In this document: positions 1 through 64,000 of the stretch, in pieces | Numbering within the stretch: the stretch's first letter is position 1 | How the letters are laid out: each line of letters begins with the position of its first letter | NCBI GenBank assembly: GCA_903854335.1 | Contig: CAINVY010000005.1 | Span: 62,001-126,000, forward strand | Reading direction: 5' to 3' | Source of the DNA: an uncultured Candidatus Peregrinibacteria bacterium | GTDB lineage: Bacteria > Patescibacteriota > Gracilibacteria > Peribacterales > Peribacteraceae | DNA length: 64,000 nucleotides | Notes under the pieces: generated by a model | Seen by the model: the letters and a program-made list of their open reading frames with translations, nothing else | Told to the model about the DNA's origin: nothing | Database searches by the model: none | Translations under genes and position numbers: made by a program

Positions 1-3000
1 CGTCCGATGATGACGTTCTCCTTGAGGCCCTGGAGCATATCGACCCGGCGCGTCGTGGAGGCTTCCACGAGGACACGAATCGTCTCCTGGAAGGAGGCTC
101 CCGCGAGCCAGGAATCCGTAGCGAGTGCCACACGGGTGATCCCGAGGAGGAGCTGTTCGTAGGTCGCATCTTTCGCGGTCTTCGACTTCTCCTTCAGCGT
201 TTCCACCTCGTACTGCAATTCGCCGATATCGACTGTCTCGCCGGGGAGGAATCGTGTGTCGCCGGCATCGATGATACGCACCTTCGAGAACATCTTCTTC
301 ACGATGATCTCCAAGTGCTTGTCGTTAATCGTCTGACCTTGCGACGCGTAGATGTGCTGCACTTCCTGCACGATGTACTTCTGCACGGCGTAGGCCCCCT
401 TCTTCTCCAGAAGCTCTTGCAGATTGTAGTGACCGACGTTGAGCGCCTCTCCCGCTTCCACCGCCTGCCCCGTCTTCACGAGGAGCGATTCGCGCGGGCC
501 GAACTCGTACGAGCGTTCCTGACTCTCCGCATGACGGATCTTCACGATACCGCGATCGATCGAGGAGATTTTTCCGGCGATGGTGACCTTGACCGTCGAC
601 TTATCGGAGAGCGAGCGCGCAATGACGGAGCGTTCCTTGAGCTCTTCTCCTTTCTTCACCACCACTTCGTAACCGGAAGGAACGTAGTAGGTATCCTCAC
701 CCGGCTCCTCGGCGATCACTTGGACCGTCGTCTTGCCGCCCTGGTGCGTGACCTTCACGCGACCGGCGATATCGGAGAGCGTGGCCGGCGTGCGCGGGCT
801 TCTCGCTTCGAACAATTCTTCCACGCGTGTGAGACCCTGCGTGATGTCTGCGGTATCGGCGACTCCTCCCATGTGGAAGGTGCGCATCGTGAGCTGTGTT
901 CCCGGCTCTCCGATGGACTGCGCGGCGATGATGCCGATCGGTGTTCCGATCTGGACGGTCTTGTTGTTTCCAAGATCTCTGCCGTAGCATCCCTGACAAA
1001 TTCCTCCGCGTGTGCGACACGTCATGATGGATCGCAGTGCGACCTCGTCGATGTGCAACTCCTGAATGAGTGCGAGGAGCGCGTTGTCGATCTCTTTGTC
1101 GCGCTTCGCGATCGTCTTGCCGTTGACGACGATGTCTTCCGCAAGGGTGCGACCGAAGATGCGCGCCTCGTACTTCTCACCGATCTCGTCCGATTCCTTG
1201 CGCGTCACGCGGTGGGAATACTTCGAGCCGCAATCCTCGTTGCGAATGATGACATCCTGAACGGCGTCGACGAGACGGCGCGTGAGGTATCCGGCTTCCG
1301 CGGTCTTGAGAGCGGTGTCGGATTTTCCTTTGCGTCCTCCGTGCGTGGCGATGAAGTATTCGAGAACGGAGAATCCTTCTTTGAGGTTGGATTGAACGGG
1401 CAGCTCGATCGTGCGGCCGGACGGGTTGGCCACGAGACCTTTCATACCGGCGAGCTGCGTCACCTGTCCCCAGTTTCCACGAGCGCCGGAGTCGATGACG
1501 TACGTGATGTCGTTCTCCTCATGCTTGAGGAATTCGTGCACCATGGCATTCGTCACTTCGTTCTTCGTCTGGCTCCAGATGCGGATGGCGTGGTTGTAGC
1601 GTTCGTCCGCGGTCACGAGACCCTTCCAGTAGAAGTTATTGATCTTGCGGATCTTCTCGTTGGCATCTTCAAGAAGTTTCTTGCGCTCCTCGGGAATGAC
1701 AATGTCGTCGGAACCGATGGAGATACCCGAAAGCGTGGCGTAGGTGAAGCCGAGATCCTTGATACGATCCGCCAGGGCAACGGTCTCCACTCTCCCGCAA
1801 ATTTCGAGCGCGTTGGCGATCAAATCCGAGAGGTCTTTCTTCTTCATCGTCTTGTTGATGAGACCCATCTGTGGAGGAACGACCTCCTGAAACTTCAAGC
1901 GACCGACGGATGTCTCGATGATCTCGGTCTTGCCCTCGGCAACGCTGACACGCACCTTGATCTTCGCCTGCAAATCGATGACGGCGTGGTCGTAGGCCAT
2001 GAACGCTTCGGCGGGGCCGCTGAAGATCATGCCTTCGCCTTTCTTCCCGGCGTGCATGCGCGTGAGGAAGTAGCAGCCAAGCACCATGTCCTGCGTCGGG
2101 TTGATGATCGGTTCGCCCGCGGACGGTTTGAGAACGTTCTGCGCGGCGGACATGAGATTCGCCGCCTCCTCCTGCGCCTTCACCGAGAGCGGAACGTGCA
2201 CGGCCATCTGGTCTCCGTCGAAGTCCGCGTTGAACGCGGCACAGACGAGCGGATGGAGCTGAATCGCGAGACCTTCCACGAGGAGCGGCTGGAACGCCTG
2301 GATACCCAGACGGTGGAGCGTCGGTGCGCGGTTGAGGAGCACGTACTTCTCTTTGATGACTTCTTCGAGGATATCCCAGACTTCCTTCCCTCCGTCCTGC
2401 ACGAGTCGCTCGGCGGATTTCACGTTGTGCGCGAGCTCGCGGCGGATGATGTTGCCGATCACAAACGGCTTGAAGAGCTTCATCGCCATTTCCTTCGGGA
2501 GGCCGCACTGATTCATGCGCAGATGCGGACCGACGACGATAACGGATCGCCCGGAGTAGTCGACGCGCTTGCCGAGGAGGTTCTGACGGAAACGCCCCTG
2601 CTTGCCTTTCAACATGTCGGAGAGGGAGCGCAGCTTTCGGCGATCACCTGCGGTGAAGAGCGTCTTGCCCGCGCGAGCGGAGTTATTAAGGAGCGTATCC
2701 ACCGCTTCCTGAAGCATGCGTTTCTCGTTGCGACAGATGACTTCCGGCGCACCGATGGACATGAGCTTCTTGAGACGGTTGTTGCGGTTGATGACGCGTC
2801 GATAGAGATCGTTCAAGTCGGATGCGGCGAAGCGTCCGCCGTCGAGCTGCACCATCGGACGGAGGTCCGGCGGAATAACGGGGAGACGCATCAGGATCAT
2901 CCACTCCGGCTTGATCGCCGCCTGCGCGAGGGAGCTGGCGAGCTTCATGCGCTTCATGATTTTCTTCAGCTTCTGTCCGCTCGACTGCTCGCGCTCCTTA

Positions 3001-3800
3001 TTGAGTTCGACGTTCATCGTCTGCAAGGCGATAGATCCGACGATTTCCTTGAGAGACTCGGCTCCCGTCCCGGCGCGGAACACGTGGCCGAATTTCATGT
3101 TCATCTCGCGGAACTTGAGCTCGGAAAGCACGCTGCCCATGCTGAGATTGCGCAGATCCTCGATGGCATCCTTGTGGTTCTGCTTGAGGGAATCCAGCTT
3201 CTCGGCGGCCTCCTTATCGAGCGCATCCATCTGCGCGCCCGAGGCCTTCGACTCCTGCATCTTCTTCTTCGCCTCGTCATACTCGCGCTTAATCTGATTT
3301 CTGCGGGCATCCATGCTCTGCGCGATCTCCTTCTCCGCCTCCTTCTTCGCGTCCTCATCGACCTGAATCACTATGTATGCGGCGAAATAGACGATCTGTT
3401 CGAGCGTCTTGATGGGGAGATCGAGGAGGAGTCCGAGACGACTGGGGGAGCTGCGAAGGAACCAAATGTGTGTGACGGGAACGGCGAGGTTGATGTGTCC
3501 CATGCGCTCGCGTCGCACGATACTGCGCGTCACTTCGACACCGCATTTTTCGCAGATAACGCCGCTGTAGCGCACGCCCTTGTACTTTCCGCAGAAACAT
3601 TGAAAGTTCTTGGTGGGTCCGAAGATGCGCTCGCAGAAGAGTCCGTCCGGCTCTGCACGCTGCGTGCGGTAGTTCACCGTCTCGGCCTTCGTCACTTCGC
3701 CGCGCGACCAGGACAGCATGTCCTCGGGGCTCGCGATACTGAGAGCGACGGCATCGAAGGAATCCGTAGCAGCAGACTTCTGGGAATGGGGCATCGGCAT
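1..3800 (-). CDS. rpoC: DNA-directed RNA polymerase subunit beta' (3' end cut by window edge)
   Basis: Catalytic beta' subunit of RNA polymerase. Reading the minus strand from the ATG at 3800 gives an open frame to position 1 (about 1266 codons); the C-terminus lies outside. The N-terminal zinc site is visible as Cys68, Cys70, Cys83 and Cys86 (CFCG...CEKCG). The active-site Mg-binding motif NADFDGD lies near residue 525, and a second Cys cluster ([11 protein letters not shown]) is towards the C-terminus. A charged helical insert follows the N-terminal clamp segment. The ATG at 3794 (third codon) is an alternative start. rpoB is not upstream: the preceding minus-strand gene is a small lipoprotein more than 600 bases away. 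A long open frame on the opposite strand (315-3860) is an artefact of codon bias here. Identification is secure. Confidence 0.98.
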
Positions 3801-3892
3801 ACGATTGGAGTGGAAAATGGAGACACGAAAGTTCGCTGCCCTTGCACTGTGATCGTCTGAATCACGGCAACGACAACGATGAATGTGGAAGG

Positions 3893-3920
3893 ATTGTACG
3901 GCAATTAATCATCGCTGCAA
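3893..3920 (-). promoter_or_regulatory. promoter of rpoC
   Basis: On the minus strand TTGCAG (3920-3915), 16-nt spacer, TACAAT (3898-3893). It predicts a 5' leader of about 85 nt before the rpoC ATG, so rpoC appears to be transcribed independently of rpoB. Confidence 0.6.
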
Positions 3921-4192
3921 GATAAATTGAAATCAAATGCCATTCTTTCTCAAGGCGAGAAAGAATGGCGAAGAAAGCGCTCCGCGCACCAATGCTAACG
4001 TGATCCCATCCCGATACAGATACTTTCCTTCATTCAATCCAAACCATTCGGTGCTATTCCACCCCGTGGTGCGCGGCTCCGGCTTAATGTTTCTGTATTG
4101 TTTCTGTGTAATTGAACGCAAACAACCTTTCAGTCCCGTGCGCCGCTGCCTATCACAAGAGAATGAGTCCTTGAGAGTAGAGGCAAAGCCCT

Positions 4193-4222
4193 GTGCCATG
4201 GCGGTCGCGACCGCCATGGCAC
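4193..4222. repeat. 30-bp perfect palindrome inside R1
   Basis: GTGCCATGGCGGTCG followed directly by its reverse complement, centred on CGCG. R2 has a different hairpin (TGTCCGCC tgt GGCGGACA) at the same place. It resembles the palindromes at the tRNA-Ala and tRNA-Gln 3' ends (CCAYG outer arms, TCGCGA-type centre). Confidence 0.8.
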
Positions 4223-4301
4223 TACGCCGACGCGACGGCTGCGAAACCTTGGAGCAGCCGGAGCAGAGGCGCAGGGCCGAATGATGAGCTTCGGCGCGCC
4301 A

Positions 4302-4323
4302 GCCTGCCTGCCGGCAGGCAGGC
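4302..4323. repeat. 22-bp palindrome inserted in R1 relative to R2
   Basis: GCCTGCCTGCC followed by its reverse complement. R2 reads straight across this point (aacg|ctggcgcgcc), so about 20 bp are extra in R1. The same sequence is extra in R3b at 56904-56923, at a different place in the element. Confidence 0.75.
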
Positions 4324-4437
4324 GTTTTCTTTCTCTCTTTCTTTGCCCGCCCGATCCGAATGATTCGCGGATCGTTCGGGCAGGTCGCGCTTGGCAAAGA
4401 AAGAGATGATAAACCTCGTCTTACGCTCGATTTCCTT

Positions 4438-4731
4438 TCACTTCCCCTTCACCCCCTGCTGTATCAACTTCTCTGCTTCGAAGATCTTCAAGACACCCGA
4501 TCCAATTTGCATCGCTCTTTGCTCTACATCTTGCTCCTCTACCTTCACATCCTGCAGATTCTTCTTCCCATCCACAACCGCACCGGAGAGTCCCTTGTGA
4601 ATTGTCTTCACTGCACTATTCCCCTCTTGCAACAGTTCCTTCATGGTCTCTTCGGAAAGACCGTTCCCCCCGACCGCACAGGCGGAAAGGAGAGACGCGA
4701 GGCACACGGAAACAACAAGACGAATGTTCAT
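4438..4731 (-). CDS. small lipoprotein
   Basis: 97 residues. N-terminal signal peptide with lipobox LSAC (MNIRLVVSVCLASLLSAC), predicting cleavage before Cys18, lipidation and anchoring outside the membrane. The mature part is a short, charged, probably helical domain with no family I recognise. A TAGAAT -10 box (complement at 4739-4744) ends 7 nt upstream of the ATG, suggesting an almost leaderless message. The gene is followed by repeat R1. Confidence 0.75.
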   Translation of the reverse strand: MNIRLVVSVCLASLLSACAVGGNGLSEETMKELLQEGNSAVKTIHKGLSGAVVDGKKNLQDVKVEEQDVEQRAMQIGSGVLKIFEAEKLIQQGVKGK

Positions 4732-4763
4732 CGGAACTATTCTAGCAGAGAACGTTCTCGCGC

Positions 4764-5141
4764 CTACACGATGCGTATATCCGATTGAGATTCGACATCT
4801 CCTCCGAACTGACGGAATACGTTCTCGAACGAACCGTTCGATTGCTTCAGCGCCTCGCGGAGCATCTCCACCTCCTTCTCCTTCAAGTTGAGCGCGGAGG
4901 ATGCGTTGACCGTCTCGTCATCTTTGGAGGTAATCCCGAGCTTTTCCGCTCCCTGCAGGGATGCGTGCAGCACGATAAAGGCTTCGCACGTCTCGCACTT
5001 GAGCTGCAGCAACATGAAATCGTCTCCCGCCATGCGCACGGATGTGAAGTCCACAGGGATACGCTTGCCGCACTGCGGACAGCGCATCTGCTGCTCGATG
5101 CGACGGATGATCTGCTGCAACGTGTGAGGGTCGAGTTCCAT
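4764..5141 (-). CDS. zinc-ribbon protein of unknown function
   Basis: 125 residues from the chosen ATG (MELDPHTLQQ). It has a CPQCG motif near the N-terminus and CETC about 36 residues later, a four-Cys zinc ribbon, followed by a helical acidic C-terminal half. The start was chosen because TATACT (complement 5148-5153) ends exactly 6 nt upstream of the ATG, the spacing seen at many genes in this window. An in-frame ATG at 5210 would add 23 residues and has a GAGGGG upstream, so it remains possible. The gene is divergent from the gene at 5246. A nucleic-acid-binding or regulatory role is only a guess. Confidence 0.7.
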   Translation of the reverse strand: MELDPHTLQQIIRRIEQQMRCPQCGKRIPVDFTSVRMAGDDFMLLQLKCETCEAFIVLHASLQGAEKLGITSKDDETVNASSALNLKEKEVEMLREALKQSNGSFENVFRQFGGDVESQSDIRIV

Positions 5142-5245
5142 GACACGAGTATACCTCGACGAAGTTTTGGAGACATCATGAAAAACTGTTTTTTTGTCCG
5201 GTGATGCCATAGGCGTTTCCCCCCTCGCTGCGATACCATGAGCGC

Positions 5246-5767
5246 GTGACGAGACATCCTTCCCCTCCCCGGCATCGCACGCCAAATTTTCTCCCGCTCA
5301 TTCTTTCGCTCTTGACGATGGGCGTGATCGCGTTGCTACTGCTGCGGGGACAGACGATGCGGCCGACCGGAAAGGATCAAACGACGGACATCGGCGTCGA
5401 GCATTCGTCCGCGCTGCACCTCGGCATGAGTTTCACAACGGGCAGCGGAGAAGCACTCCTCGAAGTCTCACACGACGGATCGGGAACCGTCCTTTTGAGC
5501 CTCCCGAGCTCCTGGAAGATGCGAGCCATTCGATACGCGCGCATCCAAGACGTCCCCTTCGAACCGATCACCTTCAGCTTCAGACGGTGGCACCTGCCGC
5601 CCAAGGTCGTGCTCTCGCTCGTCCTCCCCTCTCCTCCCACGAACCTGCGCATCAACAATGCCTCGCTCGTTCCGATGGAACTCAGTGTGAAGCGCATCAA
5701 CCTGCAAACGGATACCGCCATCTCCGACACCTACCTCGTCAAGGACACTCCCCTCTTGCTTCCTTAG
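5246..5767 (+). CDS. membrane-anchored hypothetical protein
   Basis: 173 residues beginning with GTG; a TACCAT -10 box at 5234-5239 ends 6 nt before it. The N-terminus carries one membrane span (about residues 15-34, FLPLILSLLTMGVIALLLL). The rest is a beta-rich extracytoplasmic domain with no family I recognise. Its stop is 2 nt from the next gene's ATG, so the two are probably co-transcribed. Confidence 0.65.
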   Translation: MTRHPSPPRHRTPNFLPLILSLLTMGVIALLLLRGQTMRPTGKDQTTDIGVEHSSALHLGMSFTTGSGEALLEVSHDGSGTVLLSLPSSWKMRAIRYARIQDVPFEPITFSFRRWHLPPKVVLSLVLPSPPTNLRINNASLVPMELSVKRINLQTDTAISDTYLVKDTPLLLP

Positions 5768-5769
5768 AC

Positions 5770-6537
5770 ATGCGAATCATTCCGCTCCAAACCAAACTTC
5801 TGAAGGTCGGAGATTCGTTTTGCGACGCCTTGCTCTCCGCTCACCGCTTCGAAGAAGGAGACATCGTCGTCATCTCCTCGAAGGCCGTCGCCACCGTCGA
5901 GGGAACGATCATCGACCTCTCGACCCTGAAGCCGACAGAGGAAGCGATATTATTTGCGAAGAACACTGAATCACGGGACGCCGCATTCATCCAGGCGGTG
6001 CTCGAGGAGACGAAGAGATTGCATGGATCGGTGGTCGGGGCATGCCCGGGGGCGCTCCTCACCGAGGTGCGGCCCGCGGGACTTACAAGAGGATCAATCC
6101 TGACGGCGAATGCGGGGCTCGATGAATCGAACATTGCGAAAGGCTTTGCCGTCGGGTGGCCGACGGATCCTGTGGCATCGATCACCGCATTAAAGAAGGA
6201 GATCGAAGAGAAGAGCGGATGTTTCGTCGCCGTTCTCCTCTCTGATTCCTGCTGCCGCCCGCGCCGCTGGGGTGTGGAAGCCTTCGCTCTCGCAGTCGCC
6301 GGCCTCGACCCGCTCTCTCCTCAGGCGGGGCGCGCAGACCTGTACGGGAAGAAGCTGCGCATCACGACCGAGGCGACGGCCGATCAGCTTGCGACGGCCG
6401 CGAACTTCGTCATGGGAAATGCGGGACAGTCCATCCCGGCCGCCGTCATCCGCGACCACGGCCTGAGTCTTTCAGAGTTCTGCGGATGGGTGCCGGGGAT
6501 CGAGCCGGAGGAGGATTTGTTCAAGGGGATCTCGTAA
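5770..6537 (+). CDS. CofE/FbiB-like gamma-glutamyl ligase family protein
   Basis: 255 residues resembling coenzyme F420-0:L-glutamate ligase (CofE, F420_ligase family), a GTP-dependent enzyme that adds glutamate to F420-0. Family landmarks: MRIIPLQT at the N-terminus, an SSKAV...EG stretch, the signature NAGLDESN (about residues 118-125), GFAVGWPTDP, a degenerate SDSCCRPRR where CofE usually has SDTxGRPWR, and DLYGKKL...A..LA.AANFVMG near the end. No other F420 gene is in the window and CPR bacteria are not known to make F420, so the real substrate is probably another acceptor. It follows the membrane protein at 5246 by 2 nt, likely one transcript. Confidence 0.8.
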   Translation: MRIIPLQTKLLKVGDSFCDALLSAHRFEEGDIVVISSKAVATVEGTIIDLSTLKPTEEAILFAKNTESRDAAFIQAVLEETKRLHGSVVGACPGALLTEVRPAGLTRGSILTANAGLDESNIAKGFAVGWPTDPVASITALKKEIEEKSGCFVAVLLSDSCCRPRRWGVEAFALAVAGLDPLSPQAGRADLYGKKLRITTEATADQLATAANFVMGNAGQSIPAAVIRDHGLSLSEFCGWVPGIEPEEDLFKGIS

Positions 6538-6582
6538 AGGAATTCCCTCAACGAAATACAAACCCATCGCTACACTAACCCC

Positions 6583-7176
6583 GTGCAGATCATCGCCCTC
6601 TCCTCTTCGCGCGGCACGACGTTTCAAGCGATCCTCGATGCCATCGCACGCGGCGAACTCGCGTCTCCGTGTATCGGGCTCGTGACGGACCGCGAAGATC
6701 GCGGATGCGTGGCGAAGGCACGCGCGGCGAAGATCCCCGTGCGGATTGTGGAGCGCAGCCGCCTCGAGAGCCGCGAGGATTACGATCGCCGATTGGAAGC
6801 GGCATTCGAAATCTTGCGCGGGAAAACCTCGAAGAAGGACATCGTCATCGCGGCGGTCGGCTGGATGTGGGTGCTCTCGCCGTGGCTCGTCCACCGATGG
6901 ATCCGGAGAATCGTGAACGTCCATCCGTCGCTGCTCCCCAAGTATCCCGGAGCCCATGCGCACCGCGACGTGCTCAAAGCCGGCGACGGCGAATCCGGGA
7001 TGACGATTCACTACATCGATGAGGGCGTCGACACCGGCCCCATCCTCCTGCAGAAGACCTGTCCCGTCCTCCCCGACGATACGGAGGACACGCTCAAGTC
7101 TCGCGTCCAAGCGCTCGAAGTGGAGTGGTATCCGAAGGTGCTGGGAATGATGGAGCGGGGGGAGATGAATATATGA
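6583..7176 (+). CDS. purN: phosphoribosylglycinamide formyltransferase (PurN)
   Basis: 197 residues. Transfers a formyl group from 10-formyl-THF to GAR, the third step of de novo purine synthesis. Visible landmarks: N-terminal ALSSSRGTTFQAIL, the active-site region VNVHPSLLPKYPGAHAH (family: NxHPSLLP with catalytic Asn and His), then HYIDEGVDTGPIL containing the catalytic Asp. The start is GTG; TACACT at 6571-6576 ends 6 nt before it. purE and purM are elsewhere in the window (39.7 and 47.9 kb), so purine genes are scattered. Confidence 0.95.
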   Translation: MQIIALSSSRGTTFQAILDAIARGELASPCIGLVTDREDRGCVAKARAAKIPVRIVERSRLESREDYDRRLEAAFEILRGKTSKKDIVIAAVGWMWVLSPWLVHRWIRRIVNVHPSLLPKYPGAHAHRDVLKAGDGESGMTIHYIDEGVDTGPILLQKTCPVLPDDTEDTLKSRVQALEVEWYPKVLGMMERGEMNI

Positions 7177-7247
7177 GAAAATATGGGAGTCCGAGGATGC
7201 CGACGATACCGAGGAGCATATTTATATTTTGGTGACTATATCCTGAA

Positions 7248-7357
7248 GCCTAGGTGATGGTTCGTGGCTCACAGCGTGTCATGGTGAGGAGCTTTTTACC
7301 GCAGCAAAAAGCCACGAATCCATACACGCTGTTCGCACCTCACCATGACACCTAGGC
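7248..7357 (+). repeat. repeat A: self-complementary element downstream of carA
   Basis: About 110 nt with nested inverted repeats: GCCTAGGTG / CACCTAGGC at the ends (7248-7256 / 7349-7357); TTCGTGGCT / AGCCACGAA (7261-7269 / 7310-7318); GTGTCATGGTGAGG / complement (7276-7289 / 7338-7351); and GCTTTTT / AAAAAGC (7291-7297 / 7306-7312). The second and third pairs are interleaved, a pseudoknot-type order or mutually exclusive hairpins. A second copy is at 8661-8770. Confidence 0.75.
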
Positions 7358-7404
7358 GGCCTAGCTTTGATGGGATACTCACGTATATTTTTTCTTCGGA
7401 ATCC

Positions 7405-8517
7405 TCACGCTTTCTCCTGCCTCAACTTCGTCACGAAATCATCGAAGAGGAAATTCGCATCCTCCGGACCCGGCGCCGCCTCGGGGTGAAATTGCACCGC
7501 GAAGAATCGTCCCGACTCATGCCGGATGCCTTCGACAGAATCATCGTTGCCATTGCGCCACCACACGCTCCATCCCTTCGGGAGGCGGGTGTCGTCGACG
7601 GCGAATCCGTGATTCTGCGATGTGATAATGCAACGATCCGTCCTCTTGCCGTCCCGCTCCTCGATGCACGGCTGGTTGCAACCGCGGTGCCCGTACTTGA
7701 GCTTGAACGTGTCGCCCCCGATCGCGAGCGCCATCAACTGATTGCCGAGACAGATGCCGAACGTGAGGAGATTATTCTCGATCGCGTAGCGCATGTTGTC
7801 GATCGTCGCGGTGCAGCGCTTGGGATCTCCCGGTCCATTGGAGACGAAGAGGCCGTGCATGGGACCGTCGTAGGACGCGAGATCGAAATTCCACGGCACG
7901 CGCACCACGCGCACTCCCCTCTTCAGAAGACTGCGCAGAATGTTGCGCTTGATGCCGCAATCGTAGGCGATGATCGTGGGCGTCTCACCGTCTGCATCTT
8001 TCGGCTCGTACGTCACGGGCTCCGTGCACGACACTTCCGCCACGAGATCGAGGAGGTTTGGATCCGCGACGCTCCCGCTCTCCACCGCCGCATCGTCCTG
8101 CACGATCCGCCCCAACATCACGCCGTGCTCGCGCAGCTTCTTGGTGAGCGCTCGCGTGTCGATCCCCGTGATGCCGGGAATTTTGTATTTCTCAAGCCAG
8201 TGCGGAAAAGATCCCACCGCCGCATGATGGCTGAAGGTCTCGCTCGCCTGATTGACGATGACGCCGCGCACATGGATATCTTCGCTCTCCATGTTCTCCG
8301 AAAATCCCCACGCGTTCTTGCGCTCGCGGGGCACGCCGTAATTCCCGATCAGAGGATAGGTGAAGGCGAGAATCTGTCCTCGGTAGCTGGGATCGCTGAG
8401 GCTCTCGGGGTAGCCCGCCATTCCCGTGTTGAAGACGACCTCCCCGTCGGAGTCGACCGCCGCGCCGAATGACGTTCCTTGAAATTTGGTTCCGTCGGAG
8501 AGAATGAGAGAAGTCAT
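7405..8517 (-). CDS. carA: carbamoyl-phosphate synthase small subunit (glutamine amidotransferase)
   Basis: 370 residues. Hydrolyses glutamine and passes ammonia to CarB for carbamoyl phosphate (pyrimidines, arginine). The N-terminal CPSase_sm_chain domain is clear (LILSDGTKFQGTSFG, FNTGMAGYPE). It is followed by a class-I glutaminase domain with the nucleophile Cys in GICLGNQ and the catalytic His-Glu in QFHPEAAPGP. The nucleophile elbow normally reads GICLGHQ, so His to Asn there is unusual though not catalytic. carB is not adjacent. Repeat copies A and B flank the gene. Confidence 0.95.
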   Translation of the reverse strand: MTSLILSDGTKFQGTSFGAAVDSDGEVVFNTGMAGYPESLSDPSYRGQILAFTYPLIGNYGVPRERKNAWGFSENMESEDIHVRGVIVNQASETFSHHAAVGSFPHWLEKYKIPGITGIDTRALTKKLREHGVMLGRIVQDDAAVESGSVADPNLLDLVAEVSCTEPVTYEPKDADGETPTIIAYDCGIKRNILRSLLKRGVRVVRVPWNFDLASYDGPMHGLFVSNGPGDPKRCTATIDNMRYAIENNLLTFGICLGNQLMALAIGGDTFKLKYGHRGCNQPCIEERDGKRTDRCIITSQNHGFAVDDTRLPKGWSVWWRNGNDDSVEGIRHESGRFFAVQFHPEAAPGPEDANFLFDDFVTKLRQEKA

Positions 8518-8535
8518 AGAATGGAGTGCCGCCTG

Positions 8536-8572
8536 CCCGGCGTAGCTCCGCGCATGCGGAGCGAAGTCGGGT
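8536..8572. repeat. imperfect palindrome upstream of carA
   Basis: CCCGGC gta GCTCCGC gcat GCGGAGC gaa GTCGGG: a hairpin of the REP type, lying 20-55 nt upstream of the carA start on the transcript side. Confidence 0.55.
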
Positions 8573-8660
8573 CCGAGAGAATGAGTGTCGCCATGTCCGA
8601 GGCAGGATAGCAGACGTCATCGAGAAAAATGATAGGAATGAATTCTGATCTCCGAAGCAT

Positions 8661-8770
8661 GGTTCGTGGCTCGCAACTCCCTTCAGTTTCTTTCCATGTC
8701 AGCCTGAGGTGCTTTTTGCGTAGTAAAAAGCCACGAAAGCTTAGGCCTCTCGCACCTCACCATGACACCT
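8661..8770 (+). repeat. repeat B: second copy of the carA-flanking element
   Basis: Shares with repeat A, in the same order and orientation, atggTTCGTGGCTC, GCTTTTT...AAAAAGCCACGAA and GCACCTCACCATGACACCT. The middle differs, and the long pair is reduced to GAGGTGC (8706-8712) / GCACCTC (8752-8758). It lies between carA and the methyltransferase gene. Confidence 0.7.
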
Positions 8771-8796
8771 TATGGGCAACAAGATATGCTCGCCCC

Positions 8797-9666
8797 ATGC
8801 CCGGCCGCGTCATCTTGGGCGACAACCTGGAAGTCCTACGGACGCTCCCCTCGGCTTCGGTCTCCCTCATCTACATCGATCCGCCGTTCAACACGGGGAA
8901 GGCACAGACGCGCAGGAGCCTCAAAACCACGAAATCTACCGACGGCGACCGCACGGGATTTAGCGGAGCGCGGTATCGCACCGAGATCCTCGGTGAGCGT
9001 TCCTACGCAGACCAATTCGACGATTACCTCGGGTTTCTCCGTCCTAGACTGGAAGAGGCGCATCGGATATTGACTGCGGATGGCAGCCTCTACTTCCACA
9101 TCGACTACCGCGAAGCGCACTACTGCAAGATCCTTCTCGATCACATCTTCGGGCGCGAGTGCTTCCTCAACGAGATCATCTGGGCGTACGACTACGGCGG
9201 CAGATCGAAGACCAAGTGGCCGGCCAAGCACGACACCATTCTCTGGTACGCGAAGGATCCCGCGCAGTACATCTTCAACTACCGCGACTTGGATCGCATC
9301 CCGTACATGGCGCCGGGGCTGGTGGGTCCGGAGAAATCCGCGCGGGGCAAAACGCCCACCGACACCTGGTGGCACACCATCGTGAGTCCGACCGGAAAAG
9401 AAAAAACGGGCTACCCGACCCAGAAGCCGCTCGCAATCCTGAGGCGGATCGTCACCGCATCGTCTCGACCCGGCGATACCGTCCTCGATTTCTTCGCGGG
9501 CAGCGGCACCACGGGCGAGGCTGCGTCCACGCTCGGTCGTTCGTTCATCCTGATCGACGCAAACAAGCAAGCCTTCAAGGTCATGGAGAAGAGACTCGGG
9601 AAAATACCCGATGTCACATTCGAGAGATCCGGAGGCGATCGCAAGAAGCACACCGAGAGATCTTGA
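8797..9666 (+). CDS. site-specific DNA methyltransferase (beta class), orphan
   Basis: 289 residues. The amino-methyltransferase motif IV, DPPFNTG (about residues 28-34), precedes the AdoMet-binding motif I, DFFAGSGTTG (near residue 232). That is the beta-class order of N6-adenine/N4-cytosine methyltransferases (N6_N4_Mtase, Pfam PF01555). The region before motif I ends GYPTQKP, typical of the family. The start was set at the ATG 6 nt after TATGCT (8785-8790); an upstream in-frame ATG at 8629 would run through repeat B. No restriction endonuclease is next to it, so it is solitary here. Target sequence cannot be read from the protein. Confidence 0.9.
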   Translation: MPGRVILGDNLEVLRTLPSASVSLIYIDPPFNTGKAQTRRSLKTTKSTDGDRTGFSGARYRTEILGERSYADQFDDYLGFLRPRLEEAHRILTADGSLYFHIDYREAHYCKILLDHIFGRECFLNEIIWAYDYGGRSKTKWPAKHDTILWYAKDPAQYIFNYRDLDRIPYMAPGLVGPEKSARGKTPTDTWWHTIVSPTGKEKTGYPTQKPLAILRRIVTASSRPGDTVLDFFAGSGTTGEAASTLGRSFILIDANKQAFKVMEKRLGKIPDVTFERSGGDRKKHTERS

Positions 9667-9867
9667 TAAATTCAAGCTCTCATTCCCCTTTTCTCACCTG
9701 AATTTATGATACGTGAATCATTCTTGACTTTTCTCGAAGAAGTAATATGATGGCATACTTATTCGCCACTCCCAATCCGTACTATGCCGTCTACATCTTC
9801 GAATATCGAAGCAACACATTCATCTCCCAAGACTCCCGAAGTAAGAGCGAAGAGTCCTACTTCCCAA

Positions 9868-10359
9868 ATGCGCAACACGTTCAATTCGATGTTGATTGCC
9901 GGCCTGGGCATGATGGGAGCTGCGAACGCCGGAGAGGTCACCGTGAAACTCGGTGGCTCAACGATGGTCGATGGACAAGGAAAGGTAGTGGAAATAGAAG
10001 GCCAGAAGTTTACAGCCAATGACCATGGAAAGGGGAAGCAACGTAACGCCAGTCAATTACTCAGAGATGCCGTGGCCGCCACAGAACCTTTGAGAAAGGA
10101 GAGGGATGCGAAGTTTTACGCGGCGTTGTCGAAGATGCGTCCGGCCCGCCCCTCCGTCGTCGTGGTGGAGCAACAGCAACAGGTCGTTACCCCTGATGTC
10201 GTCGTTCCGCCCACGCCGAGAATGGTGGAAGTGGCTCCGAATTTCTACGTGGCCGTCAAGGAACAGCTTTCGAACACGGCCTTCTTTGATCTCGACAATA
10301 CCCTCTGGCAATGGACCGGTAATTGCTGGGTAAGGAATACACAGCCCATCCGGAATTAA
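9868..10359 (+). CDS. secreted hypothetical protein
   Basis: 163 residues from ATG 9868, chosen because it starts a good signal peptide (MRNTFNSMLIAGLGMMGAANA, predicted cut before GEV). An in-frame ATG at 9784 would add 28 polar residues ahead of it. The mature chain has a charged helical part, a QQQQ-containing valine/proline linker and a C-terminal segment with paired aromatic residues (FFDLDNTLWQWTGNCW). No family recognised. An intrinsic terminator follows. Confidence 0.6.
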   Translation: MRNTFNSMLIAGLGMMGAANAGEVTVKLGGSTMVDGQGKVVEIEGQKFTANDHGKGKQRNASQLLRDAVAATEPLRKERDAKFYAALSKMRPARPSVVVVEQQQQVVTPDVVVPPTPRMVEVAPNFYVAVKEQLSNTAFFDLDNTLWQWTGNCWVRNTQPIRN

Positions 10360-10383
10360 TATTGCACTGAAGCTTTGAAACAA

Positions 10384-10409
10384 GAAACCGCGGGAATCCC
10401 CGCGGTTTC
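10384..10409 (+). terminator. intrinsic terminator
   Basis: GAAACCGCGGG / CCCGCGGTTTC hairpin with a 4-nt loop, then gttatttg, 24 nt after the stop of the secreted protein. Confidence 0.75.
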
Positions 10410-10414
10410 GTTAT

Positions 10415-10443
10415 TTGATAGATATATATTTATCTGTTATTAT
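10415..10443 (+). promoter_or_regulatory. promoter of the gene at 10486
   Basis: TTGATA (10415-10420), 17-nt spacer, TATTAT (10438-10443) overlapping a TATAAT at 10441. Leader about 35-40 nt. Confidence 0.6.
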
Positions 10444-10485
10444 AATAATTGGCTGCTCATTCTCATCATCGAAAGGAACCAAACT

Positions 10486-10953
10486 ATGCAAATCACATCA
10501 ATCGTAATCTTTAGTCTCATCCTCGTCATCCTTGTGGTGGCGATCATGCTATTCAAAGGTCATCTGGAGAGAAAGGACCTGTCATCCGCAACCGTTGGGC
10601 ATCTCGACGGACTCGGGTCCGTCTTCTGGTTCTCACTGTTGGTTCTCATCATGGGGACATTACTCGGCACGAGCCCTTGGCTTAGCCAGTATATGTCCCC
10701 CGTATGGGGACTGACCGTGGTTTCAGAAACACCGACGCCCACCATCCCGGCCGATAGCTGGAACGACAAGGATCGGATACTCACTCTGCCCAAGCTCGCC
10801 GATAATTCCGGTGACAAATGGACAGTGATCATTCCCGGCCAGGAAAGTGTCTATGCAAAGACCATTACGATCCCGGCCGGGATCAAAACAGTTCAGGTGT
10901 ACCTCGTACACCGGAATATAGTTACCAGCCCCGTGCTGGTAGAAACACCATAA
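10486..10953 (+). CDS. two-helix membrane protein of unknown function
   Basis: 155 residues from ATG 10486, which has an AAAGGA ribosome site about 10 nt upstream, one of the few clear Shine-Dalgarno sequences in the window. Two membrane spans (about residues 3-21 and 42-60) are followed by a roughly 90-residue extracytoplasmic beta-type domain. An upstream in-frame ATG at 10375 lies in the preceding terminator and is rejected. An intrinsic terminator follows. Confidence 0.65.
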   Translation: MQITSIVIFSLILVILVVAIMLFKGHLERKDLSSATVGHLDGLGSVFWFSLLVLIMGTLLGTSPWLSQYMSPVWGLTVVSETPTPTIPADSWNDKDRILTLPKLADNSGDKWTVIIPGQESVYAKTITIPAGIKTVQVYLVHRNIVTSPVLVETP

Positions 10954-10999
10954 TAACCCCAACCTGACCTTCTCCCCGAGCAGCCACTCGGAAGGTCGC

Positions 11000-11025
11000 A
11001 AAGCCGGCGCTCGACGCGCCGGCTT
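11000..11025 (+). terminator. intrinsic terminator
   Basis: AAGCCGGCGC / GCGCCGGCTT with a 5-nt loop followed by TT; about 50 nt after the gene at 10486. Confidence 0.7.
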
Positions 11026-11068
11026 TTGAATGACGAGATACTTTTCAGCATCCCAGATATTCGCGAAG

Positions 11069-13849
11069 TTACAGTACCGGGGAACCGGATGCAGGAGGAA
11101 TGCTGGGGGCAGGAGAACCAGGTGTGGGAGCAGGGCTGGGAGAAGGAGAACCAGACGCGGGAGCGACACTGGGAGCAGGAGAACCAGACGCGGGAGCGAC
11201 ACTGGGAGCAGGAGAACCAGATGCGGGAGCAGCCTTCGGAATCGACCCACCGGCGGGACGGGGCTTGTTCGGGTCCGGGAGAAGATTATTTAGCCAGTCT
11301 CGAACGGGACCGGGAACTATTTTCCCATCCCAATCCTTCCACGTATTCTCTGCTTTGTCCCAATAATATTTCGCTCCGTTTGCCGTATCAGTGAGTGCTT
11401 CATCCGTCGCAACCCATACTTTCTGTCCGAAGTCATAGACCATGTGCCATGTCTTGCCCCCGTACTCTTCGATTTTCCCGAGGGAGTAATCGTAGACCTT
11501 CTTCGCCAGCACCACCCCCTGCTCAAGCCTGTTCGCGGGTTCGCTACCATTTTTGCCTAGGCGCCGAAGCGTTTCGGGATTCGCCTCCTGCCAGAAGATA
11601 TTCCACATCGGATCGTGCGCCATGTCCCGCGATTGCTCCCGATTAAGCATCACTTCCTGCGTCACCATGGTCACACCTCTATCCTGTCTGTAGACAATCT
11701 TCTTCCCGTTGTCATCAATGGATTCGATCTCATCGGGCCGATTGCGTGTCACCGCCAGAGCTTGTGTGAGCATGCCGAAGAGATGACGCTTCACGTAACG
11801 ATCCATGATGTAGTCGTAGCCGACCGCAGCGGGATCCTTGAGTCCGTAATGCAGAGACAGCGGACCGCCTTCCTTCTTGATCGACTCTCCGCGATTCTGG
11901 AAGAAGTCGTGGAGTGTGGCATAGAAGGTCTGCGCGATCTCCTGATCCGTCTTCTGTCCGAAGACGTGCGACCGCGTTTGCGGATCGATCTTGAACGGCA
12001 ATTTAAGATCGGGACGATTCAAATTCTTCCCGCCGTTCTGCATCTCCTGATTCATCCTTCCGTACCACTGCATGACACTGCAAGAATCCTCCGGCTCGAC
12101 AAGTGAGAGACAGTCGCGCTTCTGGCGATCGTTGATCTTGCACTCCCTGGCCCAGTAATTCGAGAACGTCTGCTCATCAGGCGAGAGCTTGTGATCCCTA
12201 TCCCACCAATTCTGCATCGTCTTCCACGTATCCTCCCACCACGCCTTGCCGCCTTCGTGTTGCTGATAGAGGCCGACACCCGTCCCGACGATCGCGGCAT
12301 ACGCGAGATAACGCGTGAGGTTGCTACTCTTGTTTTTGAAGAGCATGCGGTAGAGCCCTTTGACGACGAGGAGACCCGCCGTCGCCGCAATGAGCGAGCC
12401 GGCCGGATGATCGTGGTAGTCCTTGATGTACTCCCAGTATCCGCCGACGTTCTTCTCCAGCTTCTCCGTGAAGCTCACTTGATTCTTCAGTTTGCTGCGC
12501 TCCTCGGCACCCTTCGCCACCACGTTCTGCGACTCCATCAAACTCTGGACAACGAGCTTCAAGTTCGCGTCGACCGCAGCCCTCGAGAGACCGTTGCCGC
12601 CCTCGATTTCCGCTTTTTCGTGCTTCGGTCCTTCCGGAACCGTGTAGAAGTATTTCAAACTCGCGAGAAATCTGCGGTTGCTCTCGGTATTGGGGAAACC
12701 CGTTTCCTGAGCCGTGAGGAACGCATAGGCGCGTCTCGGGCCGTCGGGATACATCTCCCACGTTGCCGCCGATTCGCCGGGTCGCATGACCTGGGGGGAG
12801 CGCTCCTCTCCGCTGGAAAGCCGAGCGTATCTCCTGCGCACATTGGGACCGATATCGATTCCGGCGGAGCTGAGCACTTCGTCCGGCCCCAGCGTATCCA
12901 CGGCAAGATCGCGGTAGATATTCTGAGCACGGAGAACGGCGCGATTATGCGGGACGAAGTACCTATCGTGGTGCTCCACATCATTCGGATTTTGCACTTT
13001 GTCGAAGAGGCCTCGAAGACCGCTCACTCTGCGGGTGGCCGCTTCCTCAATGGCACGCTTCTCGCCTCGCGAGAGGAGAAGGAGGAGCCGGAAGTATTCT
13101 TCCCGCGTGACGAATCGATTGTATTCTACGGCGTCGGGTGCCTGCATTTGCGAGACGGAAATCCCCTGATCTCTAAGGATGCCATCGAGCTGCTTCTTCC
13201 ACTCGAGGTACTGCCGAATCGTACGGTCGACGTTGATCGCGTAACCGGGGTTCTCCCCTTTCTCCCACGTACCCTGCGTGGCAAGTTCCTTCTGCAGCGT
13301 ATCGATCTCCGCTCTGAGTTTCTTCTTCTCCGCACTCTCCGGAGCTGTATCGAATTTTTCTTGGGCTTCCTTGAGCGCTTTCCTTGTCTGCTCTTTCTTC
13401 TTGGGGTCCCTCTCATTTTTGTCATTGTTCCGCGCGACCCTCAGTGCTTCCGCGGCATTCTTCTTCTCCTCGCTTTCCGGCAAGGAATCAAACTTTAATT
13501 GCGCCTGCTTGAGCGCCTTGTCCGACGCACCGAAGGGATCGGCAACACGAATGTCCTTGCGCCCGAGAGATGCGTATTGCTGACGCTCTTGTTCTCCGCG
13601 CAGCATTCCGTTCATGAGGAGTGCGAAGAAGTACGTGCGATCGGGCTGACCCGGCGTCAACATCGCGTATTCATCTTTCGTCCTGATGGCTTCGTTGTAG
13701 TAATTCCACGCCTGGGAGATGTCCTTGTTCTTCATGATCTCCCGCGAAGCCTTGATGGTATCGGGCACCTGCTCCAGCGCATCGCCCGCGAACGCGCAGA
13801 GGCGCGCCTCTCTCTCACTGCCGGCCGAAGAAGAATAAAAGGTATTCAT
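11069..13849 (-). CDS. large protein of unknown function with Pro/Ser/Ala repeat tail (orphan cluster gene 4)
   Basis: 926 residues. The N-terminal third is helical and highly charged with coiled-coil character (runs such as KALKEAQEKF). Two hydrophobic helices sit near residues 490-510 and 520-540 (GSLIAATAGLLVVKGLY; YLAYAAIVGTGVGLY), so the protein is probably a membrane hairpin. A Trp-rich stretch follows, and the last 70 residues are tandem 11-residue repeats of APASGSPAPSV type. It starts 6 nt after the stop of the 729-residue gene, so the two are one operon. No signal peptide and no recognised domain. Function unknown. Confidence 0.75.
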   Translation of the reverse strand: MNTFYSSSAGSEREARLCAFAGDALEQVPDTIKASREIMKNKDISQAWNYYNEAIRTKDEYAMLTPGQPDRTYFFALLMNGMLRGEQERQQYASLGRKDIRVADPFGASDKALKQAQLKFDSLPESEEKKNAAEALRVARNNDKNERDPKKKEQTRKALKEAQEKFDTAPESAEKKKLRAEIDTLQKELATQGTWEKGENPGYAINVDRTIRQYLEWKKQLDGILRDQGISVSQMQAPDAVEYNRFVTREEYFRLLLLLSRGEKRAIEEAATRRVSGLRGLFDKVQNPNDVEHHDRYFVPHNRAVLRAQNIYRDLAVDTLGPDEVLSSAGIDIGPNVRRRYARLSSGEERSPQVMRPGESAATWEMYPDGPRRAYAFLTAQETGFPNTESNRRFLASLKYFYTVPEGPKHEKAEIEGGNGLSRAAVDANLKLVVQSLMESQNVVAKGAEERSKLKNQVSFTEKLEKNVGGYWEYIKDYHDHPAGSLIAATAGLLVVKGLYRMLFKNKSSNLTRYLAYAAIVGTGVGLYQQHEGGKAWWEDTWKTMQNWWDRDHKLSPDEQTFSNYWARECKINDRQKRDCLSLVEPEDSCSVMQWYGRMNQEMQNGGKNLNRPDLKLPFKIDPQTRSHVFGQKTDQEIAQTFYATLHDFFQNRGESIKKEGGPLSLHYGLKDPAAVGYDYIMDRYVKRHLFGMLTQALAVTRNRPDEIESIDDNGKKIVYRQDRGVTMVTQEVMLNREQSRDMAHDPMWNIFWQEANPETLRRLGKNGSEPANRLEQGVVLAKKVYDYSLGKIEEYGGKTWHMVYDFGQKVWVATDEALTDTANGAKYYWDKAENTWKDWDGKIVPGPVRDWLNNLLPDPNKPRPAGGSIPKAAPASGSPAPSVAPASGSPAPSVAPASGSPSPSPAPTPGSPAPSIPPASGSPVL
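11100..11240 (-). repeat. 33-bp coding minisatellite
   Basis: Tandem units of 33 bp, each encoding about 11 residues (APASGSPAPSV and variants), forming the C-terminal tail of the 926-residue protein. Two central units are nearly identical, so copy number is likely to vary between strains. Confidence 0.75.
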
Positions 13850-13855
13850 AAATGT

Positions 13856-16045
13856 TCAGGAGAAGATGGGTTCCTCCACGGCCATAAGATGGTTCCAGAA
13901 ACCCTTCGCGCGAGGCGCGACCGCCTTGTACGTTCCTTTGGCGAAACGGCCGGGCCACGTGAGCGGGTTGAACCATTTTCCTTCGCCTCTGGCCCAGTGG
14001 TAGGGCCTTTTTGCGGTCCAGAGAGCCGCTTTACCGGTGGCGACCGTCGCCTTCTTCGCCGCCCTGCCTACCGCTCTTCGCTTCCGCGCCGTTGCGCCCA
14101 CGGCGTAAGAGATCGCCGCTTCCACATCGCTCTGATACGGAGGGCGGGCCTCGTCGGAGAGGAGCAGACGAATTTCCTTCTGTCGGCGCGCATTCTCGCT
14201 GAGCGCTTCGAGTTCTTTGCGTTCCTCCTCGGGGATATTGGCACTGTCGAAAGTCTTGATCATGTCGGTCGTAAATCTCTGAGTGAGCAGTCGGCGCACT
14301 TCGTCGAGCTGCCTGCGAACATACGAGCTATTGGAGAGGTGCTTCTTGCGCTGCGAATCGCGAATGGCGTAGAACGCCGTGAGCAGTTGCGGATATTCGA
14401 GCTTCGCCCACTGCGGGTGCGCGCCCCACTTCCTCTTCTGCCACAGCAGCCACGCGCTTCTCGTGCTCCGGCGATCCGAAGCCGTGGAGAGTCCGATGGG
14501 ATCGCTCTCGGCAAGATTGCTGACGAAATCTTCCTCCGCGCCGAGCGCCAACCCCTTGATCGCCCTCCCCTCTTCTGCCAACCAGCCAAGGGGCTTATCC
14601 GGCAACACCTCCCTGCTCTGATAGATGAGTTTTCTCTGCAGCACTTCCTCCTGACGCCCGAGCGCGTTCTTGCCATACAGCTCCTCCGCGGCTCTTCGCG
14701 CCTGATCGGGCGGGAGCCCCTTCTCTGCTCCGCGATCGCGTTCGAAGTGCTTCTGATACATCGCGAGCACCGCCTCGCGGCCGGTCTTGGCATTCTTGCC
14801 ATCTTCGATGTCCTTCTTTTGTTTCTCTAGCTCTTGGATTTTCTTCACCAAATTCTCAAGTGTATCAAATTTGAACTCAGCACGATACTTATCAGCGTCA
14901 ACCTTTGGATCTATCCATGCGCCCAGATTACTATCGATAACTGTCTCCGTTGTCGGATCTATGCATATTCCCAAGTGGTTAATAATGCCTGCTCGTTTTG
15001 CTTGGTTATAAATTCTCTGAAGCGAGGTCTTCATTCTCTGGTAGTAATCTCCAATCGGCTGCAGCCTTTCAAATTCCGCGTTGAGTTTATCTATTACTTT
15101 TCTCTTATCAGTAACGGAAATTCCGAACAAGTCCATGGTGTTGTGCGTCAACTTTTTTGCCATTTCACTCTGGGGTGGGACGGCAGTCGGCGAGCTTGGC
15201 AGAGACAGAGTTGTCAAATCGTTCTGAATTCTTGGCATCTCTCGAAGCACGTAATCATAGGCCTTGTCATAATTTTTCGGTTCAATCCGAGAGAGATCTT
15301 CCAGGGCAGCAACGACATCTCTCTTCGCCTTAGTTTTTTCAATTTCTTCCGAGATTTCCGTGGAATTCTGTCCGAGAAGCGCGATCGCCTCTTCCGGCTT
15401 CTCCTTTGCAAACTGCAAAGCTACCTGCACATTCGCCTCGCTCACACCGTTGCCCGAGAAGACTTTGTGCAAATTCTTGTATGATTCAAGGCTTGTCCAA
15501 AGTTTGGTTGCGATCGCATCTGCCTGATCGGGATTGAAAGAATGGAATGCTGTGCCCGTCACGCCAATGCCGTTATGGGGAGTACTCCAGTTATGATCGA
15601 CTTGCCGCATGTAATCCCGAAAGGCCTCAAAACTTGTAAGGCGGTTTTCCCGGAAGAGACATGTCGGATCAATTTCCACTGTCACATTCATCATTGTTGT
15701 TCCCAGTGCATCGCGACCTTGTCCCGTATCACTCATTCGATTGGGATACGTCTCCGTAGCTTTGCGCAACTTCGTCTCATCCACCGCGAGCCTCAGGCCC
15801 GCCGCTTTCGCTTCTCCTTTCTTGAAAGCCTCCGGATTTTGCTTGGCCGCGCGACTCGCCGCACCCTTCGCACGTCTGAAGTCTCTGCTTTCCTCATTAA
15901 ACATTTGCAAGACTTTCAAACGAGAGAATCCCACCTGTTTCCCGATATTACCAAACGCTTGGCGCTGCTCAGCAGACACGGATGCATTGATCCGCGCATC
16001 GGGATTCTCGTAATCCGCCACGTTGTCTTTGTTTAATATTGTCAT
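13856..16045 (-). CDS. 729-residue protein of unknown function (orphan cluster gene 3)
   Basis: Starts with ATG (MTILNKDNVADYENPD). Largely helical and charged with coiled-coil stretches (about residues 400-425). The last 80 residues are basic and rich in Trp, Ala and Lys (RAVGRAAKKATVATGK, then several WxR/WF motifs), suggesting membrane-surface or nucleic-acid contact. The middle of the gene (about 14820-15500) is visibly more AT-rich than its ends, which may mean mosaic origin. It has its own promoter and a 6-nt gap to the 926-residue gene downstream. No recognised domain. Confidence 0.75.
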   Translation of the reverse strand: MTILNKDNVADYENPDARINASVSAEQRQAFGNIGKQVGFSRLKVLQMFNEESRDFRRAKGAASRAAKQNPEAFKKGEAKAAGLRLAVDETKLRKATETYPNRMSDTGQGRDALGTTMMNVTVEIDPTCLFRENRLTSFEAFRDYMRQVDHNWSTPHNGIGVTGTAFHSFNPDQADAIATKLWTSLESYKNLHKVFSGNGVSEANVQVALQFAKEKPEEAIALLGQNSTEISEEIEKTKAKRDVVAALEDLSRIEPKNYDKAYDYVLREMPRIQNDLTTLSLPSSPTAVPPQSEMAKKLTHNTMDLFGISVTDKRKVIDKLNAEFERLQPIGDYYQRMKTSLQRIYNQAKRAGIINHLGICIDPTTETVIDSNLGAWIDPKVDADKYRAEFKFDTLENLVKKIQELEKQKKDIEDGKNAKTGREAVLAMYQKHFERDRGAEKGLPPDQARRAAEELYGKNALGRQEEVLQRKLIYQSREVLPDKPLGWLAEEGRAIKGLALGAEEDFVSNLAESDPIGLSTASDRRSTRSAWLLWQKRKWGAHPQWAKLEYPQLLTAFYAIRDSQRKKHLSNSSYVRRQLDEVRRLLTQRFTTDMIKTFDSANIPEEERKELEALSENARRQKEIRLLLSDEARPPYQSDVEAAISYAVGATARKRRAVGRAAKKATVATGKAALWTAKRPYHWARGEGKWFNPLTWPGRFAKGTYKAVAPRAKGFWNHLMAVEEPIFS

Positions 16046-16059
16046 ATATTTTTCTAGAC

Positions 16060-16088
16060 ATTATAGCAAATTCCAGCCCTCCTGTCGA
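16060..16088 (-). promoter_or_regulatory. promoter of the 729-residue gene
   Basis: Minus strand TCGACA (16088-16083), 17-nt spacer, TATAAT (16065-16060); 14 nt from the -10 to the ATG, so a leader of under 10 nt. Confidence 0.6.
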
Positions 16089-16146
16089 AGGCAAATACCC
16101 GCTTCCGGCTGCGGGGAATAGAGGCTAAGGCTTAGAAATCACCACA

Positions 16147-16962
16147 TTAGGCCGTCCGAGCCGGTGCGGGAGCAGGCGCTGCAGGAGCCGCAGCGGCAGC
16201 CGGGGCAGGTGGTGTGGGGGCTGGGGGAGGAGCGGATTTTGGAAGTCCGTATAACAATTGAAACATTTGAGCTCGGTGCCCAGTGCCCAAATATTCAACC
16301 AACGTGTTCGAACGTTGAAAGGCAGGAAGTTTCAGAGCCGACGGTGCGGGTTTGGGGGAAGTGGTCATACGGGAACGGGGAGAAGGTACAGGAGGAATCG
16401 TGGTATTTCTATTTCTATTTTCATTTCTCTCTCCCCCCTCTTCTCTCTCCCCCCTATTCTCTCGCCCCTCCAGCATCGCGATGAAGCCTGCGTAGAGCGC
16501 CGGAACAACGTCTCTCAACTTTCTCCTCTTCCACACGCGCTCGGGATTCGCCACTCCCGCGAGCGCGAGCAGGCGCACGGGAAGATCGCGATTGGGAATC
16601 GTAGCCGGAATCCTTCCACCTGAGTGCTCCCTCAAAAACTGTACCCACTGCACGTATTCATCGTCTCTCACTCTCCTTGGGGCATGTTCCCCTCTCCAGG
16701 CGCTGAAGAGTTGGAGCGCCTCGCGCGACTGAGCGTCGTCTACGTCATCAAAATTCTCGCCAATATACCCGGATGTATTTTGCGCCAGCGTATGAACAAG
16801 AACGCCACGAAGGATCTCCTGAGTCTCCTCATTCGCCTGTTCTTGTATGGGCAAAGCCCCTCTGCGCGCTTGTTCCATTTCCGGATCATCGGCTCTCACT
16901 CTCGTGCGGGCCGCGATTTCCTCATCCAGCATGCCCCGCGATGGATCATCGATCGAAATCAT
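16147..16962 (-). CDS. 271-residue Pro/Ala-tailed protein of unknown function (orphan cluster gene 2)
   Basis: An acidic helical N-terminal domain of about 165 residues precedes a low-complexity Glu/Arg/Asn stretch and a Pro/Ala-rich C-terminus. No signal peptide or membrane span. It starts 60 nt after the stop of the 449-residue gene and belongs with it. Like the 926-residue protein it ends in a Pro/Ala low-complexity tail, a shared style rather than proven homology. Confidence 0.65.
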   Translation of the reverse strand: MISIDDPSRGMLDEEIAARTRVRADDPEMEQARRGALPIQEQANEETQEILRGVLVHTLAQNTSGYIGENFDDVDDAQSREALQLFSAWRGEHAPRRVRDDEYVQWVQFLREHSGGRIPATIPNRDLPVRLLALAGVANPERVWKRRKLRDVVPALYAGFIAMLEGRENRGEREEGGERNENRNRNTTIPPVPSPRSRMTTSPKPAPSALKLPAFQRSNTLVEYLGTGHRAQMFQLLYGLPKSAPPPAPTPPAPAAAAAPAAPAPAPARTA

Positions 16963-17022
16963 GACATCGGAGAAAGTGTTCTGACATTCTGGATTGGGTG
17001 TGGAGATCGCGAATCGTGTTGG

Positions 17023-18372
17023 TCAAACACGGGCTTTGACGAGCGCGGCAGGAGCCTTGCCAATTGTCTTTTCATTCGGCAGAAGCCGAAGCGTCTGCGG
17101 ATGAATCCAACGGCCCGGATTGGCATTAATCTGCTCGCCGTTTGGCATGTCGAACCACTCTTTTCCAGGTACATGGCTCATTCCTCCACCCGAAATAGCA
17201 AGCACCGCTGGTTCCCGCGCATCAGTAACCACAAGACGTCCCCCCTTATCCTTTTTAATCTTTGCAGGGATGAGCTTCTGACTCTTCTTCGAAACGACTT
17301 TGCAAGACAGTTCGTTCCCCACCGATAAGCCATCAAGAGCCTGCTTCACCCGATTCTCTGAGTAGGCATGAATGTACATGGGACGAGAGGTAGGAAGTTC
17401 CACATTGGATTTATTCTGCTCGCCTTCGAGTACCACGCTTGGGTTTCTACTGGGTCCATACGCTCTCGGAACCGAAGACGTGAGAACTTTGAACATCCCC
17501 CCCTTATCAATGTACAAAAGGAAATTCGCACCGGTATCGGTGGTAAGTTCAATCGTTTTCTCTTTGTGTTTTGCACAGAGATCCGTGAGCCACGGTTTTC
17601 CATAGAGAATGTTGTCAATTTTGTCAGGATGCGTCGCCTTTCCAATGAGCGCAGCCTCCGTCATCCAACCCGTCTCCTTCTCATGAACGATCTTGTCAGC
17701 AGTCGTTCTAAAATTGCCAATTTCATCAATCCAATATTTTTGCGTCGCCTTATCCAAGGGCTTCATATCCCTCGTCAGATTTTTGAGCGCCTTCTCTGCC
17801 GCTTCGGGATCGACTCCAAATATGGCGAGAAATACATCTTCTTGTTTCAGGGGCACACCCCAACGTGCTGCGATGACATCAACTATCGATTGAGCGATAG
17901 CATGTTTCTCTGGGCTTTGATCCTCTTCCCTTTCACCCATTTTTCGCAATATTTCCGTTATTTCTCCCTGCAGATCCTCAAGTTGCTTTGCCAAATTTTC
18001 CAGAGTGGCAGAGGACGATCCGAATGTGTCTTCACGACGCTTCTGATTGTCATCTTCAAACGTCTTTATATTTTTATTCAAATCTCGATTTTTATCGGCA
18101 TACTTGCGCCCTGCACGAAGAGCCCAGTCACGAAAACCTTGCTGCACATCAGTACGGGTTCGCTGATGTTCCTCAAGAATTTTCATCTGATCAACGATTT
18201 CTTTCCGCTTGATGATTGCGGATTTAATTTGCTCAAGATGTAACTCAGGCGACTTTTCGACAGCCTTTGCCGCTCTCGCTCTGGTCTCTACAATCAAAGG
18301 ATTAACCGAAGAAGGTGGCAGCGAAGGCGCAGCATCTGGAATTGCTCCGACTTCTGGCATTTTTTTTGTCAT
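17023..18372 (-). CDS. 449-residue protein of unknown function (orphan cluster gene 1)
   Basis: A Pro-rich N-terminus and an extended coiled coil (about residues 35-150) are followed by a folded C-terminal region of mixed alpha/beta character containing GKPWLTDLC, YIDKGGMFKV and two Gly-rich turns (AISGGGMSHVPG). No catalytic signature recognised. It heads the minus-strand cluster behind a near-consensus promoter. Composition is more AT-rich than the housekeeping genes around it. Confidence 0.7.
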   Translation of the reverse strand: MTKKMPEVGAIPDAAPSLPPSSVNPLIVETRARAAKAVEKSPELHLEQIKSAIIKRKEIVDQMKILEEHQRTRTDVQQGFRDWALRAGRKYADKNRDLNKNIKTFEDDNQKRREDTFGSSSATLENLAKQLEDLQGEITEILRKMGEREEDQSPEKHAIAQSIVDVIAARWGVPLKQEDVFLAIFGVDPEAAEKALKNLTRDMKPLDKATQKYWIDEIGNFRTTADKIVHEKETGWMTEAALIGKATHPDKIDNILYGKPWLTDLCAKHKEKTIELTTDTGANFLLYIDKGGMFKVLTSSVPRAYGPSRNPSVVLEGEQNKSNVELPTSRPMYIHAYSENRVKQALDGLSVGNELSCKVVSKKSQKLIPAKIKKDKGGRLVVTDAREPAVLAISGGGMSHVPGKEWFDMPNGEQINANPGRWIHPQTLRLLPNEKTIGKAPAALVKARV

Positions 18373-18399
18373 ATATATATGGGGTAGAGAACTCGCATA

Positions 18400-18428
18400 A
18401 TTTTACTATTATTTCTTGTTTTTGTCAA
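18400..18428 (-). promoter_or_regulatory. strong promoter of the orphan cluster
   Basis: Minus strand TTGACA (18428-18423), 17-nt spacer, TAAAAT (18405-18400), with the ATG at 18372; the leader is about 20 nt. Confidence 0.75.
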
Positions 18429-18504
18429 TCTACCCATACATCATACTTTTGCGAATAATCTCAATATTCAATGAGATATCTTCGAATCGATTCACATGGA
18501 AGCC

Positions 18505-20979
18505 TCAAAGAAGCTTTCTCCCTACAAAGAATTTTATGACCTTCGTCACAATAAACATCAGACCGATCGAAACGATGGGGAGATAAGGAAGAACCGAAAG
18601 CGTCGAGCCGGCCGCTCCATCACCAGACGTAATATCGGCAAGATAAGGATTTTGAAATTTCTTCGAAAAAGACGAAAACGATGCCCGCGCTCTTGATGAT
18701 TTCTCTGCCGTCATTCTGCTGGTATATGTAAATTTCTTCAAGCTACTTGAATTCTTCTTTAGCGCTGTTTGTTGAGCATTACTCCGAACTGAATTTGTAC
18801 TCTTCTGCTGGCTCAAGTCCACAGAAAATTCATTCTTCACCCCCGGAGTCAGAATGTTCGTCCACGCAAAAGTTCCATCATCTTTCCTGGCATAGGAGTA
18901 GCCGTCCTTCGCTCGATCGTAAGAAACACTCTGGACAATCGATGTTCCCGTTCCAACCAAGCGCGGAGCAAGGAGCAGAAGTTTCCCACCCTCATTCCCA
19001 AGGGGAATCCCCGTAGAACTCCGCAGGAGTGTGAGATATCCATCAGGAGGAATCTCCGATGTGCCAAGATCATACGAGCTCACTCTGCTCAAACCTGAGG
19101 AAAGAATCCAACTACAAAGCGAAATTGTCTGATCCGTGAGATTTCGCAGTTCCACCCACTCCCCTGCTCGGTCATCACCTTGGGGATTTGGCAAAATTTC
19201 ATTGATCACGACGCCACTCGCACTGCTCGTAACACATGCCAAACTCGAGACGGAAAAAACTGACGACGAACTCGAAACGTACTGTGCATTCGCGATGATG
19301 CCGCTCGTCGCATACGTCGTCGAAGAATCCGGAAGAACTTCCACAATCTGTTGCTGTGTCGCTGTAGTACCACACGCATTCGTCATGGTGGCACTTACGG
19401 TATACAGACCTACATCCTCGAATGCATGAGAGGGAGGATTGCAGCTGTCGCTGTCCTTCCCGTCTCCGAAGGAGATGGCGCAATTCATCGGCCCGCCGAA
19501 GCCGGGCGCAGACGTCACGGAGAAATTCGCCGTGACGTGCCCGACCCCACTCGTCACTCCTGACTGAAGATAAAGAGAAGGATTCCAGGAAGGCTGTCCA
19601 TTGGCCGCTCCTTCCGTCGGGAAGCAAAGCTCTCCTGCGACCTCAGAGTTCTTCCCGAGCAATCCGAAGCTCACTCCTTCCGGAAGGCTCGGATAAGACA
19701 GCAAACCCAGAACGAATCCATTTTTCTTTAGCGTTATCGTCCCACCTGCATGATTGAACGTAAAGTTCGTATTTGTCTTCCGAAATGAAAGATACTCACC
19801 GGGGAGAAGCGTTCCCGACCCGGGCAGCGAAAATTCGTGGGATCCGTACGTAAGAGTCCATCCTCGAAGATCGACTTCACCGCTCCCCGTATTGCCCACT
19901 TCCACAAAACTCGACATATCCACGCCCACCGGATCAGGGAAGACTTCCGTAATGCGAAGCGAAGAGCCGGAGGAAGCCGAAGATGCCGACGAATCCGAGG
20001 AAATCGAGGAAGAAGTGCTGCTGCCTGAGCCACTGCTAAAATCCTGCGAACTCCTGGAGGATCCAGTACCTGATATTGGCTTTGATAAGGGCTCAACCTG
20101 AATTAAAACACCTGACGAATATCTCCCGATTGCATCGAGAGATCTGAGCGTCACATGAAAACCGCTGCCGTAAGGAATCCGTGTAATTTCCGCTCCGGTC
20201 GCATGAGCAGGAAGCAGAAGACTTGATGATCCGGACGGGAGAACCGGATCAAAACTTAGTGTTTGGGAAATTATGTTTTGAGAGACGGAGGCAATCCAAC
20301 GGAGAAGAAGTGTTGGTGAACCGTTCTCGTCAAACCACGACCAAAGGAAATTCGTAGCATCAATCGGAGGAGGAACGATGATTGTCGGGCCGAATCCCGG
20401 AGTTCCAAGATCGGTCGCACCCGCATCGAATCCTTTGCTCTCCGTCGCCGTTCTCCAATTGCTTTCGGATGTGCCGGGCTGACGAATATCGATGCGCTCC
20501 ATGCTGGCCTTAGGTCCACCTCCTGAAGGATTGGATCCCGCGAAAGGCGTGCCAACGCCATCATCCACTTCATCCATGATGCTCCCGCTCGCATCGCGCA
20601 GCCGCAGCAGCAACTTGGTATTGAGAAGCGACATGGCAGATGTGACAAAGGCGGGTTCAGCGAGCAATTTTGAGCTGTCCGAATGATAGTGACTGACAAT
20701 CGCAAACGCCCCATTGGCGATAACGGCACCGGAGCCGAAACGGTAAAGCTCCTTCTCCTTTCCGTTGGAATCGAGGGAATTAAGGGTCCAACCGCCAAGC
20801 GCCGTCGAACCCGATGCAGAGTCGAACCCCGCGATCTCCACCCATTCGTCCGCAGTCGAGAGGCTGCTCCCCATCCACATCACCTCCGAGATGGCAGCTT
20901 TGGCCAATACTTGCTCACTGCCGCAGAAAGAAACCGCAATGAGACTCAGAAACCAATAGAAAACGGTACGCATGTGCAT
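18505..20979 (-). CDS. secreted lamin-tail/PKD-domain surface protein
   Basis: About 824 residues. Signal peptide at the N-terminus (MRTVFYWFLSLIAVSF...VLA). Three lamin-tail-like domains can be recognised by the NEI/EVM...EWVE(L/I)...L.GW.L pattern: after the signal peptide (AISEVMWMG..ADEWVEI), in the middle (ITEVFPDPVG..SSFVEV) and near the C-terminus (INEILPNPQGDDRAGEWVEL). A Ser-rich linker precedes the second, and a PKD-like module (SFGDGKDSDSC...AFEDVGLYTVSATM) lies between the second and third. One C-terminal membrane span (LSVLPYLPIVSIGLMFIV) anchors it. The start could be 20979 or 20973. LTD proteins are frequent in CPR genomes; a role in adhesion or cell-surface structure is inferred. 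Confidence 0.85.
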   Translation of the reverse strand: MHMRTVFYWFLSLIAVSFCGSEQVLAKAAISEVMWMGSSLSTADEWVEIAGFDSASGSTALGGWTLNSLDSNGKEKELYRFGSGAVIANGAFAIVSHYHSDSSKLLAEPAFVTSAMSLLNTKLLLRLRDASGSIMDEVDDGVGTPFAGSNPSGGGPKASMERIDIRQPGTSESNWRTATESKGFDAGATDLGTPGFGPTIIVPPPIDATNFLWSWFDENGSPTLLLRWIASVSQNIISQTLSFDPVLPSGSSSLLLPAHATGAEITRIPYGSGFHVTLRSLDAIGRYSSGVLIQVEPLSKPISGTGSSRSSQDFSSGSGSSTSSSISSDSSASSASSGSSLRITEVFPDPVGVDMSSFVEVGNTGSGEVDLRGWTLTYGSHEFSLPGSGTLLPGEYLSFRKTNTNFTFNHAGGTITLKKNGFVLGLLSYPSLPEGVSFGLLGKNSEVAGELCFPTEGAANGQPSWNPSLYLQSGVTSGVGHVTANFSVTSAPGFGGPMNCAISFGDGKDSDSCNPPSHAFEDVGLYTVSATMTNACGTTATQQQIVEVLPDSSTTYATSGIIANAQYVSSSSSVFSVSSLACVTSSASGVVINEILPNPQGDDRAGEWVELRNLTDQTISLCSWILSSGLSRVSSYDLGTSEIPPDGYLTLLRSSTGIPLGNEGGKLLLLAPRLVGTGTSIVQSVSYDRAKDGYSYARKDDGTFAWTNILTPGVKNEFSVDLSQQKSTNSVRSNAQQTALKKNSSSLKKFTYTSRMTAEKSSRARASFSSFSKKFQNPYLADITSGDGAAGSTLSVLPYLPIVSIGLMFIVTKVIKFFVGRKLL

Positions 20980-21324
20980 GTGCCTAGAAAACCATGCCAA
21001 GAGCCTGCACAGCAGAGAGCCGGGCGCAGATGGCTACAGGTCGCTCTTCCTTCTTGGCTCTCTCAAGCGAGAAATATTGTGTTCTTCCTCTCGCAAGAAC
21101 GGATGAGAAGGAGCGAATCAAAATCTTTCGCTCCGGAAAGCCGGAAAATCGTATTTTCTCGCGTGCAAAGTATTGTGAGTGTATAATGGCACTATCCCAT
21201 TCCTCTGACTCAACTTCTTTCGACTTCACGTGTCATCTCGTTCGCTCCGTCTTCGGCTAGAGAGCAATACCTGAGTCTCTTCTAAGGAATGGCAGGATTT
21301 CCTATTCCCTGCCCCTCATGCCAT

Positions 21325-22881
21325 ATGGAAACCATCATCTTTCTTGCGCTGCTTTGTGGCGGCCTTCTCCTTGGACTGATCATCGGTTGGTTCTGGTTCG
21401 CCAAGGGTGAGAAGATCTCTTCCACGCTGCAAGCGAAAATCAACGAACAGGAACGAAACCTCACGAAGCTCGAATCGCGATTGAACGAAGCGAAGAGCGA
21501 AATCAAAACCGCGGAGTCGGAAGCGAAATCTTCCGCCAAGGAAATTTTGAGCGAAGCGAGAGTGCATGCCACGGAAATGGAAGCCAAGGTGGAGAAGGAG
21601 CTTGGTAGAATCGAGGAGAAGGAGAAGACGCTCGACGAGAAAGCGAAGGAAGTCGAACGACAGCGCGACGTCCTCTCGAAACAAATGGAGGACGTGACCG
21701 CGACGAAGCAGGAGCTTTCCGAGGCGAGCCAGAAGCATCGCGAAGCGCTCGAGAAAGTCGCGAAGCTCTCCGAGGAACAGGCGAAAGACATTCTCCTGAA
21801 GGAGTACGAGAAGGAGTTCTCGGAATTCTTCGCGAAGCAAATCAAGCTCAAGCATCAGGAAATGGAGAGCGAGTATGAAGAGAAGGCGAAGAATCTCATG
21901 GCGGAAGCGATGCAACGTTTCGGATCAGAAGTGGCGAGCGAGTCGACCGCGACCGTCGTCCAGCTTCCCTCGGATGACATCAAAGGAAAGATCATCGGGA
22001 AAGAGGGGCGCAACATCACGGCCTTTGAAGCCGCCACGGGCGTCGACGTCATCATCGATGATACGCCGGGCGCCATCGTGCTCTCGGGCTTCGACCTTGT
22101 CCGTCGCTACGTCGCGAAGCTCTCCATGGAGAAACTGATCCAGGACGGCCGCATCCAACCGGCCCGCATCGAGGAAGTCGTCTTAAAGGTAAAGGAACAA
22201 GTGGGAAAGATGATGCTCGAATTCGGAAAGCGCGCCACCGAGGAGCTCGGCATCGCCGGCTACCCGCAAGATCTTCTGAAAGTCATCGGACGATTGCGTT
22301 TCCGCACCAGCTACGGCCAGAACGTGCTCAAGCACTCCGTGGAAATGGCGCACATCGGACGCATGCTTGCGGAGGAAATCGGCGCGGACGTGCAGACGGT
22401 CGTCGAAGGCTGTCTCCTCCACGACATCGGCAAAGCGCTTGACCATGAGGTGACCGGCACGCACGTCGAGATCGGCGTCGAGATCTGCAAGCGCTTCAAG
22501 GTGCGACCCGAAGTGATCCACTGCGTCGCGGCCCATCACGAGGACACGCCGATCAACTCACCGGAAGCATTCGTCGTCGCCGCCGCAGATGCGATCTCCG
22601 GAGCGAGGCCGGGCGCGAGAAAGGAATCGATCGAAGAGTACTTCAAGCGTCTCAAGGCGCTCGAGGACGTAGCGAAGTCCTTCGAAGGAGTCTCACGCGC
22701 ATTCGCCGTGTCTGCCGGTCGCGAAATCCGCATCTACGTCGACACGAAGAAGATCGACGACCTCGGTCAGCAAAAGCTCGCCAAGGACATCGCGAAGAAG
22801 GTCGAAGAGGAACTGACGTATCCCGGAGTGATCAAAGTGAATGTGATTCGGGAGCGAAGAATCGAGGAGATGGCAAAGTAA
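21325..22881 (+). CDS. rny: ribonuclease Y
   Basis: 518 residues, the normal length for this membrane-bound endoribonuclease of mRNA decay. In order: an N-terminal membrane helix (METIIFLALLCGGLLLGLIIGWFWF), a long coiled coil (about 30-195), a KH domain with IIGKEGRNI near residue 225, and an HD domain with the metal-binding HDIGKALDHE near residue 365. ATG 21325 was preferred over 21289 because it starts directly with the membrane helix, as in other RNase Y proteins. Confidence 0.95.
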   Translation: METIIFLALLCGGLLLGLIIGWFWFAKGEKISSTLQAKINEQERNLTKLESRLNEAKSEIKTAESEAKSSAKEILSEARVHATEMEAKVEKELGRIEEKEKTLDEKAKEVERQRDVLSKQMEDVTATKQELSEASQKHREALEKVAKLSEEQAKDILLKEYEKEFSEFFAKQIKLKHQEMESEYEEKAKNLMAEAMQRFGSEVASESTATVVQLPSDDIKGKIIGKEGRNITAFEAATGVDVIIDDTPGAIVLSGFDLVRRYVAKLSMEKLIQDGRIQPARIEEVVLKVKEQVGKMMLEFGKRATEELGIAGYPQDLLKVIGRLRFRTSYGQNVLKHSVEMAHIGRMLAEEIGADVQTVVEGCLLHDIGKALDHEVTGTHVEIGVEICKRFKVRPEVIHCVAAHHEDTPINSPEAFVVAAADAISGARPGARKESIEEYFKRLKALEDVAKSFEGVSRAFAVSAGREIRIYVDTKKIDDLGQQKLAKDIAKKVEEELTYPGVIKVNVIRERRIEEMAK

Positions 22882-22957
22882 AAGAAACCCAATGAATCCG
22901 AGGAATCCAAGGAATGTCCGAACTCCACTCCTTGGTTTCTTTGGTTTCCTTCGAAAC

Positions 22958-23908
22958 TTAATCAGCAAGAACATATCTCCTTCCTCTCTTCTTGATCAGA
23001 GAATCGGCCGCAAGTTTCTCAAAAATTCCACGCAGCCACTCTTCGTGCTCCTCCGCGTCCCAATCGATACAGACGTGCGCGCCGATCTCATCGAGGAATG
23101 CGGGCTGCGTATGGTCGCGGAGGAATTCGATCACACGGCCGCGGATGATGCGATTGGGAACGAACCTCCCCGCAATTTCGCGCCCGGGTTCGCGAAAGAG
23201 CGGTAGGCGATGAGCGGTGAGCGGTGAGCGAACACTGAAAGCAGCTTTGCATGTTTTCTTAAGGGGACAAACGTTGCACTTGGGACTTCGCTTCGTGCAG
23301 ACAAGCGAACCGAAGTCCATCAGAGCGGCATGCCACGAAGACGCATGATCCACTTCGTTCAAAACTTGCTGCGCCGTATCGAGCAGGATCTTGTCGCTCT
23401 TCTTCCATGTCCCGTCGCGCTTCTCCGCGCCAAAGAAGACGCGATGGAGAATGCGGCGGATGTTCGTGTCGAGGCAGGGAGCGGGAACATCGAATGCGAA
23501 ATTCAAGATGGCCGCAGCGGTGTACGCTCCGATCCCTTTAATTGAGAGAAGTTCCTCCTCTTTCTTGGGGAACCTTCCATCAAAGTCTTGAACAATTTTT
23601 TTCGCCGCATCTCGCAATCTCAGCGCCCGGGAATTGTATCCCATCCCCCTCCACGCAAGGAGCACATCCTTGTTCGAGGCAGCCGCCAGATGTTGGAGTC
23701 GAGGAAATTCGCGTATGAACCGACGAAATACCACTTCCACGCGCTGCACTTGGGTTTGTTGGAGCATCACCTCGGATACCAAAATGAGGTACGCGCGCTG
23801 CGTATCGTTTCTGATCTTCAGATCGCGCCAAGGAAGAATGCGCTTGTGTCGCGAAAACCAATCGTTGATTTTTGACGCAAAAACCGAATACGGTCGACGC
23901 TGATGCAC
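22958..23908 (-). CDS. mutY: A/G-specific adenine glycosylase (MutY type, without NUDIX-like domain)
   Basis: About 316 residues from the likely GTG start at 23908; in-frame ATGs at 23974 and 24010 would add residues that do not look like the family. It removes adenine mispaired with 8-oxoG. Landmarks: ILPWR, catalytic Glu in SEVMLQQTQV, the helix-hairpin-helix LLSIKGIGAYTAAAI, the catalytic Asp in CLDTNIRRIL, and a [4Fe-4S] site spaced C-x6-C-x2-C-x5-C (CTKRSPKCNVCPLKKTC). The C-terminal ~90 residues look like a small winged helix, not the MutT-like 8-oxoG domain, as in short actinobacterial-type MutY. Convergent with rny. Confidence 0.85.
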   Translation of the reverse strand: MHQRRPYSVFASKINDWFSRHKRILPWRDLKIRNDTQRAYLILVSEVMLQQTQVQRVEVVFRRFIREFPRLQHLAAASNKDVLLAWRGMGYNSRALRLRDAAKKIVQDFDGRFPKKEEELLSIKGIGAYTAAAILNFAFDVPAPCLDTNIRRILHRVFFGAEKRDGTWKKSDKILLDTAQQVLNEVDHASSWHAALMDFGSLVCTKRSPKCNVCPLKKTCKAAFSVRSPLTAHRLPLFREPGREIAGRFVPNRIIRGRVIEFLRDHTQPAFLDEIGAHVCIDWDAEEHEEWLRGIFEKLAADSLIKKRGRRYVLAD

Positions 23909-24073
23909 CGATGCATCGTAGCAAAGACACCGACATCCGGAGACATGAAGAGTGAATAGGTGGAGAAACGACAAATTCATGGATATTTTGGCCTTCCGCT
24001 GAGGAAACATTTTTCAGATTAGACCACTTCCAGCTTCGGGTTTCGCCTTCTATACTCTCTCGTCAGTTCTTCT

Positions 24074-24952
24074 ATGAAGGTCGACTACCACGTCCATCCG
24101 AACCTCCGTGGCGAGAATACTTCCAGACGTCTTAAGGCGATCTGGAAGGCACTTCATCAGAAGCACATCGACGCCATCGTCTGTGCGGAACATACCTTTA
24201 AAGATGCTCCCGCAGCGTACCGCGCCCTGACGGCGGCAAGACCCGGTAATGCACGGACGCACGTGTTTCCGGGGGCGGAGCTGGTCGCAAAGGATTGCCG
24301 CGGCATCGATGTCATCGCCTTCGCCGAACACGATTGGTATGCCGAGCATCCTCGCCTCCTCGAACCCTACGCGATGACGCTGCGCGAGATGCTTTGCTAT
24401 CTGAAGAATTCCGACCTCCACTACTTCATCCCCCATCCGCTTGCCGTCGGCTCGACACTCCCCGGACTCTTCCCAACTGATGCGGAGATGCAAAGCTTCC
24501 TCGAATCGGTGCCCGCGTTCGAGGCGTTCAATGCGTCTTTCCTTCTCCTCGAGCACCTCTTTCAGTATCCCCTGCTCCGACCGCTGCTCAAACGCTTCCG
24601 TCATCGCTTGCGCACGGGAGCCAGCGTGGATCTTCAGCGCTATCAAAAACCGACGCATACCTTCCTCGCGGTGGGATCGGATGCGCACCATCCTTGGGAA
24701 ATAGGATTCTGTCTCGAGATTCCCAGTGACGGCACGGAGAGTCGCCACGAGGTGTTCCAGAAACTCACGACCAACACCGTCTTAAACACCCTGCATTTCC
24801 CACGATTCAAATGGATCATCTCGCGTCTGCTCGCCATGGCATGGACGACGAGCTGCGAGGGACTGATGCGACGGGAATTGCGTCGGGAGCTCAAGGATCA
24901 ACAATCTTTCTGCGACGATTCCCTTGCGCTCCACACAGAGTTTCCCTCTTAA
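24074..24952 (+). CDS. PHP-domain metal-dependent phosphoesterase
   Basis: 292 residues. The N-terminal YHVHPN, CAEHT near residue 39, FIPHPL near 130 and GSDAHHPWEIG near 210 supply the His/Asp/Glu metal ligands of the PHP fold (polymerase-and-histidinol-phosphatase). The chain is longer than the RNase AM/YciV type and the substrate is unknown. TATACT lies 17 nt upstream of the ATG. It stands between mutY and tuf on the plus strand. Confidence 0.8.
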   Translation: MKVDYHVHPNLRGENTSRRLKAIWKALHQKHIDAIVCAEHTFKDAPAAYRALTAARPGNARTHVFPGAELVAKDCRGIDVIAFAEHDWYAEHPRLLEPYAMTLREMLCYLKNSDLHYFIPHPLAVGSTLPGLFPTDAEMQSFLESVPAFEAFNASFLLLEHLFQYPLLRPLLKRFRHRLRTGASVDLQRYQKPTHTFLAVGSDAHHPWEIGFCLEIPSDGTESRHEVFQKLTTNTVLNTLHFPRFKWIISRLLAMAWTTSCEGLMRRELRRELKDQQSFCDDSLALHTEFPS

Positions 24953-25010
24953 AGGAAGGCTCACGCACATCTCGACACGCAAAAATCGCTTCGGTTCCAT
25001 CAATCTGCTG

Positions 25011-25040
25011 TTGACGACCCTATGGCTTGTTCCCTAAACT
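25011..25040 (+). promoter_or_regulatory. promoter of tuf
   Basis: TTGACG (25011-25016), 18-nt spacer, TAAACT (25035-25040). The ~55-nt leader ends in a pyrimidine-rich run before the ATG and has no Shine-Dalgarno. Confidence 0.65.
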
Positions 25041-25101
25041 GCCCAGGCTCTCAAAGAGGCAGTGTATTTGTCACACCTCTCTCCCCTTTCCCTCCTTTCG
25101 T

Positions 25102-26283
25102 ATGGCAGACGCTAAAAAGTTTGATCGCTCCAAGGTGCACGTAAACGTTGGTACCATCGGTCACGTTGACCACGGGAAGACGACCCTCACGGCCGCACTT
25201 TCGCTTAATTTCTCGCCAGAGGGAGAGAAAAAAAGCTACGCCGATATCGATAATGCCCCCGAAGAGAAGGAGCGCGGCATTACGATTAACACCGCACACG
25301 TCGAGTACGAGTCGGCCACGCGCCACTACGCACACGTCGACTGTCCGGGGCACGCCGACTACGTTAAGAACATGATCACAGGCGCCGCCCAGATGGACGG
25401 AGCCATCCTCGTCGTCTCCGCAGCGGATGGACCGATGCCGCAGACTCGCGAGCACATCCTTCTCGCACGCCAGGTGAACGTACCGTACATCGTCGTCTTC
25501 CTTAATAAGTGCGACATGGTGAAGGATCCCGAGCTCATCGAGCTTGTCGAGTCCGAAGTGACGGAACTCCTCACGAAGTACGGATTCCCCGGCGACAAGA
25601 CGCCGATCATCCGCGGCAGCGCCCTCAAGGCACTCGAAGGCGATGCGAACGAGATCGCAAATCTCAAGAAACTCCTCGACGCTCTCGATACCTACATCCC
25701 CGATCCCAAGCGCGAGACGGATAAGCCTCTCCTGATGTCCGTAGAAGACGTCTTCTCCATCAAGGGCCGCGGCACAGTCGCCACGGGTCGTATCGACACC
25801 GGCATCGTGAACATCAACGATGAAGTGGAGATCGTCGGCATCCGCCCGACCAAGAAGACGGTCGTTACGGGCGTGGAAATGTTCCACAAGCTCCTCGACT
25901 CGGGCATGGCCGGAGACAACGTCGGACTTCTGCTCCGCGGCATTGAGCGCGAAGACATCGAGCGCGGCCAGGTCATCGCGAAGCCCGGTTCCATCACTCC
26001 GCACACGAACTTCGAATGTGAGATCTACGTCCTCACGAAAGAGGAAGGTGGCCGACACACCCCGTTCTTCAAGGGCTACAAGCCTCAGTTCTACATCCGC
26101 ACGACGGATGTAACGGGACAGGTTGAGCTTCCGGCCAACGTCGAAATGGTCATGCCGGGCGACAACCTCAAAGTGAACGTCGAGCTCGGTGCTCCGATCG
26201 CTCTCGAGGCCGGTACCCGCTTCGCCATGCGCGAAGGAGGCCGCACCGTCGGTTCGGGCGTCGTCACTAAAATCATAAAATAA
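25102..26283 (+). CDS. tuf: elongation factor Tu
   Basis: 393 residues, full length. Delivers aminoacyl-tRNA to the ribosome. GTPase motifs: GHVDHGKT (about 18-25), [14 protein letters not shown] and a GSALKAL segment; switch I ends [14 protein letters not shown]. Domains II and III are complete ([10 protein letters not shown]...MVMPGDN...[16 protein letters not shown]). It is followed by rpsJ, a remnant of the str/S10 arrangement, but fusA and rpsG are not directly upstream. Confidence 0.98.
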
Positions 26284-26288
26284 TTCCA

Positions 26289-26322
26289 TTGGTAGAGGCG
26301 TGACAAGTCACGCCTCTACCAA
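26289..26322. repeat. palindrome between tuf and rpsJ
   Basis: TTGGTAGAGGCGTGA, loop CAAG, perfect 15-bp complement. It resembles the GTAGAG..CTCTAC palindromes spread through many cyanobacterial and CPR genomes; it could also attenuate read-through into rpsJ. Confidence 0.7.
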
Positions 26323-26347
26323 GTATTGTTCTTTCCCTCTCCCGCTT

Positions 26348-26821
26348 ATGACTCCCGCATCCAAGAAACCCTCTCCCAAGAAGCCGGCGAAATCCGCGCC
26401 GAAGAAGGAGACGACGGACGTGAAAGTCAAAGCACATGTTTCGACGAAAGCAGAGAAGAAGGTGAGCCACGCGAGCACTGCTACCGCGAAGCCGGACACA
26501 AAGAAAGAGCCGAAGGTCTCTGTGATCCGCATCCGCCTCTCCGCGTTCGACCATACCGTCCTCGATGAGGCGGCCATGAAGATCGTAGAGACGGCTGAGC
26601 GATCTGGCGCCATCGTTCACGGCCCCATCCCGCTCCCCACTCAGATTCGCAAGTTCACCGTGAACCGCTCGACGTTCGTCCACAAGGACGCGCGCGATCA
26701 GTTCGAGATGCGCACGCACCGCCGACTCATCGATCTCTCCGAGACGACCTTCAAGACAGTCGAAAGTCTCCAGTCCCTCAGTCTTCCGAGCGGAGTTGAT
26801 ATCGAGATTAAGATGGGGTGA
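26348..26821 (+). CDS. rpsJ: 30S ribosomal protein uS10 with long Lys-rich N-terminal extension
   Basis: 157 residues against about 103 in most bacteria. The first ~55 residues are Lys/Ala/Pro-rich ([16 protein letters not shown]...). The S10 core starts at [13 protein letters not shown] and contains [38 protein letters not shown], a clear uS10 signature. It follows tuf by 64 nt with a palindrome between. The usual next gene, rplC, is absent: a small hypothetical gene and then rnc (opposite strand) follow. Confidence 0.95.
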
Positions 26822-26831
26822 AATACCTTTG

Positions 26832-27044
26832 ATGTCACTCTATTTTGTCCGTGATTCTGAGCCAAAGACACGGTTTCATGATGGCTCTACTATCGGTTCA
26901 ATGTTAAGGCAGCAAGGTCTTTGTGTTTTAGCAACCGAAGTAGTTGCGAAGATTGATGTGTCTGACGAGGAAATCGAGAAGATTCGCCGCGCTCTAGCAG
27001 CGAAAGGTCTGACGCTGTTGGTGCCAGAAAAGAGTAGTGATTGA
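26832..27044 (+). CDS. small hypothetical protein
   Basis: 70 residues (MSLYFVRDSEPKTRF...), starting 10 nt after rpsJ, so probably co-transcribed. Predicted alpha/beta with an acidic helix (DVSDEEIEKIRRALAAKGL). More AT-rich than rpsJ and lacking any family I know. Confidence 0.5.
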   Translation: MSLYFVRDSEPKTRFHDGSTIGSMLRQQGLCVLATEVVAKIDVSDEEIEKIRRALAAKGLTLLVPEKSSD

Positions 27045-27101
27045 TGTATTAGTGCAGCTTCAAAATTACATGAAACTCTTGTCCTTCTTTCTCAGGGCTC
27101 T

Positions 27102-27476
27102 TCTCTTTCTTTGTTAAGCGCGACAAAGAAAGAGAGAAAGAAAACGCTGGCGCGCCGAAGCCCATCATACGGCTCTGTGCCTCCGCTTCGGCTGCTCCAA
27201 GGCTTCGCAGCCGTCGCGTCGGCGTGGTGTCCGCCTGTGGCGGACACAGAGCCTTGCCTCCACTTTGAAGAACTTGTTCTCGTAGAGTATGCAAAAGGCG
27301 CGCGAATCTGAAACGTTGTTTATGTTCTGTTCTACAGAAAAACAAACAACCAACACTCACAAAGCCGGAGCGCGCAACACGGGGTGGAATAGTTTTTCAG
27401 AGGAAACATTCTACGAAGCATTGTTGCGCGAGCACTTTCTTTCCGCCTTTCTTTCTTGCCCTGAGAAAGAAAGGCG
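27102..27476 (+). repeat. R2: full-length copy of intergenic repeat family R
   Basis: Fills most of the gene-free stretch 27045-27537. It opens with the hairpin TCTCTTTCTTTGT / complement (27102-27114 / 27123-27135). It then matches the minus strand of R1 for long stretches, has the hairpin TGTCCGCC tgt GGCGGACA and the long-range stem GCGCAACA (27372-27379) / TGTTGCGC (27422-27429). It ends with the 13-bp hairpin CGCCTTTCTTTCT / complement (27444-27456 / 27464-27476). Just before it, 27083-27097 looks like half of another terminal hairpin. It sits between the tuf-rpsJ transcript and convergent rnc. Confidence 0.75.
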
Positions 27477-27537
27477 ATCCCTCGTCGTCTTGGGAGAGAG
27501 GGGACAAAAATCACATCAAGGCGATGTCTCTCACGAA

Positions 27538-28230
27538 TTATTTCCACCCCTTCACTATCAACGCCTCCTTCGCGGCAGCCTGCTCCGCGCGCTGCTTGCT
27601 GTTCCCCGTCCCCTGCGCGACTTTTTCCTCACCGATAAAGACCGCCGACGTAAAGTGTTTGTCATGATCCGGACCGTCTTCCTCGATGACCTCATAGTGC
27701 GGCGTAACGCCGACTTTGTCCTGCACGATCTCCTGGAACATGCTCTTCTCGTCCTTGTCCTTGCCGGCGGCGAGGAGCTTGGTCAGATCCTGTAGGATAA
27801 ACTCCAAGCAAAATTCCTGCGCCACTTCGAATCCGCGATCAAGGTAAATCGCCCCGATGAGCGCCTCGAGCGCGTTGGCGAGGGTCGATTGCTTGTTGCG
27901 ACCGTCGCTCGCCTCTTCGCCACGGCTCATAAAGAGATACTCGCCGAGCTTCAGCTCCCGAGCCACGTCGGCAAGGTGGCTGCCCTGTACGAGTGCGGAC
28001 CTCCAGTTCGTCAGCTCCCCTTCCGGCTTAGTCGAGATGCGAAACAGGTACTCCGTTGTCACGAGCTCCAGCACCGCATCACCGAGAAATTCCAGTCGCT
28101 CGTTATTGCCGTGTGCCCGACTCTCCCTGGCGGCAGAACGATGCACGAGTGCTTGCAGGAGCAATTCCTTATCACGGAAGAGAACGCCGATAGCATTCTC
28201 GAGGACAGTGTAGGAAACGGGAGCGGACAC
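27538..28230 (-). CDS. rnc: ribonuclease III
   Basis: 230 residues, full length. Double-strand-specific endonuclease for rRNA and mRNA processing. The signature NERLEFLGDAVL (about 43-54) carries the catalytic Glu and Asp; ANALEALIGAIYLDRG is the second conserved block; a double-stranded-RNA-binding domain follows (FQEIVQDKVG...AEQAAAKEAL). The start is GTG, with TACACT (complement 28237-28242) ending 6 nt upstream. Confidence 0.97.
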   Translation of the reverse strand: MSAPVSYTVLENAIGVLFRDKELLLQALVHRSAARESRAHGNNERLEFLGDAVLELVTTEYLFRISTKPEGELTNWRSALVQGSHLADVARELKLGEYLFMSRGEEASDGRNKQSTLANALEALIGAIYLDRGFEVAQEFCLEFILQDLTKLLAAGKDKDEKSMFQEIVQDKVGVTPHYEVIEEDGPDHDKHFTSAVFIGEEKVAQGTGNSKQRAEQAAAKEALIVKGWK

Positions 28231-28271
28231 GAGGTTAGTGTAGGAGAGGAAGATGATGATGAGAAGAGGTC

Positions 28272-28676
28272 CTACTTCGCGTGCGCAATCGCATTCAGCA
28301 CTCCATTCACGAATTTTCCTCCTTCTTCCGTCCCGTACTCCTTTGCGATTTCGATCGCTTCGTTCATTACCACGGCGGCGGGCGCGTCGCCACCGAAGAG
28401 CAGCTCATAGGCCCCCACGAAGAGAATAGACCTGGAGATGGGATCCATACGTTCCATGGGCCACTGTGGAGCATGCGTCTGCACCGCCTCCTTCACTTCA
28501 TTCTCACGCTCAAGCACGCCTTTGAGGAGACTCTCCGCGAAGGGAACGTCCAACTCACCCAATCCCTTCGCGTCGCGTAGGAGCGTCAATTCCGGCTCCG
28601 GCAGCGCTTGGCGCTTCTCGCGCTCGAAGAGCACTTGCATGACAGCGATGCGCGATAGGTGACGTTTCCTGGCCAT
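28272..28676 (-). CDS. nusB: transcription antitermination protein NusB
   Basis: 134 residues from ATG 28676 (MARKRHLSRIAVMQVLFEREK); this start begins the NusB domain directly, whereas an in-frame ATG at 28715 would add 13 unlikely residues. NusB with NusE (S10) binds boxA of rRNA leaders. Conserved MDPISRSILFVGAYELLFG and NEAIEIAKEYGTEEGGKFVNGVLNAI are present. It precedes rnc on the same strand. Confidence 0.95.
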   Translation of the reverse strand: MARKRHLSRIAVMQVLFEREKRQALPEPELTLLRDAKGLGELDVPFAESLLKGVLERENEVKEAVQTHAPQWPMERMDPISRSILFVGAYELLFGGDAPAAVVMNEAIEIAKEYGTEEGGKFVNGVLNAIAHAK

Positions 28677-28727
28677 GGGCTGCGGGTATGGTAGAGGTTT
28701 CTGAGGGATTCTCAATGGGAGGAATTC

Positions 28728-29237
28728 TCACCTGTTCTCTATCCAAAATCGTAATGTCGGCGTTGACCTCCCTTCAACCTCAATCTCGTCCCGAAAGACA
28801 CCGCCGTTCTTCTCGATCACCTTCCGAGACGCAATATTGTCTTTATCGCATGTGATTAACACCCGTTCAACACCAAGTGATCGTGCCTTTTCCAAAGCCA
28901 TGCGAAGCATCTGTGTTCCGTACCCCTTCCCGCGCCAACTCGGCCGGATCGCGTATCCGATGTGCGCACCGAGCCTCTCCAAGGCCGGCGTAAGACGATG
29001 ACGGATATTGACGTGCCCAATGTACTCGCCGTCCTCCATCAGCCAGTACGTCGTGGATGGCACGAATCCTTCAGGAAGATCCTCGCCCAACGCATCCTTG
29101 CGCACACGCTCGAGATACTCATCCACGGTGCTACACGAAAGGAGCGCGTACGCTCCAGGAATAACTTCTGATCCAAATTCAGCCAAAGCCGCCTCAAAAC
29201 TCTTTCGGTATCGATCCGATGGCTCAACGAGTTCCAT
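28728..29237 (-). CDS. GNAT-family N-acetyltransferase
   Basis: 169 residues. The acetyl-CoA pyrophosphate loop is clear: IRPSWRGKGYGTQMLRMAL (RxxGxG type) near residue 105, followed by the NIASRKVIEKNGG segment typical of RimJ/RimL-like and other small-molecule acetyltransferases. TAAAAT ends 8 nt upstream of the ATG. The acceptor cannot be told from sequence. Confidence 0.85.
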   Translation of the reverse strand: MELVEPSDRYRKSFEAALAEFGSEVIPGAYALLSCSTVDEYLERVRKDALGEDLPEGFVPSTTYWLMEDGEYIGHVNIRHRLTPALERLGAHIGYAIRPSWRGKGYGTQMLRMALEKARSLGVERVLITCDKDNIASRKVIEKNGGVFRDEIEVEGRSTPTLRFWIENR

Positions 29238-29277
29238 GCAAAAAAATTTTACTCCCAGGCATCCCTGACTCCTCTCC

Positions 29278-29463
29278 TTAAGCCTTCACCCTCGTGATCC
29301 CCTTCAGCGCCTTCTCAGCTTTATTCTTCGGAGCGGCGATCGTGGCGTAGGGCGAATTTTGCAATTTGCGAAGTCTGCGCACCTCATTGATCAGGAAGAC
29401 GCTATGTTGCGTCCGCCCGGCGCTCTTGGGCTTACGCTTCTTTGGTGTAGGTCGCTTCGACAT
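29278..29463 (-). CDS. small basic hypothetical protein
   Basis: 61 residues, Lys/Arg-rich (MSKRPTPKKRKPKSAGRTQ...), with a conserved-looking core HSVFLINEVRRLRKLQNSPYAT. It may bind nucleic acid; no family recognised. It lies between the acetyltransferase and the Bax-inhibitor gene on the same strand. Confidence 0.5.
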   Translation of the reverse strand: MSKRPTPKKRKPKSAGRTQHSVFLINEVRRLRKLQNSPYATIAAPKNKAEKALKGITRVKA

Positions 29464-29519
29464 GGGCGTAAAGGATAATGATACGTATTCTTCAGGTCAA
29501 GCCGGTCTGTGCCGCCTTT

Positions 29520-30221
29520 TCACCAACTTCTTCGCCTATTCCCCGAGAGAGCCAGCATGAATCGGAGGACGTACAGGAAAAGGTTGAAGATATCGAGATA
29601 CAGACTAAGCGCAAGGAGGAAGGGATTCACCCCGAATCGACCCATCCTCTGAATGCGCTGGATATCGAAGGCGGTAAAGAGTGCGAAGATGATAACGCCG
29701 GCGCCGGACACGAAGAGCTCGGTCGTCCCGCCCTGAAGACTCGGAAAGAAGATTTGGAGGATACCGACACCGATGAGTCCGATGATTCCGATGAAGAGCG
29801 CCTTCGCCATCACACCCAAATTCCACGTCGTCGTGCGCGCGAACAGCGCGGCGGCAGCGGCCATGAAGGCCGTCGCGCCAAACGCATTGATGAGGATGTT
29901 TCCACCGTCAACGTACCCCGTGACAACGGAGAGAATGAACGGCGTGATCGTAATACCGGAGAGAAGTGGAAAGAGACCGAAGAGCAGAATGTTCAGGGGA
30001 CTCTGCTGCACCCACCAGCGCGACGTGAAGACGATCGCAAGCTCAGCGATGAGGAGGACAAAAATAAATCCTGTGCCAAGGAGCATCGTCGCAAATTGCA
30101 TGCCGATAAAGGTACCGACGAGCGTGAGGGCCATGGCGAGTGCGAAGAGGCCGTAGACCTGTGCCTCCACCGAACGGGGGAGAACAACAGGCTCGCTGCG
30201 AGAGGATGAGAAGGTGTCCAT
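29520..30221 (-). CDS. Bax inhibitor-1/YccA-family membrane protein
   Basis: 233 residues with seven predicted membrane helices. The C-terminal signature of the family, FTAFDIQRI...LSLYLDIFNLFLYVLRFM, is clear. BI-1 proteins are pH-sensitive calcium-leak channels; YccA also modulates FtsH in E. coli. The start at 30221 was chosen because an upstream in-frame ATG (30260) adds only a Pro-rich stub and because TACAAT lies 10 nt upstream of 30221. Confidence 0.9.
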   Translation of the reverse strand: MDTFSSSRSEPVVLPRSVEAQVYGLFALAMALTLVGTFIGMQFATMLLGTGFIFVLLIAELAIVFTSRWWVQQSPLNILLFGLFPLLSGITITPFILSVVTGYVDGGNILINAFGATAFMAAAAALFARTTTWNLGVMAKALFIGIIGLIGVGILQIFFPSLQGGTTELFVSGAGVIIFALFTAFDIQRIQRMGRFGVNPFLLALSLYLDIFNLFLYVLRFMLALSGNRRRSW

Positions 30222-30406
30222 AGGTAACGGAATTGTAGGGAGTGAAGTCGGGAATTTCAATCAGTTTGGAGCGCTAGATTGAAAATCCCAAATTCAATTC
30301 TTGCCGAATATTCAATCAAATTGCCTATTTGACTCTATAATGTGATTATTGTATATTAGCAATACGGTCTTTCTCGCCATCGGCAGTAGGCCCAACAAAT
30401 AACATC

Positions 30407-31003
30407 ATGAACTCAAATATATTCTGGGTAACCCTCGCGATTGGAATCGCGATGGTTTTCGTCCAGGGCCTAATGGCCTGGACAGACGGATTTCTCACGC
30501 GCGGTCAGCTGCGCGCAAGAAGTATCACTGGATGGTGCTTGCTGGAGCACGGCGGAATCTGGGCGGACATCTTTGTCATTAGCCCCCTTGCTGCTTACGT
30601 TCTGGCAAAGTACCAAGTCCACTGGTTTTCGTTCGGTGGATTAATCACTCTGGTTCTTGCAGTGGGATGCTCTCTCGCTGCGATGACCGGATGGCGTGAA
30701 GGGGGTAGCACAACCCCCGAAGCCCACACCCACGACGGTCGCACGACTGCCGCGGGTTGGATCCACGGCATCTACATGGTTGTGGGGATAGCGGTGTTCG
30801 TGCAATTTTTCTTTGCCAACACCACCCCAGCTCCTGCGACAAAAGAACTCCTCGTCGTCGCCTGGATTCTCACTCCATTCTTCCCGCTCGGTGTAGTGAA
30901 ATTCTCGCCGAAATACAGATTCGACGTTGCGGCCTACTGCGTAACGTTCGGTGGGATTGCCCTCACCTGGATCGCAACGCTCGTACGCATTCATATGCTG
31001 TAA
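30407..31003 (+). CDS. polytopic membrane protein of unknown function
   Basis: 198 residues, about six membrane helices (first at residues 5-24), with conserved-looking polar positions in helices (EHGGIWADIF, GWIHGIYMVVG) and a His-containing loop (EAHTHDGRTT). No family recognised. A TATAAT box is at 30336-30341 but a good -35 is lacking. A strong terminator follows. Confidence 0.6.
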   Translation: MNSNIFWVTLAIGIAMVFVQGLMAWTDGFLTRGQLRARSITGWCLLEHGGIWADIFVISPLAAYVLAKYQVHWFSFGGLITLVLAVGCSLAAMTGWREGGSTTPEAHTHDGRTTAAGWIHGIYMVVGIAVFVQFFFANTTPAPATKELLVVAWILTPFFPLGVVKFSPKYRFDVAAYCVTFGGIALTWIATLVRIHML

Positions 31004-31019
31004 CGAGTGCGATCCCCTC

Positions 31020-31047
31020 GCGCTCCGCCGGTCACCCGGCGGAGCGC
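31020..31047 (+). terminator. intrinsic terminator
   Basis: GCGCTCCGCCGG / complement with a 4-nt loop, then tctctcaataat; 16 nt after the stop of the membrane protein gene. Confidence 0.7.
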
Positions 31048-31136
31048 TCTCTCAATAATGGCTCTGATACGCTGAAATCCTCCCCATCTCCCCTCCTTCA
31101 TTTCCGGGGCATTTTGTGGTATACTAATGAGATTTT

Positions 31137-31982
31137 ATGAAACCAATTTTCGCATCGATTCTCGGGCTCGCGGCACTGATGCCGAGTACGGCATGGGCGT
31201 TTGACATCACACCTCCGGACGGCGGGGGCGGGGGTGGCGCGGAAGGGCTCGCTGCATACGTCGCGCAGATCATCCCGGTGTTGCAAATTCTCTTCGTGGG
31301 GCTCGCGACGCTGATGCTCGTGATGTACGCGGGAAGGATGGTCATCTTCAGTTCCCAGGAGAGCACGAAGAGCGAAGCCAAAATGGCGTACCTGTATCTC
31401 ATTGTGGGTGGCGTGATCGTCGCAGCCGCGGGGTGGGTGGCGCAGGCGTTGACTCCCGGGATCGCCGGTGTGGGAGGAGAAGTCATTCAGCGTTCCTACA
31501 TCGAAACACCGATACAGAACGCCATCCTGTATATGAAGATGGTTCTTGCGGCCGGACTCATGGCAAACATCGTCATCCAAGCGGTTCGTCTCATCAACTC
31601 CGATGGGGATCAAGCCAAAGTCGACCGTGCCAAGAAACGTCTCATCAACAGCTTCATCGGTGTCGGCCTCGTGCTCATCGCCAATTCCATCGTCCTCTCG
31701 AGTAACCCCAGCACGCTGGGCGACAGCAGCATGTCTGCCGGATCCGCCGATCTGAATTACATCGTCTCGGAAATCGTCGGTCTTTCCAATTTCCTCATCA
31801 CCCTTATCGGCGCCGGTGTGGTGATCGCGATTATCATCGCCGGCGTTCTCCTCGTCTTCTCGGTGAACGAATCCTTGAAGGAGAAGGTGAAGCACATCAT
31901 CCTCACGAGCATCTTCATCCTCGTCGTCCTGCTCATCTCCTATGCACTCATCAATTTCTTCCTGAATGCCCCTCTCCTCTGA
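31137..31982 (+). CDS. VirB2/TrbC pilin-like membrane protein, first of a pair
   Basis: 281 residues: signal peptide (MKPIFASILGLAALMPSTAWA), a Gly-rich linker, then two units of two membrane helices each separated by a positively charged loop (MVIFSSQESTKSEAKMAYLYLI; VNESLKEKVKHIIL). This is the layout of the type-IV-secretion pilin-like proteins common in CPR, here duplicated within one chain. TATACT lies 11 nt upstream of the ATG. Its TGA overlaps the next ATG (TGATG), so the two are translationally coupled. Roles in conjugation-like or competence machinery are inferred; no VirB4/VirD4 is in the window. Confidence 0.75.
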   Translation: MKPIFASILGLAALMPSTAWAFDITPPDGGGGGGAEGLAAYVAQIIPVLQILFVGLATLMLVMYAGRMVIFSSQESTKSEAKMAYLYLIVGGVIVAAAGWVAQALTPGIAGVGGEVIQRSYIETPIQNAILYMKMVLAAGLMANIVIQAVRLINSDGDQAKVDRAKKRLINSFIGVGLVLIANSIVLSSNPSTLGDSSMSAGSADLNYIVSEIVGLSNFLITLIGAGVVIAIIIAGVLLVFSVNESLKEKVKHIILTSIFILVVLLISYALINFFLNAPLL

Positions 31983-32866
31983 TGAGCATGCTCCCCTCTC
32001 TGCTGATCGGCTGGCTGAGCATTCCCGTCGCCCATGCGGCAACGGACATCCAAGGAGTGATTGATTCCGTTGGCAGCATGCTCCCCGACGCCGGGAGCTT
32101 CGTCTCGGAAAGCACGGGAGGCAATGTCGGAGGACTCAACGGCATCATGATCGCCATCGCGGAGCAGATACGACCGCTCTTCTCGATCATTGCGCTCCTC
32201 CTGATCGTCGTCATGGGGCTGCGCATGATTATTGCGCAAGAGGACGAGGTGCGAGAGAAAGCGAAGACTCTCATCGTCGAGTGTGTGACGGGGCTGATTC
32301 TCGCCTATCTCTGCTCCCCGTTCATCAACGCCTTCTACGGAACGAGCGGAGAAGTTCCGCGAGGAGACATCGGTGGAGGAGCGAGCATTCTCTCCGACAC
32401 GGTGACCGTGATCATCAATTGGTCACTCGGAGTCGTCGCAGTGTTGGCAATCCTCGCCATTATCATCACGTCACTCACGGCACTCATGAAATCCACAGGC
32501 GAAGAGGGAATATCTATTCTTCGCAAATCTCTCTTCTCCATCGTCTCCGGCATCGTTCTCATCGTCCTGCGCGAGGTGCTCGTCCTCACGATGGGGCTCA
32601 CACCGAACGCAGCGGTCCTCCCCAACCAGGCGGACTCCTACCGCCTCGTCGTCTCCATCGTCACGTTCGTCGACTTCATCCTCGGATGGATCACACTGGC
32701 TGCGGTCGCCGTCGTCATCTATGCCGGCATCCGCATCATCCTGAGCTTCGGCAAGCAGGAACAAGTGACGAAAGCGCGCGGGCTCATCATTCGCGCCCTC
32801 ACCGGCTTGGCCATCATCAGCGTAAGCTTCGCGCTCGTTCACTTCGTCGTCAGCGCAATCGGTTAA
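31982..32866 (+). CDS. VirB2/TrbC pilin-like membrane protein, second of a pair
   Basis: 294 residues with the same plan as its upstream neighbour: signal peptide (IGWLSIPVAHA), short Ser/Gly linker, then paired membrane helices with charged loops (RMIIAQEDEVREKAKTLIVECVTGL; RIILSFGKQEQVTKARGLIIRALTGL). The loop-helix pattern repeats twice, again suggesting internal duplication. It overlaps the first gene by one base and overlaps the convergent folP stop by 4 bases. Confidence 0.75.
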   Translation: MSMLPSLLIGWLSIPVAHAATDIQGVIDSVGSMLPDAGSFVSESTGGNVGGLNGIMIAIAEQIRPLFSIIALLLIVVMGLRMIIAQEDEVREKAKTLIVECVTGLILAYLCSPFINAFYGTSGEVPRGDIGGGASILSDTVTVIINWSLGVVAVLAILAIIITSLTALMKSTGEEGISILRKSLFSIVSGIVLIVLREVLVLTMGLTPNAAVLPNQADSYRLVVSIVTFVDFILGWITLAAVAVVIYAGIRIILSFGKQEQVTKARGLIIRALTGLAIISVSFALVHFVVSAIG

Positions 32867-33678
32867 TCAGCGCAGTGGATGATCTTTTCTGCCGTGTCGA
32901 TGGCTTCACGTGTATTTGCAATGTCATGCGTGCGAATGAAGCGAGCGCCGTGCATCACCGCAATCGTGGTCGCAGCGAGCGTGGCAGGCAGACGATCACT
33001 CGGCGGGAGATTACGCTCCCCTGCGAGGAAGGACTTGCGGGAGGGGCTGACGAGAACGGGGTAGCCGAGAGAAGCAAAAGCATCGAGATGCGCGAGAATC
33101 TCGAAGGAGTAACGCGCATCGCTCGAAATAAAATGACCGAGCCCCGGATCGAGGATGATCTTCTCCGCACCAATCCCCTCTTCCATCGCGATGCGTTTGC
33201 GTTCGTCTAAAAAATTTCGCACCGTCGCGACGACGTCGTCATACTGCATTGCTTTCACGGTTGTGCGCGCCGATGCATCTTTCGCGTACATCAAGACGAT
33301 CGATGCCTTCGCCCGCGCGACGACTCCAAACATGGCGGCATCCGCCCTGCCCGCCGTCACATCGTTGACGATCGTGACTCCTTCCTCCAGCGCAGCCTTG
33401 GCCACGGACGCCTTGTAGGTATCGACGGAGATGACGACCTCGGGAAGCGAGTGTCGAATCCCCCGGATGACCGGAATGATGCGGCCGAGCTCTTGCTCAA
33501 TCGACACGTCTTGCGATTGCGGCCCGGTCGATTCCCCGCCCACTTCGATCACGTCCGCCCCCTCCCGCACCATCGCAGCAGCCCTGGCAACCGCTTGCTC
33601 TACGGAAACGTACGTCCCACCGTCGAAGTAGGAATCCGGCGTGACATTGAGAATGCCGACGATGCGAACGCGATCCAC
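32863..33678 (-). CDS. folP: dihydropteroate synthase
   Basis: 271 residues. Condenses p-aminobenzoate with dihydropterin pyrophosphate (folate pathway; sulfonamide target). Signatures: GILNVTPDSYFDGG at the N-terminus, EVGGESTGPQ, NDVTAG, ILDPGLGHFIS and SPSRKSF. The start is GTG, with TACACT ending 6 nt upstream. No other folate genes are nearby. Confidence 0.96.
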   Translation of the reverse strand: MDRVRIVGILNVTPDSYFDGGTYVSVEQAVARAAAMVREGADVIEVGGESTGPQSQDVSIEQELGRIIPVIRGIRHSLPEVVISVDTYKASVAKAALEEGVTIVNDVTAGRADAAMFGVVARAKASIVLMYAKDASARTTVKAMQYDDVVATVRNFLDERKRIAMEEGIGAEKIILDPGLGHFISSDARYSFEILAHLDAFASLGYPVLVSPSRKSFLAGERNLPPSDRLPATLAATTIAVMHGARFIRTHDIANTREAIDTAEKIIHCAD

Positions 33679-33738
33679 GGAGAAAGTGTACGCGAATCCT
33701 CATGCGAACACGGGAAAAAATCGCTACGATCCACCCGC

Positions 33739-35118
33739 ATGACCATCAATCCCCAAGTTTTCCGCGCCTACGACATCCGAGGAAAAGCCGGCATCGATCT
33801 CACGGAAGAGGTGTATCGACTCCTCGGCAGAGCATTCGGCTCCACGCTGCGCGAACTCTATGCTATCGACCGTCCGCGCGTCGCCGTCGGAAGAGACATG
33901 CGCCTGCACAGTCCCGCATTTCAGAGAGCGACGGTGGAAGGCCTGATCCTTGCCGGCTGCGATGTTCTGGACATTGGCGAAACGCCGAGTCCCGTGAACT
34001 ACTTCATGATCTGCGACCGGAAGCTCGACGGTGGTTTGCAGGTGACCGCGAGTCACAATCCGAAGGAAGACAACGGGCTCAAGCTCCAGATTCGCGATGC
34101 GGTCGCGTTCGCAGGCGAGGACATTCAGAAACTTCGTCTGCGCATCGAAACGGGAGATTTCCTCGAGGGGAAGGGCTCCGTCCAATCCCTAGATGCCTTG
34201 AGCGCCTACCTTGCCTGGCTGGAGAAGGGATTTTTGAGAACGGGGAAAGACATGAACGTTGCGATCGATGCCGGGAATGGCATGGCGGGGCCGGCGGCCA
34301 TGGAGATCTTGAAACGCATCGGCGCGAAAGCGACGGGTCTCTTCACGATTCCCGACGGCACCTTCCCCAATCACAGCGCCGATCCGAGCAAACTCGAAAC
34401 ACTCCGCGAACTCCAAGCACTCGTCGTGGCATCGAAGGCGGATATCGGCTTTGCGTTCGACGGGGACGTGGATCGACTCGGGGTCATCGATGAACGGGGG
34501 GCCATCCGCACCTGTGATGAGGTGCTCCTGCTGCTCGCACAGGATTATTTGAAACGTTTCCCCGGCACGCCCGTCGTCTTCACGGTCAGCATGTCTTCCA
34601 CGCTCGACACGGAGATCCGCAAGTGGGGCGGGAAACCTGAGATGTGCGAGGTGGGACATTCCTTTGTGGAACACGTTATGCACAAGACCGGATCGATGCT
34701 CGGCGGAGAACAATCAGGACACTTCTTCCTCGGGGACGTCTCGTACGGCTATGACGATGCGCTCATCGTCGCCCTGCAGATCCTCACCATCTTACGGAAG
34801 GCATCCAAACCCCTCTCCGCTCTGTGCGCGGATTTCCCCAAAGTGTTCCTCGCTCCCGAGCGAAGACCCGCATGCCCAGACGACAAGAAAGTGGATGTCG
34901 TCAGACGGGTCATCGAACACTTCTCGACGTCGTATCCGGTGAATACGATCGACGGGGCACGCATCGATTTCTCCGATGGTGCTTGGGCGAGCATTCGCTT
35001 CAGCAATACGAGTCCCCGCCTCTCGATCTGCATAGAGGCGCGGTCGCAGGACACACTCCGGACCGTGGAAGATATCGTACTATCGCATCTGCATACCTAT
35101 CCCGAAATCGCATGGTAA
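33739..35118 (+). CDS. phosphomannomutase/phosphoglucomutase
   Basis: 459 residues, four-domain alpha-D-phosphohexomutase. The phosphoserine loop TASHNPKEDNG is near residue 105, the metal loop DGDVDR near 240, the sugar-binding GGEQSGHF near 325, and a C-terminal phosphate-binding SNTSP. It interconverts hexose 1- and 6-phosphates for nucleotide sugars and glycolysis; Man versus Glc preference cannot be read. The ATG at 33739 starts the family N-terminus (VFRAYDIRGKAG) and follows TACGAT by 8 nt. Confidence 0.93.
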   Translation: MTINPQVFRAYDIRGKAGIDLTEEVYRLLGRAFGSTLRELYAIDRPRVAVGRDMRLHSPAFQRATVEGLILAGCDVLDIGETPSPVNYFMICDRKLDGGLQVTASHNPKEDNGLKLQIRDAVAFAGEDIQKLRLRIETGDFLEGKGSVQSLDALSAYLAWLEKGFLRTGKDMNVAIDAGNGMAGPAAMEILKRIGAKATGLFTIPDGTFPNHSADPSKLETLRELQALVVASKADIGFAFDGDVDRLGVIDERGAIRTCDEVLLLLAQDYLKRFPGTPVVFTVSMSSTLDTEIRKWGGKPEMCEVGHSFVEHVMHKTGSMLGGEQSGHFFLGDVSYGYDDALIVALQILTILRKASKPLSALCADFPKVFLAPERRPACPDDKKVDVVRRVIEHFSTSYPVNTIDGARIDFSDGAWASIRFSNTSPRLSICIEARSQDTLRTVEDIVLSHLHTYPEIAW

Positions 35119-35180
35119 TGCCCGGCATTCTCCAAAGGAAAAAGGTGCCTGAGGGTAGCGCATCTGCTACAGTTCTCCCG

Positions 35181-35354
35181 ATGTGGCCCTTTCGTCGGAA
35201 ACGAGAAAAGGAGAAGACCGGCATCGCAAAAAAGATCGTCGTCGGTCTGATCATCGGCGGCGCCATCACATCGATCATCGGCAAGAAACTCCTCGAGACA
35301 AAGGAGCACGAGCATGACGAGGACGATCACGCGGCGAAGAAGAAACACGAATAA
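35181..35354 (+). CDS. small membrane protein with charged ends
   Basis: 57 residues: basic N-terminus (MWPFRRKREKEK), one membrane span (IVVGLIIGGAITSIIG) and a His/Asp/Glu-rich tail (EHEHDEDDHAAKKKHE) that may bind metal. TACAGT ends 7 nt upstream of the ATG. Too short for family assignment. Confidence 0.55.
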   Translation: MWPFRRKREKEKTGIAKKIVVGLIIGGAITSIIGKKLLETKEHEHDEDDHAAKKKHE

Positions 35355-35723
35355 TAAAAAACCCCGCGCAGGGCGCGGGGTTTGGTCGCTTACCGCAGAG
35401 GGTAAGCAGGACGCACTGCGACTTTCAGTGCATTCTCCCTACCCTTCGCACGATTGGAGAGCGTGCGGCTCGTGTGTGTTTGTATAGGCAGCCCGAGTGC
35501 TCGGGCATCGGCCCCACTGAATTCCGTGGGCGAGAGTTTTGTGTTTGTTTCCTTCGCAAGAAGCGAAGAAGTCGAGATCCCTCACGGAGTGAGGAAACCT
35601 CAGGTCGCGGTAGTCGGTATGCCGCGGAGAGGCAGGGAGGGATGGGAAGCGAAAGAGTCATGTGGTGTCGCTTCTCGTCTCTCCCTGCCAAAGGGTTAGG
35701 GCGAAGTTTTCCAAAGAGCAAAT
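35351..35723 (-). ncRNA. candidate structured RNA, class unknown
   Basis: The 440-base gap before gmk has, on the minus strand, a promoter (35758-35730), about 370 nt without a convincing gene, and an intrinsic terminator. The transcript can form at least seven local hairpins: GGCAGGGAG/CTCCCTGCC, CTCAC/GTGAG, CTTCGC/GCGAAG, CCCAC/GTGGG, GCCCGAG/CTCGGGC, CGCACG/CGTGCG, GCACTG/CAGTGC and GCTTACC/GGTAAGC. I looked for and did not find tmRNA (tRNA-like ends, tag), RNase P (P4 core) or SRP domain IV motifs. Size would suit tmRNA or RNase P, so a divergent member of either is possible. Confidence 0.6.
35355..35381 (-). terminator. intrinsic terminator of the candidate RNA
   Basis: Minus strand ACCCCGCGC, CCT loop, GCGCGGGGT, then TTTTTT. 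The T-run exists only on the minus strand, which fixes the direction. Confidence 0.8.
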
Positions 35724-35729
35724 CTCACC

Positions 35730-35758
35730 AGTATACCTTAAATTCTCTCTCGTGGCAA
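35730..35758 (-). promoter_or_regulatory. promoter of the candidate RNA
   Basis: Minus strand TTGCCA (35758-35753), 17-nt spacer, TATACT (35735-35730). Start predicted near 35723. Confidence 0.7.
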
Positions 35759-35822
35759 TCCGCAACTACGGCGCCCTAACATGCGGTTTTTCTCTTCGAA
35801 AAGCTTCAGGTACCATGCCTCC

Positions 35823-36407
35823 ATGCAGCCAGGAAAACTCGTGCTAATCATCGGACCGAGCGGGGTCGGGAAGAGCGTGATTTTGAAAGACCTGCGCAAG
35901 CGACACCCGGAATTCGTCTTTCCGAGATCCGCCACGACCAGGGAGCGACGGCCAAACGAAGGTACCGACCTCTACCGCTTCCTGTCTGAGGAGGCATTCG
36001 ATGCCTTGATCCAAAACGAACAGGTCCTCGAGTGGGCGCAGGTGCACGACGGGGCACGTTACGGAACATTGAAGGAGGAGATCCTTCCCGCGATCGAGGC
36101 GGGCAAGACCGTCATTCGCGAAGTGGATGTGCAGGGATTTCAGAGTATCCGCGAGAATGCACTCTTCTCCGGAACAACCCCGCGCTACCCGCTCGTCTCC
36201 ATTTTCATTCTTCCGGAGAGCAAGGAACAGCTCATCAGACGCATCACGCATCGCGCACCCATTTCATCCGACGAGCTTGCGCACAGAGTGGAGAGCATGG
36301 ATCGAGAGCTTGATCAGGCGAAGTTCTGCACGCTACAGATCCTCAATCGAGAAGGGAAACTGGAAGAGACGCTGCGCGAAGTCGAAGCCGCGCTCGCAGC
36401 TCGGTGA
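35823..36407 (+). CDS. gmk: guanylate kinase
   Basis: 194 residues. Phosphorylates GMP/dGMP. P-loop GPSGVGKS (about 10-17), GMP-binding RSATTRERRPNEG.DLYRF, then the lid region and DVQGFQSIR. ATG 35823 was chosen because TACCAT (35811-35816) ends 6 nt before it and the P-loop then sits at the normal distance; an in-frame ATG at 35781 would overlap the promoter region. Confidence 0.95.
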   Translation: MQPGKLVLIIGPSGVGKSVILKDLRKRHPEFVFPRSATTRERRPNEGTDLYRFLSEEAFDALIQNEQVLEWAQVHDGARYGTLKEEILPAIEAGKTVIREVDVQGFQSIRENALFSGTTPRYPLVSIFILPESKEQLIRRITHRAPISSDELAHRVESMDRELDQAKFCTLQILNREGKLEETLREVEAALAAR

Positions 36408-36489
36408 CTCCTCTCCTCTCACTGACCTTTCGCGTGCAATGCAATTCGGTTCTTTTTTTTTCGGATGCAAAAGGCGTACCATCTCAGCG

Positions 36490-37113
36490 ATGCGTTCCAA
36501 GTATTTCACGATCTCCCTCTGGATCCCTCTGGCCATCCTCGCGGGGTTCATCATCCATACCGTTTCTTCTCCCTCGAAGACATTCGCATCATCAGTCACG
36601 CCCATGTCCATCACCGTGGATGGGAAGACCATTCCCCTCAAGAGCCAAACGATCATGGCGAATCCGGGGCAGACATTCATCATCGACATCATGACATCGA
36701 ATTTAATGAATCAACCCTGTCCGTTAACCGTCACGGGAAGCGTCTTCCCGGGCACGACTCTCCAGTACAACTCCCTGACCAAAGTCTCGATCGCCTACTT
36801 CAATCCACAGCTCATCATCCACTCTGCAGACTGCTCCACCGATCCCAGCCACGTCGTCTTCGGCTGCGGTGCCACTCCCAAGCTCGAAAACGGATCGTCC
36901 CCCGTCATTCTCTATCCGGGCATGAGTAAACGCTTCCGCTTCTCCGTAAAAGTCCCGACGACGAAATGGCAATGCACTGCACATACCGCACTATCACTGA
37001 ATTTTGCTGGTCGACCTCTGGGTCATTGGCCCAATTCTTGCAAAAAAGAGTTTCGTTCTCTGCAGGGCTCCCTGGAATTGCGCTTCGTGCCGGCGACGCC
37101 GTGCGTGAAGTGA
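36490..37113 (+). CDS. membrane-anchored/secreted hypothetical protein
   Basis: 207 residues. N-terminal hydrophobic segment (FTISLWIPLAILAGFIIHTV) works as signal or anchor; the rest is a beta-rich domain with six Cys (QPCPL, ADCSTD, FGCGAT, WQCTAH, SCKKE, TPCVK) that could form disulfides outside the cell. TACCAT ends 7 nt upstream of the ATG. No family recognised. Confidence 0.6.
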   Translation: MRSKYFTISLWIPLAILAGFIIHTVSSPSKTFASSVTPMSITVDGKTIPLKSQTIMANPGQTFIIDIMTSNLMNQPCPLTVTGSVFPGTTLQYNSLTKVSIAYFNPQLIIHSADCSTDPSHVVFGCGATPKLENGSSPVILYPGMSKRFRFSVKVPTTKWQCTAHTALSLNFAGRPLGHWPNSCKKEFRSLQGSLELRFVPATPCVK

Positions 37114-37143
37114 TGCCGGATGATTCCTGTATACTGAAGACTC

Positions 37144-38838
37144 ATGGCTCATACATGCATCACGTGCAAAGCGGCTTATGAGATTTCACCGACGGAACTG
37201 CAATGGTACGAACGCGTTGGCTTCGCTCCCCCCGATGTTTGTTTCATGTGCGATCAGAAACATCGCATCTCTTTCCGCAACAGCCGCAAGCTCTACCACC
37301 GTACCTGCGATGCGACGGGACAGAACATCATCTCGATCTACAACAAAGATCTCCCGTACAAAGTGTATCGAAGCGAATCATGGTATGGCGACGCGTGGGA
37401 TGCGACCGAGATGGGAAGGCCGTTTGATTTCTCCCGTCCGTTCTTCGAACAGTTTCGGTCGCTGGATCTCGCAGTCCCCCGTCTTGCGCTCAACAACGTC
37501 AATGCGGAGAACAGCGATTACTGCAACATGACGTTCGGGAATAGGAACTGCTACCTCGTCTTCGGCGGGGACTTCAATGAAGATGTCATGTACGGAACGC
37601 TCTGCATGCACAATCGCTCCAGTCTGGACATCGATTTCTCGAATGAATGCGAACTCTGTTCCGACATCTCCAACAGCATCGGCTGCTACGCATGTCGCAC
37701 CGCCTTCGACTGCAAGAATTGTTTCGAGTGCGCCTTCGTGAGCGACTGCACGGGCTGTAAGAATTGCGTCCTTTGCACCGACCTCGTCCAGAAATCGTAC
37801 TGCTTGCGTAACAAGCAACTCTCGAAGGAAGAGTTCGAGCTCCAAACCGCCGCGCTGCGCAGCGGCTCTTTCGCGGCGGAAAAAGCCTGCCGTAGAGAAT
37901 TTCAATCTATGCTCGCGGGACGCGTCGTGAAAGCGGCGCACAACATCGCCTGCATCGATTGCACAGGCGATTACCAACAGAATTCCAAGAACTGCATCAA
38001 CGCATTCGACATCTATGAATCGGAGGATCTCTGCGACGTGATCTACGCCAGCAAGTCGAAAGATTGCTTCCGATGCAGTCTCCTCGGAAACGATTCGGAG
38101 CTTTGCTACAGCCTCCTCTCCAGTCTCAACGCCAAGCAGTGTCGTTTCTGTAACTTCGTCATCGATTCATGGAATGTCGATTACTCGAGCTTCGTATTCA
38201 ATTGCCAGAATGTCTTCGGCTGCGTGGGGCTGCGGCGAAAAAAGTACTGCTTCCTGAACAAGCAGTATGAAAAGGAAGAGTACGAGGCGCTCGTGCCAAA
38301 GATCATCGAACACATGAGGAAGACCCCCCTTCGCTCCTCCGGAGCTTCGGAGGGGCAGGCCGGAGAGTGGGGCGCATACTTCCCCAAATCATTCTCGCCA
38401 TTCTCCTACAACGAATCATCCGCCATTGAATACTTCCCGATGACGAAGGAAGAAGCGTCCATCCAAGGTTTCGGCTGGCGAGAACTGACCGAAGAGCTCG
38501 CGGGAAGCTCCGGCATGAAGACTCTTTCCGCCTCCTCTCTCCCCGATAATATTGAAGACGCTGGAGACGACATCCTCTCTGCCGCAATCGTCACGGAAGC
38601 ATCCGGCCGCCCCTTCCGCATCCAAAAATCCGAATTGGAATTGTATCGAAGAATGCATCTTCCGCTCCCTCGCCTCCATCCCGACGAGCGCTACCGCCGA
38701 AGGAAGACTCAGCGCAATCCACGCTCACTCTGGAAAAGGAAATGTGCCAAATGTGCCAAGGAGATCGAATCGACCTACGCCCCAGACCGTTTGGAAACTG
38801 TCTATTGCGAGGGATGTTATTTGAAGGAGATGTATTGA
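37144..38838 (+). CDS. very Cys-rich repeat protein with terminal zinc ribbons
   Basis: 564 residues. N-terminal CITCKAAYEI...CFMCDQ and C-terminal CAKCAKEIESTY...CEGC look like zinc-binding treble clefs. The central 350 residues carry more than 30 Cys in a regular pattern (NCxxC, CxxCxxC: FDCKNCFECAFVSDCTGCKNCVLC), including twice a YC(L/F)xN KQ(L/Y)xKEE(F/Y)E motif at about residues 219 and 362. Such proteins recur in CPR genomes under uninformative names. The spacing suggests a solenoid with Cys ladders, perhaps binding metal. TATACT ends 8 nt upstream. Function unknown. Confidence 0.75.
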   Translation: MAHTCITCKAAYEISPTELQWYERVGFAPPDVCFMCDQKHRISFRNSRKLYHRTCDATGQNIISIYNKDLPYKVYRSESWYGDAWDATEMGRPFDFSRPFFEQFRSLDLAVPRLALNNVNAENSDYCNMTFGNRNCYLVFGGDFNEDVMYGTLCMHNRSSLDIDFSNECELCSDISNSIGCYACRTAFDCKNCFECAFVSDCTGCKNCVLCTDLVQKSYCLRNKQLSKEEFELQTAALRSGSFAAEKACRREFQSMLAGRVVKAAHNIACIDCTGDYQQNSKNCINAFDIYESEDLCDVIYASKSKDCFRCSLLGNDSELCYSLLSSLNAKQCRFCNFVIDSWNVDYSSFVFNCQNVFGCVGLRRKKYCFLNKQYEKEEYEALVPKIIEHMRKTPLRSSGASEGQAGEWGAYFPKSFSPFSYNESSAIEYFPMTKEEASIQGFGWRELTEELAGSSGMKTLSASSLPDNIEDAGDDILSAAIVTEASGRPFRIQKSELELYRRMHLPLPRLHPDERYRRRKTQRNPRSLWKRKCAKCAKEIESTYAPDRLETVYCEGCYLKEMY

Positions 38839-38965
38839 TATTTTTCCCTTCAGAGAACCTTGATGGGCGAAGGGGCGGTGGGTCAAGTTCTGCTCGTGTT
38901 CGTTTGTGCTGGAAAGGAGATCCGGAAGGCAAAGCCCATCGCTTTCAGTGATTGATTGGTGGAAC

Positions 38966-39196
38966 TCACATCCTTTCTTCATCAATAAGCTGTTCATCTT
39001 GTATATCAATCCCCAACGCTCTGATTGCAGTAACCACTGATTCTCTCTCATCTTCCGTAACTCCAAACACTGAAATATGAAAGCCCCCGCTGGAAAAGCT
39101 TCTGCCTCCTAACAACCGAGATCGTTTGGCATGCTCAATTTGCCGCCATTGAGCAGATGACTCTCTGGTCGCAACCATCCTTAATAAAGTACTCAT
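38966..39196 (-). CDS. small hypothetical protein
   Basis: 76 residues from ATG 39196 (MSTLLRMVATRESSAQ...). Predicted alpha/beta with an acidic C-terminus (VTEDERESVVTAIRALGI). AT-richer than its neighbours and isolated between the Cys-rich gene and the tRNAs. Could be real or chance. Confidence 0.4.
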   Translation of the reverse strand: MSTLLRMVATRESSAQWRQIEHAKRSRLLGGRSFSSGGFHISVFGVTEDERESVVTAIRALGIDIQDEQLIDEERM

Positions 39197-39298
39197 GAAT
39201 ACATGATAACATTGAAAATATTTTTGTCGAACGCATGTATTTTTGCTTACATTAGCCAAGAAATCGTTGTGGACCACGGCGTTCGAGAAGGCTGGTGG

Positions 39299-39324
39299 AC
39301 CACGGCGTTCGCGAACGCCGTGGT
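39299..39324. repeat. 26-bp palindrome enclosing the tRNA-Ala CCA end
   Basis: ACCACGGCGTTCG followed by its reverse complement. The encoded CCA and discriminator base of tRNA-Ala (39321-39324) form one arm. A degenerate half copy (ggaccacggcgttcg) sits just beyond at 39271-39285. Confidence 0.8.
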
Positions 39325-39397
39325 GGAGCTGAGGGGACTTGAACCCCTGACCTTCTGCATGCCATGCAGACGCTCTAGCCAGCTGAGCTACAGCCCC
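39321..39397 (-). tRNA. tRNA-Ala(GGC)
   Basis: 77 nt with encoded CCA. Acceptor GGGGCTG / CAGCTCC, D arm GCTC..GAGC, anticodon stem TCTGC/GCAGA with loop ATGGCAT (anticodon GGC), T arm AGGGG TTCAAGT CCCCT. Confidence 0.95.
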
Positions 39398-39414
39398 ACA
39401 TCAATTGAATCATT

Positions 39415-39448
39415 GTCGCGAAGGCAAGCTTTGCTTGCCTGGAGCGAC
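39415..39448. repeat. hairpin between the two tRNA genes
   Basis: GTCGC ga AGGCAAGC ttt GCTTGCCT gga GCGAC: a two-part stem of REP type. Confidence 0.55.
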
Positions 39449-39509
39449 TCCTCTGAGGGAAAAGAGAGCTCATGAGAGAGAAACCGTAGGTTTTTCTTTC
39501 ATGCATTAA

Positions 39510-39587
39510 TGGTGCGCCCGGCAGGATTTGAACCTACGACTTCCAGATCCGCAATCTGGCGTTCTATCCAGGCTGAACTACGGGCGC
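39510..39587 (-). tRNA. tRNA-Arg(GCG)
   Basis: 78 nt with encoded CCA. Acceptor GCGCCCG / CGGGCGC, D arm GTTC..GAAC, anticodon stem CCAGA/TCTGG with loop TTGCGGA (anticodon GCG), T arm GTAGG TTCAAAT CCTGC. Most bacteria use A34 (inosine) here. Confidence 0.93.
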
Positions 39588-39734
39588 ACGGTATTGAAGG
39601 AGCAAGGAAAAACACGCGGCGTTCGCTGAGGAAAGACTAGCATTAGAAACGGGATGAGGACAATGACTATTCCGTGCCGCTTTCGGCATTTCACCCCCCT
39701 CCCCTTTTCCCGCCCCCTTCCCTATACTGCTGCC

Positions 39735-40184
39735 ATGAAAGTCACCCTTCTCCTCGGTTCGAAATCCGACAGCGACTTCGCACAGAAGATCGTCGCCGTT
39801 CTCGACGAATTCTCCGTTCCTTCACAGATCATCGTCGCTTCGGCCCATAAAGTACCGGAGAAGGTCATCGAGACGATCGAGGAATTGAATACGGATCCGC
39901 AGCCTCAAGTCGTCATTACCGTGGTCGGCATGAGCAACGGACTCGGCGGTGTTGTCGCCGGCAGCTGCGTCCATCCTGTCATCACCTGCCCCCCGCTCAA
40001 GACGCTCGAAGAGTACCAAGTCGATCTCCATTCGAGTCTGCGCATGCCGTCGGATGTTCCCGTCATGACGGTGCTGAACCCCAAAAATGCGGCGCTCGCT
40101 GCCGTGCGGATCCTGGCGGAAAGCGATGAGGAGCTCAAAGGGATGCTGAAAACGCGGATTGCAAGGATCAAGGCAGAGTACTAG
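39735..40184 (+). CDS. purE: N5-carboxyaminoimidazole ribonucleotide mutase (PurE)
   Basis: 149 residues, class I PurE length. Moves the carboxyl group of N5-CAIR to make CAIR in purine synthesis. GSKSDSDF (substrate phosphate loop), ASAHKVPE (catalytic His region, usually SAHRTP) and GMSNGLGGVVAG (usually GGAAHLPGMVA) are visible. The last two blocks deviate, so an unusual PurE branch is likely. TATACT (39723-39728) ends 6 nt before the ATG. Confidence 0.9.
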   Translation: MKVTLLLGSKSDSDFAQKIVAVLDEFSVPSQIIVASAHKVPEKVIETIEELNTDPQPQVVITVVGMSNGLGGVVAGSCVHPVITCPPLKTLEEYQVDLHSSLRMPSDVPVMTVLNPKNAALAAVRILAESDEELKGMLKTRIARIKAEY

Positions 40185-40196
40185 GATGCGCCCTTC

Positions 40197-40550
40197 ATGA
40201 AAAGAGACCCCCTCAAAAAGGCCAAACTCTTCGCCGAACAGCAACTGACTCCGGCTCTACAAGCCCTCTCCAAAGCCGAGGCTCGTCAAGGATCGGCGGC
40301 AAGCGAAACCATCGTCGCCATTCGGAAAAATGCAGGAAAAAGAGTGCTGCAATTCATCGAACACAGCAAGGCATTGGGAGGGAAGACTATCGAGCCCGCG
40401 GCGGCGGTCGCCTTTTTGGATTTGCGCAATCACTTCAGCTTCCTCCTCGATAGGCTCAATCGGGAACCTCCCTTGCCTGCCAAGCCGCAATACATCGACG
40501 AAGTAGTTCCTCTCATCCGCAAAGTCTTTTCGGGATTTCGCCAAGGATAA
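40197..40550 (+). CDS. helical hypothetical protein
   Basis: 117 residues, all-helical and basic, no signal peptide. It starts 12 nt after purE, so likely co-transcribed. No family recognised. Confidence 0.55.
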   Translation: MKRDPLKKAKLFAEQQLTPALQALSKAEARQGSAASETIVAIRKNAGKRVLQFIEHSKALGGKTIEPAAAVAFLDLRNHFSFLLDRLNREPPLPAKPQYIDEVVPLIRKVFSGFRQG

Positions 40551-40580
40551 TTAATGCCGTGACCTGCTACCATGCTCGCC

Positions 40581-41174
40581 ATGACTGCGATCACGTTGGA
40601 AACCCTCCGCGAAAAATTGAAAGAGTGGAAAGGATGCGATTTACAGAAGACGGCAAACCCCGTTCTGGGAGAGGGCAATCCACAGGCCACGATCATGTTC
40701 ATCGGCGAAGCTCCGGGGCAGAAGGAAGACGAGCAGGGTCGACCGTTCGTGGGAGCGGCGGGGCAATTTCTCGACGAGCTCCTCTCCTCCATCGGACTGA
40801 GCCGTGCCGACGTCTACATCAGCAATGTCGTGAAGTACCGCCCCCCCGAAAATCGCGATCCCCTGCCGATCGAGAAAGAGCAGTGCGAGCCGTGGCTCAT
40901 GCTCGAAATCGCTCTCATTCAGCCGCGCGTCATCGTTCCACTCGGGAAGCATGCACTCGGAAATTTCTTCACGAAGTTGAGCATCTCCACCGCGCACGGC
41001 CAGGCGCAAAAACTCACGGATGCCGTCACGATCTTTCCCATCTTCCATCCTGCTGCGGCCCTCCATAACGGCGGTCTGCGTCAGACGCTCTACGACGATT
41101 TCACCGCGCTCAAGAAGTTTCTTACTGAGTCCAACATTCCCATTGCGCGCTCACCGCTCGCCGCTGACCGCTAA
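40581..41174 (+). CDS. family 4 (type a) uracil-DNA glycosylase lacking a full Fe-S site
   Basis: 197 residues. Removes uracil from DNA. Motif A GEAPGQKEDEQGRPFVGAAG and the C-terminal FHPAA motif are typical of UDGa. The family normally holds [4Fe-4S] with four Cys (CxxC near the N-terminus, Cys in NVVKCRPP, and a later Cys). Here the N-terminal pair reads WKGC and the third position reads NVVKYRPP, leaving two of four. ATG 40581 follows TACCAT (40568-40573) by 7 nt. Confidence 0.9.
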   Translation: MTAITLETLREKLKEWKGCDLQKTANPVLGEGNPQATIMFIGEAPGQKEDEQGRPFVGAAGQFLDELLSSIGLSRADVYISNVVKYRPPENRDPLPIEKEQCEPWLMLEIALIQPRVIVPLGKHALGNFFTKLSISTAHGQAQKLTDAVTIFPIFHPAAALHNGGLRQTLYDDFTALKKFLTESNIPIARSPLAADR

Positions 41175-41182
41175 CCGTTCTC

Positions 41183-41545
41183 TTGTCTTCCCTCCTCTTC
41201 AGCATCGGCCTCTCCGCTCTCCTCTCCGTGACGTCGCTCGTGGTTGTCCTCTTTCGCGTCAGTCCCCTGACCTCGCCGGTCCAAGCGCTCCCCGCCTTCT
41301 TCGCCTCCTTCTTCCTCGCCGTCAGTTCCGTCTCCGCCATCCTGCTCTTCCTCCTCTGGCGGCTCCTGCCCATCCACACATGGGACACGGGAAAGATTCT
41401 CTCGATCTCCGTACGCCAAGGCATCTTCATCGCCTCCGCGACCTCCATCATGATTCTCTTCTATCTGCTCGGCCTGCTGACATGGTGGATCGCGCTTCTG
41501 ATCTACGCGGTCTTTATCCTCATCGAGCTCGCCATCAACTCCTAG
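41183..41545 (+). CDS. four-helix membrane protein of unknown function
   Basis: 120 residues, about four membrane helices and few soluble residues. The first codon appears to be TTG, 8 nt after the UDG stop, so co-transcription is likely. No ATG occurs early in the frame. No family recognised. Confidence 0.55.
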   Translation: MSSLLFSIGLSALLSVTSLVVVLFRVSPLTSPVQALPAFFASFFLAVSSVSAILLFLLWRLLPIHTWDTGKILSISVRQGIFIASATSIMILFYLLGLLTWWIALLIYAVFILIELAINS

Positions 41546-41597
41546 AGCGGCAGGTATGGATGAGTAATTTTTGCTATTCGAAGCCAAGTATTTGTAT

Positions 41598-41625
41598 TTG
41601 CTATATTTTGAAATCATTTTATCAT
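41598..41625 (+). promoter_or_regulatory. promoter of the gene at 41632
   Basis: TTGCTA (41598-41603), 16-nt spacer, TATCAT (41620-41625), ending 6 nt before the ATG: a leaderless arrangement. Confidence 0.6.
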
Positions 41626-41631
41626 ATCCAT

Positions 41632-42351
41632 ATGAGTACTCCGGAACTCACTGGCCAGCCAATCAAGACAATCGACATCTGCGAAGATCTCGATGGAGCA
41701 GCTGCGACTTTTGTCGAAATATGCAAACAACATCCAAAGGCTTCTTCGATTGTAGAGTATTGCAGGAACGCCGGCTTCGGCGCTGAGCTACTCCACCTAC
41801 TCGGATCGAGCATCACGCCGCTTGCTATTCGCTGCCAGACAGCCTTTCAAACATCTATCACGCTTCAGCTGGAAGATCCCACTTCCACGCTCGTCCAAGA
41901 TGTGAAAAATGTCTTCGCACATTCGCAAAAATCCGTAAGTTATCTCGAGATCTTCCAACAATTTCCGAGTGAAGCATTTAAAGCTCTGCATGCATATTCT
42001 GCTACGGGCAATCTGCATGAGAGATCGCTACTTGAGATACTTGAGATACGAGAAGGTCATGAAACACACAGTCATGCAATCGGCGCAAATATTCATAAAG
42101 CCATTCTCCATCAACTTCGTGAGTTTCTGCGGGAAAATAGTATTGAGTCAGAAATATTAAAAGAAGCCGGTCATTCCTCTCCAGACGGTATCCAACTCAA
42201 GCAGGATTATCCAAGGGATGAAATCGACGCTCTCTTGGCACAACTGAAGGGGCAACTGCCATATAAGCTGGATATATATTATCTACATAATAATTCATCG
42301 GAGTTGGCTGGGCATCATCATGCAGTGGTCAATGGCTTGTGCTTCAGATGA
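41632..42351 (+). CDS. hypothetical protein in an AT-rich island
   Basis: 239 residues, soluble, mostly helical, with a His-rich C-terminus (LAGHHHAVVNG) and several Cys (DICEDL, EICKQH, EYCRNAG). AT-richer than the flanking UDG and pheS genes, which suggests a different origin. No family recognised. Confidence 0.6.
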   Translation: MSTPELTGQPIKTIDICEDLDGAAATFVEICKQHPKASSIVEYCRNAGFGAELLHLLGSSITPLAIRCQTAFQTSITLQLEDPTSTLVQDVKNVFAHSQKSVSYLEIFQQFPSEAFKALHAYSATGNLHERSLLEILEIREGHETHSHAIGANIHKAILHQLREFLRENSIESEILKEAGHSSPDGIQLKQDYPRDEIDALLAQLKGQLPYKLDIYYLHNNSSELAGHHHAVVNGLCFR

Positions 42352-42385
42352 AGAATTCATGTATCGGAATATGTGAATGGCGAGA

Positions 42386-42399
42386 CGTTCTCGAGAACG
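42386..42399. promoter_or_regulatory. possible operator upstream of pheS
   Basis: Perfect 14-bp palindrome CGTTCTCGAGAACG ending 1 nt before the TATGCT -10 box (42401-42406), so a bound protein would block RNA polymerase. Confidence 0.45.
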
Positions 42400-42412
42400 G
42401 TATGCTTTCGCC

Positions 42413-43438
42413 ATGACTTCCCCGGCCGTTCCCTCTCTCTCCGGCATTCAAGAGCGCATCCGCTCTGCTTCGACAGTTTTGGAACTCGATGCCATCGAGC
42501 AGGATCTCTTCGGAAGGAAGCAAGGACTCCTCACCGTCGCGATGAAGGAACTCTCTCAGGCAACGCCCGAGGAGCGGATCGCGAAGGGAAAATCATTGAA
42601 TGCGCTCAAACAGGAATGCACGACACTCCTCGCAGATCGCCGACGGGAGCTTTCGCTGTCGGCACTCGGATCGCTGGCGCAAACGGATCCGTTGGATGTG
42701 ACGTTGGATCTGCCAAAGCATGATCGCGGCCATCTCCACCTCATTCCCGAATTCATCCGCAGCGTGGAAGAGGTGTTCGGACGGATGGGATTTGGGGTTG
42801 CGGAGGGCCCTGAAATCGAAGATGAGGCTCGGCAATTCGATCTGCTGAATTTTCCGAGGGAGCACGCCGCGCGCGATGCGCAGGACATCTTCTACGTCGA
42901 CATCGATGCCCCTCCCGACAATCGTTTCCTCCTGCGCGGCCACACCTCTCCGGTGCAAATTCGTTACATGCAGACGCACAAGCCGCCGCTGCGCATCATC
43001 TGCCCGGGGAAGGTCTACCGCAAAGATGCCGACGCCACACACTCCCCCATGTTCCACCAGTTCGAGGGACTCATGATCGACAGAGATACATCCCTCGCGA
43101 ACATGAAAGCCGTGATGATCACCGCAATCCGCGAGCTCATTTCGCCGAACGCGGAATTTCGCTTCCGCACGGGCTTCTTCCCGTTCGTTGAACCCGGCCT
43201 CGAGGTGGATATGCGCTGGCAGGGAGACGAGGGCGCGAGCCGGGAAGGAAAGTGGATGGAGATCGCGGGGTGCGGCATGGTGCATCCGAGTGTCCTTAAG
43301 AATTGCGGCATCGATCCCAAGAAGTGGCAGGGATTCGCCTTCGGGTTTGGCGTGGAGCGAATGCTGATGATCAAGCATCAGATTCCCGATCTTCGATCGT
43401 TCTTCGAAGGTGATCTGCGATTTCTGCGTCAGTTCTAA
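42413..43438 (+). CDS. pheS: phenylalanyl-tRNA synthetase alpha subunit
   Basis: 341 residues. Class II synthetase catalytic subunit. An N-terminal coiled coil is followed by motif 1 (FGVAEGPEIEDE), motif 2 (FRKD-like CPGKVYRKDADATHSPMFHQFEGL) and motif 3 (GFAFGFGVERMLMI). The start was set at ATG 42413 because TATGCT ends 6 nt before it. pheT does not follow; pyrE on the other strand does, so the usual pheST pair is split. Confidence 0.96.
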   Translation: MTSPAVPSLSGIQERIRSASTVLELDAIEQDLFGRKQGLLTVAMKELSQATPEERIAKGKSLNALKQECTTLLADRRRELSLSALGSLAQTDPLDVTLDLPKHDRGHLHLIPEFIRSVEEVFGRMGFGVAEGPEIEDEARQFDLLNFPREHAARDAQDIFYVDIDAPPDNRFLLRGHTSPVQIRYMQTHKPPLRIICPGKVYRKDADATHSPMFHQFEGLMIDRDTSLANMKAVMITAIRELISPNAEFRFRTGFFPFVEPGLEVDMRWQGDEGASREGKWMEIAGCGMVHPSVLKNCGIDPKKWQGFAFGFGVERMLMIKHQIPDLRSFFEGDLRFLRQF

Positions 43439-43459
43439 TCACAGTCTCGATCACTTCGC

Positions 43460-44098
43460 TTAAATATTCTTGCCCCACTCCGTCGGCTCTTCGATGAATT
43501 TCTCCACCATCGTGGCTTCTTCCTCGGACACTCTCCCCTCTCTCAAAGCCACCTTCAGAAGAGTGGAAATGGAGGAAAGAGGATGCAAAGCGATTCTCTC
43601 AATCTGTGCGTGATCCAGTGAGGAGAGGAATTCGTACGTGAAGATCGAGACGATGTCCGAGACAGTCGCCTTCCCCTCTTCCCGAAGCGCGCTCACCGTG
43701 GAAACGGAACTGCCGCCCGTGGAAATGAGGTCCTCGATAACGACGACGTGCTTCTCCGGTTTCAAATCTCCCTCAATGCGTTTCTTCGCGCCGTGCTCCT
43801 TCGCTTGGGCACGCACATAAACGAACGGAAGACCAAGACGATCGGCAACAAGCGCCGCCCATCCGATCGCCGCAGTGGCGGTACCGGCGATGACATCGGG
43901 TTCGACATGGAGCGTCTTCACGCGCGATGCCAACGCATTGACGATGAAGTCCCGAGCATCGGGATGGCTGTAGATCATCCGGTTGTCGCAATAGATCGGC
44001 GATTTGATACCACTCACCCACGTGAAGGGCTTGCTCGGCGAAAGCTTCACGGCACCGATCGAGAGGAGAAATTCTGCGATACGTTCACCATGCGGCAT
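43460..44098 (-). CDS. pyrE: orotate phosphoribosyltransferase
   Basis: 212 residues. Makes OMP from orotate and PRPP. The PRPP-binding motif VVIEDLISTGGSS is near residue 120, and the N-terminal SIGAVKLSPSKPFTWVSGIKSPIYCDNR is typical. ATG 44098 (MPHGERIAEF) was chosen because TACCAT ends 6 nt upstream; the frame is open 30 codons further but unlike the family. Confidence 0.95.
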   Translation of the reverse strand: MPHGERIAEFLLSIGAVKLSPSKPFTWVSGIKSPIYCDNRMIYSHPDARDFIVNALASRVKTLHVEPDVIAGTATAAIGWAALVADRLGLPFVYVRAQAKEHGAKKRIEGDLKPEKHVVVIEDLISTGGSSVSTVSALREEGKATVSDIVSIFTYEFLSSLDHAQIERIALHPLSSISTLLKVALREGRVSEEEATMVEKFIEEPTEWGKNI

Positions 44099-44168
44099 GA
44101 GAGGATGGTAGCAGAGGAGGAAGCGGTGGCAAGGTTGTGATGTGTTGGACTCTCGGAAATTCGCAACA

Positions 44169-44196
44169 TTGACTTCCCCCCACTCCATCGTAAAAT
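44169..44196 (+). promoter_or_regulatory. promoter of the ilvA leader
   Basis: TTGACT (44169-44174), 16-nt spacer, TAAAAT (44191-44196). Confidence 0.65.
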
Positions 44197-44205
44197 GCTC
44201 TCAAC

Positions 44206-44256
44206 ATGCATCGATCCACCATTATTATCAGCATGAGCATTCCACGCATGGCGTGA
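44206..44256 (+). CDS. ilvA leader peptide (putative attenuation peptide)
   Basis: 16-codon frame MHRSTIIISMSIPRMA ending TGA, starting 9 nt after the -10 box. It has Ile codons ATT ATT ATC in a row plus a fourth ATT, and a Thr just before the run. It is followed by an intrinsic terminator 25 nt later and then by ilvA, the first enzyme of isoleucine synthesis. That is the layout of ribosome-mediated attenuation: stalling at Ile codons when Ile-tRNA is scarce would favour read-through. The function is inferred from layout. Confidence 0.65.
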   Translation: MHRSTIIISMSIPRMA

Positions 44257-44280
44257 GAAGTAGTTGCTGCTCTCTACTCT

Positions 44281-44302
44281 CCCGCGCCGAAGCGGGTTTT
44301 TT
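44281..44302 (+). terminator. attenuator terminator before ilvA
   Basis: CCCGC, loop GCCGAA, GCGGG, then TTTTTT, located 19 nt before the ilvA ATG. Upstream AGTAG/CTACT (44259-44263 / 44274-44278) and CACGC/GCGTG (44243-44247 / 44251-44255) can form earlier hairpins. Confidence 0.7.
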
Positions 44303-44320
44303 ATTTCTTCTCGCATTCGT

Positions 44321-45595
44321 ATGGACTCTTCGACCTCCACGCCTTCGCTCCGAGATATCCGCGCGACCCGCGATGCGTTTCCCGACGCTCTCGTCCGCAC
44401 GACATCCCTAGCGCATAGTAATCGATTGTCCGAAACGCACGGCATGAACGTTCTTCTCAAGCGGGAAGATGAGCAACCCGTTCGTTCCTACAAAATCCGG
44501 GGTGCTCTCGCGAAAACGCTGTCCCTCTCTCCAGATGAGCGGCAGCGTGGAGTCGCAGGCGCGAGTGCGGGCAATCACGCGCAAGGAATCGCAGCTTCCG
44601 GCGCACACTTGGGAATTAATGGAACCATCTTTATGCCGCGTATCACGCCTTCGCAAAAAATCGATGCGACCAGACGACGCGCGGGCCCCTGGATGGAGAT
44701 CCGCCTGGAGGGCGACACCTTCGACGAAACCGCACGCATCACCCAGAGGCACTGCGATGAAACGGGCGCAACGCTCATCCATCCGTTCAATGACATCGAT
44801 GTCATCAGGGGCCAAGCGACCGTATCCCTCGAGATCTCCGATCAGATTCGTGCGATGCGCGAACGTCTCGACGCGGTGATCGTCCCCGTTGGAGGCGGCG
44901 CTCTGCTCGCCGGAACGATTCTCACGCTGCGAAAAACGAATCCGGATGCACTGATCTTCGGCGTGGAGCCGGAGGGAGCGGACTGCATGGCACAGTCCGT
45001 GGACGCGGGTCAACCCATCACTCTCTCGCGCATCGATACGTTCGTGGACGGGGCAGCGGTCGCGAGGCCGGGAGACCTGACGTACGAGATCGTCGCGCAG
45101 GCAATTGCCGATGGCAGGGTACGGCTCCTGAAGATTTCGAAGAATCAGCTCTGCGCGGCCATGGCAGATATGCTGCAAATTGATGGAATCATCACCGAAC
45201 CGGCCGGCGCTCTCTCGGTCGCCGCGCTCGATCAGATCGCTTCGCTCATGCAAGGGAAGAACGTCGTGAGTATCGTGTCCGGGAGCAATTTTGACATGCG
45301 ACGCATGCCGAAAATTCTCGAACACGCCGATCTCCATCGACGCACCAAAGCATATCTTCAGATCGTCCTTCCCGACCGTCCGCAGGCACTTGCCGAATTG
45401 CTTGCCCATCTGGATGCCCCCAAACAATTGAACATCACGTTCTTGCGTTATGACGACGAACACGCCGAAGGCACCCCTCCACTCAACGTGGGATTTGAAT
45501 CGAAGAACGGCAATTCAGCCGACATACTCGCACTGCTTGAGTCATTGGATGCGCATCAGTACTCCTACCAAGAACTTACCGGGAAGCCCGAATGA
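44321..45595 (+). CDS. ilvA: threonine ammonia-lyase (threonine deaminase)
   Basis: 424 residues. PLP enzyme converting threonine to 2-oxobutanoate, the committed step to isoleucine. PLP lysine in RSYKIRGAL, Gly-rich phosphate loop PVGGGALLAG, SAGNHAQG and a C-terminal SGSNFD. The last ~80 residues (YLQIVLPDRPQALAELLAHL...) form an ACT-like regulatory domain, consistent with a biosynthetic enzyme feedback-controlled by isoleucine. Preceded by the leader peptide and attenuator. No ilvBCDE in the window. Confidence 0.93.
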   Translation: MDSSTSTPSLRDIRATRDAFPDALVRTTSLAHSNRLSETHGMNVLLKREDEQPVRSYKIRGALAKTLSLSPDERQRGVAGASAGNHAQGIAASGAHLGINGTIFMPRITPSQKIDATRRRAGPWMEIRLEGDTFDETARITQRHCDETGATLIHPFNDIDVIRGQATVSLEISDQIRAMRERLDAVIVPVGGGALLAGTILTLRKTNPDALIFGVEPEGADCMAQSVDAGQPITLSRIDTFVDGAAVARPGDLTYEIVAQAIADGRVRLLKISKNQLCAAMADMLQIDGIITEPAGALSVAALDQIASLMQGKNVVSIVSGSNFDMRRMPKILEHADLHRRTKAYLQIVLPDRPQALAELLAHLDAPKQLNITFLRYDDEHAEGTPPLNVGFESKNGNSADILALLESLDAHQYSYQELTGKPE

Positions 45596-45618
45596 CGAGA
45601 GCGGAGTATGATGCGTCC

Positions 45619-46296
45619 ATGCAGATCGATCCAGAGAAGGAGCGCCGGCTTCATGAGCTTGTCACCGTATTCCTCGCGGAGAACGCGAAGCTGAATCTCA
45701 CCGCATTTCGCACCGAAGAGACCTGCTGGATCGGCAACATCCTGGATTCTCTCTCCTTCCTCGACATCGTGAGCGATTTCCCGGACATGAAATCCCTCCT
45801 CGACCTCGGTACAGGCGGAGGATTCCCACTGCTCCCGCTCGCGATCATGCTCCCGGATGTCATCTGTACGGGGCTCGATTCGATGCAGAAGAAAATTGCC
45901 GCCGTGGAGAGGATCGTGCAACAGATGTCACTGCAAAATGTCCGATGTCTCCTGGGTCGCGCAGAGGAACTCGGTCGCTCACCACAGCATCGCGAGCAGT
46001 ACGATGTCGTGACGATCCGAGCCGTCGCAGAACTGCCCATCCTTCTGGAATATGCTGCGGCGTTCGTGAAGGTCAAAGGCAGGATTGTCGTGTGGAAAAG
46101 TATGACGATCGACAAAGAACTCCAGGAATCGCTCCTTGCTCGCGCGGAGCTCTCGTGCCATCTCATCGCGAAGCATGCGTACGAACTCTCCGAGGGATTC
46201 GGCAAGCGACAGCTCCTCATCTTCGAGAAGACATCGCCGCTGCTTCCCAAATTCCCCCGTGGTGTCGGCGTACCGAAGAAACAGCCTCTGAAGTAA
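45619..46296 (+). CDS. rsmG: 16S rRNA (guanine527-N7)-methyltransferase RsmG
   Basis: 225 residues from ATG 45619. AdoMet fold with SLLDLGTGGGFPLLPLAI (motif I) and VTIRAVAELPILLEYAA. TATGAT (45607-45612) ends 6 nt before this ATG. The in-frame ATG at 45592 overlaps the ilvA stop (ATGA) and would give 234 residues, so coupling to ilvA is the alternative. Confidence 0.92.
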   Translation: MQIDPEKERRLHELVTVFLAENAKLNLTAFRTEETCWIGNILDSLSFLDIVSDFPDMKSLLDLGTGGGFPLLPLAIMLPDVICTGLDSMQKKIAAVERIVQQMSLQNVRCLLGRAEELGRSPQHREQYDVVTIRAVAELPILLEYAAAFVKVKGRIVVWKSMTIDKELQESLLARAELSCHLIAKHAYELSEGFGKRQLLIFEKTSPLLPKFPRGVGVPKKQPLK

Positions 46297-46318
46297 TTTT
46301 TTGTTCTTCTTTTTTCTC

Positions 46319-46918
46319 ATGCCTAAGCCCTATATACCAAATGACAAGTGGAGTCAGAAAGCCGCGAGTGAGGGCTACCGCGCCCGATCCGTGTACAAAC
46401 TCATGGAGCTGGATCAGCGCTTGAAATTGCTCAAACCCGGCATGACCGTCCTCGATCTGGGAGCGGCTCCAGGGAGTTGGCTGCAGTACAGCGCGCAGCG
46501 GATCGGACCGAAGGGTAGGGCGATCGGCGTAGACCTCACGGCTATCGAGAGCATCGCGCCGAATGTCTCGCTTGCGCAGCTCGATGTGACGAACGAGGAA
46601 GCGCTGCTTGCCCTTCTCGCCGCCGAGCATATTGAAAGGGTCGATCTTGTCCTGTCGGATATCGCGCCATCTACGAGCGGCATCAAAGATGTCGACCAGT
46701 GGCGATCGGTGGAACTCGCACAGAGCGTCATCGCCATAGCATCCCGCTTTCTGCGCCCACAGGGATACTGCGTCGTCAAAGTCTTCCGCGGTGCGGATTT
46801 CGACGAATTACTGCGCGATATTAAGAGAGAGGGGCTCTGGAAAGATCCGCGCGTCCTGCAGGTGCAGGCGAGCAGAGATCGCAGCCGAGAGGTGTATGTG
46901 GCTTTGAAGAGGCTCTGA
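46319..46918 (+). CDS. rlmE: 23S rRNA (uridine2552-2'-O)-methyltransferase RlmE
   Basis: 199 residues, RrmJ/FtsJ family. The catalytic tetrad is in place: Lys in RARSVYKLMEL, Asp in LSDIAPSTSG, Lys in VVKVFRG and Glu in SREVYV. Motif I is VLDLGAAPGSW. It begins 22 nt after rsmG with a T-rich spacer and no Shine-Dalgarno, likely the same transcript. Confidence 0.95.
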   Translation: MPKPYIPNDKWSQKAASEGYRARSVYKLMELDQRLKLLKPGMTVLDLGAAPGSWLQYSAQRIGPKGRAIGVDLTAIESIAPNVSLAQLDVTNEEALLALLAAEHIERVDLVLSDIAPSTSGIKDVDQWRSVELAQSVIAIASRFLRPQGYCVVKVFRGADFDELLRDIKREGLWKDPRVLQVQASRDRSREVYVALKRL

Positions 46919-47026
46919 GAATCGCGAAAGGTGCTTCGAAACATTTCCTCAGTTTCGTCCTCCCGGACGAATGGTATTCGGACGAGTCGGCTTCATCGGC
47001 CTCCTCGATTTCTCTACAATGCCGCC

Positions 47027-47839
47027 ATGATCGTCTTCAAGAACGTAACGAAGCAGTACAAGGGGAGAGATGTCCTCTCCGCCGTTTCGTTTCGCATCAA
47101 TCCTGGGGAATTCGTCTGCGTCACGGGACCGAGCGGCGCGGGAAAATCGACGATCATTCGTCTCCTCATCGGCGCGGAAGCGTCGACGAAGGGAAGCGTT
47201 GAAGTGGACGGTGCGGATCTGCGATCCGTCCCCCGCTCTGCGATGCAACTCTTTCGCAGGAGAGTCGGTGTCATGTTCCAGGACGACAAACTTCTCGAGC
47301 ACCGAACGGTTGCGGAGAATATCGCCTATCCTCTCGAGGTCTGCGGTGCGAGCGCTGCACTCATCCGCAAGCGCCTGCCGACGATCTTAAAGAGGATGGA
47401 TCTCGTCGGACGTGCTTCTGCATTCCCGAGTGAACTCTCCGGCGGGGAGCGCGCCCGCACGGCCCTTGCTCGCGCCATCATTCATCATCCCGCAATCCTC
47501 CTGGCCGATGAGCCGACGGGCAATGTCGATCCGAAGCAATCCAAAGCCGTCATGGAACTCCTCCGCGATATCAACCGATCCGGCACGACCGTCATCCTCG
47601 CCACGCACGACACGGTCCTCGTGGATCTGCTCCACACGCGCGTCATCCGCCTCGAGAACGGCAAAGTCATCCGCGACAGCATCGGAGGATACGAGGAGGA
47701 ACCGAAACAAGAACGCTCCGAGATCCCGCAGGCGATCTTCGTCTCGCCGATAGCGCAAAAGAAGAGTGTCGGCGAAGCTCTCCACCCACAGACGAAAGGC
47801 CGGAAGAAAATCCACATCACGGCGATCGGCGTGGCCTGA
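47027..47839 (+). CDS. ftsE: cell-division ATP-binding protein FtsE-like
   Basis: 270 residues. ABC ATPase with Walker A GPSGAGKS, Q-loop MFQDDKLL, signature LSGGE, Walker B ILLADEPTG and H-loop ATHDT. The FtsE-type start MIVFKNVTKQY and sequence fit FtsE best. About 45 extra residues follow the ATPase core. FtsX, its usual membrane partner, is not downstream; purM is. TACAAT (47015-47020) ends 6 nt before the ATG. Confidence 0.85.
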   Translation: MIVFKNVTKQYKGRDVLSAVSFRINPGEFVCVTGPSGAGKSTIIRLLIGAEASTKGSVEVDGADLRSVPRSAMQLFRRRVGVMFQDDKLLEHRTVAENIAYPLEVCGASAALIRKRLPTILKRMDLVGRASAFPSELSGGERARTALARAIIHHPAILLADEPTGNVDPKQSKAVMELLRDINRSGTTVILATHDTVLVDLLHTRVIRLENGKVIRDSIGGYEEEPKQERSEIPQAIFVSPIAQKKSVGEALHPQTKGRKKIHITAIGVA

Positions 47840-47880
47840 CCCGCCTCGTTCTCCGCAGATTCCTCCTGTATACTTCGCCC

Positions 47881-48930
47881 ATGCCGAAGAAGAAAGACGA
47901 CAGCCTCTCGTACAAGCGCGCCGGCGTGGATATCGACGCGGCGAACGCGCTGAAACAAGGCATGCGCAAGGATATGGAAACGAGCGATTCGCGCGTGCTC
48001 AATCGCATCGGCGCCTTCGGCTCGCTCTTCGAGGCATCCTTCCCCGGCATCGAGCATCCCGTGCTCGTTCTCAAGACCGAAGAGCCGGGAACGAAGCAGA
48101 AGATCGCCGTCGACCACAAGCGCTACAGCTCGATCTGTCTCGACATGATCCATCACCTGATCAATGACATCGCCGTCATGGGCGCCGTCCCCCTCGCGGT
48201 ACAAGACGCCATCATCTGCGGCAAACTCGAACCGGACGTGGTAGCGGAGATGGTACGAACGATGGCAGAGGCATGCCGAAATTTTGACTGCACCCTCACG
48301 GGAGGAGAGACATCCGAACAGCCCGGCGTCATCCCCGAAGGCACCTACATCCTCACGTCAAGCGTCGTCGGCGTCGTCGAGAAATCGATGATCATCGACG
48401 GCTCGCGCATCCAGAAGGGCGACCAAGTCCTCGCCGTCGCCTCGAACGGTCTCCATACGAACGGCTACTCGCTCGTGCGCAAGCTTATGGCAGAGCGTCC
48501 GAGCATCATCGATGACAACGTGAACGGCGAATCCTTCCTCGATGCCATCCTCACGCCGCACCTCTGTTATCTCCCCGGCATCAAAGAGCTCTTCGCGCTT
48601 CAGGAGCTCCATGGACTGGCGCACATCACGGGTGGAGGAATCGGCGAGAATTTGGATCGCATCCTCCCGGCCGATCTGGATGCGCGCATCGACCTCGGAA
48701 AGATCGATATCCTGCCGATCTTCAAACTCATTCACGAAGCGGGAAACGCTTCCGATGCGACGATGCTACGCACCTTCAATCTCGGCGTCGGCCTCACGAT
48801 CGTCGCGGACCGCAAGAGCGTCCCGCTGATCGAGAGTCACCTCTCCAAGAAAGGCTATGTGAGTTATGCCATCGGAGAGATCGTCGAAGGGAAGAAAGCC
48901 GTCTCCTTCGAAGGAAATCTCAAGTGGTGA
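47881..48930 (+). CDS. purM: phosphoribosylformylglycinamidine cyclo-ligase (AIR synthase)
   Basis: 349 residues. ATP-dependent ring closure giving AIR, purine step five. Typical blocks: SYKRAGVDIDAANAL, FGSLFE, DHKRYSSICLDMIHHLINDIAVMGAVPL, LTGGETSEQPG, SNGLHTNGYSL, HITGGGIGENLDRILP. TATACT (47869-47874) ends 6 nt before the ATG. Confidence 0.96.
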   Translation: MPKKKDDSLSYKRAGVDIDAANALKQGMRKDMETSDSRVLNRIGAFGSLFEASFPGIEHPVLVLKTEEPGTKQKIAVDHKRYSSICLDMIHHLINDIAVMGAVPLAVQDAIICGKLEPDVVAEMVRTMAEACRNFDCTLTGGETSEQPGVIPEGTYILTSSVVGVVEKSMIIDGSRIQKGDQVLAVASNGLHTNGYSLVRKLMAERPSIIDDNVNGESFLDAILTPHLCYLPGIKELFALQELHGLAHITGGGIGENLDRILPADLDARIDLGKIDILPIFKLIHEAGNASDATMLRTFNLGVGLTIVADRKSVPLIESHLSKKGYVSYAIGEIVEGKKAVSFEGNLKW

Positions 48931-49035
48931 TTCCCGTTATGTTGTCATTGTAGGAGTGTCTTATTGTTCGTGCTGCACAATTGGCTCTTGGGCTCTCTTT
49001 CGGCCTGGATCAGCCGAAAGAACCCGTTTTAAGGG

Positions 49036-49063
49036 TTGACACCCCCGCAGAAAAGAATATAAT
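49036..49063 (+). promoter_or_regulatory. promoter of the marR-emrAB operon
   Basis: TTGACA (49036-49041), 16-nt spacer, TATAAT (49058-49063); both hexamers perfect consensus. Confidence 0.85.
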
Positions 49064-49070
49064 TTGCTTC

Positions 49071-49083
49071 ACGAATATTTCGT
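49071..49083. promoter_or_regulatory. possible MarR operator
   Basis: ACGAA tat TTCGT inverted repeat covering the predicted transcription start, 15 nt before the marR ATG; suited to autorepression. Confidence 0.5.
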
Positions 49084-49097
49084 CATACGAACTATCT

Positions 49098-49538
49098 ATG
49101 GCTCAGACCCGAAACATCGTCGATCTCTCCTTTGAACTCAGCCGCCTCATGCGCAGTGCCATGTCGCAATCCGACCCAAAACACGCGAGCACGAATTTGC
49201 GTCTCCAGGGGCTGACGCTCATCCGAGAAACCCCACACATCACGATGAAGGATCTCTCCCAGAAGCTTGGCATCTCCGCGTCCACGGCGACGGTGTTCAT
49301 CGATCGCATGGTGGAACTCGGATGGGTGGTGCGGAAAGCGGACAAGAAGAATCGCAAACTCGTCTGCCTGAGTGTCACGCCGCACGGGAAACGTTGTCTG
49401 ACGAAGAATCTGAAAGAACGTCGTGCGATCCTCCGCGACTCCATCGCACAGATCCCCTTGAAAGATCAGAAGTCTCTCCACCGCATCCTCCTGAAGCTCG
49501 TCACCAATTTCCGCAAGTCTTCCCGTTTCGCATCCTAA
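49098..49538 (+). CDS. MarR-family transcriptional regulator
   Basis: 146 residues. Winged helix-turn-helix with MKDLSQKLGISASTATVFIDRMVELGWVVRKADKKNRKLVCLSVTPHGK, the typical recognition helix and wing of MarR repressors. First gene of an operon with a membrane fusion protein and a 14-helix exporter, the arrangement of emrRAB. It is likely to repress its own promoter until a drug or phenolic ligand binds. Confidence 0.92.
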   Translation: MAQTRNIVDLSFELSRLMRSAMSQSDPKHASTNLRLQGLTLIRETPHITMKDLSQKLGISASTATVFIDRMVELGWVVRKADKKNRKLVCLSVTPHGKRCLTKNLKERRAILRDSIAQIPLKDQKSLHRILLKLVTNFRKSSRFAS

Positions 49539-49545
49539 TCCCTCT

Positions 49546-50196
49546 ATGACCGATTCTCATCCAAAAACGGCAGAGAAGAATAAGAACACTCCCATGCGAA
49601 AGAAGATCGTTCTTACGTTAATTGTTGTCGGCGTCATCGCCTTCATCGGCGGAACGCTCTACTGGCTCCACACGCGTCAGTTCGTCTACTCGGACAAGGC
49701 GCAAGTCTCAGCTCCGCTCATCAAACTCGCCCCTCACGCCCCCGGCGAGCTGAAGCATGTCTTCGTGAATCTGGGAGACGCCATTGCCCCCTACACCGCC
49801 GTGGCGCGCGTCGGCGACGAGATGATTTCCTCGCAAGTCCGCGGCATTGCCGTCGTCGTACAACAGGACATCGGAACGATCTACCAACCGGGGCAGGCCG
49901 TGGTGACGATGATCGATCCGACGGCGCTGCGCATTGAGACGCAGATACAGGAAGACAAGGGGCTGAAAGATATTCATGTCGGGCAGCGCGCGAATTTCAC
50001 GGTCGACGCATTCGGATCGAAGCAATACGAAGGCACGGTGGAGAGCGTCAGCCAGACCGATAGTCAGGGGGACGTCGTCTTCAATATCTCCGACCAGAGA
50101 CAGGAGAATAGCTTCGATGTAAAGATCCAGTACGATCACGATCTGTATCCCGAATTGCAGAATGGCATGAGCGCGAAGGTTTGGATCGTGAAGTAA
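49546..50196 (+). CDS. EmrA/HlyD-like membrane fusion protein (short)
   Basis: 216 residues: one N-terminal membrane span (IVLTLIVVGVIAFIGGTLYWL), then the HlyD-type YSDKAQVSAPLIKLAPHAPGEL start, lipoyl-like half motifs and a beta-barrel part. The long coiled-coil hairpin of proteobacterial EmrA is missing, which fits a cell without an outer membrane. It begins 7 nt after marR and 12 nt before the exporter. Confidence 0.85.
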   Translation: MTDSHPKTAEKNKNTPMRKKIVLTLIVVGVIAFIGGTLYWLHTRQFVYSDKAQVSAPLIKLAPHAPGELKHVFVNLGDAIAPYTAVARVGDEMISSQVRGIAVVVQQDIGTIYQPGQAVVTMIDPTALRIETQIQEDKGLKDIHVGQRANFTVDAFGSKQYEGTVESVSQTDSQGDVVFNISDQRQENSFDVKIQYDHDLYPELQNGMSAKVWIVK

Positions 50197-50208
50197 CGCG
50201 CACCGCCT

Positions 50209-51705
50209 ATGCACGAAAATTCCGACACGCATCACAACGGCATTCCGAAGGGGCTGATTCTGCTGACGGTCATCATCGGCACATTCCTCGGTCGTCTCGA
50301 CCAGACAATCGTGAACCTCGCGCTGCCGAAAATCGTCAATGACTTCCATATTACCGTCTCCTCCGCCGGCTGGATCGCCACCGCCTATATCCTCGCCAAT
50401 GCCGTCTTCGTACCGATCTGGGGCAAGCTCGGCGATATGATCGGCCGCAAGAAAGTGTACATCCTCGGTTTCACGATCTTCATCGCCGGATCCATCTTGG
50501 CCGGGCTTTCCTGGAACCTCAGCTCCATGATCGTCTTCCGTATCATCCAAGCCATCGCCGGATCCGCCGACTATCCGACGGCCATGTCGATCATCGCCTT
50601 CACCTACAAGAGCAACAAGGAACGCTCGCAGGCACTCGGCATCTGGTCCTCGTCCTTCGCGGCCGCAACGGTCTTCGGACCGCTGATCGGAGGACCGCTG
50701 ATCGACAATTTCGGTTGGCGGTCGGTTTTCCTCATCAATCTCCCCATCGGCATCATCGGCATCTTCATGGCCATCACCTTCATTCACGAATCCAGGTCCC
50801 AAAAGAAAATGGCGGCCTTCGACATCCAGGGAGCCGTTGTGCTTGGCATCGCCCTCTCCGCGCTCGTCCTTGTTCTGGACAAAGGACTCGGCTGGGGTTG
50901 GCTCTCCGTGGATAGCATCATCTGTTACATGACGACAATTCTCAGCACGCTCTATTTCATTCGGATCGAACGCAAGCATCCTGACCCGATCGTGGATCTG
51001 AAATTCTTCAAGAATAACATCTTCGTCCAGGCGCTCCTGAACAATTTCATCATCTTCATGGGCATGATGGGGAGCGTGTTCCTCATCCCCATCTTCGCAC
51101 AGACCTTCCTCGGATACGGAGCGACGGAAACGGGCTACCTCTTCATCCCGATGGCGGTGTGCATCATGATCGGCGCACCTATCGGGGGGAGGCTGACCGG
51201 CAAGGTACAGGCGAAGTACGTGATCGCCGTGAGCACGCTCGTCGCGGGCATCGGCCTCTATCTCTTCTCCTACATCGATCCGCGTTCCGGCCCCCTCGAC
51301 ATCATCATCCCGCTCTCCATCATGGCTTTCGGTATGGGATTCGGTATGGCGCAGCGCACCAACATCATCGCCGCCGCCGTTCCGACCTCGGAAGTGGGTA
51401 TCGCCTCCTCCATCCTGGCTCTCGCGCGCAATATCGCGGGAGCATTCGGCATCTCCGTCTTCGCAACCATTCTGCAGGACTCGACCAACAGCGCGGTCCT
51501 CCGTCTTGCGAAATTCAGCTCGTATCATGGAACAAGTGCCGTCCAGTACGCGCAATTCGTCTCCCTCATCGAACTGGATGCAAGGATCATCGCATACCAC
51601 ATCGTCTTCATTACGTCTGCGGTCGTCGTCCTCGTGGGCGCATTCCTGGCACTCTCGATTTCGGCGGATGTGCGCAAGGGGGTGGAAGTGCACGTCGAAA
51701 GCTGA
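50209..51705 (+). CDS. MFS multidrug exporter, DHA2 (EmrB/QacA) type
   Basis: 498 residues with 14 predicted helices. Family motifs: LDQTIVNLALPKI in helix 1, GWIATAYILANAVFVPIWGKLGDMIGRKK (motif A region), then a motif C-like FGPLIGGPL. A proton-driven exporter of hydrophobic drugs, working with the upstream fusion protein under MarR control. Last gene of the operon. Confidence 0.93.
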   Translation: MHENSDTHHNGIPKGLILLTVIIGTFLGRLDQTIVNLALPKIVNDFHITVSSAGWIATAYILANAVFVPIWGKLGDMIGRKKVYILGFTIFIAGSILAGLSWNLSSMIVFRIIQAIAGSADYPTAMSIIAFTYKSNKERSQALGIWSSSFAAATVFGPLIGGPLIDNFGWRSVFLINLPIGIIGIFMAITFIHESRSQKKMAAFDIQGAVVLGIALSALVLVLDKGLGWGWLSVDSIICYMTTILSTLYFIRIERKHPDPIVDLKFFKNNIFVQALLNNFIIFMGMMGSVFLIPIFAQTFLGYGATETGYLFIPMAVCIMIGAPIGGRLTGKVQAKYVIAVSTLVAGIGLYLFSYIDPRSGPLDIIIPLSIMAFGMGFGMAQRTNIIAAAVPTSEVGIASSILALARNIAGAFGISVFATILQDSTNSAVLRLAKFSSYHGTSAVQYAQFVSLIELDARIIAYHIVFITSAVVVLVGAFLALSISADVRKGVEVHVES

Positions 51706-51834
51706 GAGGCACGTTCTTCCCTGCCATGGAACCTCCGACTGCGTGTTGCCATCGCAAAAACTGACTCTCGTAGAAACATTGGGTGCGCACGTTCTCTTGC
51801 AGCTACCTCCGCGACAGTACGATAGGAGCACCCC

Positions 51835-52227
51835 ATGCCTTCTCCCACTGACGCTGCGTTCCGCCTGCCCGAGAAACGTCTTGTCTCAGCCTTCTCCCGG
51901 TTCGTCTCGATGAGGGGGCCGGAGCGATTGCTTGCGCTGATCGATACCATTGAGGAAAGGGAATCTATTCTCCCTATTCTCTCGCAAGGTGCTCCGCTCT
52001 CGTCACTGCTCGCTCCATTACACTGTTCTCCGGAAATACTGCAGAGCCTCCATCCCGAACTCGCACTGTTCTTCCGTCTCTCTCAGATCATCGAATATCT
52101 CCTCTTCTCCATTGAAACGACAAAAAGAGAGCCCTCGTCACAAGAATTGCGAAAGCTCCTCCCCCTCATCGCACGCTATTTGACGATCCTTCCATCGGAG
52201 TCCGAGATGATCGAAAAACGATATTGA
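51835..52227 (+). CDS. helical hypothetical protein
   Basis: 130 residues, all-helical, no signal peptide. AGGAG sits about 6 nt upstream of the ATG, one of the few genuine Shine-Dalgarno sites here, with TACGAT further upstream. No family recognised. Confidence 0.55.
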   Translation: MPSPTDAAFRLPEKRLVSAFSRFVSMRGPERLLALIDTIEERESILPILSQGAPLSSLLAPLHCSPEILQSLHPELALFFRLSQIIEYLLFSIETTKREPSSQELRKLLPLIARYLTILPSESEMIEKRY

Positions 52228-52304
52228 AAGCGTCGAGAATTCTGCCTTGAGGGGCAATGATGCCTTGTCCGCGGGCAAACGCGAAGGTAGCCTTGCCCCC
52301 TTTT

Positions 52305-53006
52305 ATGTCGCCGGAGCAACCCCATCAAAGCGCCCCAAAGCCATTGTTCATCAAAGCACGCGATACCATTGAACAGAACCCTGCCGTGCATGCGGTTCTG
52401 CAGACAATCGGAACATACATACACGCCAATCACATCAGCGCTTCGCGCGCACTCGGCGTGATCGCAGCGGTTTGCCTGGATCCCGTGTCACGCGCCGCGA
52501 GCGTGGCCACGTACGCCGTCACGACGGGAGTCGACTGGCTCGACGGTGCGGTCGCACGAAGCACCGATGGCGGTGAAACGCGGGAGGGAGCCATCCTCGA
52601 TACCTTCATCGACAAGATAGGGAATGCCATCGCTCTCTCCCACATCGTCTCCCAGCACATGGAACATGTCTGGTTCTCCGCAGCTGCGGCGCTGAGTGTA
52701 TCACTGAATGTGATCTCTCAGGCGCAACGCGGTCCAACGCAACTGAAGGACATCGCACGTGGTATCTTCTCGCCCGAACGATGCGAGAAAGTTGAGAACG
52801 GGAAAGGCGTAAACGGCATCCGAGCAAACGTCTTCGGGAAAATTAAAATGATTATCGAATCCGCCGCCATCCTCGGCATGTTCGCGGCGGGAGATGATCC
52901 AATGATGCAGGGAGCGGCAACCCTCGCCCTCACCGCATCCTCCGCCCTCTGCGTCATCGGAACGCGCAAGAGAATGCATGTAAAAAGAGAGAAAGAGATC
53001 GCATAG
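52305..53006 (+). CDS. CDP-alcohol phosphatidyltransferase family protein
   Basis: 233 residues from ATG 52305 (52257 is an alternative). The complete motif D-x2-DG-x2-AR-x9-G-x3-D-x3-D is visible as DWLDGAVAR...EGAILDTFID. Hydrophobic helices follow. These enzymes join CDP-diacylglycerol to an alcohol such as glycerol phosphate or inositol; the alcohol cannot be told. Unusually, the N-terminal ~50 residues before the motif are hydrophilic. Confidence 0.85.
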   Translation: MSPEQPHQSAPKPLFIKARDTIEQNPAVHAVLQTIGTYIHANHISASRALGVIAAVCLDPVSRAASVATYAVTTGVDWLDGAVARSTDGGETREGAILDTFIDKIGNAIALSHIVSQHMEHVWFSAAAALSVSLNVISQAQRGPTQLKDIARGIFSPERCEKVENGKGVNGIRANVFGKIKMIIESAAILGMFAAGDDPMMQGAATLALTASSALCVIGTRKRMHVKREKEIA

Positions 53007-53012
53007 GGATAC

Positions 53013-53047
53013 AAAAAATGCCGCAGAGCACTGTCGCTTTACGGCAT
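53013..53047 (-). terminator. intrinsic terminator of the nitroreductase gene
   Basis: Minus strand ATGCCG ... CGGCAT hairpin followed by TTTTTTG, 15 nt after the stop. Confidence 0.55.
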
Positions 53048-53061
53048 AGAATCTCGAAGAA

Positions 53062-53697
53062 TTAGTCCTTGAAAACGAAGAATTCTTCTTTCGGAAAACG
53101 CACCTTCTTGTACGCGGCGCTCTGATCTTCGCTGGAACGAAATCCCAAGGGGCAAAAAGTGACAGCCGTTAGATTTTTGTCCGACAGTTGCAGATCTTCA
53201 TCGACGAGCGCGGCATCGAATCCCTCCATGGGACATGCATCGATGTTTGCCTGTGCAGCCGCCGAGAGCAGAAATCCCAATCCGATGTACGCCTGGCACT
53301 TCATCCAATTGGCGAGAGCTTCCGGCGAACGCCCCTTGATGGATCCCACCATCATCTCGCGATATTCCTTCAAACTCTCTACCGGGATGCCGCGCGTCTT
53401 GGAAACGAGGTCGATGAATGCGTCGACGTACGATTCATCGATTGTTTTGTACGCGCAGAACACGACCAAATGCGACGCATCGGTGATCTGCGTTTGACCC
53501 CACGCGTGCTCCTTCATCTTTTCGCGGAGAGCCGGGTTGGTGATCACAAACACTTTGTACGGCTGTAAACCGTACGATGAAGCAGCGAGCTGCGTTGCTT
53601 CGAGCAGCTCATCCACTTGTTCTTGTGTCAGCTTTTTCGTCGAATCGAATTTCTTCGTGGCGTAGCGCCAGTGCAAGTTATCGTTGTAGGTGGACAT
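53062..53697 (-). CDS. NAD(P)H-dependent nitroreductase family protein
   Basis: 211 residues from ATG 53697 (an in-frame ATG at 53763 adds 22 unlikely residues). FMN-binding nitroreductase fold with WRYATKKFD at the N-terminus, ASSYGLQPYKVFVI and MEGFD; closest in style to the NfsB/dihydropteridine reductase group. It reduces quinones or nitro compounds. Monocistronic. Confidence 0.9.
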   Translation of the reverse strand: MSTYNDNLHWRYATKKFDSTKKLTQEQVDELLEATQLAASSYGLQPYKVFVITNPALREKMKEHAWGQTQITDASHLVVFCAYKTIDESYVDAFIDLVSKTRGIPVESLKEYREMMVGSIKGRSPEALANWMKCQAYIGLGFLLSAAAQANIDACPMEGFDAALVDEDLQLSDKNLTAVTFCPLGFRSSEDQSAAYKKVRFPKEEFFVFKD

Positions 53698-53901
53698 GGA
53701 AGAATGGGAGAAATGGGTAGAAGAGATATATTTGGATGGTGTCGTCTCTGGAGGATACAGCAATTCACGGTTGCTGAACCAATTTCATCAACATATTTGT
53801 CGTCGGGTATTCATAAGTACTCAGGATAATTGGCGACTGGACATTTCATTTCATTCACGGAAAGAAGAGAATAGGGCAGTTGTCCTTCCCTCCAATCTCC
53901 T

Positions 53902-54189
53902 ATGGATCACTCTCATCATCCAGGCGGCCGTCGCGGCCCCTTCGGCGAAGCGCTCATCGTTATCTCCGTGATCGTCGGCTACTTCTGGCTCTTTGAGCAC
54001 GGCAAAGTTTCCCTGCAAGGCACATGGGAATACATCGGCTTTCTCGCCGCCATCGTCGTCTTCTACTTCGCGCTCATCATCTGTCGCATCATGTTCTTCA
54101 ACGCAACACGCAGCAGCAGCGACATGCCGTGGTGGGCACAGTATGAACAACAGAAGAAGAAAAGTGACGATGCTCCAAGGAAGAAATAA
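53902..54189 (+). CDS. small two-helix membrane protein
   Basis: 95 residues: His-containing N-terminus (MDHSHHPGGRRG), two membrane helices (ALIVISVIVGYFWLF; YIGFLAAIVVFYFALIICRIMFF) and a charged tail. No family recognised. Confidence 0.6.
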   Translation: MDHSHHPGGRRGPFGEALIVISVIVGYFWLFEHGKVSLQGTWEYIGFLAAIVVFYFALIICRIMFFNATRSSSDMPWWAQYEQQKKKSDDAPRKK

Positions 54190-54221
54190 TCTCACTTTCC
54201 TCTGCCTTCAGACGTTTCGAA

Positions 54222-54322
54222 CGTTCAAATCCCACCTGGATATGAATAACTTTTGTGTTCTGATATTTTGGCTATAGAAAGAGGATTGGATTGCCAAGAA
54301 CTTCGCGAAGTCCGTGGCTGGG
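54222..54322 (+). repeat. direct repeat, left copy, of the tRNA-Gln-linked unit
   Basis: 101 bp repeated at 55938-56038 (offset exactly 1716). The first 58 bp differ at one position; then 21 bp differ but keep length; then CTTCGCGAAGT..GTGGCTGGG matches. The last 8 bp equal the end of tRNA-Gln. Confidence 0.85.
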
Positions 54323-54461
54323 CATCCTGAAGTTTATCCAAACCGGTAGTGCTGCTAAAAGGTTGTGTCTATCAGTAATCTTTCTTGTCTGCAGAACCGT
54401 CCTCTACCCTGATTCTCGTGAATCATTGCAACATACGATTCAAATGATAGTATCAATAATA

Positions 54462-55854
54462 ATGCACCGTACTCGCGCTCTCTTTGTCCTGAGTCTACTC
54501 CTGGCCGTGATACTCGGGACTGTGGTTGTTAGTGGGGTTGGTCATGACACAACACTCTTTCTTCCGTTCCTCGCCTCATCAAAGAAAATGACATCGAAAC
54601 CAAGTACGCCTCAACAACCTCTCGTAACGAAAGATAAGAATGCAAAAGGGTACTGCTGTATTTCTAAAGCAACGCAGGAGTGTAGCAAAACCTACATGAC
54701 TTTGAGAGAGTGCCTCTCGAAGAAAGGTGCTTTTTTTTGCAGCTCAGGAATCAAATGAGTCGTGGCAACGATGTAATGAACAAGTGTGCGGCGGGAAACT
54801 TCAGAGTACGATCTCTGTCCAGTGGGACCCTCCTCCAAGCACCTTTGACAATGCGACTATCACGCTCAAAGCAAGTGTTCAGCCCTCTGATGCTGGCGGA
54901 ATGGTGGCTTTCGATTTCAATGTATCAGACCATGAAGAGGCTCCCCTCGTAAACGGGCTGGCATCTCTTGCTCTACCGATCAGTGCAGGGAAAGACTACC
55001 ATGTGGGTGTGGTGTACTACGGAGATACAAAACACAAAGGATCGCACACCGTCGCAAATATTCTCGCTGCACAACAGCCAAATGTCTGCTGTGTTTGCCA
55101 ATATGATGACAGAAGTGACAACGTCTGTGCGAAGTACAAACCCGAAAATATTAGTGATTGTCCATTTAATGAGAATGGCGTGAATTGTATAGGTGAGGAA
55201 GACGGAGGAAAATTTTCATGCATTCCGTATTTTCGGAAAGTTTGCCAAGACTGGCTTTCGACTCAGGGGGGTGATTGTTCGATAAAGAAGATGACTCCGA
55301 TCGGTGTAGTCCCTAGTCAGGAATCTCTTGCGGAGTGCAAGAAAATGAAAGGATATGTCGCGCAACACAGCGAAGTAGAAAAATGCGGTGCATTTGAGCA
55401 CGATATTGAGTCGTGCTTAAATTGCATTGGACCGGAGTGTAAGAATATCAGCTTCACTCACATGGGCTGTCGTACCTTTGGAAATGATACTGTGGCAGAT
55501 ACATGGATGAAGCATTTGAAGTCTAAACTCAAACCTGGTCAGACTCTTAAGGTGACAGCGAATCAAGATATATCTACACCAACTTGTACCTCATATGAAA
55601 CGTACGAGTTAACCATTGATACGCTTAATGTACATGCGGATTATTGCCAGATTGATAATTTCTGTTCTCTCAGCGATCAACCACATCCAGTATGGTGCAC
55701 TCTCAAATCAGATAATAAACAGGTTCAGGAAATCTGCTGCAGAAATCCAGAAAAAAGAAATTATAGTAATCCTGACCAAGGGAATTACATTCAAGGAAAG
55801 AGTTGTCCGTGGCCTCAACCTAAACGTCCAAGCATAAGATTCGTAGAGCCTTAG
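54462..55854 (+). pseudogene. Cys-rich secreted protein gene interrupted by a frameshift at a T8 run
   Basis: Frame 1 from ATG 54462 gives a signal peptide (MHRTRALFVLSLLLAVILG), a Thr/Pro linker and a Cys-rich segment (YCCISKATQECSKTYMTLREC) that stops at 54758. The same Cys-rich style continues in the +1 frame from just after the T8 run at 54731-54738 to the stop at 55854. Removing one T fuses the frames into about 463 residues with more than 30 Cys (CCVCQ, CLNCIGPEC, CRTFG). Whether this is a mutation, a sequencing slip or transcriptional slippage cannot be told. Cargo of the 1.7-kb unit. Confidence 0.65.
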
Positions 55855-55937
55855 AAAAACTCTCTACAGTTTTTGCGCTCGGTGATTGAATGAATAATCG
55901 TACTCTTTCAGGTACAGAGCATACTTTAGCGATTTTT

Positions 55938-56038
55938 CGTTCAAATCCCACCTGGATATGAATAACTTTTGTGCTCTGATATTTTGGCTATAGAAGGCTG
56001 TTTTTCTATCCACGCACTTCGCGAAGTGCGTGGCTGGG
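55938..56038 (+). repeat. direct repeat, right copy, ending in tRNA-Gln
   Basis: See the copy at 54222. This copy carries an intact 24-bp palindrome (56010-56033) where the left copy is degenerate. Confidence 0.85.
56010..56033. repeat. 24-bp palindrome enclosing the tRNA-Gln CCA end
   Basis: CCACGCACTTCG followed by its reverse complement. One terminal trinucleotide (56031-56033) is the encoded CCA of tRNA-Gln, exactly as at tRNA-Ala. Confidence 0.8.
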
Positions 56039-56105
56039 GAGGAGGGATTCGAACCCCCGAATGCCTGCTCCAGAGGCAGGTGCCTTACCACTTGGCTACT
56101 CCCCA
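56031..56105 (-). tRNA. tRNA-Gln(CTG)
   Basis: 75 nt with encoded CCA. Acceptor TGGGGAG / CTCCCCA, D arm GCC..GGC, anticodon stem CCTGC/GCAGG with loop CTCTGGA (anticodon CTG), T arm GGGGG TTCGAAT CCCTC. Confidence 0.95.
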
Positions 56106-56186
56106 ACGGTGAGAATGACGTATCGCCCGGCCGCTTCGGACAGAGCAGAAGTGTAACGCCCGACCCCCTCCAAGAAAAGGGAACGT

Positions 56187-56549
56187 TTAACTCAGATTCG
56201 TCGGAGCGCGCTCGTAGGGCGTCTGCTTCTTCGCTTCCTCCTCCTGCTGCTGCTTGCGCAGCAATTGCTCTGCGCTCTGCTTCGTCTCCGCTCTCTCCAC
56301 AGCCTGCTTCGCCTCCTCTTCCCTGGTCTTCGTCGTCATGTCCTCCACCTGCTGCGAAAGCGCGTCGAGCGGTCCGCCCTTTTCTTTGTTCCTCGCATCC
56401 AAGTTCTGCTTGAGCACGTCGAGCTTCAGCTTCTGCAATCCCTGCTTCTGCAGACGCTCTTTGTGATCCGCCTTCCCGTGATCCGCGCGCTCGAGTGCGC
56501 GATGCGTGGAGAGCGATTCCTTGAGGGTATCGTCATCGTCGGAAGGCAT
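56187..56549 (-). CDS. charged coiled-coil hypothetical protein
   Basis: 120 residues, rich in Glu, Lys, Gln and Ala, predicted as one long helix/coiled coil (EEEAKQAVERAETKQSAEQLLRK and similar). No signal peptide. TATAAT (complement 56556-56561) ends exactly 6 nt upstream of the ATG. Composition resembles parts of the orphan cluster proteins, but homology is not claimed. Confidence 0.65.
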   Translation of the reverse strand: MPSDDDDTLKESLSTHRALERADHGKADHKERLQKQGLQKLKLDVLKQNLDARNKEKGGPLDALSQQVEDMTTKTREEEAKQAVERAETKQSAEQLLRKQQQEEEAKKQTPYERAPTNLS

Positions 56550-56610
56550 GGATTCATTATACGCCTGTCACGGTAAGTGGAATTGAAAGAGGACGCGCCA
56601 TTTTCGGCTT

Positions 56611-56757
56611 CCCGCTTTCTTTCTCAGGGCAAGAAAGAAAGCGGGGGAAAGAAAGTGCTCGCGCAACAATACTTCGTAAGGTCTCACTCTATTATTCTTT
56701 GTCTTCCTGAAGGATTTATCCTCTTATCACTATTCCACCCCTGTGTTGCGCGTGCCT
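56611..56757 (-). repeat. R3a: terminal half of repeat family R
   Basis: Minus orientation. Terminal hairpin CCCGCTTTCTTTCT / complement (56611-56624 / 56632-56645, 14 bp) and long-range stem GCGCAACA / TGTTGCGC (56661-56668 / 56744-56751), the same stem variant as R2. It carries ggggtggaatag-type sequence just inside the stem. Confidence 0.7.
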
Positions 56758-56803
56758 GCCATGTTGGTGTGATTGTTTTTTTAGAGTTAAAAAGCTTTCG
56801 GTC

Positions 56804-56965
56804 GGAGCCGCGCACCACGGGGTGGAATAGCACCGAATGGTATGGATGGACTGAAAGAATATCCGTCATGGGGGATGGAATCACGTTAGCATTGGTGCGC
56901 GGAGCCTGCCTGCCGGCAGGCAGGGCGCTTTCTTCGTCCTTCTTTCTCGCCCTGAGAAAGAAGGA
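56804..56965 (+). repeat. R3b: terminal half of repeat family R, diverging from R3a
   Basis: Plus orientation, back to back with R3a. Long-range stem GCGCACCA / TGGTGCGC (56810-56817 / 56893-56900), the R1 variant, and terminal hairpin TCCTTCTTTCTC / complement (56937-56948 / 56954-56965). A 20-bp palindrome is inserted at 56904-56923. Confidence 0.7.
56904..56923. repeat. 20-bp palindrome inserted in R3b
   Basis: CCTGCCTGCC followed by its complement. R1 reads ggagc|gctttc across the same point without it; the same palindrome is inserted elsewhere in R1 (4302-4323). Confidence 0.75.
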
Positions 56966-57164
56966 CAAAAGATTCATGCAACGAAGATATTGCCCCGAGA
57001 AAGAAAAGCGATGTGTGTCGCCCTTACAAAGAAAGAGAAAAGCCTATGCATTGAGATAGCAGGACATACTCCATCATCAGGCAATGAACCTAAGAGATGC
57101 ACTTGCTTGCATACACAAAAACCGCCTGCGCTCCCCACCCAAACCTCCTATACTTCCCCCGCCT

Positions 57165-57240
57165 GCCCGCGTAGCTCAGTGGATAGAGCACCTGGCTTCG
57201 AACCAGGGGGTCGTGGGTTCAATTCCTGCCGCGGGCACCA
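57165..57240 (+). tRNA. tRNA-Arg(TCG)
   Basis: 76 nt with encoded CCA. Acceptor GCCCGCG / CGCGGGC, D arm GCTC..GAGC, anticodon stem CCTGG/CCAGG with loop CTTCGAA (anticodon TCG), T arm GTGGG TTCAATT CCTGC. Confidence 0.95.
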
Positions 57241-57340
57241 TCCACTATTCAAATCCGTTACGTCTTGGGACGCATTTCTTGGTCAGAGATCATCCGTTCT
57301 CCTGCGAGTTCCGAGCGCTTCTAAAGCCCTTGATTTTCTC

Positions 57341-59023
57341 ATGAAAATACCTACCTTTCACCGCTATCACGCCGAAACAATGAGTACCCCTGACTCCGAA
57401 CCCCCGCTACAGGCAGACCGAAGACCGTCGATCGATCTCAGAATGGAAGGAAACGGCGAAGGAAGCAGATCGATGCATGTCGGAATACGGCGTACCGCAT
57501 TCCGGAAGCAGCTTGGCTCGATCATGCGCATCAATGGATACGGACCGGAAGATGCGGAAAAAGAGGCACGACATTTTCTCACGAAGTACTTTCAGGAAAA
57601 TGTACAGGCGTCGGAAACCATCGTGGACATGCATGACATTATCCACGAATTCCTCTTGAGAGCGCCGCGCGTGAACTTCCTCAAATGCATCGACGGACGC
57701 GAACATGGCAGTAAGGGAATAGGATATCCGCCAACCACCATCGACTTCTTCCGCACGGAGGGATGCCGACTCAATACCGGCATCGGCAACATGCCGTTCT
57801 GGCGACGCATGGATCGCAGAGCCATCGATGCCGCTCGCTGTACACCGGGGACTCCCGCCCTCTTCATCGCGCAAGCACATACCGGGCATATGGGTGGAGG
57901 ATGCGCCGCACAAGCAAGAGATGCGAATGGGGAACTTCTGCCAAAATCTACCGTGATTGAGAATTCACTTCGGACGGTCACGGATCATGCCGAAGCGGTA
58001 CGAAGGCAATACTCTCCGGATGCGGTCTACGCAATTCACGGCATCACGAACACCGATGATATGTCGAAACGTTTCATCTTTCCGGATAGAACCGTCATCG
58101 ATACATCTGAAATTATTGAGTCCACAAGGAAGAAGTGCGCTCTCCTGCATTCATCGGATGTCTTTACGGCGAATTTCCTCAATCATCCGATCCCGGATAG
58201 CGCAATCGGGCAGCACACGGAAAACCTGAAGGTTCGGGAAATCATGGGGGGAGACGACGCTCCCATGTACCGCAGACTCGAAACAGCCATCGCAATGGAA
58301 GCGTATCTCCTCAGGGAAATCTCTTCCTCCGCACAGAGCGGCAACAACACGATTGTGAATCCAGCGGTCTTCCATGCCGTCCAGTCCATCCTGGAAGACA
58401 TCAGTGATCTCCCGCAATCCCTGAAAGGCCCGCTCCTCTACCAGACGATTTGGAATATCGCCTATACCCTCTATCAGAGGAACCGCCTGGAAAATATGTC
58501 GCCAGAGGAGAGAGAGGAACATCTCGAACATGCCGAGACGCTCGTCTGCTACGGAGAGGGATTCGAACTCCTTCCCCGCAACAAAGCCATCCTTGCGAAG
58601 ACCGGTCGCGGAGATGACCGCGCCGCGCTGCTTGTAGCGAAGACCGTCTTGGAAGGAAATAGAAAGAAGAGACCGCAGAATCACAAACCGATCGTCCACA
58701 TCAACGTGGAAACCACGGGAAGAGTCGACAGCTGGAATGCGTTTAACGAGCAAGTATCTTCACGACTCGCCGCTATGACACGGGAGGTCTACGACGTCTT
58801 TCAAACCGACGTCTCCGTCGTTACGACCTACTCGCATCAGGAACAGAAGAGGTACTATCCAGTGCAGACATATCCCGCGACGCCAGAGAAGCCTCACGAT
58901 CCGCGACTTTCCTTCCCCATCGATCTCTCCGTCGGCCTCAAGAATGATCCGACCTTTGCGAACGAACTGATGCGACGCGAACATGAGTATGCGGATGAGA
59001 TGTTCACGGATAATAACCATTAG
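57341..59023 (+). CDS. beta-carbonic-anhydrase-like metal-site protein, paralogue 1
   Basis: 560 residues from ATG 57341 (57380 is equally possible; any longer frame would include tRNA-Arg). It contains KCIDGREHGSKG (Cys116, Asp118, Arg120) and, 64 residues on, AHTGHMGGGC (His180, Cys188). CxDxR plus a later His and Cys is the zinc and Asp/Arg dyad pattern of beta-type carbonic anhydrases, although those use HxxC, not Hx7C. The C-terminal half (ETLVCYGEGFELLPRNKA, conserved with paralogue 2) is unassigned. No signal peptide. Enzymatic function is inference. Confidence 0.65.
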   Translation: MKIPTFHRYHAETMSTPDSEPPLQADRRPSIDLRMEGNGEGSRSMHVGIRRTAFRKQLGSIMRINGYGPEDAEKEARHFLTKYFQENVQASETIVDMHDIIHEFLLRAPRVNFLKCIDGREHGSKGIGYPPTTIDFFRTEGCRLNTGIGNMPFWRRMDRRAIDAARCTPGTPALFIAQAHTGHMGGGCAAQARDANGELLPKSTVIENSLRTVTDHAEAVRRQYSPDAVYAIHGITNTDDMSKRFIFPDRTVIDTSEIIESTRKKCALLHSSDVFTANFLNHPIPDSAIGQHTENLKVREIMGGDDAPMYRRLETAIAMEAYLLREISSSAQSGNNTIVNPAVFHAVQSILEDISDLPQSLKGPLLYQTIWNIAYTLYQRNRLENMSPEEREEHLEHAETLVCYGEGFELLPRNKAILAKTGRGDDRAALLVAKTVLEGNRKKRPQNHKPIVHINVETTGRVDSWNAFNEQVSSRLAAMTREVYDVFQTDVSVVTTYSHQEQKRYYPVQTYPATPEKPHDPRLSFPIDLSVGLKNDPTFANELMRREHEYADEMFTDNNH

Positions 59024-59097
59024 ACATCCGACAGACAGAATGTGATCTGCCACGCTCCCCTCTTGCAAATCTTCGAAATCTTAGGATACTCCGTGCT

Positions 59098-60573
59098 ATG
59101 ACTTCCGCCCCCAAGACCTCAGCATCCAACTCTGCTTTCCTGACGTATCTCAGAGAGAATGTGAAATCCGCGGATACGCTGCGAAGCATGAAGACGATCA
59201 TCCAGGAGTTCAGCACACGCGCTCCTCGCGTCTTCGCATCGAAATGCATCGACGGACGCGTCCATGGAAGCAAGGGGAAAGGCTACCCCATCGGCACCAT
59301 CACCTTCAATCGCACGGAGGGGAACAATATTGATACGAGCTTGAGCAACACTGCGTTCTGGAATCGCCTGAACGGCGTCGTCCTCGATGCGCGATACAAC
59401 ACACCGGGCGTTCCCGCCATTTTCTTCGCGCTCGGCCACTGCTCGGGACACGGGCACGGGTGCGCAGCGCACGGCGGCGATGATGGCAAGGCACTGGAAG
59501 CCGTCACGAAACAAGCGATGGCTGTGCGGGAACGGTACACACCCGAAGACATCATCGTCATCCATGGCATGACCAACACGGATGATATGTCCGAGCGTCT
59601 CATCTTCTGCGACGGGTCGGTGCTCGACACGGAGGAAATCATCGCCGCTCTGGAGAAAGCCGGAACGAAGATCTTCCACCCATCCGATGTCTTTCAGCCG
59701 CAGTTCCTCTCGAAACCTCTCGACGACATCGCCACGGATCGTTACGTCGGACACAAGACACCCGCAGAACTCTTCGAGGGGGTGGGGGCTCCCGTCTACC
59801 GCGACTTGCAGACGGCACTCGCGATGGAAGCGTATCTTTTGCGCGAAATCTCCCGCATCGATGCCTCCGACGGCAAGACGAACGACATCGTTCATCCAAA
59901 GATCCTCCAAGCGGTGACGGACACCCTGAAGAGCATCGAAAAGTTTCCCACGAGACTCAGGGCTCCGCTGCTCTACCAGAGCATCTGGAACATCGCCTAC
60001 ACCCTCTACCAACGACGCAGACTCGAAACGATGGATCATGAGGAACAAGAACTTCACCTGGATCATGCGGAAACGCTCGTGTGTTACGGCGACGGCTTCG
60101 AGGCACTCCCGCGCAACAAAGCCGTCCTCGTGAAAACAGGAAGAGGAAATGACATCGATGCGCTCACGGTCGCACGCAACGTGCTCCTCAATAATCGAAA
60201 GAAGCGACCGCAGGCACATCCGCCGCTCGTACACATCAACACGGAAGTGGTCGGCAAGATCGATACCTGGGATACCTTCAATGACCAGGTCCTCTCGAAG
60301 ATCGCGACGATGACGCAAGCGATCCACGAAGTTTTCCAAACGGATGTGTGCCTCCTCACCACATACTCATACAAGGGAGAGAAGAAGTTCTATCCGATCA
60401 GCACTCAACCGAATGACGCGTCCACCGGAGATGCGTTACCGCGCATGGAGTTCCCGCTGAACGTTGCGCGGGATCTCAAGGCAAATACACTCTCGCGATC
60501 GGAGCTGGCCGTCCGCGAAGGAACGTACAGCCAGATGATGCGCATGGACGAATCCGTTTCTTCGGAAAAATAA
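59098..60573 (+). CDS. beta-carbonic-anhydrase-like metal-site protein, paralogue 2
   Basis: 491 residues. Clearly homologous to the preceding gene along its whole length: KCIDGRVHGSKGKGYP, IHGMTNTDDMSERLIF, HPSDVFQPQFL, GAPVYRDLQTALAMEAYLLREIS and ETLVCYGDGFEALPRNKA. Candidate ligands Cys50, Asp52, Arg54, His114 and Cys122 keep exactly the spacing of paralogue 1. The N-terminal extension of paralogue 1 (about 66 residues) is missing. It follows by 75 nt, likely co-transcribed, and is closed by a strong terminator. Confidence 0.65.
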   Translation: MTSAPKTSASNSAFLTYLRENVKSADTLRSMKTIIQEFSTRAPRVFASKCIDGRVHGSKGKGYPIGTITFNRTEGNNIDTSLSNTAFWNRLNGVVLDARYNTPGVPAIFFALGHCSGHGHGCAAHGGDDGKALEAVTKQAMAVRERYTPEDIIVIHGMTNTDDMSERLIFCDGSVLDTEEIIAALEKAGTKIFHPSDVFQPQFLSKPLDDIATDRYVGHKTPAELFEGVGAPVYRDLQTALAMEAYLLREISRIDASDGKTNDIVHPKILQAVTDTLKSIEKFPTRLRAPLLYQSIWNIAYTLYQRRRLETMDHEEQELHLDHAETLVCYGDGFEALPRNKAVLVKTGRGNDIDALTVARNVLLNNRKKRPQAHPPLVHINTEVVGKIDTWDTFNDQVLSKIATMTQAIHEVFQTDVCLLTTYSYKGEKKFYPISTQPNDASTGDALPRMEFPLNVARDLKANTLSRSELAVREGTYSQMMRMDESVSSEK

Positions 60574-60600
60574 TTCGACGAAATTTTTTCTTAGAATTAA

Positions 60601-60628
60601 TAAACGCCGCTCCGAGGAGCGGCGTTTA
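60601..60628. terminator. bidirectional intrinsic terminator
   Basis: TAAACGCCGCTCC and its complement, nearly loopless on paper (effective loop CGAG), between convergent paralogue 2 and the Lys-rich mini-gene. Confidence 0.75.
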
Positions 60629-60643
60629 TACATACACTGAGAC

Positions 60644-60712
60644 TTACTTCCTCTTCTTCTTCGTCGCCTTCTTGGTCTTCTTCACCTTTTTCTTCGCGGT
60701 CTTCTTCGGCAT
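60644..60712 (-). CDS. 22-residue Lys-rich peptide
   Basis: ATG (60712) to TAA: an almost pure Lys/Thr/Ala peptide (MPKKTAKKKVKK...). It resembles the tails of histone-H1-like bacterial proteins and the N-terminus of the rpsJ product here. It is followed by the terminator at 60601-60628. Too short to be certain; the codon pattern and terminator favour a real gene. Confidence 0.45.
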   Translation of the reverse strand: MPKKTAKKKVKKTKKATKKKRK

Positions 60713-60845
60713 ACCAACAGGGGGAAAGAAATATATTTTCATACTCTACTCATTTAAGTTTTTTAGGAAAGTCATTATGGAAATTTCATGATGACGAAAG
60801 CCGCATCTCTATTCTCTTCATCGTTCTGGTTTTTTCGAAAAATAT

Positions 60846-62057
60846 TTATTCGTGACGAAGAAGATGACCCATTTTTTCTTTTTTTGCTTTGAGATACTTT
60901 CGCTGTCGATCCGATGACGAAGAAATCTCAATCGGAATTTGCTCCACCATTTCCAATCCATATCCCTGCAGTCCCGCGATCTTCCGCGGGTTGTTCGTGA
61001 GGAGACGAATTTTTCCAACGCCCACATCTCTCAGAATTTGTGCTCCAATTCCATATTCGCGCAAGTCCGTCGGAAAGCCCAATCTCTCGTTGGCCTCCAC
61101 CGTGTCGAGTCCTTCCCCCTGCTGCAACGCGTACGCGCGAATCTTATTCGTGAGACCGATGCCCCGACCTTCCTGTCGCATGTACAACACGACTCCCGCT
61201 CCTTCCTCTTCTATGCGCTTCATCGCGAGATTTAATTGCTGACCGCAATCGCAGTGCTTCGAATGGAAGACATCTCCCGTGAGACATTCCGAATGCACGC
61301 GAACGAGCGTGGGTAATGACGCGTCGATCTTCCCCTTTACGAGAGCAACATGCTCCCGACCTGATACATCATCTTCATACACAATAATTTTCCACATACC
61401 CATTTCCGTTTCGAGATCACTCTCCGCATCGCGGTGGATGAGATGTTCGTTATTCCGACGCCACGCGATGAGATCGGAAATTTTCACGATGGGAATGTCG
61501 TGTTCACGGGAAAATATTTCGAGATCAGCAAGACGCTGCACCGCTCCATCATCACGCATGAGCTCGCTAATGATCGCCCCCTCGCGTAGTCCCGCGAGAC
61601 GACAGAGATCGACGGAGGCTTCGGTATGTCCGGCACGCACGAGCACGCCGCCCTGCTTCGCCCGCAACGGAAAGATGTGTCCCGGACGACGCAAGCTTGC
61701 CGGCCCCGCCGCGGGATCGATGGCCGCGAGTACCGTTTGTGTGCGGTCCGCAGCGGAGATGCCCGTCGTCACGCCCTCCGCTGCCTCGACGCTCACCGTG
61801 AACGCCGTATTGAAGTGCGACGTATTGTGCGACACCATGAACGGAAGATCGAGCGTGTCGGCGAGAGCATCCGCCAACGCCAGACACACGACTCCGCCCG
61901 TATGCCGAATCATGAACGCCATTTTTTCTTCGGTCACATGCTCCGCTGCCAAAACGAGGTCGCCCTCGTTCTCACGGTCCGCATCGTCGACGACGATGAG
62001 AAATCCGCCCTGCTTCAATCGATCAAGTGCCTGGGGAATGGTTGAGAACGTTTCCAC
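60846..62057 (-). CDS. ribBA: bifunctional 3,4-dihydroxy-2-butanone 4-phosphate synthase / GTP cyclohydrolase II
   Basis: 403 residues from GTG 62057; TATAAT (complement 62067-62072) ends 9 nt upstream. N-terminal RibB domain with [16 protein letters not shown] and [11 protein letters not shown]-terminal RibA domain with zinc Cys in [14 protein letters not shown], then [19 protein letters not shown] and the [11 protein letters not shown] motif. It supplies both riboflavin precursors, ribulose-5-P-derived and GTP-derived. On the same strand as ribH with the SLH gene between. Confidence 0.96.
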
Positions 62058-62121
62058 GGAACATGGATTATATCCATTTCCATGGCGAAACGAAAGAGTC
62101 TGCGCCTGAAAATTCCCTGAT

Positions 62122-63510
62122 TCAGTGCAAAGAAATGGAATACGTTTCCCGCTCCGCCCTCGGTGCCGCATGTCCGATGCCGACGTAGTACGTCCCGACC
62201 GGATACACGAATGCCGCATTACACGTCGGTCCCGAGAAGCTCGGGAGACTGACATCGGAAGAAGGCAGGATTCTGCACGTCGGATTCTGGGCACTCACGA
62301 GACTCACGGTCATTTGCTTCGGCGTTGTGACCGTGAAGACGTACCAGTCGCTCAGATCGTTCGGGGCGAGCACGCCAACTGATGTCTTCCCCAGAGAGAG
62401 AGAAAGCGCCTGCGAGAATCCGTCGTTGCCATCCCCCTTTCCCACTTGAGCGGTGACCGTGTAATTGACATCGGGATTACTCGGCTGAAGTTGCAATTGA
62501 TAGTCCCCGGCGCTCATGGCGACGCGGAGGTAGCACGAAGCGTTCTCCTGAAATCCGAGATAGTATTCCGTCGAAATGCCGTTGGCATCGAGATGGTAAA
62601 GAATGCAACGAACCGTTCCGGACTGTCCGGCCGTGAGCGAAGCGGTGATATCGGCGACCGCAGGGGCAGAGAGATGAAAACGATACGATGCCGTATCGGT
62701 GCCGAGGAAGTGACGATTATCCGTGAAAGGAAAGTTGAGTTGCATGACGTACGCCGACGACGAGCTCGATGCGACAGAAGATGCACTGGAACTGCTTGCG
62801 GGAGGGACAACAACTGATCCGCTGGAAGATGATGAGGAAGAACTACTGGAAGAAACATCCACACTGGAAGACGAACTCGACAAGGAAGATCCTTGGAGCG
62901 CATTCCAGATATACGCCGCCGCTTCTCCGCGAGAAAGAGGCTCGGACGGCGAGAATAGCGCCCCGGTCTGGCCCACAACCGGCAGAATATGATTCTGATA
63001 GCCAGCGAGAACGTAGCGCGCGAACCACTGTGTGGAAGAGACATCGTTCAATCCGAGTGCGATCACGCCCGCGTTCCAGTCGTCGGGAACGGGAAGGTGA
63101 AGAACATTGAGCGTCATCTTCAGCGCTTCCGCACGCGTCACGGGATGCGCGGGGCGAAAGGAATTGTCCGTGATGTATCCCTGCACGTAGCCATGCATCA
63201 CTGCATCGCACACAAAGGACTCATACCAACTCCCGCTCCCGATATCGGGGAAGCACCCTTTCTGATTCGCATCGGGGGTCTTATTCGCCGCCTTGTAGAG
63301 CATCTTGAGCATCGCCGCACGATTCACCGGATCGAGCGGTCGAAACGTTCCATCCGGATTCCCCGAAACGACCCCCAGTGACGCGAGTCCCTCAATCTCT
63401 TTTTTGTAGAGCGTCGCGTTCGAGACATCGGAGAACGCCGATGCCGCTTGTGCGGTCATCAAGCCGAGAAGCAGGAACGCGGGAACGAGCGCAAAGAGCC
63501 GGGGACGCAT
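62122..63510 (-). CDS. S-layer-homology (SLH) domain surface protein
   Basis: 462 residues from ATG 63510: signal peptide ([25 protein letters not shown]), then three SLH repeats ([31 protein letters not shown] pattern; next near residues 88 and 150). A Ser-rich linker of about 50 residues follows (SSSSS runs, 62760-62890) and then a C-terminal beta-sandwich resembling pre-peptidase C-terminal domains. SLH domains bind pyruvylated wall polymers in other bacteria. It interrupts the ribH-ribBA pair. Confidence 0.88.
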
Positions 63511-63533
63511 GGAGGCGGGGAGAAAGTACCGCG

Positions 63534-63562
63534 AGTTTATATTGAACACGAAGTTTGTTCAA
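63534..63562 (-). promoter_or_regulatory. promoter of the SLH gene
   Basis: Minus strand TTGAAC (63562-63557), 17-nt spacer, TAAACT (63539-63534). TTGAAC...GTTCAA also forms an inverted repeat over the -35 and spacer. Confidence 0.6.
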
Positions 63563-63649
63563 TAATGCGTTGCAAACACCACTTGCAGAACGGAAATTTT
63601 GGTCTTCTCAAATACTCATCCGAAAATACCGATTCCCTGGGTCTTTGCG

Positions 63650-64000
63650 CTATGAACCTATACGCCTCAAGAGAGCTAAAGATTGGAGAACCGACTGCGC
63701 GGCCTGCGCTCCTTGATCGAGGCGTTCGCGCGCTTGCTCCATGGTATCGACGGCGAGGATCTCGAAGGCAAAAGGAATGTGATGCTCCGTTTGCACCCGC
63801 ATAATCCCCTCCGCCGCTTGATCGGCGATGAGTGCTGCGTGGCGCGTCTCGCCCTGCACGATGATGCCGATGCCGATGAGCGCGTCGACACTCTTACGTG
63901 CGGCAAGCGCCGCTCCGATGAGCGGAATTTCGAAGGATCCGAAGACCGGATATTTCTGAATATGATCGGGCGGAATGCCGGCGGAAAGCAGCATTTCCTC
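63650..64000 (-). CDS. ribH: 6,7-dimethyl-8-ribityllumazine synthase (5' end outside window)
   Basis: About 117 C-terminal residues are visible. FGSFEIPLIGAALAA and DALIGIGIIVQGETRHAALIADQAAEGIM match the lumazine synthase core, including the GxT/H active-site region. It joins the two ribBA-derived precursors to form lumazine. The frame continues past the right edge, so the true start is unseen. Confidence 0.9.
   Translation of the reverse strand, partial: EEMLLSAGIPPDHIQKYPVFGSFEIPLIGAALAARKSVDALIGIGIIVQGETRHAALIADQAAEGIMRVQTEHHIPFAFEILAVDTMEQARERLDQGAQAAQSVLQSLALLRRIGS

Follow-up and report, generated by a model that had tools for sequence, protein, structure and literature searches.

A conserved structured RNA of Candidatus Peribacteraceae with a boxA-like element and a covariation-supported closing helix

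INTRODUCTION

We know of no bacterial structured RNA, besides rRNA precursors and CRISPR arrays, that has been described with a boxA and a closing helix next to it. For E. coli rRNA synthesis, one proposal is that the NusB-bound boxA keeps hold of the leader strand until the trailer has emerged (PMC10250234). The gamma-proteobacterial boxA consensus is GYTCTTTAANA, and non-coding RNAs were, by the authors' own account, not considered in the corresponding survey of boxA targets (PMC5725501). Among CRISPR arrays, the boxA of Legionella reads GTTCTTTAAAA (PMC7862264). Our literature search returned no paper on noncoding RNA in Peregrinibacteria, nor one on structured RNA and Rfam in CPR.

Here, we describe an RNA of ~370 nt encoded within a 64,000-nucleotide stretch of DNA from an uncultured Candidatus Peregrinibacteria bacterium, the whole of which is referred to below as the window. 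Comparison with related genomes shows that it is a real, conserved, covarying, single-copy RNA with a predicted promoter, a boxA-like element, a predicted closing helix, and a predicted terminator.

RESULTS

Transcript limits and non-coding status

The structured RNA lies on the minus strand at 35355..35724 (the 5′ end is approximate), and the likely transcript runs from ~35724 to ~35355, with a G+C content of 57%. The first-pass annotation of this DNA had proposed a minus-strand promoter, TTGCCA-N17-TATACT, and a terminator at either end of a non-coding interval of ~370 nt with at least seven hairpins, and all of these points were borne out. The −35 element TTGCCA (35753..35758, minus) and the −10 element TATACT (35730..35735, minus) form a putative sigma-70 promoter with 10/12 matches; it is the sole such site in 35300-35800, where shuffling predicts 0.2, and relatives mostly have a −35/−10 pair before the boxA. 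The intrinsic terminator (35355..35383, minus) consists of an 11-pair stem at 35383-35359 followed by T's, and it may also end a convergent small plus-strand ORF whose last base is 35354. On the other flank lies gmk (plus strand, start at 35781 or 35823).

Minus-strand folding gave −158.5 kcal/mol versus −116.6 ± 4.9 kcal/mol for shuffled sequences (z = −8.6), and the predicted fold has eight or more hairpins and, in addition, a long-range closing helix. The plus strand of the locus is also structured, but less so (z = −5.6). Relative to the sister species (G001), the RNA shows 17 gaps, most of them of 1 nt, and 30 substitutions spread evenly (9/12/9) over codon positions, and the open frames differ between the two. 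Protein coding was rejected on the basis of these 1-nt indels and unbiased codon positions; the conserved protein coding in relatives that the first-pass annotation had named as evidence against an RNA did not appear in this comparison.

Architecture and covariation

From 5′ to 3′, the order is promoter, boxA, 5′ strand of the long-range helix P1, H1, H2, H3, a variable hairpin, an A/C-rich linker, H4, H5, a second A/C-rich linker, H6, 3′ strand of P1, H7, H8, and terminator, all on the minus strand. The 5′ strand of P1, CGCCCTAACCCTTTG (35689..35703), is predicted to pair with the 3′ strand, GAAGGGTAGGGAG (35435..35447). H1 (35631..35689) is a long hairpin with an invariant base, GCAGGGAG/CTCCCTGC, and a variable loop that spans 38 to 200 nt among relatives. 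The predicted fold further places H2 (35606..35627; CGCGG...CCGCG, kept in close relatives), H3 (35573..35603; conserved motif GAGGTT.CCTC...GAGG.ATCTC), a lineage-variable hairpin (35551..35571) that is missing or far larger in relatives, and H8 (35388..35407). H4 (35511..35531), H6 (35448..35466), and H7 (35412..35432; TGCACTGAAAGTCGCAGTGCG) each show compensatory changes in alignment A1, and H5 (35491..35512; CCGATGCCCGAGCACTCGGGC) is 100% paired in 16 members, with an outermost pair of five types. Both linkers are predicted to be unpaired: linkers similar to the first, AAACAAACACAAAA (35537..35550), recur in relatives, and the second, ATACAAACACACAC (35472..35485), is among the most conserved unpaired segments and has no other exact match in the window.

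Since RNAalifold gave a poor consensus on an automatic MAFFT alignment, the helices were tested singly. For P1, the mean duplex energy over 25 members was −16.9 kcal/mol for cognate strands versus −13.7 ± 0.5 kcal/mol for swapped, non-cognate ones, and 0/20,000 permutations were as good, with kinship ignored. A wider test on 49 members, whose windows take in part of H1, agreed (0/20,000). Indeed, P1 changes on both sides, from CCCUAACCCUU/AAGGGUAGGG in the window to CCUGUCUUAU/AUAAGACAGG in L011 and CCUCACUCU/AGAGUGGGG in L012, and its sequences are wholly different in L011, L012, L020, and L061; such independent forms argue against shared ancestry alone as the source of the P1 covariation. 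The stem extension of H1 covaries as well (z = −9.3 over 32 members, kinship ignored). In H4-H7, 83.2% of cells are paired versus 26-47% when slid by 1-3 columns, and 50 cells carry double changes versus 19.6 in shuffles (0/500, kinship ignored). Covariation thus supports, at the level of sequence, a long-range helix next to the boxA that would close the whole domain, as in rrn precursors.

The boxA-like element and rRNA leaders

The boxA-like element GCTCTTTGGAA (35709..35719, minus) stands at about +5 of the RNA, with P1 directly after it, and was recognized from the clade consensus, the 16S leaders of the clade, and the published boxA consensus. As would be expected of a boxA-dependent transcript, a GYTCTTTAANA-like sequence is therefore present near the predicted 5′ end; the window's copy differs from the clade consensus GYTCHTTNAMA at one position and is missed by the strict pattern. 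Among 59 places examined, two of which (G086 and G092) appear on inspection to be spurious, GYTCHTT follows a sigma-70-like promoter in 49, usually with a spacing of 5-6 nt and a GATT-like lead. This core was the selection criterion and the bases beyond it were unselected; at the unselected positions 8-10 (n = 49), A occurred in 30/49, A/C in 42/49, and A in 43/49, which yields GYTCHTTNAMA. In addition, the sampled family loci contain 75 promoter-like sites; 25 have GYTCHTT no more than 18 nt downstream, and the RNA described here accounts for 24 of the 25.

In six family genomes, the 16S leader contains GYTCHTTCACA (four exactly, two with one mismatch) right against the strand AGCATCGTGTAGTAGAGAA, and the partner strand of AGCATCGTGTAGTAGAGAA was found beyond the 16S gene in 4/6 genomes, at −37 to −45 kcal/mol. 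In these leaders (L069-L074), the boxA directly adjoins the leader-trailer helix or overlaps with it, and therefore rRNA and the RNA at our locus share a layout of boxA followed by a long-range helix. Two further observations were made at these loci. Downstream (3′) of the 16S gene in L070, another promoter-like site is followed by GCTCTTTTGCA, which is possibly a second boxA transcript. The 16S match in L074 (G015) spans 1702 bases versus ~1470, which points to an intron or other insertion within the gene.

A single NusB gene is present in 8/8 genomes, and nusB lies 5-11 kb from the RNA in 6/8, those that have both on one contig. In the window, NusB, the putative boxA binder (28272..28715, minus; PF01029, 2.9e-30), and ribosomal protein S10 (NusE), its partner on boxA (26300..26821, plus; PF00338, 3.9e-32), are both encoded, as a boxA-dependent transcript would require. 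Together with the RNase III gene (27538-28230), they form a cluster (26300-28715) at 7-9 kb from the RNA. This neighborhood is suggestive of a link with the RNA, as a hint rather than a proof. Elsewhere in the window, 37144-38838 (plus) encodes a cysteine-rich protein of 564 aa that has no Pfam match above the cut-off.

Comparison with known RNA families

The whole window was searched with the 4227 covariance models of Rfam 15 at gathering score. None of the 4227 families reached it at the locus, and window-wide only four tRNAs did. Relaxed thresholds gave only terminator-type and simple-hairpin matches at the locus; anti-hemB, Leu_leader, and microRNA families were rejected because their alignments cover just the terminator and simple hairpins.

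The first-pass annotation had seen no hallmarks of RNase P RNA or tmRNA and had proposed searches with the models of these two and of 6S and SRP RNA. Its reading is upheld, and an Rfam match that would have made this a known RNA is absent: at the locus, neither RF00010 nor RF00013 gave a covariance-model match, tmRNA was found neither with RF00023 nor with ARAGORN, and RF00169 and RF01854 (SRP RNA) had no match even at E 10. The RNase P RNA of the same genome lies at G000:C13:11733-12127 (RF00010, 172.6 bits) and its tmRNA at G000:C5:155344-155751 (RF00023, 99.2 bits). A 6S RNA candidate (RF00013) that scores 28 bits, below the cut-off, lies at G000:C13:76841-76992; it is likely a real, diverged 6S RNA because five relatives show single matches of 34-40 bits. 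Since the genome has these three RNAs elsewhere (6S as a weak candidate), the RNA at our locus is not one of them, and all four identities, SRP RNA included, were rejected for want of a model match at the locus. As regards SRP RNA itself, RF00169 and RF01854 match nothing in G000, G002, G003, G007, G014, G015, G020, and G025, while the controls ring; this RNA may have been lost or become very divergent in Peribacteraceae.

Distribution and genomic context

A DNA similarity search found relatives at 73-85% within the genus and in patches across the family; the named relatives are Candidatus Peregrinibacteria, Peribacteria, and Peribacteraceae. From 16 members, our own locus included, we built a covariance model (R1) that covers the 3′ part of the RNA; against the window's genome, which supplied one of those members, it scores 123.7 bits. 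R1 gave one match per genome in 56/74 Candidatus Peribacteraceae genomes and in 47 of the 57 good ones, and several genomes without a match are incomplete assemblies. In G009, the 5′ end of the RNA falls at a contig edge, and G031 has a weak match under laxer filters, with promoter and boxA present.

Outside the family, ~270 genomes of the phylum gave matches only at E 0.0015 or worse, none beside gmk or the asparaginase gene, and we judged these to be chance matches for both reasons. Under laxer filters, 23 genomes of the same class gave nothing better than E 0.01. By these searches, the RNA appears confined to Candidatus Peribacteraceae, with no convincing match found beyond it.

The first-pass annotation had also pointed to the region upstream of gmk in relatives, and there the RNA is indeed conserved: gmk and/or an L-asparaginase gene adjoins nearly all fetched loci, including the weak ones (L121-L124). 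In most genomes, the RNA is divergent from gmk. In L094 and L120, it is turned round relative to gmk and asparaginase and lies upstream of gmk on the same strand, and therefore it constitutes an independent unit.

Collectively, these data support the structured RNA of the first-pass annotation and extend it: the boxA, the long-range helix P1, the A/C-rich linkers, and the confinement to a single family were all absent from that annotation. It had named two options, a strongly diverged essential RNA and a new class; the conserved, covarying, and single-copy character of the RNA favors the latter branch.

DISCUSSION

With slightly more confidence than doubt, we lean towards the explanation that this is a new structural RNA specific to Peribacteraceae, an independent unit with its own promoter, which relies, as rRNA does, on a NusB/S10 antitermination complex for its synthesis and folding. 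Synthesis by the rRNA machinery is suggested because the RNA starts with an rRNA-type boxA and a similar closing helix. Under this model, NusB-S10 would bind boxA once it has emerged from RNA polymerase, and the resulting antitermination complex would keep Rho from stopping the untranslated transcript. The complex would also keep the 5′ strand of P1 tethered for the ~240 nt of synthesis before its partner strand appears (longer in relatives with larger hairpins). P1 would then close the domain, much as pre-16S rRNA is closed by its leader-trailer helix. Subsequently, the mature RNA would most likely act in trans, as an RNP scaffold or a regulator, with the A/C-rich linkers as binding sites. 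We put forward only tentatively, and with somewhat more doubt than belief, the fuller proposal of a housekeeping RNA particle found only in Peribacteraceae, built by the rRNA machinery (boxA, NusB-S10, the closing helix, and perhaps RNase III) and acting in trans through those linkers. The weakest part of the model is the job that we favor from the architecture, namely, that of a trans-acting RNP scaffold for which the conserved A/C-rich linkers would be the contacts.

The main rival, which we consider rather unlikely, is that an abundant boxA RNA serves as a decoy for NusB-S10 and lowers their supply to the rRNA operon, with the folded body just stabilizing it. At the 5′ end, no feature is more constant than the boxA, which is close in sequence to the rRNA boxA of the clade; nusB is nearby in the six genomes that have the two on one contig; and in E. 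coli, Nus factors are titrated by a NutL-bearing RNA when it is transcribed at a high level (PMC4807359). However, a decoy would have no need for a conserved body of 250-500 nt in which P1 and H1-H7 covary and the linkers are conserved. The conserved neighborhood could also be read as cis control of gmk or the asparaginase gene by a leader, attenuator, or antisense RNA, but the orientation to these genes varies and in the window the RNA points away from gmk and has its own terminator, so we regard this as improbable. A gmk leader or riboswitch was rejected for its wrong direction in the window and the variable orientation among genomes.

A strongly diverged known housekeeping RNA is very improbable in our estimation, given that RNase P RNA and tmRNA sit elsewhere in the genome. 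SRP RNA is the sole remaining candidate because none was found in these genomes, and RNAs of CPR can score below model cut-offs (PMC8172020); yet, in addition to the failed search at E 10, the SRP domain IV motif was not seen by eye, and the covariation follows a different architecture. Finally, the minus strand does hold a 98-codon ORF with a TTG start, but a protein-coding gene, or a palindrome-rich spacer arisen by chance, is barely credible in view of the indel and substitution pattern relative to the sister species and of the strong covariation and conservation.

If a new structural RNA built by the rRNA machinery is the correct reading, a near-universal RNA would be added to a bacterial family with minimal genomes, and rrn-style transcripts, which include rRNA and CRISPR arrays, would gain an RNA particle as a third kind. 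It would also offer a short natural model (~370 nt vs 1500) of how Nus factors, as proposed, act in the closing of long-range helices.

How does this RNA compare with known systems? Like an rrn precursor, it has a boxA near the 5′ end and, right behind it, the first strand of a long-range helix with a structured domain inside, and the boxA consensus is common to it and the 16S leaders of its clade. Unlike rrn, it is a short unit of its own beside gmk, with its own terminator and no rRNA match, and its boxA is at about +5 rather than far into the leader. 6S RNA, which titrates RNA polymerase, is likewise single-copy with its own promoter, and a decoy role would be analogous; its architecture is different, however, and the genome has its sub-cut-off 6S candidate elsewhere. 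OLE, ROOL, and GOLLD are similarly long, multi-branched, conserved, non-coding, and lineage-confined, whereas the RNA described here is shorter and has no Rfam match; to our knowledge, no boxA has been described for these three. It shares with CRISPR array leaders a boxA on a non-ribosomal untranslated transcript (PMC7862264), but no repeat-spacer array was seen at the locus, which encodes a single folded RNA. As a family, the RNA belongs to none of the described classes tested; the way in which it is made seems to be borrowed from a known system. Its newness is at the level of the RNA family.

Follow-up and report, generated by a model that had tools for sequence, protein, structure and literature searches.

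The Escherichia coli ilvGMEDA operon, which has ilvA among its regulated genes, is preceded by a leader (ilvL) whose peptide is rich in Ile codons and whose RNA can form overlapping terminator and antiterminator structures. The ilvL ORF has 32 codons in the annotated operon, tests Leu, Val and Ile together and heads a full operon. A leader-peptide ORF that begins a leaderless transcript reportedly acts as an attenuator in Sinorhizobium meliloti trpL (peTrpL). It contains Trp codons and precedes trp genes, and its peptide also acts in trans (PMC7298713). Among known systems, the Corynebacterium glutamicum ilvBNC attenuator (leader MTIIRLVVVTARRLP) comes nearest; the start codon of its short peptide (15–16 residues, rich in branched-chain codons) is adjacent to the transcription start, and the RNA has three alternative hairpins, namely an anti-antiterminator, an antiterminator and a terminator (PMC11857589).

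A leader of this kind lies upstream of a lone threonine deaminase gene (ilvA) in a 64,000-nucleotide stretch of genomic DNA (hereafter, the window). It is very probably a ribosome-mediated transcription attenuator that senses the supply of isoleucyl-tRNA and controls this single gene. The leader is shorter than ilvL, and like the trpL leader it is predicted to be leaderless or nearly so. In contrast to C. glutamicum ilvBNC, where mixed Ile/Val/Leu codons control a multi-gene pathway (PMC11857589), the codons here are for Ile only and the predicted target is a single entry enzyme; moreover, there is no pathway, the phylum is different and no Rfam model matches. A search of the open-access literature, in which absence is weak evidence, found no report of attenuation or leader peptides in Patescibacteria, CPR or Saccharibacteria. 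The attenuation mechanism is a known one; what is new is the phylum, the portability of the leader between non-homologous genes and its occurrence in organisms without the pathway. How Patescibacteria regulate their genes has hardly been studied. The present attenuator has support across a single family, requires no regulatory protein and relies on a leader peptide that is probably leaderless.

Organization of the leader and its genomic context

The genome containing the window (G000) is 1.17 Mb in size and 96.6% complete. Among named relatives of the window IlvA, the nearest (71% identity) comes from a MAG of an uncultured Candidatus Peregrinibacteria bacterium, which bears out the placement in Patescibacteria made from the sequence in an earlier note on this DNA. 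According to the translations, the gene order is pyrE (minus strand), leader, ilvA, rsmG, rlmE, an ftsE-like gene and purM. The putative threonine ammonia-lyase contains a normal PLP-enzyme domain (PF00291, PALP, 226 bits) with the PLP-lysine motif SYKIRG; its best NCBIfam match was NF006390 (400.8 bits, cut-off 421), and it scored 382 bits with TIGR02079 (cut-off 440).

The order of elements within the leader is promoter, ATG, peptide, anti-antiterminator, antiterminator, terminator with six T residues, and ilvA (Table 1). The earlier note had described a promoter, a 16-codon peptide with Ile codons, a six-T terminator and ilvA, and on direct reading of the sequence each of them was in place. 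Because the start codon is so near the -10 element, the transcript is probably leaderless or nearly so, and the peptide would then be translated from the very beginning of the RNA.

Table 1. Features of the ilvA leader in the window (positions are those of the window)
Feature	Position	Strand	Basis or remarks
Sigma-70-type promoter, TTGACT-16 nt-TAAAAT	44169..44196	+	10/12 consensus positions; -35 TTGACT at 44169-44174, -10 TAAAAT at 44191-44196, spacer 16 nt
Leader peptide ORF, MHRSTIIISMSIPRMA	44206..44256	+	ATG to TGA, 16 codons and stop; ATG (44206) 9 nt past -10
Control codons ATT ATT ATC (Ile-Ile-Ile)	44221..44229	+	Sequence
Region 1, anti-antiterminator outer arm CAGCA	44229..44233	+	Overlaps Ile and Ser codons; partner 44265-44269
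Fourth control codon ATT (Ile)	44239..44241	+	Sequence
Anti-antiterminator inner hairpin CACGC-ATG-GCGTG	44243..44255	+	Sequence; 44243-44247 pairs with 44251-44255; stop codon within 3' arm
Region 2, antiterminator 5' arm GGCGTGAGAAGTAG	44250..44263	+	Overlaps leader stop codon
TGCTG, 3' partner of region 1 outer arm	44265..44269	+	Own-versus-cross pairing test
Region 3, antiterminator 3' arm CTACTCTCCCGCGCC	44274..44288	+	Overlaps terminator 5' arm
Intrinsic terminator CCCGC GCCGAA GCGGG TTTTTT	44281..44302	+	Stem -9.3 kcal/mol; stem CCCGC/GCGGG 44281-44296, TTTTTT 44297-44302
ilvA, threonine ammonia-lyase, 424 aa (predicted regulated gene)	44321..45595	+	Profile scores

We scanned 1.174 Mb, nearly the entire genome (all except 1.3 kb of contig 11), for the combination of a promoter, a start codon close behind the -10 element, a short ORF and a terminator. 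The locus ranked first among 13 distinct candidates and was the only one in which codons for a single amino acid cluster close to a near-consensus promoter. At the genomic Ile frequency of 5.6%, at least 4 Ile in 15 codons has by itself a probability of ~0.008. The terminator alone is unremarkable (1 found versus 2.6 expected from shuffles of the region), and the fold of the 117-nt leader has a z-score of only -1.15. Promoter, terminator and fold are each modest when taken alone, and the decisive weight in this reading of the sequence comes from comparison and conservation.

Homologous leaders in related genomes

Threonine deaminase was searched for in relatives and throughout the class, and the DNA upstream of the genes was then read. 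Ten genomes had a homologous leader before ilvA (for example, MHRSTVISSSIIIPRPA, MTVRFIQISIISIPRLA, MKRCFIISCIITTRATA, MALRAIISSMIITPATQA and MAQRFMISSMIITPATTA), with a small ORF between leader and ilvA in 4 of the 10. We then built a covariance model of the terminator-antiterminator core, trained on eight ilvA leader sequences only, and ran it on 353 genomes of the class. Strong matches were restricted to one family, and many of them were in genomes that lack ilvA, where the downstream gene was an HMGL-domain synthase of the citramalate/isopropylmalate type. A model trained on ilvA leaders alone had thus located the leader before synthase genes absent from its training set. Weak matches in four genomes (G035, G065, G066 and G067) lay directly upstream of HMGL-domain genes that had been found independently by Pfam.

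From the ilvA and synthase loci we compiled a set of 25 leaders, all from one GTDB family (the window and 24 further genomes); 10 precede ilvA and 15 precede a cimA/leuA-type synthase, and no genome in this set has the leader before both. In all 25, the -35 element is TTGAC[A/T/G], the spacer measures 16 nt without exception and the start codon lies 7–13 nt behind the -10 element. Every peptide is Ile-rich, with 3–6 Ile codons each, and the pooled count (121 Ile codons of 423) has P ~4e-51, a value uncorrected for relatedness. A terminator is present in all of them, although that of G019 was poorly called. The earlier note had suggested checking relatives for conserved Ile codons, which they indeed keep, and had held that relatives lacking these codons or the terminator would speak against attenuation; no such case occurred among the 25 leaders.

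No such leader was seen directly upstream of ilvA in more distant relatives within the class where the DNA was examined (many of these genomes have in-frame TGA), or directly upstream of the short threonine dehydratases of G025, G061 and G073 where examined. When the covariance model was run over 379 genomes spread across the phylum, no convincing match was found outside the family; weak matches in G465 and G571 were rejected since the peptide was absent. An exact-pattern search for ATTATTATCAGC across the order was uninformative. At one ilvA locus (L145, G002), the attenuator core occurs twice before the gene, in copies ~540 bp apart; the second copy is at the 3' end of a 154-aa ORF that ends in GTIIPASSTA and a stop codon, and here a normal gene may serve as the leader for the second core.

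One leader before two enzyme types

The genes behind the leader encode two types of enzymes. One of the leader-linked synthases (G015) passes the cut-off of the citramalate synthase family TIGR00977 (460 bits versus 450), that of G003 is closest to citramalate synthase (288 bits) and those of G082 and G067 are closer to 2-isopropylmalate synthase than to citramalate synthase; several score below the NCBIfam equivalog cut-offs, and the activities named here are those predicted from these similarities. The exchange of one gene for the other can be seen within the genus: in the congener G003, the same slot between pyrE and rsmG is occupied by an Ile leader (MQRRAIIANIIIITPTTA) and a citramalate-synthase-like gene, the gene order being otherwise unchanged. 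Threonine deaminase is not related to citramalate synthase, and each of the two enzymes leads toward 2-oxobutyrate, the specific precursor of isoleucine: IlvA converts threonine to 2-oxobutyrate, and citramalate synthase provides an alternative entry to the same compound. Because the same Ile-codon leader precedes two non-homologous enzyme types, there is strong evidence that it senses isoleucine.

This family also has Leu-rich leaders of similar design, which lie upstream of leuA-type (2-isopropylmalate synthase) genes (for example, MHQRSLLLGLGLLLLTAEGGLRA and MHSRNLFLGLALLLLTAEGRLRA). They occur at nine loci (L160, L161, L164, L167, L168, L169, L170, L171 and L172), are mostly near-leaderless and are followed by a terminator. 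Most of the genomes with Leu leaders lack LeuC.

Alternative folds, covariation and ribosome masking

Three RNA segments can pair in alternative ways. Region 1 (typically AUCAGCA) lies partly within the Ile codons and partly behind them, and its partner, UGCUGA, forms the end of region 2. The portion of region 2 ahead of this partner, GGCGUGAGGAAGUAG, overlaps the stop codon and pairs with region 3; the GGCG of region 2 is invariant in all 10 aligned sequences. Since region 3 includes the 5' arm of the terminator, antiterminator and terminator are mutually exclusive.

RNAalifold revealed little covariation in the antiterminator, whose arms are nearly invariant, and we used an own-versus-cross duplex test in its place. 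For regions 1 and 2, the mean energy of own pairs was -12.46 kcal/mol versus -10.84 kcal/mol (sd 0.41) for permuted pairs, and none of 20,000 permutations was as good; with one leader per genus, the median p was 0.001. Matched changes include CUGCA/UGCAG in G009, GUAGCAGC/GCUGCUAC in G065 and AUCAUCAGCU/AGCUGAUGAU in G080. The near-invariance of the arms leaves no significant covariation between regions 2 and 3 (2,613 of 20,000 permutations did as well).

The effect of a ribosome was then modeled by masking the RNA and calculating how far the terminator 5' arm is paired while its 3' arm has yet to be synthesized. The predicted mean pairing was 0.86 with the ribosome stalled at a middle Ile codon, 0.22 when it stood at the stop codon and 0.50 on ribosome-free RNA. 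The modeled difference between stall and stop was 0.64, versus 0.08 (sd 0.04) in dinucleotide-shuffled controls; for the window leader, none of 60 shuffles reached the observed value. The difference was absent in one of the 25 leaders, probably that of G019, whose terminator was mis-called. This behavior, as predicted from folding energies, is the classical logic of ribosome-mediated attenuation, and the competing antiterminator fold that the earlier note had called for is thus present in the leader and behaves as required under stall and stop masking. In the masked full-length RNA of the window leader, the terminator is predicted to be the minimum-energy state even with a stalled ribosome, so that control would have to be kinetic, depending on the order of events, as in most attenuators.

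The following sequence of events may be proposed. RNA synthesis would begin a few bases ahead of the ATG, and a ribosome would load at once on the nearly leaderless transcript. If isoleucine is ample, the ribosome would reach the stop codon and cover region 2, allowing the terminator to form ahead of ilvA. If charged tRNA-Ile is scarce, it would stall at the Ile codons and mask region 1; region 2 would then pair with region 3, the terminator would be pre-empted and ilvA would be transcribed. With no ribosome on the RNA, region 1 could pair with region 2, favoring the terminator, to an extent that differs among leaders.

Absence of most of the isoleucine pathway

We further checked the genomes for the remaining steps of the pathway. 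When E. coli ilvA, C, D, E, I, H and M, leuABCD and thrB and C were used as tblastn queries against G000, only ilvA was found; no ilvB, ilvC, ilvD, ilvE or leuABCD is present in this genome, and a Pfam search showed that ilvC, ilvD and Aminotran_4 are absent. A weak tblastn match of thrA resembles aspartokinase. With these genes absent, the putative switch governs a lone entry enzyme. The earlier note had stated that peptide, terminator and gene product agree; this holds for the sensor and the enzyme and does not extend to a working isoleucine pathway, the rest of which is missing from G000.

The relatives with the leader also lack most of the pathway. No genome carrying the Ile leader has ilvC or ilvD, and among 74 genomes of the order both genes are confined to G064, and LeuC/aconitase to G064, G025 and G003. 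Aminotran_4 (IlvE family) is present in 15 genomes of the order, none with the leader before ilvA and four (G007, G035, G061 and G086) with the leader before the synthase. One genome assembled as a single contig (G030) has the leader, ilvA and a leuA-type gene and lacks ilvC, ilvD, LeuC and Aminotran_4. G064, which has ilvC and ilvD, suggests that the leaders may go back to ancestors whose pathways were complete, and that leader and committed enzyme were retained as the rest was lost. The missing enzymes are a point against the attenuator reading, since inducing IlvA upon isoleucine starvation would bring no obvious benefit, and the mechanism itself does not account for the retention of the switch.

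Alternative explanations and possible role

The absence of the pathway could mean that the short ORF and the terminator are remnants that no longer regulate anything and represent either a terminated small RNA or a decayed operon leader, possibly a fossil of a full-pathway ancestor such as G064. However, peptide length, Ile codons, promoter spacing and start distance have been kept across many genera, regions 1 and 2 change together with their pairing preserved, and leader and gene have been retained though the pathway was lost, which makes a remnant very improbable. Alternative terminator and antiterminator folds are common to all devices of this kind, including metabolite-binding riboswitches and T-boxes, but a ligand aptamer would leave the conserved frame of Ile codons and the stop codon inside region 2 unexplained, and we give such an aptamer almost no credence. 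Rfam 15 families, T-box and riboswitches included, were rejected, as none reached its gathering score at the locus; the only match with E<1, anti-hemB, was at chance level (13.5 bits versus a cut-off of 49.5).

A different proposal concerns the purpose of the switch rather than the switch itself. The attenuator could be real and IlvA catabolic, converting threonine through 2-oxobutyrate to propionyl-CoA for energy, with isoleucine standing in as a signal of amino-acid supply. Some threonine deaminases are catabolic, and the absence of the remaining isoleucine pathway fits such a role. Yet the same leader heads citramalate-type synthases in 15 relatives and Leu leaders head leuA-type genes, neither of which yields energy, and a catabolic gene would be expected to answer excess and not shortage; we therefore consider an energy-yielding IlvA unlikely. 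Energy metabolism offers no easy explanation for keeping committed steps only, every one of them controlled by the amino acid that corresponds to it.

For the attenuator, one tentative answer, which we think is probably not the right one, is that these host-dependent bacteria keep only the committed first enzymes (IlvA or CimA; LeuA) under attenuator control and hand the product to a host bacterium. The first enzymes of isoleucine and leucine synthesis are committed and normally feedback-controlled. Under such a hand-off, 2-oxobutyrate, citramalate or isopropylmalate would be passed on, and the attenuators would open when the corresponding amino acid is short. The partner would then complete the amino acid with its own downstream enzymes, its own control point having been bypassed, and the attenuator would be a starvation-triggered switch that drives the pathway of another cell. 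An isoleucine pathway likewise divided between partners at 2-oxobutanoate, with ilvA as the relay, occurs in aphids and Buchnera; there, the animal host has ilvA and the bacterium the rest, whereas here the ultra-small bacterium has ilvA and the partner is putative (PMC9890070). The Peribacteria genome paper inferred uptake of external amino acids and does not mention isoleucine, leucine or a leader. As carriers of the leader lack most of the pathway, the question of epibiont-host exchange becomes a specific test at 2-oxobutyrate and citramalate.

Additional leaders rich in other amino acids

Several other leader peptides were observed during these searches. Val/Leu-rich leaders (for example, MRRSVVVSVLLTVAP and MLLNLVTVVVVVVPQG) with a terminator precede at least one small ORF and a gene for a UvrD/PcrA-type helicase at seven loci (L142, L143, L146, L147, L148, L149 and L207); none was found at the helicase gene in the genome of the window. 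For a helicase operon, control by an amino-acid attenuator would be unusual. In leader peptides of both the helicase loci (L146 and L147) and the Leu-rich loci (L164, L168 and L171), a repeat coding for CPELVEG or PALSxVEG has been inserted with the frame intact. Ile-rich leaders MQRSRSIISIIIIPTLGARR and MARLNRFSAIIISHASARR were present at L210 (G062) and L141 (G068) before genes that are neither ilvA nor the synthase. Finally, aromatic-rich leaders, MAQVLSFNGFWFTLFRVGKKSLCLN and MSSKTFTYGNYYSFWFTQRKELLYV, were detected at L203 (G032) and L211 (G010), each having a strong promoter immediately ahead of it and an end that resembles a terminator.

Follow-up and report, generated by a model that had tools for sequence, protein, structure and literature searches.

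The window, i.e., the entire 64,000-nucleotide stretch of DNA analysed here, which comes from a bacterium with a very small genome, was found to carry two adjacent genes, P0002 and P0001, whose products are probably free-standing zinc β-carbonic anhydrases (β-CAs) that are built on the epsilon-type, pseudo-dimeric architecture of CsoSCA and supply bicarbonate in the cytoplasm. The homology to CsoSCA, the predicted two-domain fold and the invariance of the catalytic set were each demonstrated by sequence and model comparison; the zinc binding, catalysis, cytoplasmic location and physiological role of the two proteins are inferred. In broader terms, sequence and modelling indicate that the CsoSCA two-domain design exists as a free-standing branch of enzymes that is missed by the standard family models. 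Since current models miss this group, the carbonic anhydrases of candidate-phyla bacteria would be under-counted by surveys. The features of the locus, all on the forward strand, are as follows.

57341-59023, + strand: P0002, an open reading frame (ORF) of 560 amino acids with an ATG start, the upstream paralogue of the CsoSCA-like family.
57686..57700, + strand: CIDGR of P0002, with C116, D118 and R120 as the predicted zinc Cys and Asp-Arg dyad, from the family-profile alignment to the C/D/R of CsoSCA.
57878..57880, + strand: H180 of P0002, predicted zinc His.
57902..57904, + strand: C188 of P0002, predicted second zinc Cys.
59098-60573, + strand: P0001, an ORF of 491 amino acids with an ATG start, the downstream paralogue, modelled as a CsoSCA fold.
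59230..59628, + strand: residues 45-177 of P0001, predicted catalytic β-CA-like core (strand-strand-helix-strand-helix-strand), from the model and the HMM alignment to CsoSCA.
59245-59247, 59437-59439 and 59461-59463, + strand: C50, H114 and C122 of P0001, belonging to the predicted active-site set C50/D52/R54/H114/C122.
59629..60060, + strand: residues 178-321 of P0001, helical segment joining the two β-CA-like domains in the model.
60076..60372, + strand: residues 327-425 of P0001, predicted pseudo-duplicate β-CA-like domain, from the model and the profile alignment.
60602..60630, + strand: GC-rich hairpin (acgccgctcc gag gagcggcgt) and a short T-containing stretch, read from the sequence just 3' of P0001.

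The two genes lie head to tail, P0002 before P0001, with a gap of 74 bp, and their products are tandem paralogues with 49% identity over 483 aligned amino acids. The initial annotation had described a shared C-terminal half; a long shared region is indeed present, but the sharing is not limited to that half and spans nearly all of P0001, relative to which P0002 has an N-terminal extension of about 66 residues. The same annotation had pointed to a CIDGR motif in both proteins, a His at a distance of 64 residues from the Cys of that motif and, with seven residues between, another Cys further on, and this was true of both ORFs. When all six-frame open stretches of at least 100 amino acids in the window (53,936 residues) were scanned for C.D.R, followed by H 52-68 residues on and then by C within 13, P0002 and P0001 were the sole matching ORFs. 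Conservation was examined in a set of 21 family members, of which 19 come from other genomes or loci and share 32-79% identity with P0001, and the C/D/R/H/C set was found to be invariant in all 21. The Cys-His spacing was 64 residues in all members except one, where it was 66, and the His-Cys spacing was 8, or 10 in three members (H-x9-C). The pattern is thus conserved rather than accidental, considering its invariance across the 21 members; a chance motif was ruled out on this ground together with the mere two matching ORFs in the window.

These residues and the β-CA fold are features that the family shares with canonical β-CA (Pro_CA, PF00484), namely the CxDxR motif and the His and Cys ligands; nonetheless, canonical identity was ruled out, because PF00484 gave no match to P0001 or P0002 at E up to 10 and the His-Cys spacing is wrong, being H-x7-C (H-x9-C in the three relatives) as against the canonical H-x2-C. 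Single-sequence matches to CsoSCA, on the other hand, were weak but specific. Pfam CsoSCA_cat was matched with E 0.011 (15.7 bits vs. a cut-off of 21.5) and NCBIfam TIGR02701 with E 0.027 (13.3 bits vs. a cut-off of 241), none of the ten family members of the first alignment reached an E below 0.0015 against the CsoSCA models, and the matches in the PDB were four CsoSCA sequences and nothing else. A profile of the ten members retrieved CsoSCA from the PDB at E 6.1e-5; with the 21-member profile, CsoSCA was again the top match (2fgy, E=1.5e-6), the next unrelated chain being at 0.095. In this profile alignment, the C/D/R/H/C set of the family fell one-to-one on C173/D175/R177/H242/C253 of 2fgy, as numbered from the chain index. 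Another patch (HAE..GxGF..RN), collinear with these residues, was aligned to the C-terminal domain of CsoSCA.

Structure prediction followed by Foldseek and a DALI-like comparison, which the initial annotation had proposed, led to the CsoSCA fold and not to one unrelated to β-CA. AlphaFold2 was run template-free, and its input alignments contained family members only. The first model of P0001 (10 sequences) had a pLDDT of 84.4 and the second (18 sequences) a pLDDT of 86.9 and a pTM of 0.88; the pLDDT was lower, about 71, in the block right after CIDGR, and residues 53-58, of low confidence in the first model, were better in the second. In the DALI-like alignment, the second model matched 2fgy_A with a Z of 23.0 over 342 residues (rmsd 3.0, 18% identity), although, since AlphaFold was trained on the PDB, the model and 2fgy are not wholly independent. 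A Z of 23.0 was likewise obtained for 8thm_B; Z was 14.3 for the tandem β-CA 1ddz, 11.9 or less for single-domain β-CAs, and 10.2 for the carbon disulfide hydrolase 3teo_A. Residues 1-437 of the model aligned on 110-514 of 2fgy, such that both domains were covered. CsoSCA was also the top Foldseek match (E 4.5e-13), with a loose superposition (TM about 0.5, rmsd 7.8), which suggests that the two domains of the P0001 model are placed differently relative to each other than in CsoSCA.

The C-terminal half, which had at first appeared novel, turned out to be mostly the inactive pseudo-duplicate β-CA domain of CsoSCA together with the helical linker. In the model of P0001, the strand-strand-helix-strand-helix-strand order of residues 45-160 is repeated at 327-425, which identifies this half as a pseudo-duplicate domain, as in CsoSCA, and the HAExxxCYGxGF patch in it aligns to the CsoSCA C-terminal domain. 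No second CxDxR/His/Cys set was found in the P0001 sequence. The tandem β-CA 1DDZ has a metal site in its second domain too, and in this respect the second domain of P0001, which has none, is different.

Thus described, the family resembles carboxysomal CsoSCA (Halothiobacillus 2FGY/9G4T, Cyanobium 8THM) in its two fused β-CA-like domains with a single active site, and in the C/D/R/H/C catalytic set and the HAE..GxGF patch of the C-terminal domain, but differs from it in several respects. The N-terminal hook domain of carboxysomal CsoSCA serves hexamer formation. This hook/RuBisCO-binding domain is absent from the P0001 model, in which the first core strand is preceded by about 44 residues, comprising a short two-helix N-terminus (helices 5-30 and 32-41), and which aligns to CsoSCA from residue 110 of the latter onwards. 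The family has a His-Cys loop of 8 against 11 in CsoSCA, P0001 has an extra C-terminal helix (466-489), the identity is about 18%, and the family scores under the Pfam and NCBIfam cut-offs. There is no cso operon, and neither shell protein (PF00936, BMC shell) nor RuBisCO large subunit (PF00016) was matched in the window's assembly, which is 96.6% complete; the earlier remark that no shell or RuBisCO gene is nearby thus extends to the entire assembly.

In the mechanism that we propose, on the basis of established β-CA chemistry, zinc would be held by C50, H114 and C122 of P0001, the D52-R54 dyad would keep the Asp off the zinc, and zinc-hydroxide would attack CO2. The active site would reside in the first domain alone, the second being a defunct, dimer-like scaffold. 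The interconversion of CO2 and HCO3- would then take place in the cytoplasm, in a Peribacteria-type cell that has no carboxysome, and provide bicarbonate for housekeeping carboxylations. The cytoplasmic location is put forward with less confidence, no signal peptide having been seen by eye in the sequences, and so is the supply of bicarbonate to purine and other carboxylations, with which the purE and purE-purK neighbours of relatives (purE in L023, purE-purK in L058) fit. No match to canonical β-CA (Pro_CA) was found in the window's assembly, and P0001 and P0002 would fill this apparent gap.

Free-standing relatives of CsoSCA are already known. The non-carboxysomal homologue CsoSCA2, with a two-helix N-terminus of 40 residues, occurs in several candidate phyla (PMC9164163), and 'non-cso' CsoSCA sequences have been described that include genes beside hydrogenase-like clusters (PMC11086599). 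The present family is like these in being free-standing outside carboxysomes, in keeping the catalytic set and in its candidate-phyla hosts, and the short N-terminal helices of P0001, of about 40 residues, are like those of CsoSCA2 (PMC9164163). It differs in length (464-571 amino acids vs. 344-400 in three CsoSCA2-like comparison proteins, the whole of our comparison set, which were assigned to CsoSCA2 in this analysis) and in being missed by the Pfam models on which the published studies appear to rest. When the family was aligned to these three proteins by hhalign, the probability was 97.4 and E 1.5e-11. In the tree, the family formed a clade apart from the three self-assigned CsoSCA2-like proteins (support 100/99), the separating branch being saturated at 4.95 changes per column; for carboxysomal CsoSCA, the comparison was made by way of structures and PDB profile alignments rather than in this tree. 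The sub-threshold Pfam and NCBIfam scores and this separate, very long-branched clade bear out the suspicion that these proteins represent a further diverged branch.

The family is patchy in Peribacteria. Relatives of P0001 were found in 9 of the 59 sampled related genomes, so that the gene is not essential to that bacterial family, and in 10 of 353 genomes of its class. Among 393 Spirochaetota genomes, seven gave a match; in one of the seven it was weak and fell on a CsoSCA2-like protein. The hosts are Peribacteria/Peregrinibacteria, Leptospiraceae, other Spirochaetota, Myxococcota, one Nitrospirae-labelled metagenome-assembled genome (MAG) and one Syntrophaceae-labelled MAG; the labels outside the window's genome come largely from MAGs, such that single ones may be wrong, although several independent loci agree. 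A search for CsoSCA-type sequences gave one sub-threshold match in the Myxococcota sample and, with a CsoSCA2-like query, none in the plasmid collection. L032 (CMDEK) and L030 matched the family profile at E 4.4e-6 and a probability of 86.7, and were set aside as family members on account of their very long branches. A phage or plasmid origin was ruled out: P0001 had no tblastn match in the phage and plasmid collections, and viral contigs, searched with P0001 or the A4 family profile, yielded no relative. A carboxysome-free branch that is patchy in Patescibacteria and in phyla of larger genomes lends support to the published view that the fold predates the carboxysome and was later recruited to it, and the family also offers small proteins in which the role of the defunct domain can be asked without RuBisCO or shell.

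No universal partner gene was found beside family members across the loci. ATP-synthase genes, as read from the ORFs, adjoin the family gene in four Peribacteria loci (L018, L024, L026 and L058). A Hyf/complex-I-like module lies adjacent or one gene off in L016, L020, L026 and L060, with antiporter-like, NADHdh-like and 49-kDa subunits, and a 20-kDa subunit where found (HyfB/C/F/G-like), and in L015 such a module begins about 7 kb from the family gene. The 49-kDa (HyfG-like) subunit of the modules beside the family gene has no CxxC, and should thus carry no NiFe centre. These hydrogenase-like neighbours agree with the 'non-cso' CsoSCA report (PMC11086599), and, speculatively, they may point to a new system for the uptake of inorganic carbon, a lead that can be tested. 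Among the papers searched, none links 'energy-converting hydrogenase related' complexes to carbonic anhydrase, and none treats Peregrinibacteria and carbonic anhydrase together.

By analogy with DabA-DabB, one may ask whether the family protein is half of an energy-coupled CO2-hydrating system, of which the module would be the other half. There is a precedent in DAB2, where a β-CA-like subunit occurs together with a NuoL-like subunit (PMC13144422), and DabA of the DAB complexes is a divergent β-CA-like zinc protein (PMC13144422), as the family proteins would be too. Proximity of the modules to some family genes favors this reading, as does the rarity of the 49-kDa subunit, present in only 2 of 59 genomes of the Peribacteria sample and, in one of them (G020), located beside the family gene. 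However, the family is not matched in sequence by the DabA models of Pfam, and the modules, instead of a single DabB, are Hyf-like clusters of several subunits. In L015 and L060 the module runs convergently to the family gene and so does not share an operon with it, most loci have other neighbours, and genome G058 has the 49-kDa subunit and no match to the CsoSCA-like family. As Complex1_49kDa had no match in the window's genome, such a system cannot explain the window pair, for which a free cytoplasmic enzyme is preferred; altogether, we regard the energy-coupled reading as improbable. A wider conjecture, which we consider rather unlikely, is that the family is a third, ancestrally non-carboxysomal branch of the CsoSCA superfamily, in which some members would team up with a Hyf/complex-I-like membrane module that has lost its hydrogenase metal site, for energy-coupled hydration of CO2; if true, this would be a new kind of pump for inorganic carbon, alongside DAB and cyanobacterial NDH-1MS.

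It is also conceivable that the CsoSCA fold and zinc site are retained but act on a different small molecule, such as COS or CS2. Among relatives of the β-CA fold whose zinc sites are similar, some are hydrolases of CS2 or COS, and the C/D/R/H/C set is common to β-CA-fold enzymes of differing substrate, so that its conservation does not tell them apart; moreover, the carbon disulfide hydrolase 3teo_A was itself among the fold matches. Nonetheless, of the solved structures, the CsoSCA carbonic anhydrases are by far the nearest, none of the neighbouring genes seen was one of sulfur metabolism, and the purE/purK neighbours fit bicarbonate use; a different substrate seems quite unlikely. Finally, one or both paralogues may have lost or changed catalysis and adopted a structural or regulatory role, as tandem gene copies frequently diverge in function. 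The likelier candidate would be the Q125-type subclade of P0002, which has GCAAQ instead of GCAAH after the second Cys ligand; the Gln is exclusive to this subclade (4/4), the position being His in the other 17 of 17 members of the 21-member set. Against this, neither paralogue, nor any orthologue tested, departs from the set of five catalytic residues, and another species of the genus has retained a 1:1 orthologue of each copy, likewise arranged in tandem (L003, 79% identity to P0001; L011, 68% to P0002); we regard this reading as highly improbable. In the tree, P0002 grouped with single-copy genes from two other genera (support 100/99), indicating that the P0001/P0002 split predates the genus.

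Two minor observations concern the loci themselves. At four loci of relatives, small neighbour proteins with β-CA-like motifs were seen (L014:9544-10728, L018:6510-7634, L024:7911-8735 and L026:6842-7804); none of the four belonged to a Pfam family, two that were searched against the PDB had no convincing match, and the similarity among them was marginal (best E 0.009), so that they are no more than a lead. In the window, the gene pair is preceded by a tRNA-Arg gene and followed by a convergent gene that reads as ribBA-like from its ORF, and the hairpin at 60602..60630 is a possible terminator of the P0002-P0001 pair.

Directly adjoining the CsoSCA-like (predicted carbonic anhydrase) gene, four loci encode another, seemingly unrelated protein, 275-395 aa long, that shows beta-CA-like motifs:

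L014, 9544-10728 (+), beta-CA-motif neighbour protein
L018, 6510-7634 (-), same
L024, 7911-8735 (+), same
L026, 6842-7804 (+), same

Their first motif is CIDGR, CIDER, CMDER or CVEDR and their second an HxxC-type CGA; two of the four have twin-arginine-like N-termini, none of the four matched a Pfam family, and their mutual similarity is marginal.

Hyf/complex-I-like membrane modules also neighbour the CsoSCA-like gene, in five loci from different phyla:

L016, 6818-14653, Hyf/complex-I-like module
L020, 1-7754, same
L026, 2-6728, same
L060, 9190-16001, same
L015, 16390-17359, same

The HyfG-like subunit of these modules lacks CxxC and is thus predicted from its sequence to have no NiFe site. 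In L016 and L020, an EIIA-type PTS gene lies ahead of the module; the L016 one has an HTH domain.

Among the relatives themselves, two additional, long-branched CsoSCA-like proteins came from another Patescibacteria family, one of which (L032) reads CMDEK, i.e., Lys replaces Arg in the Asp-Arg dyad; in the genus's second species, the P0002 orthologue has a C-terminal extension of ~160 residues that P0002 lacks:

L030, 1297-2577 (+), long-branched CsoSCA-like protein
L032, 1156-2460 (+), same
L011, 2941-3426 (+), C-terminal extra part of P0002 orthologue

In the window, a cysteine-rich ORF of 375 aa (54727-55854, +), in which no family was recognised by eye, lies upstream of the P0002/P0001 tandem pair. 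A short distance past P0001, the other strand holds a lysine-rich 22-codon ORF, MPKKTAKKKVKKTKKATKKKRK (60644-60712, -), similar to tiny basic DNA- or RNA-binding proteins. A distant purE-like match (39741-40139, +; 32% identity, E 2e-12) is ~17 kb from the pair.
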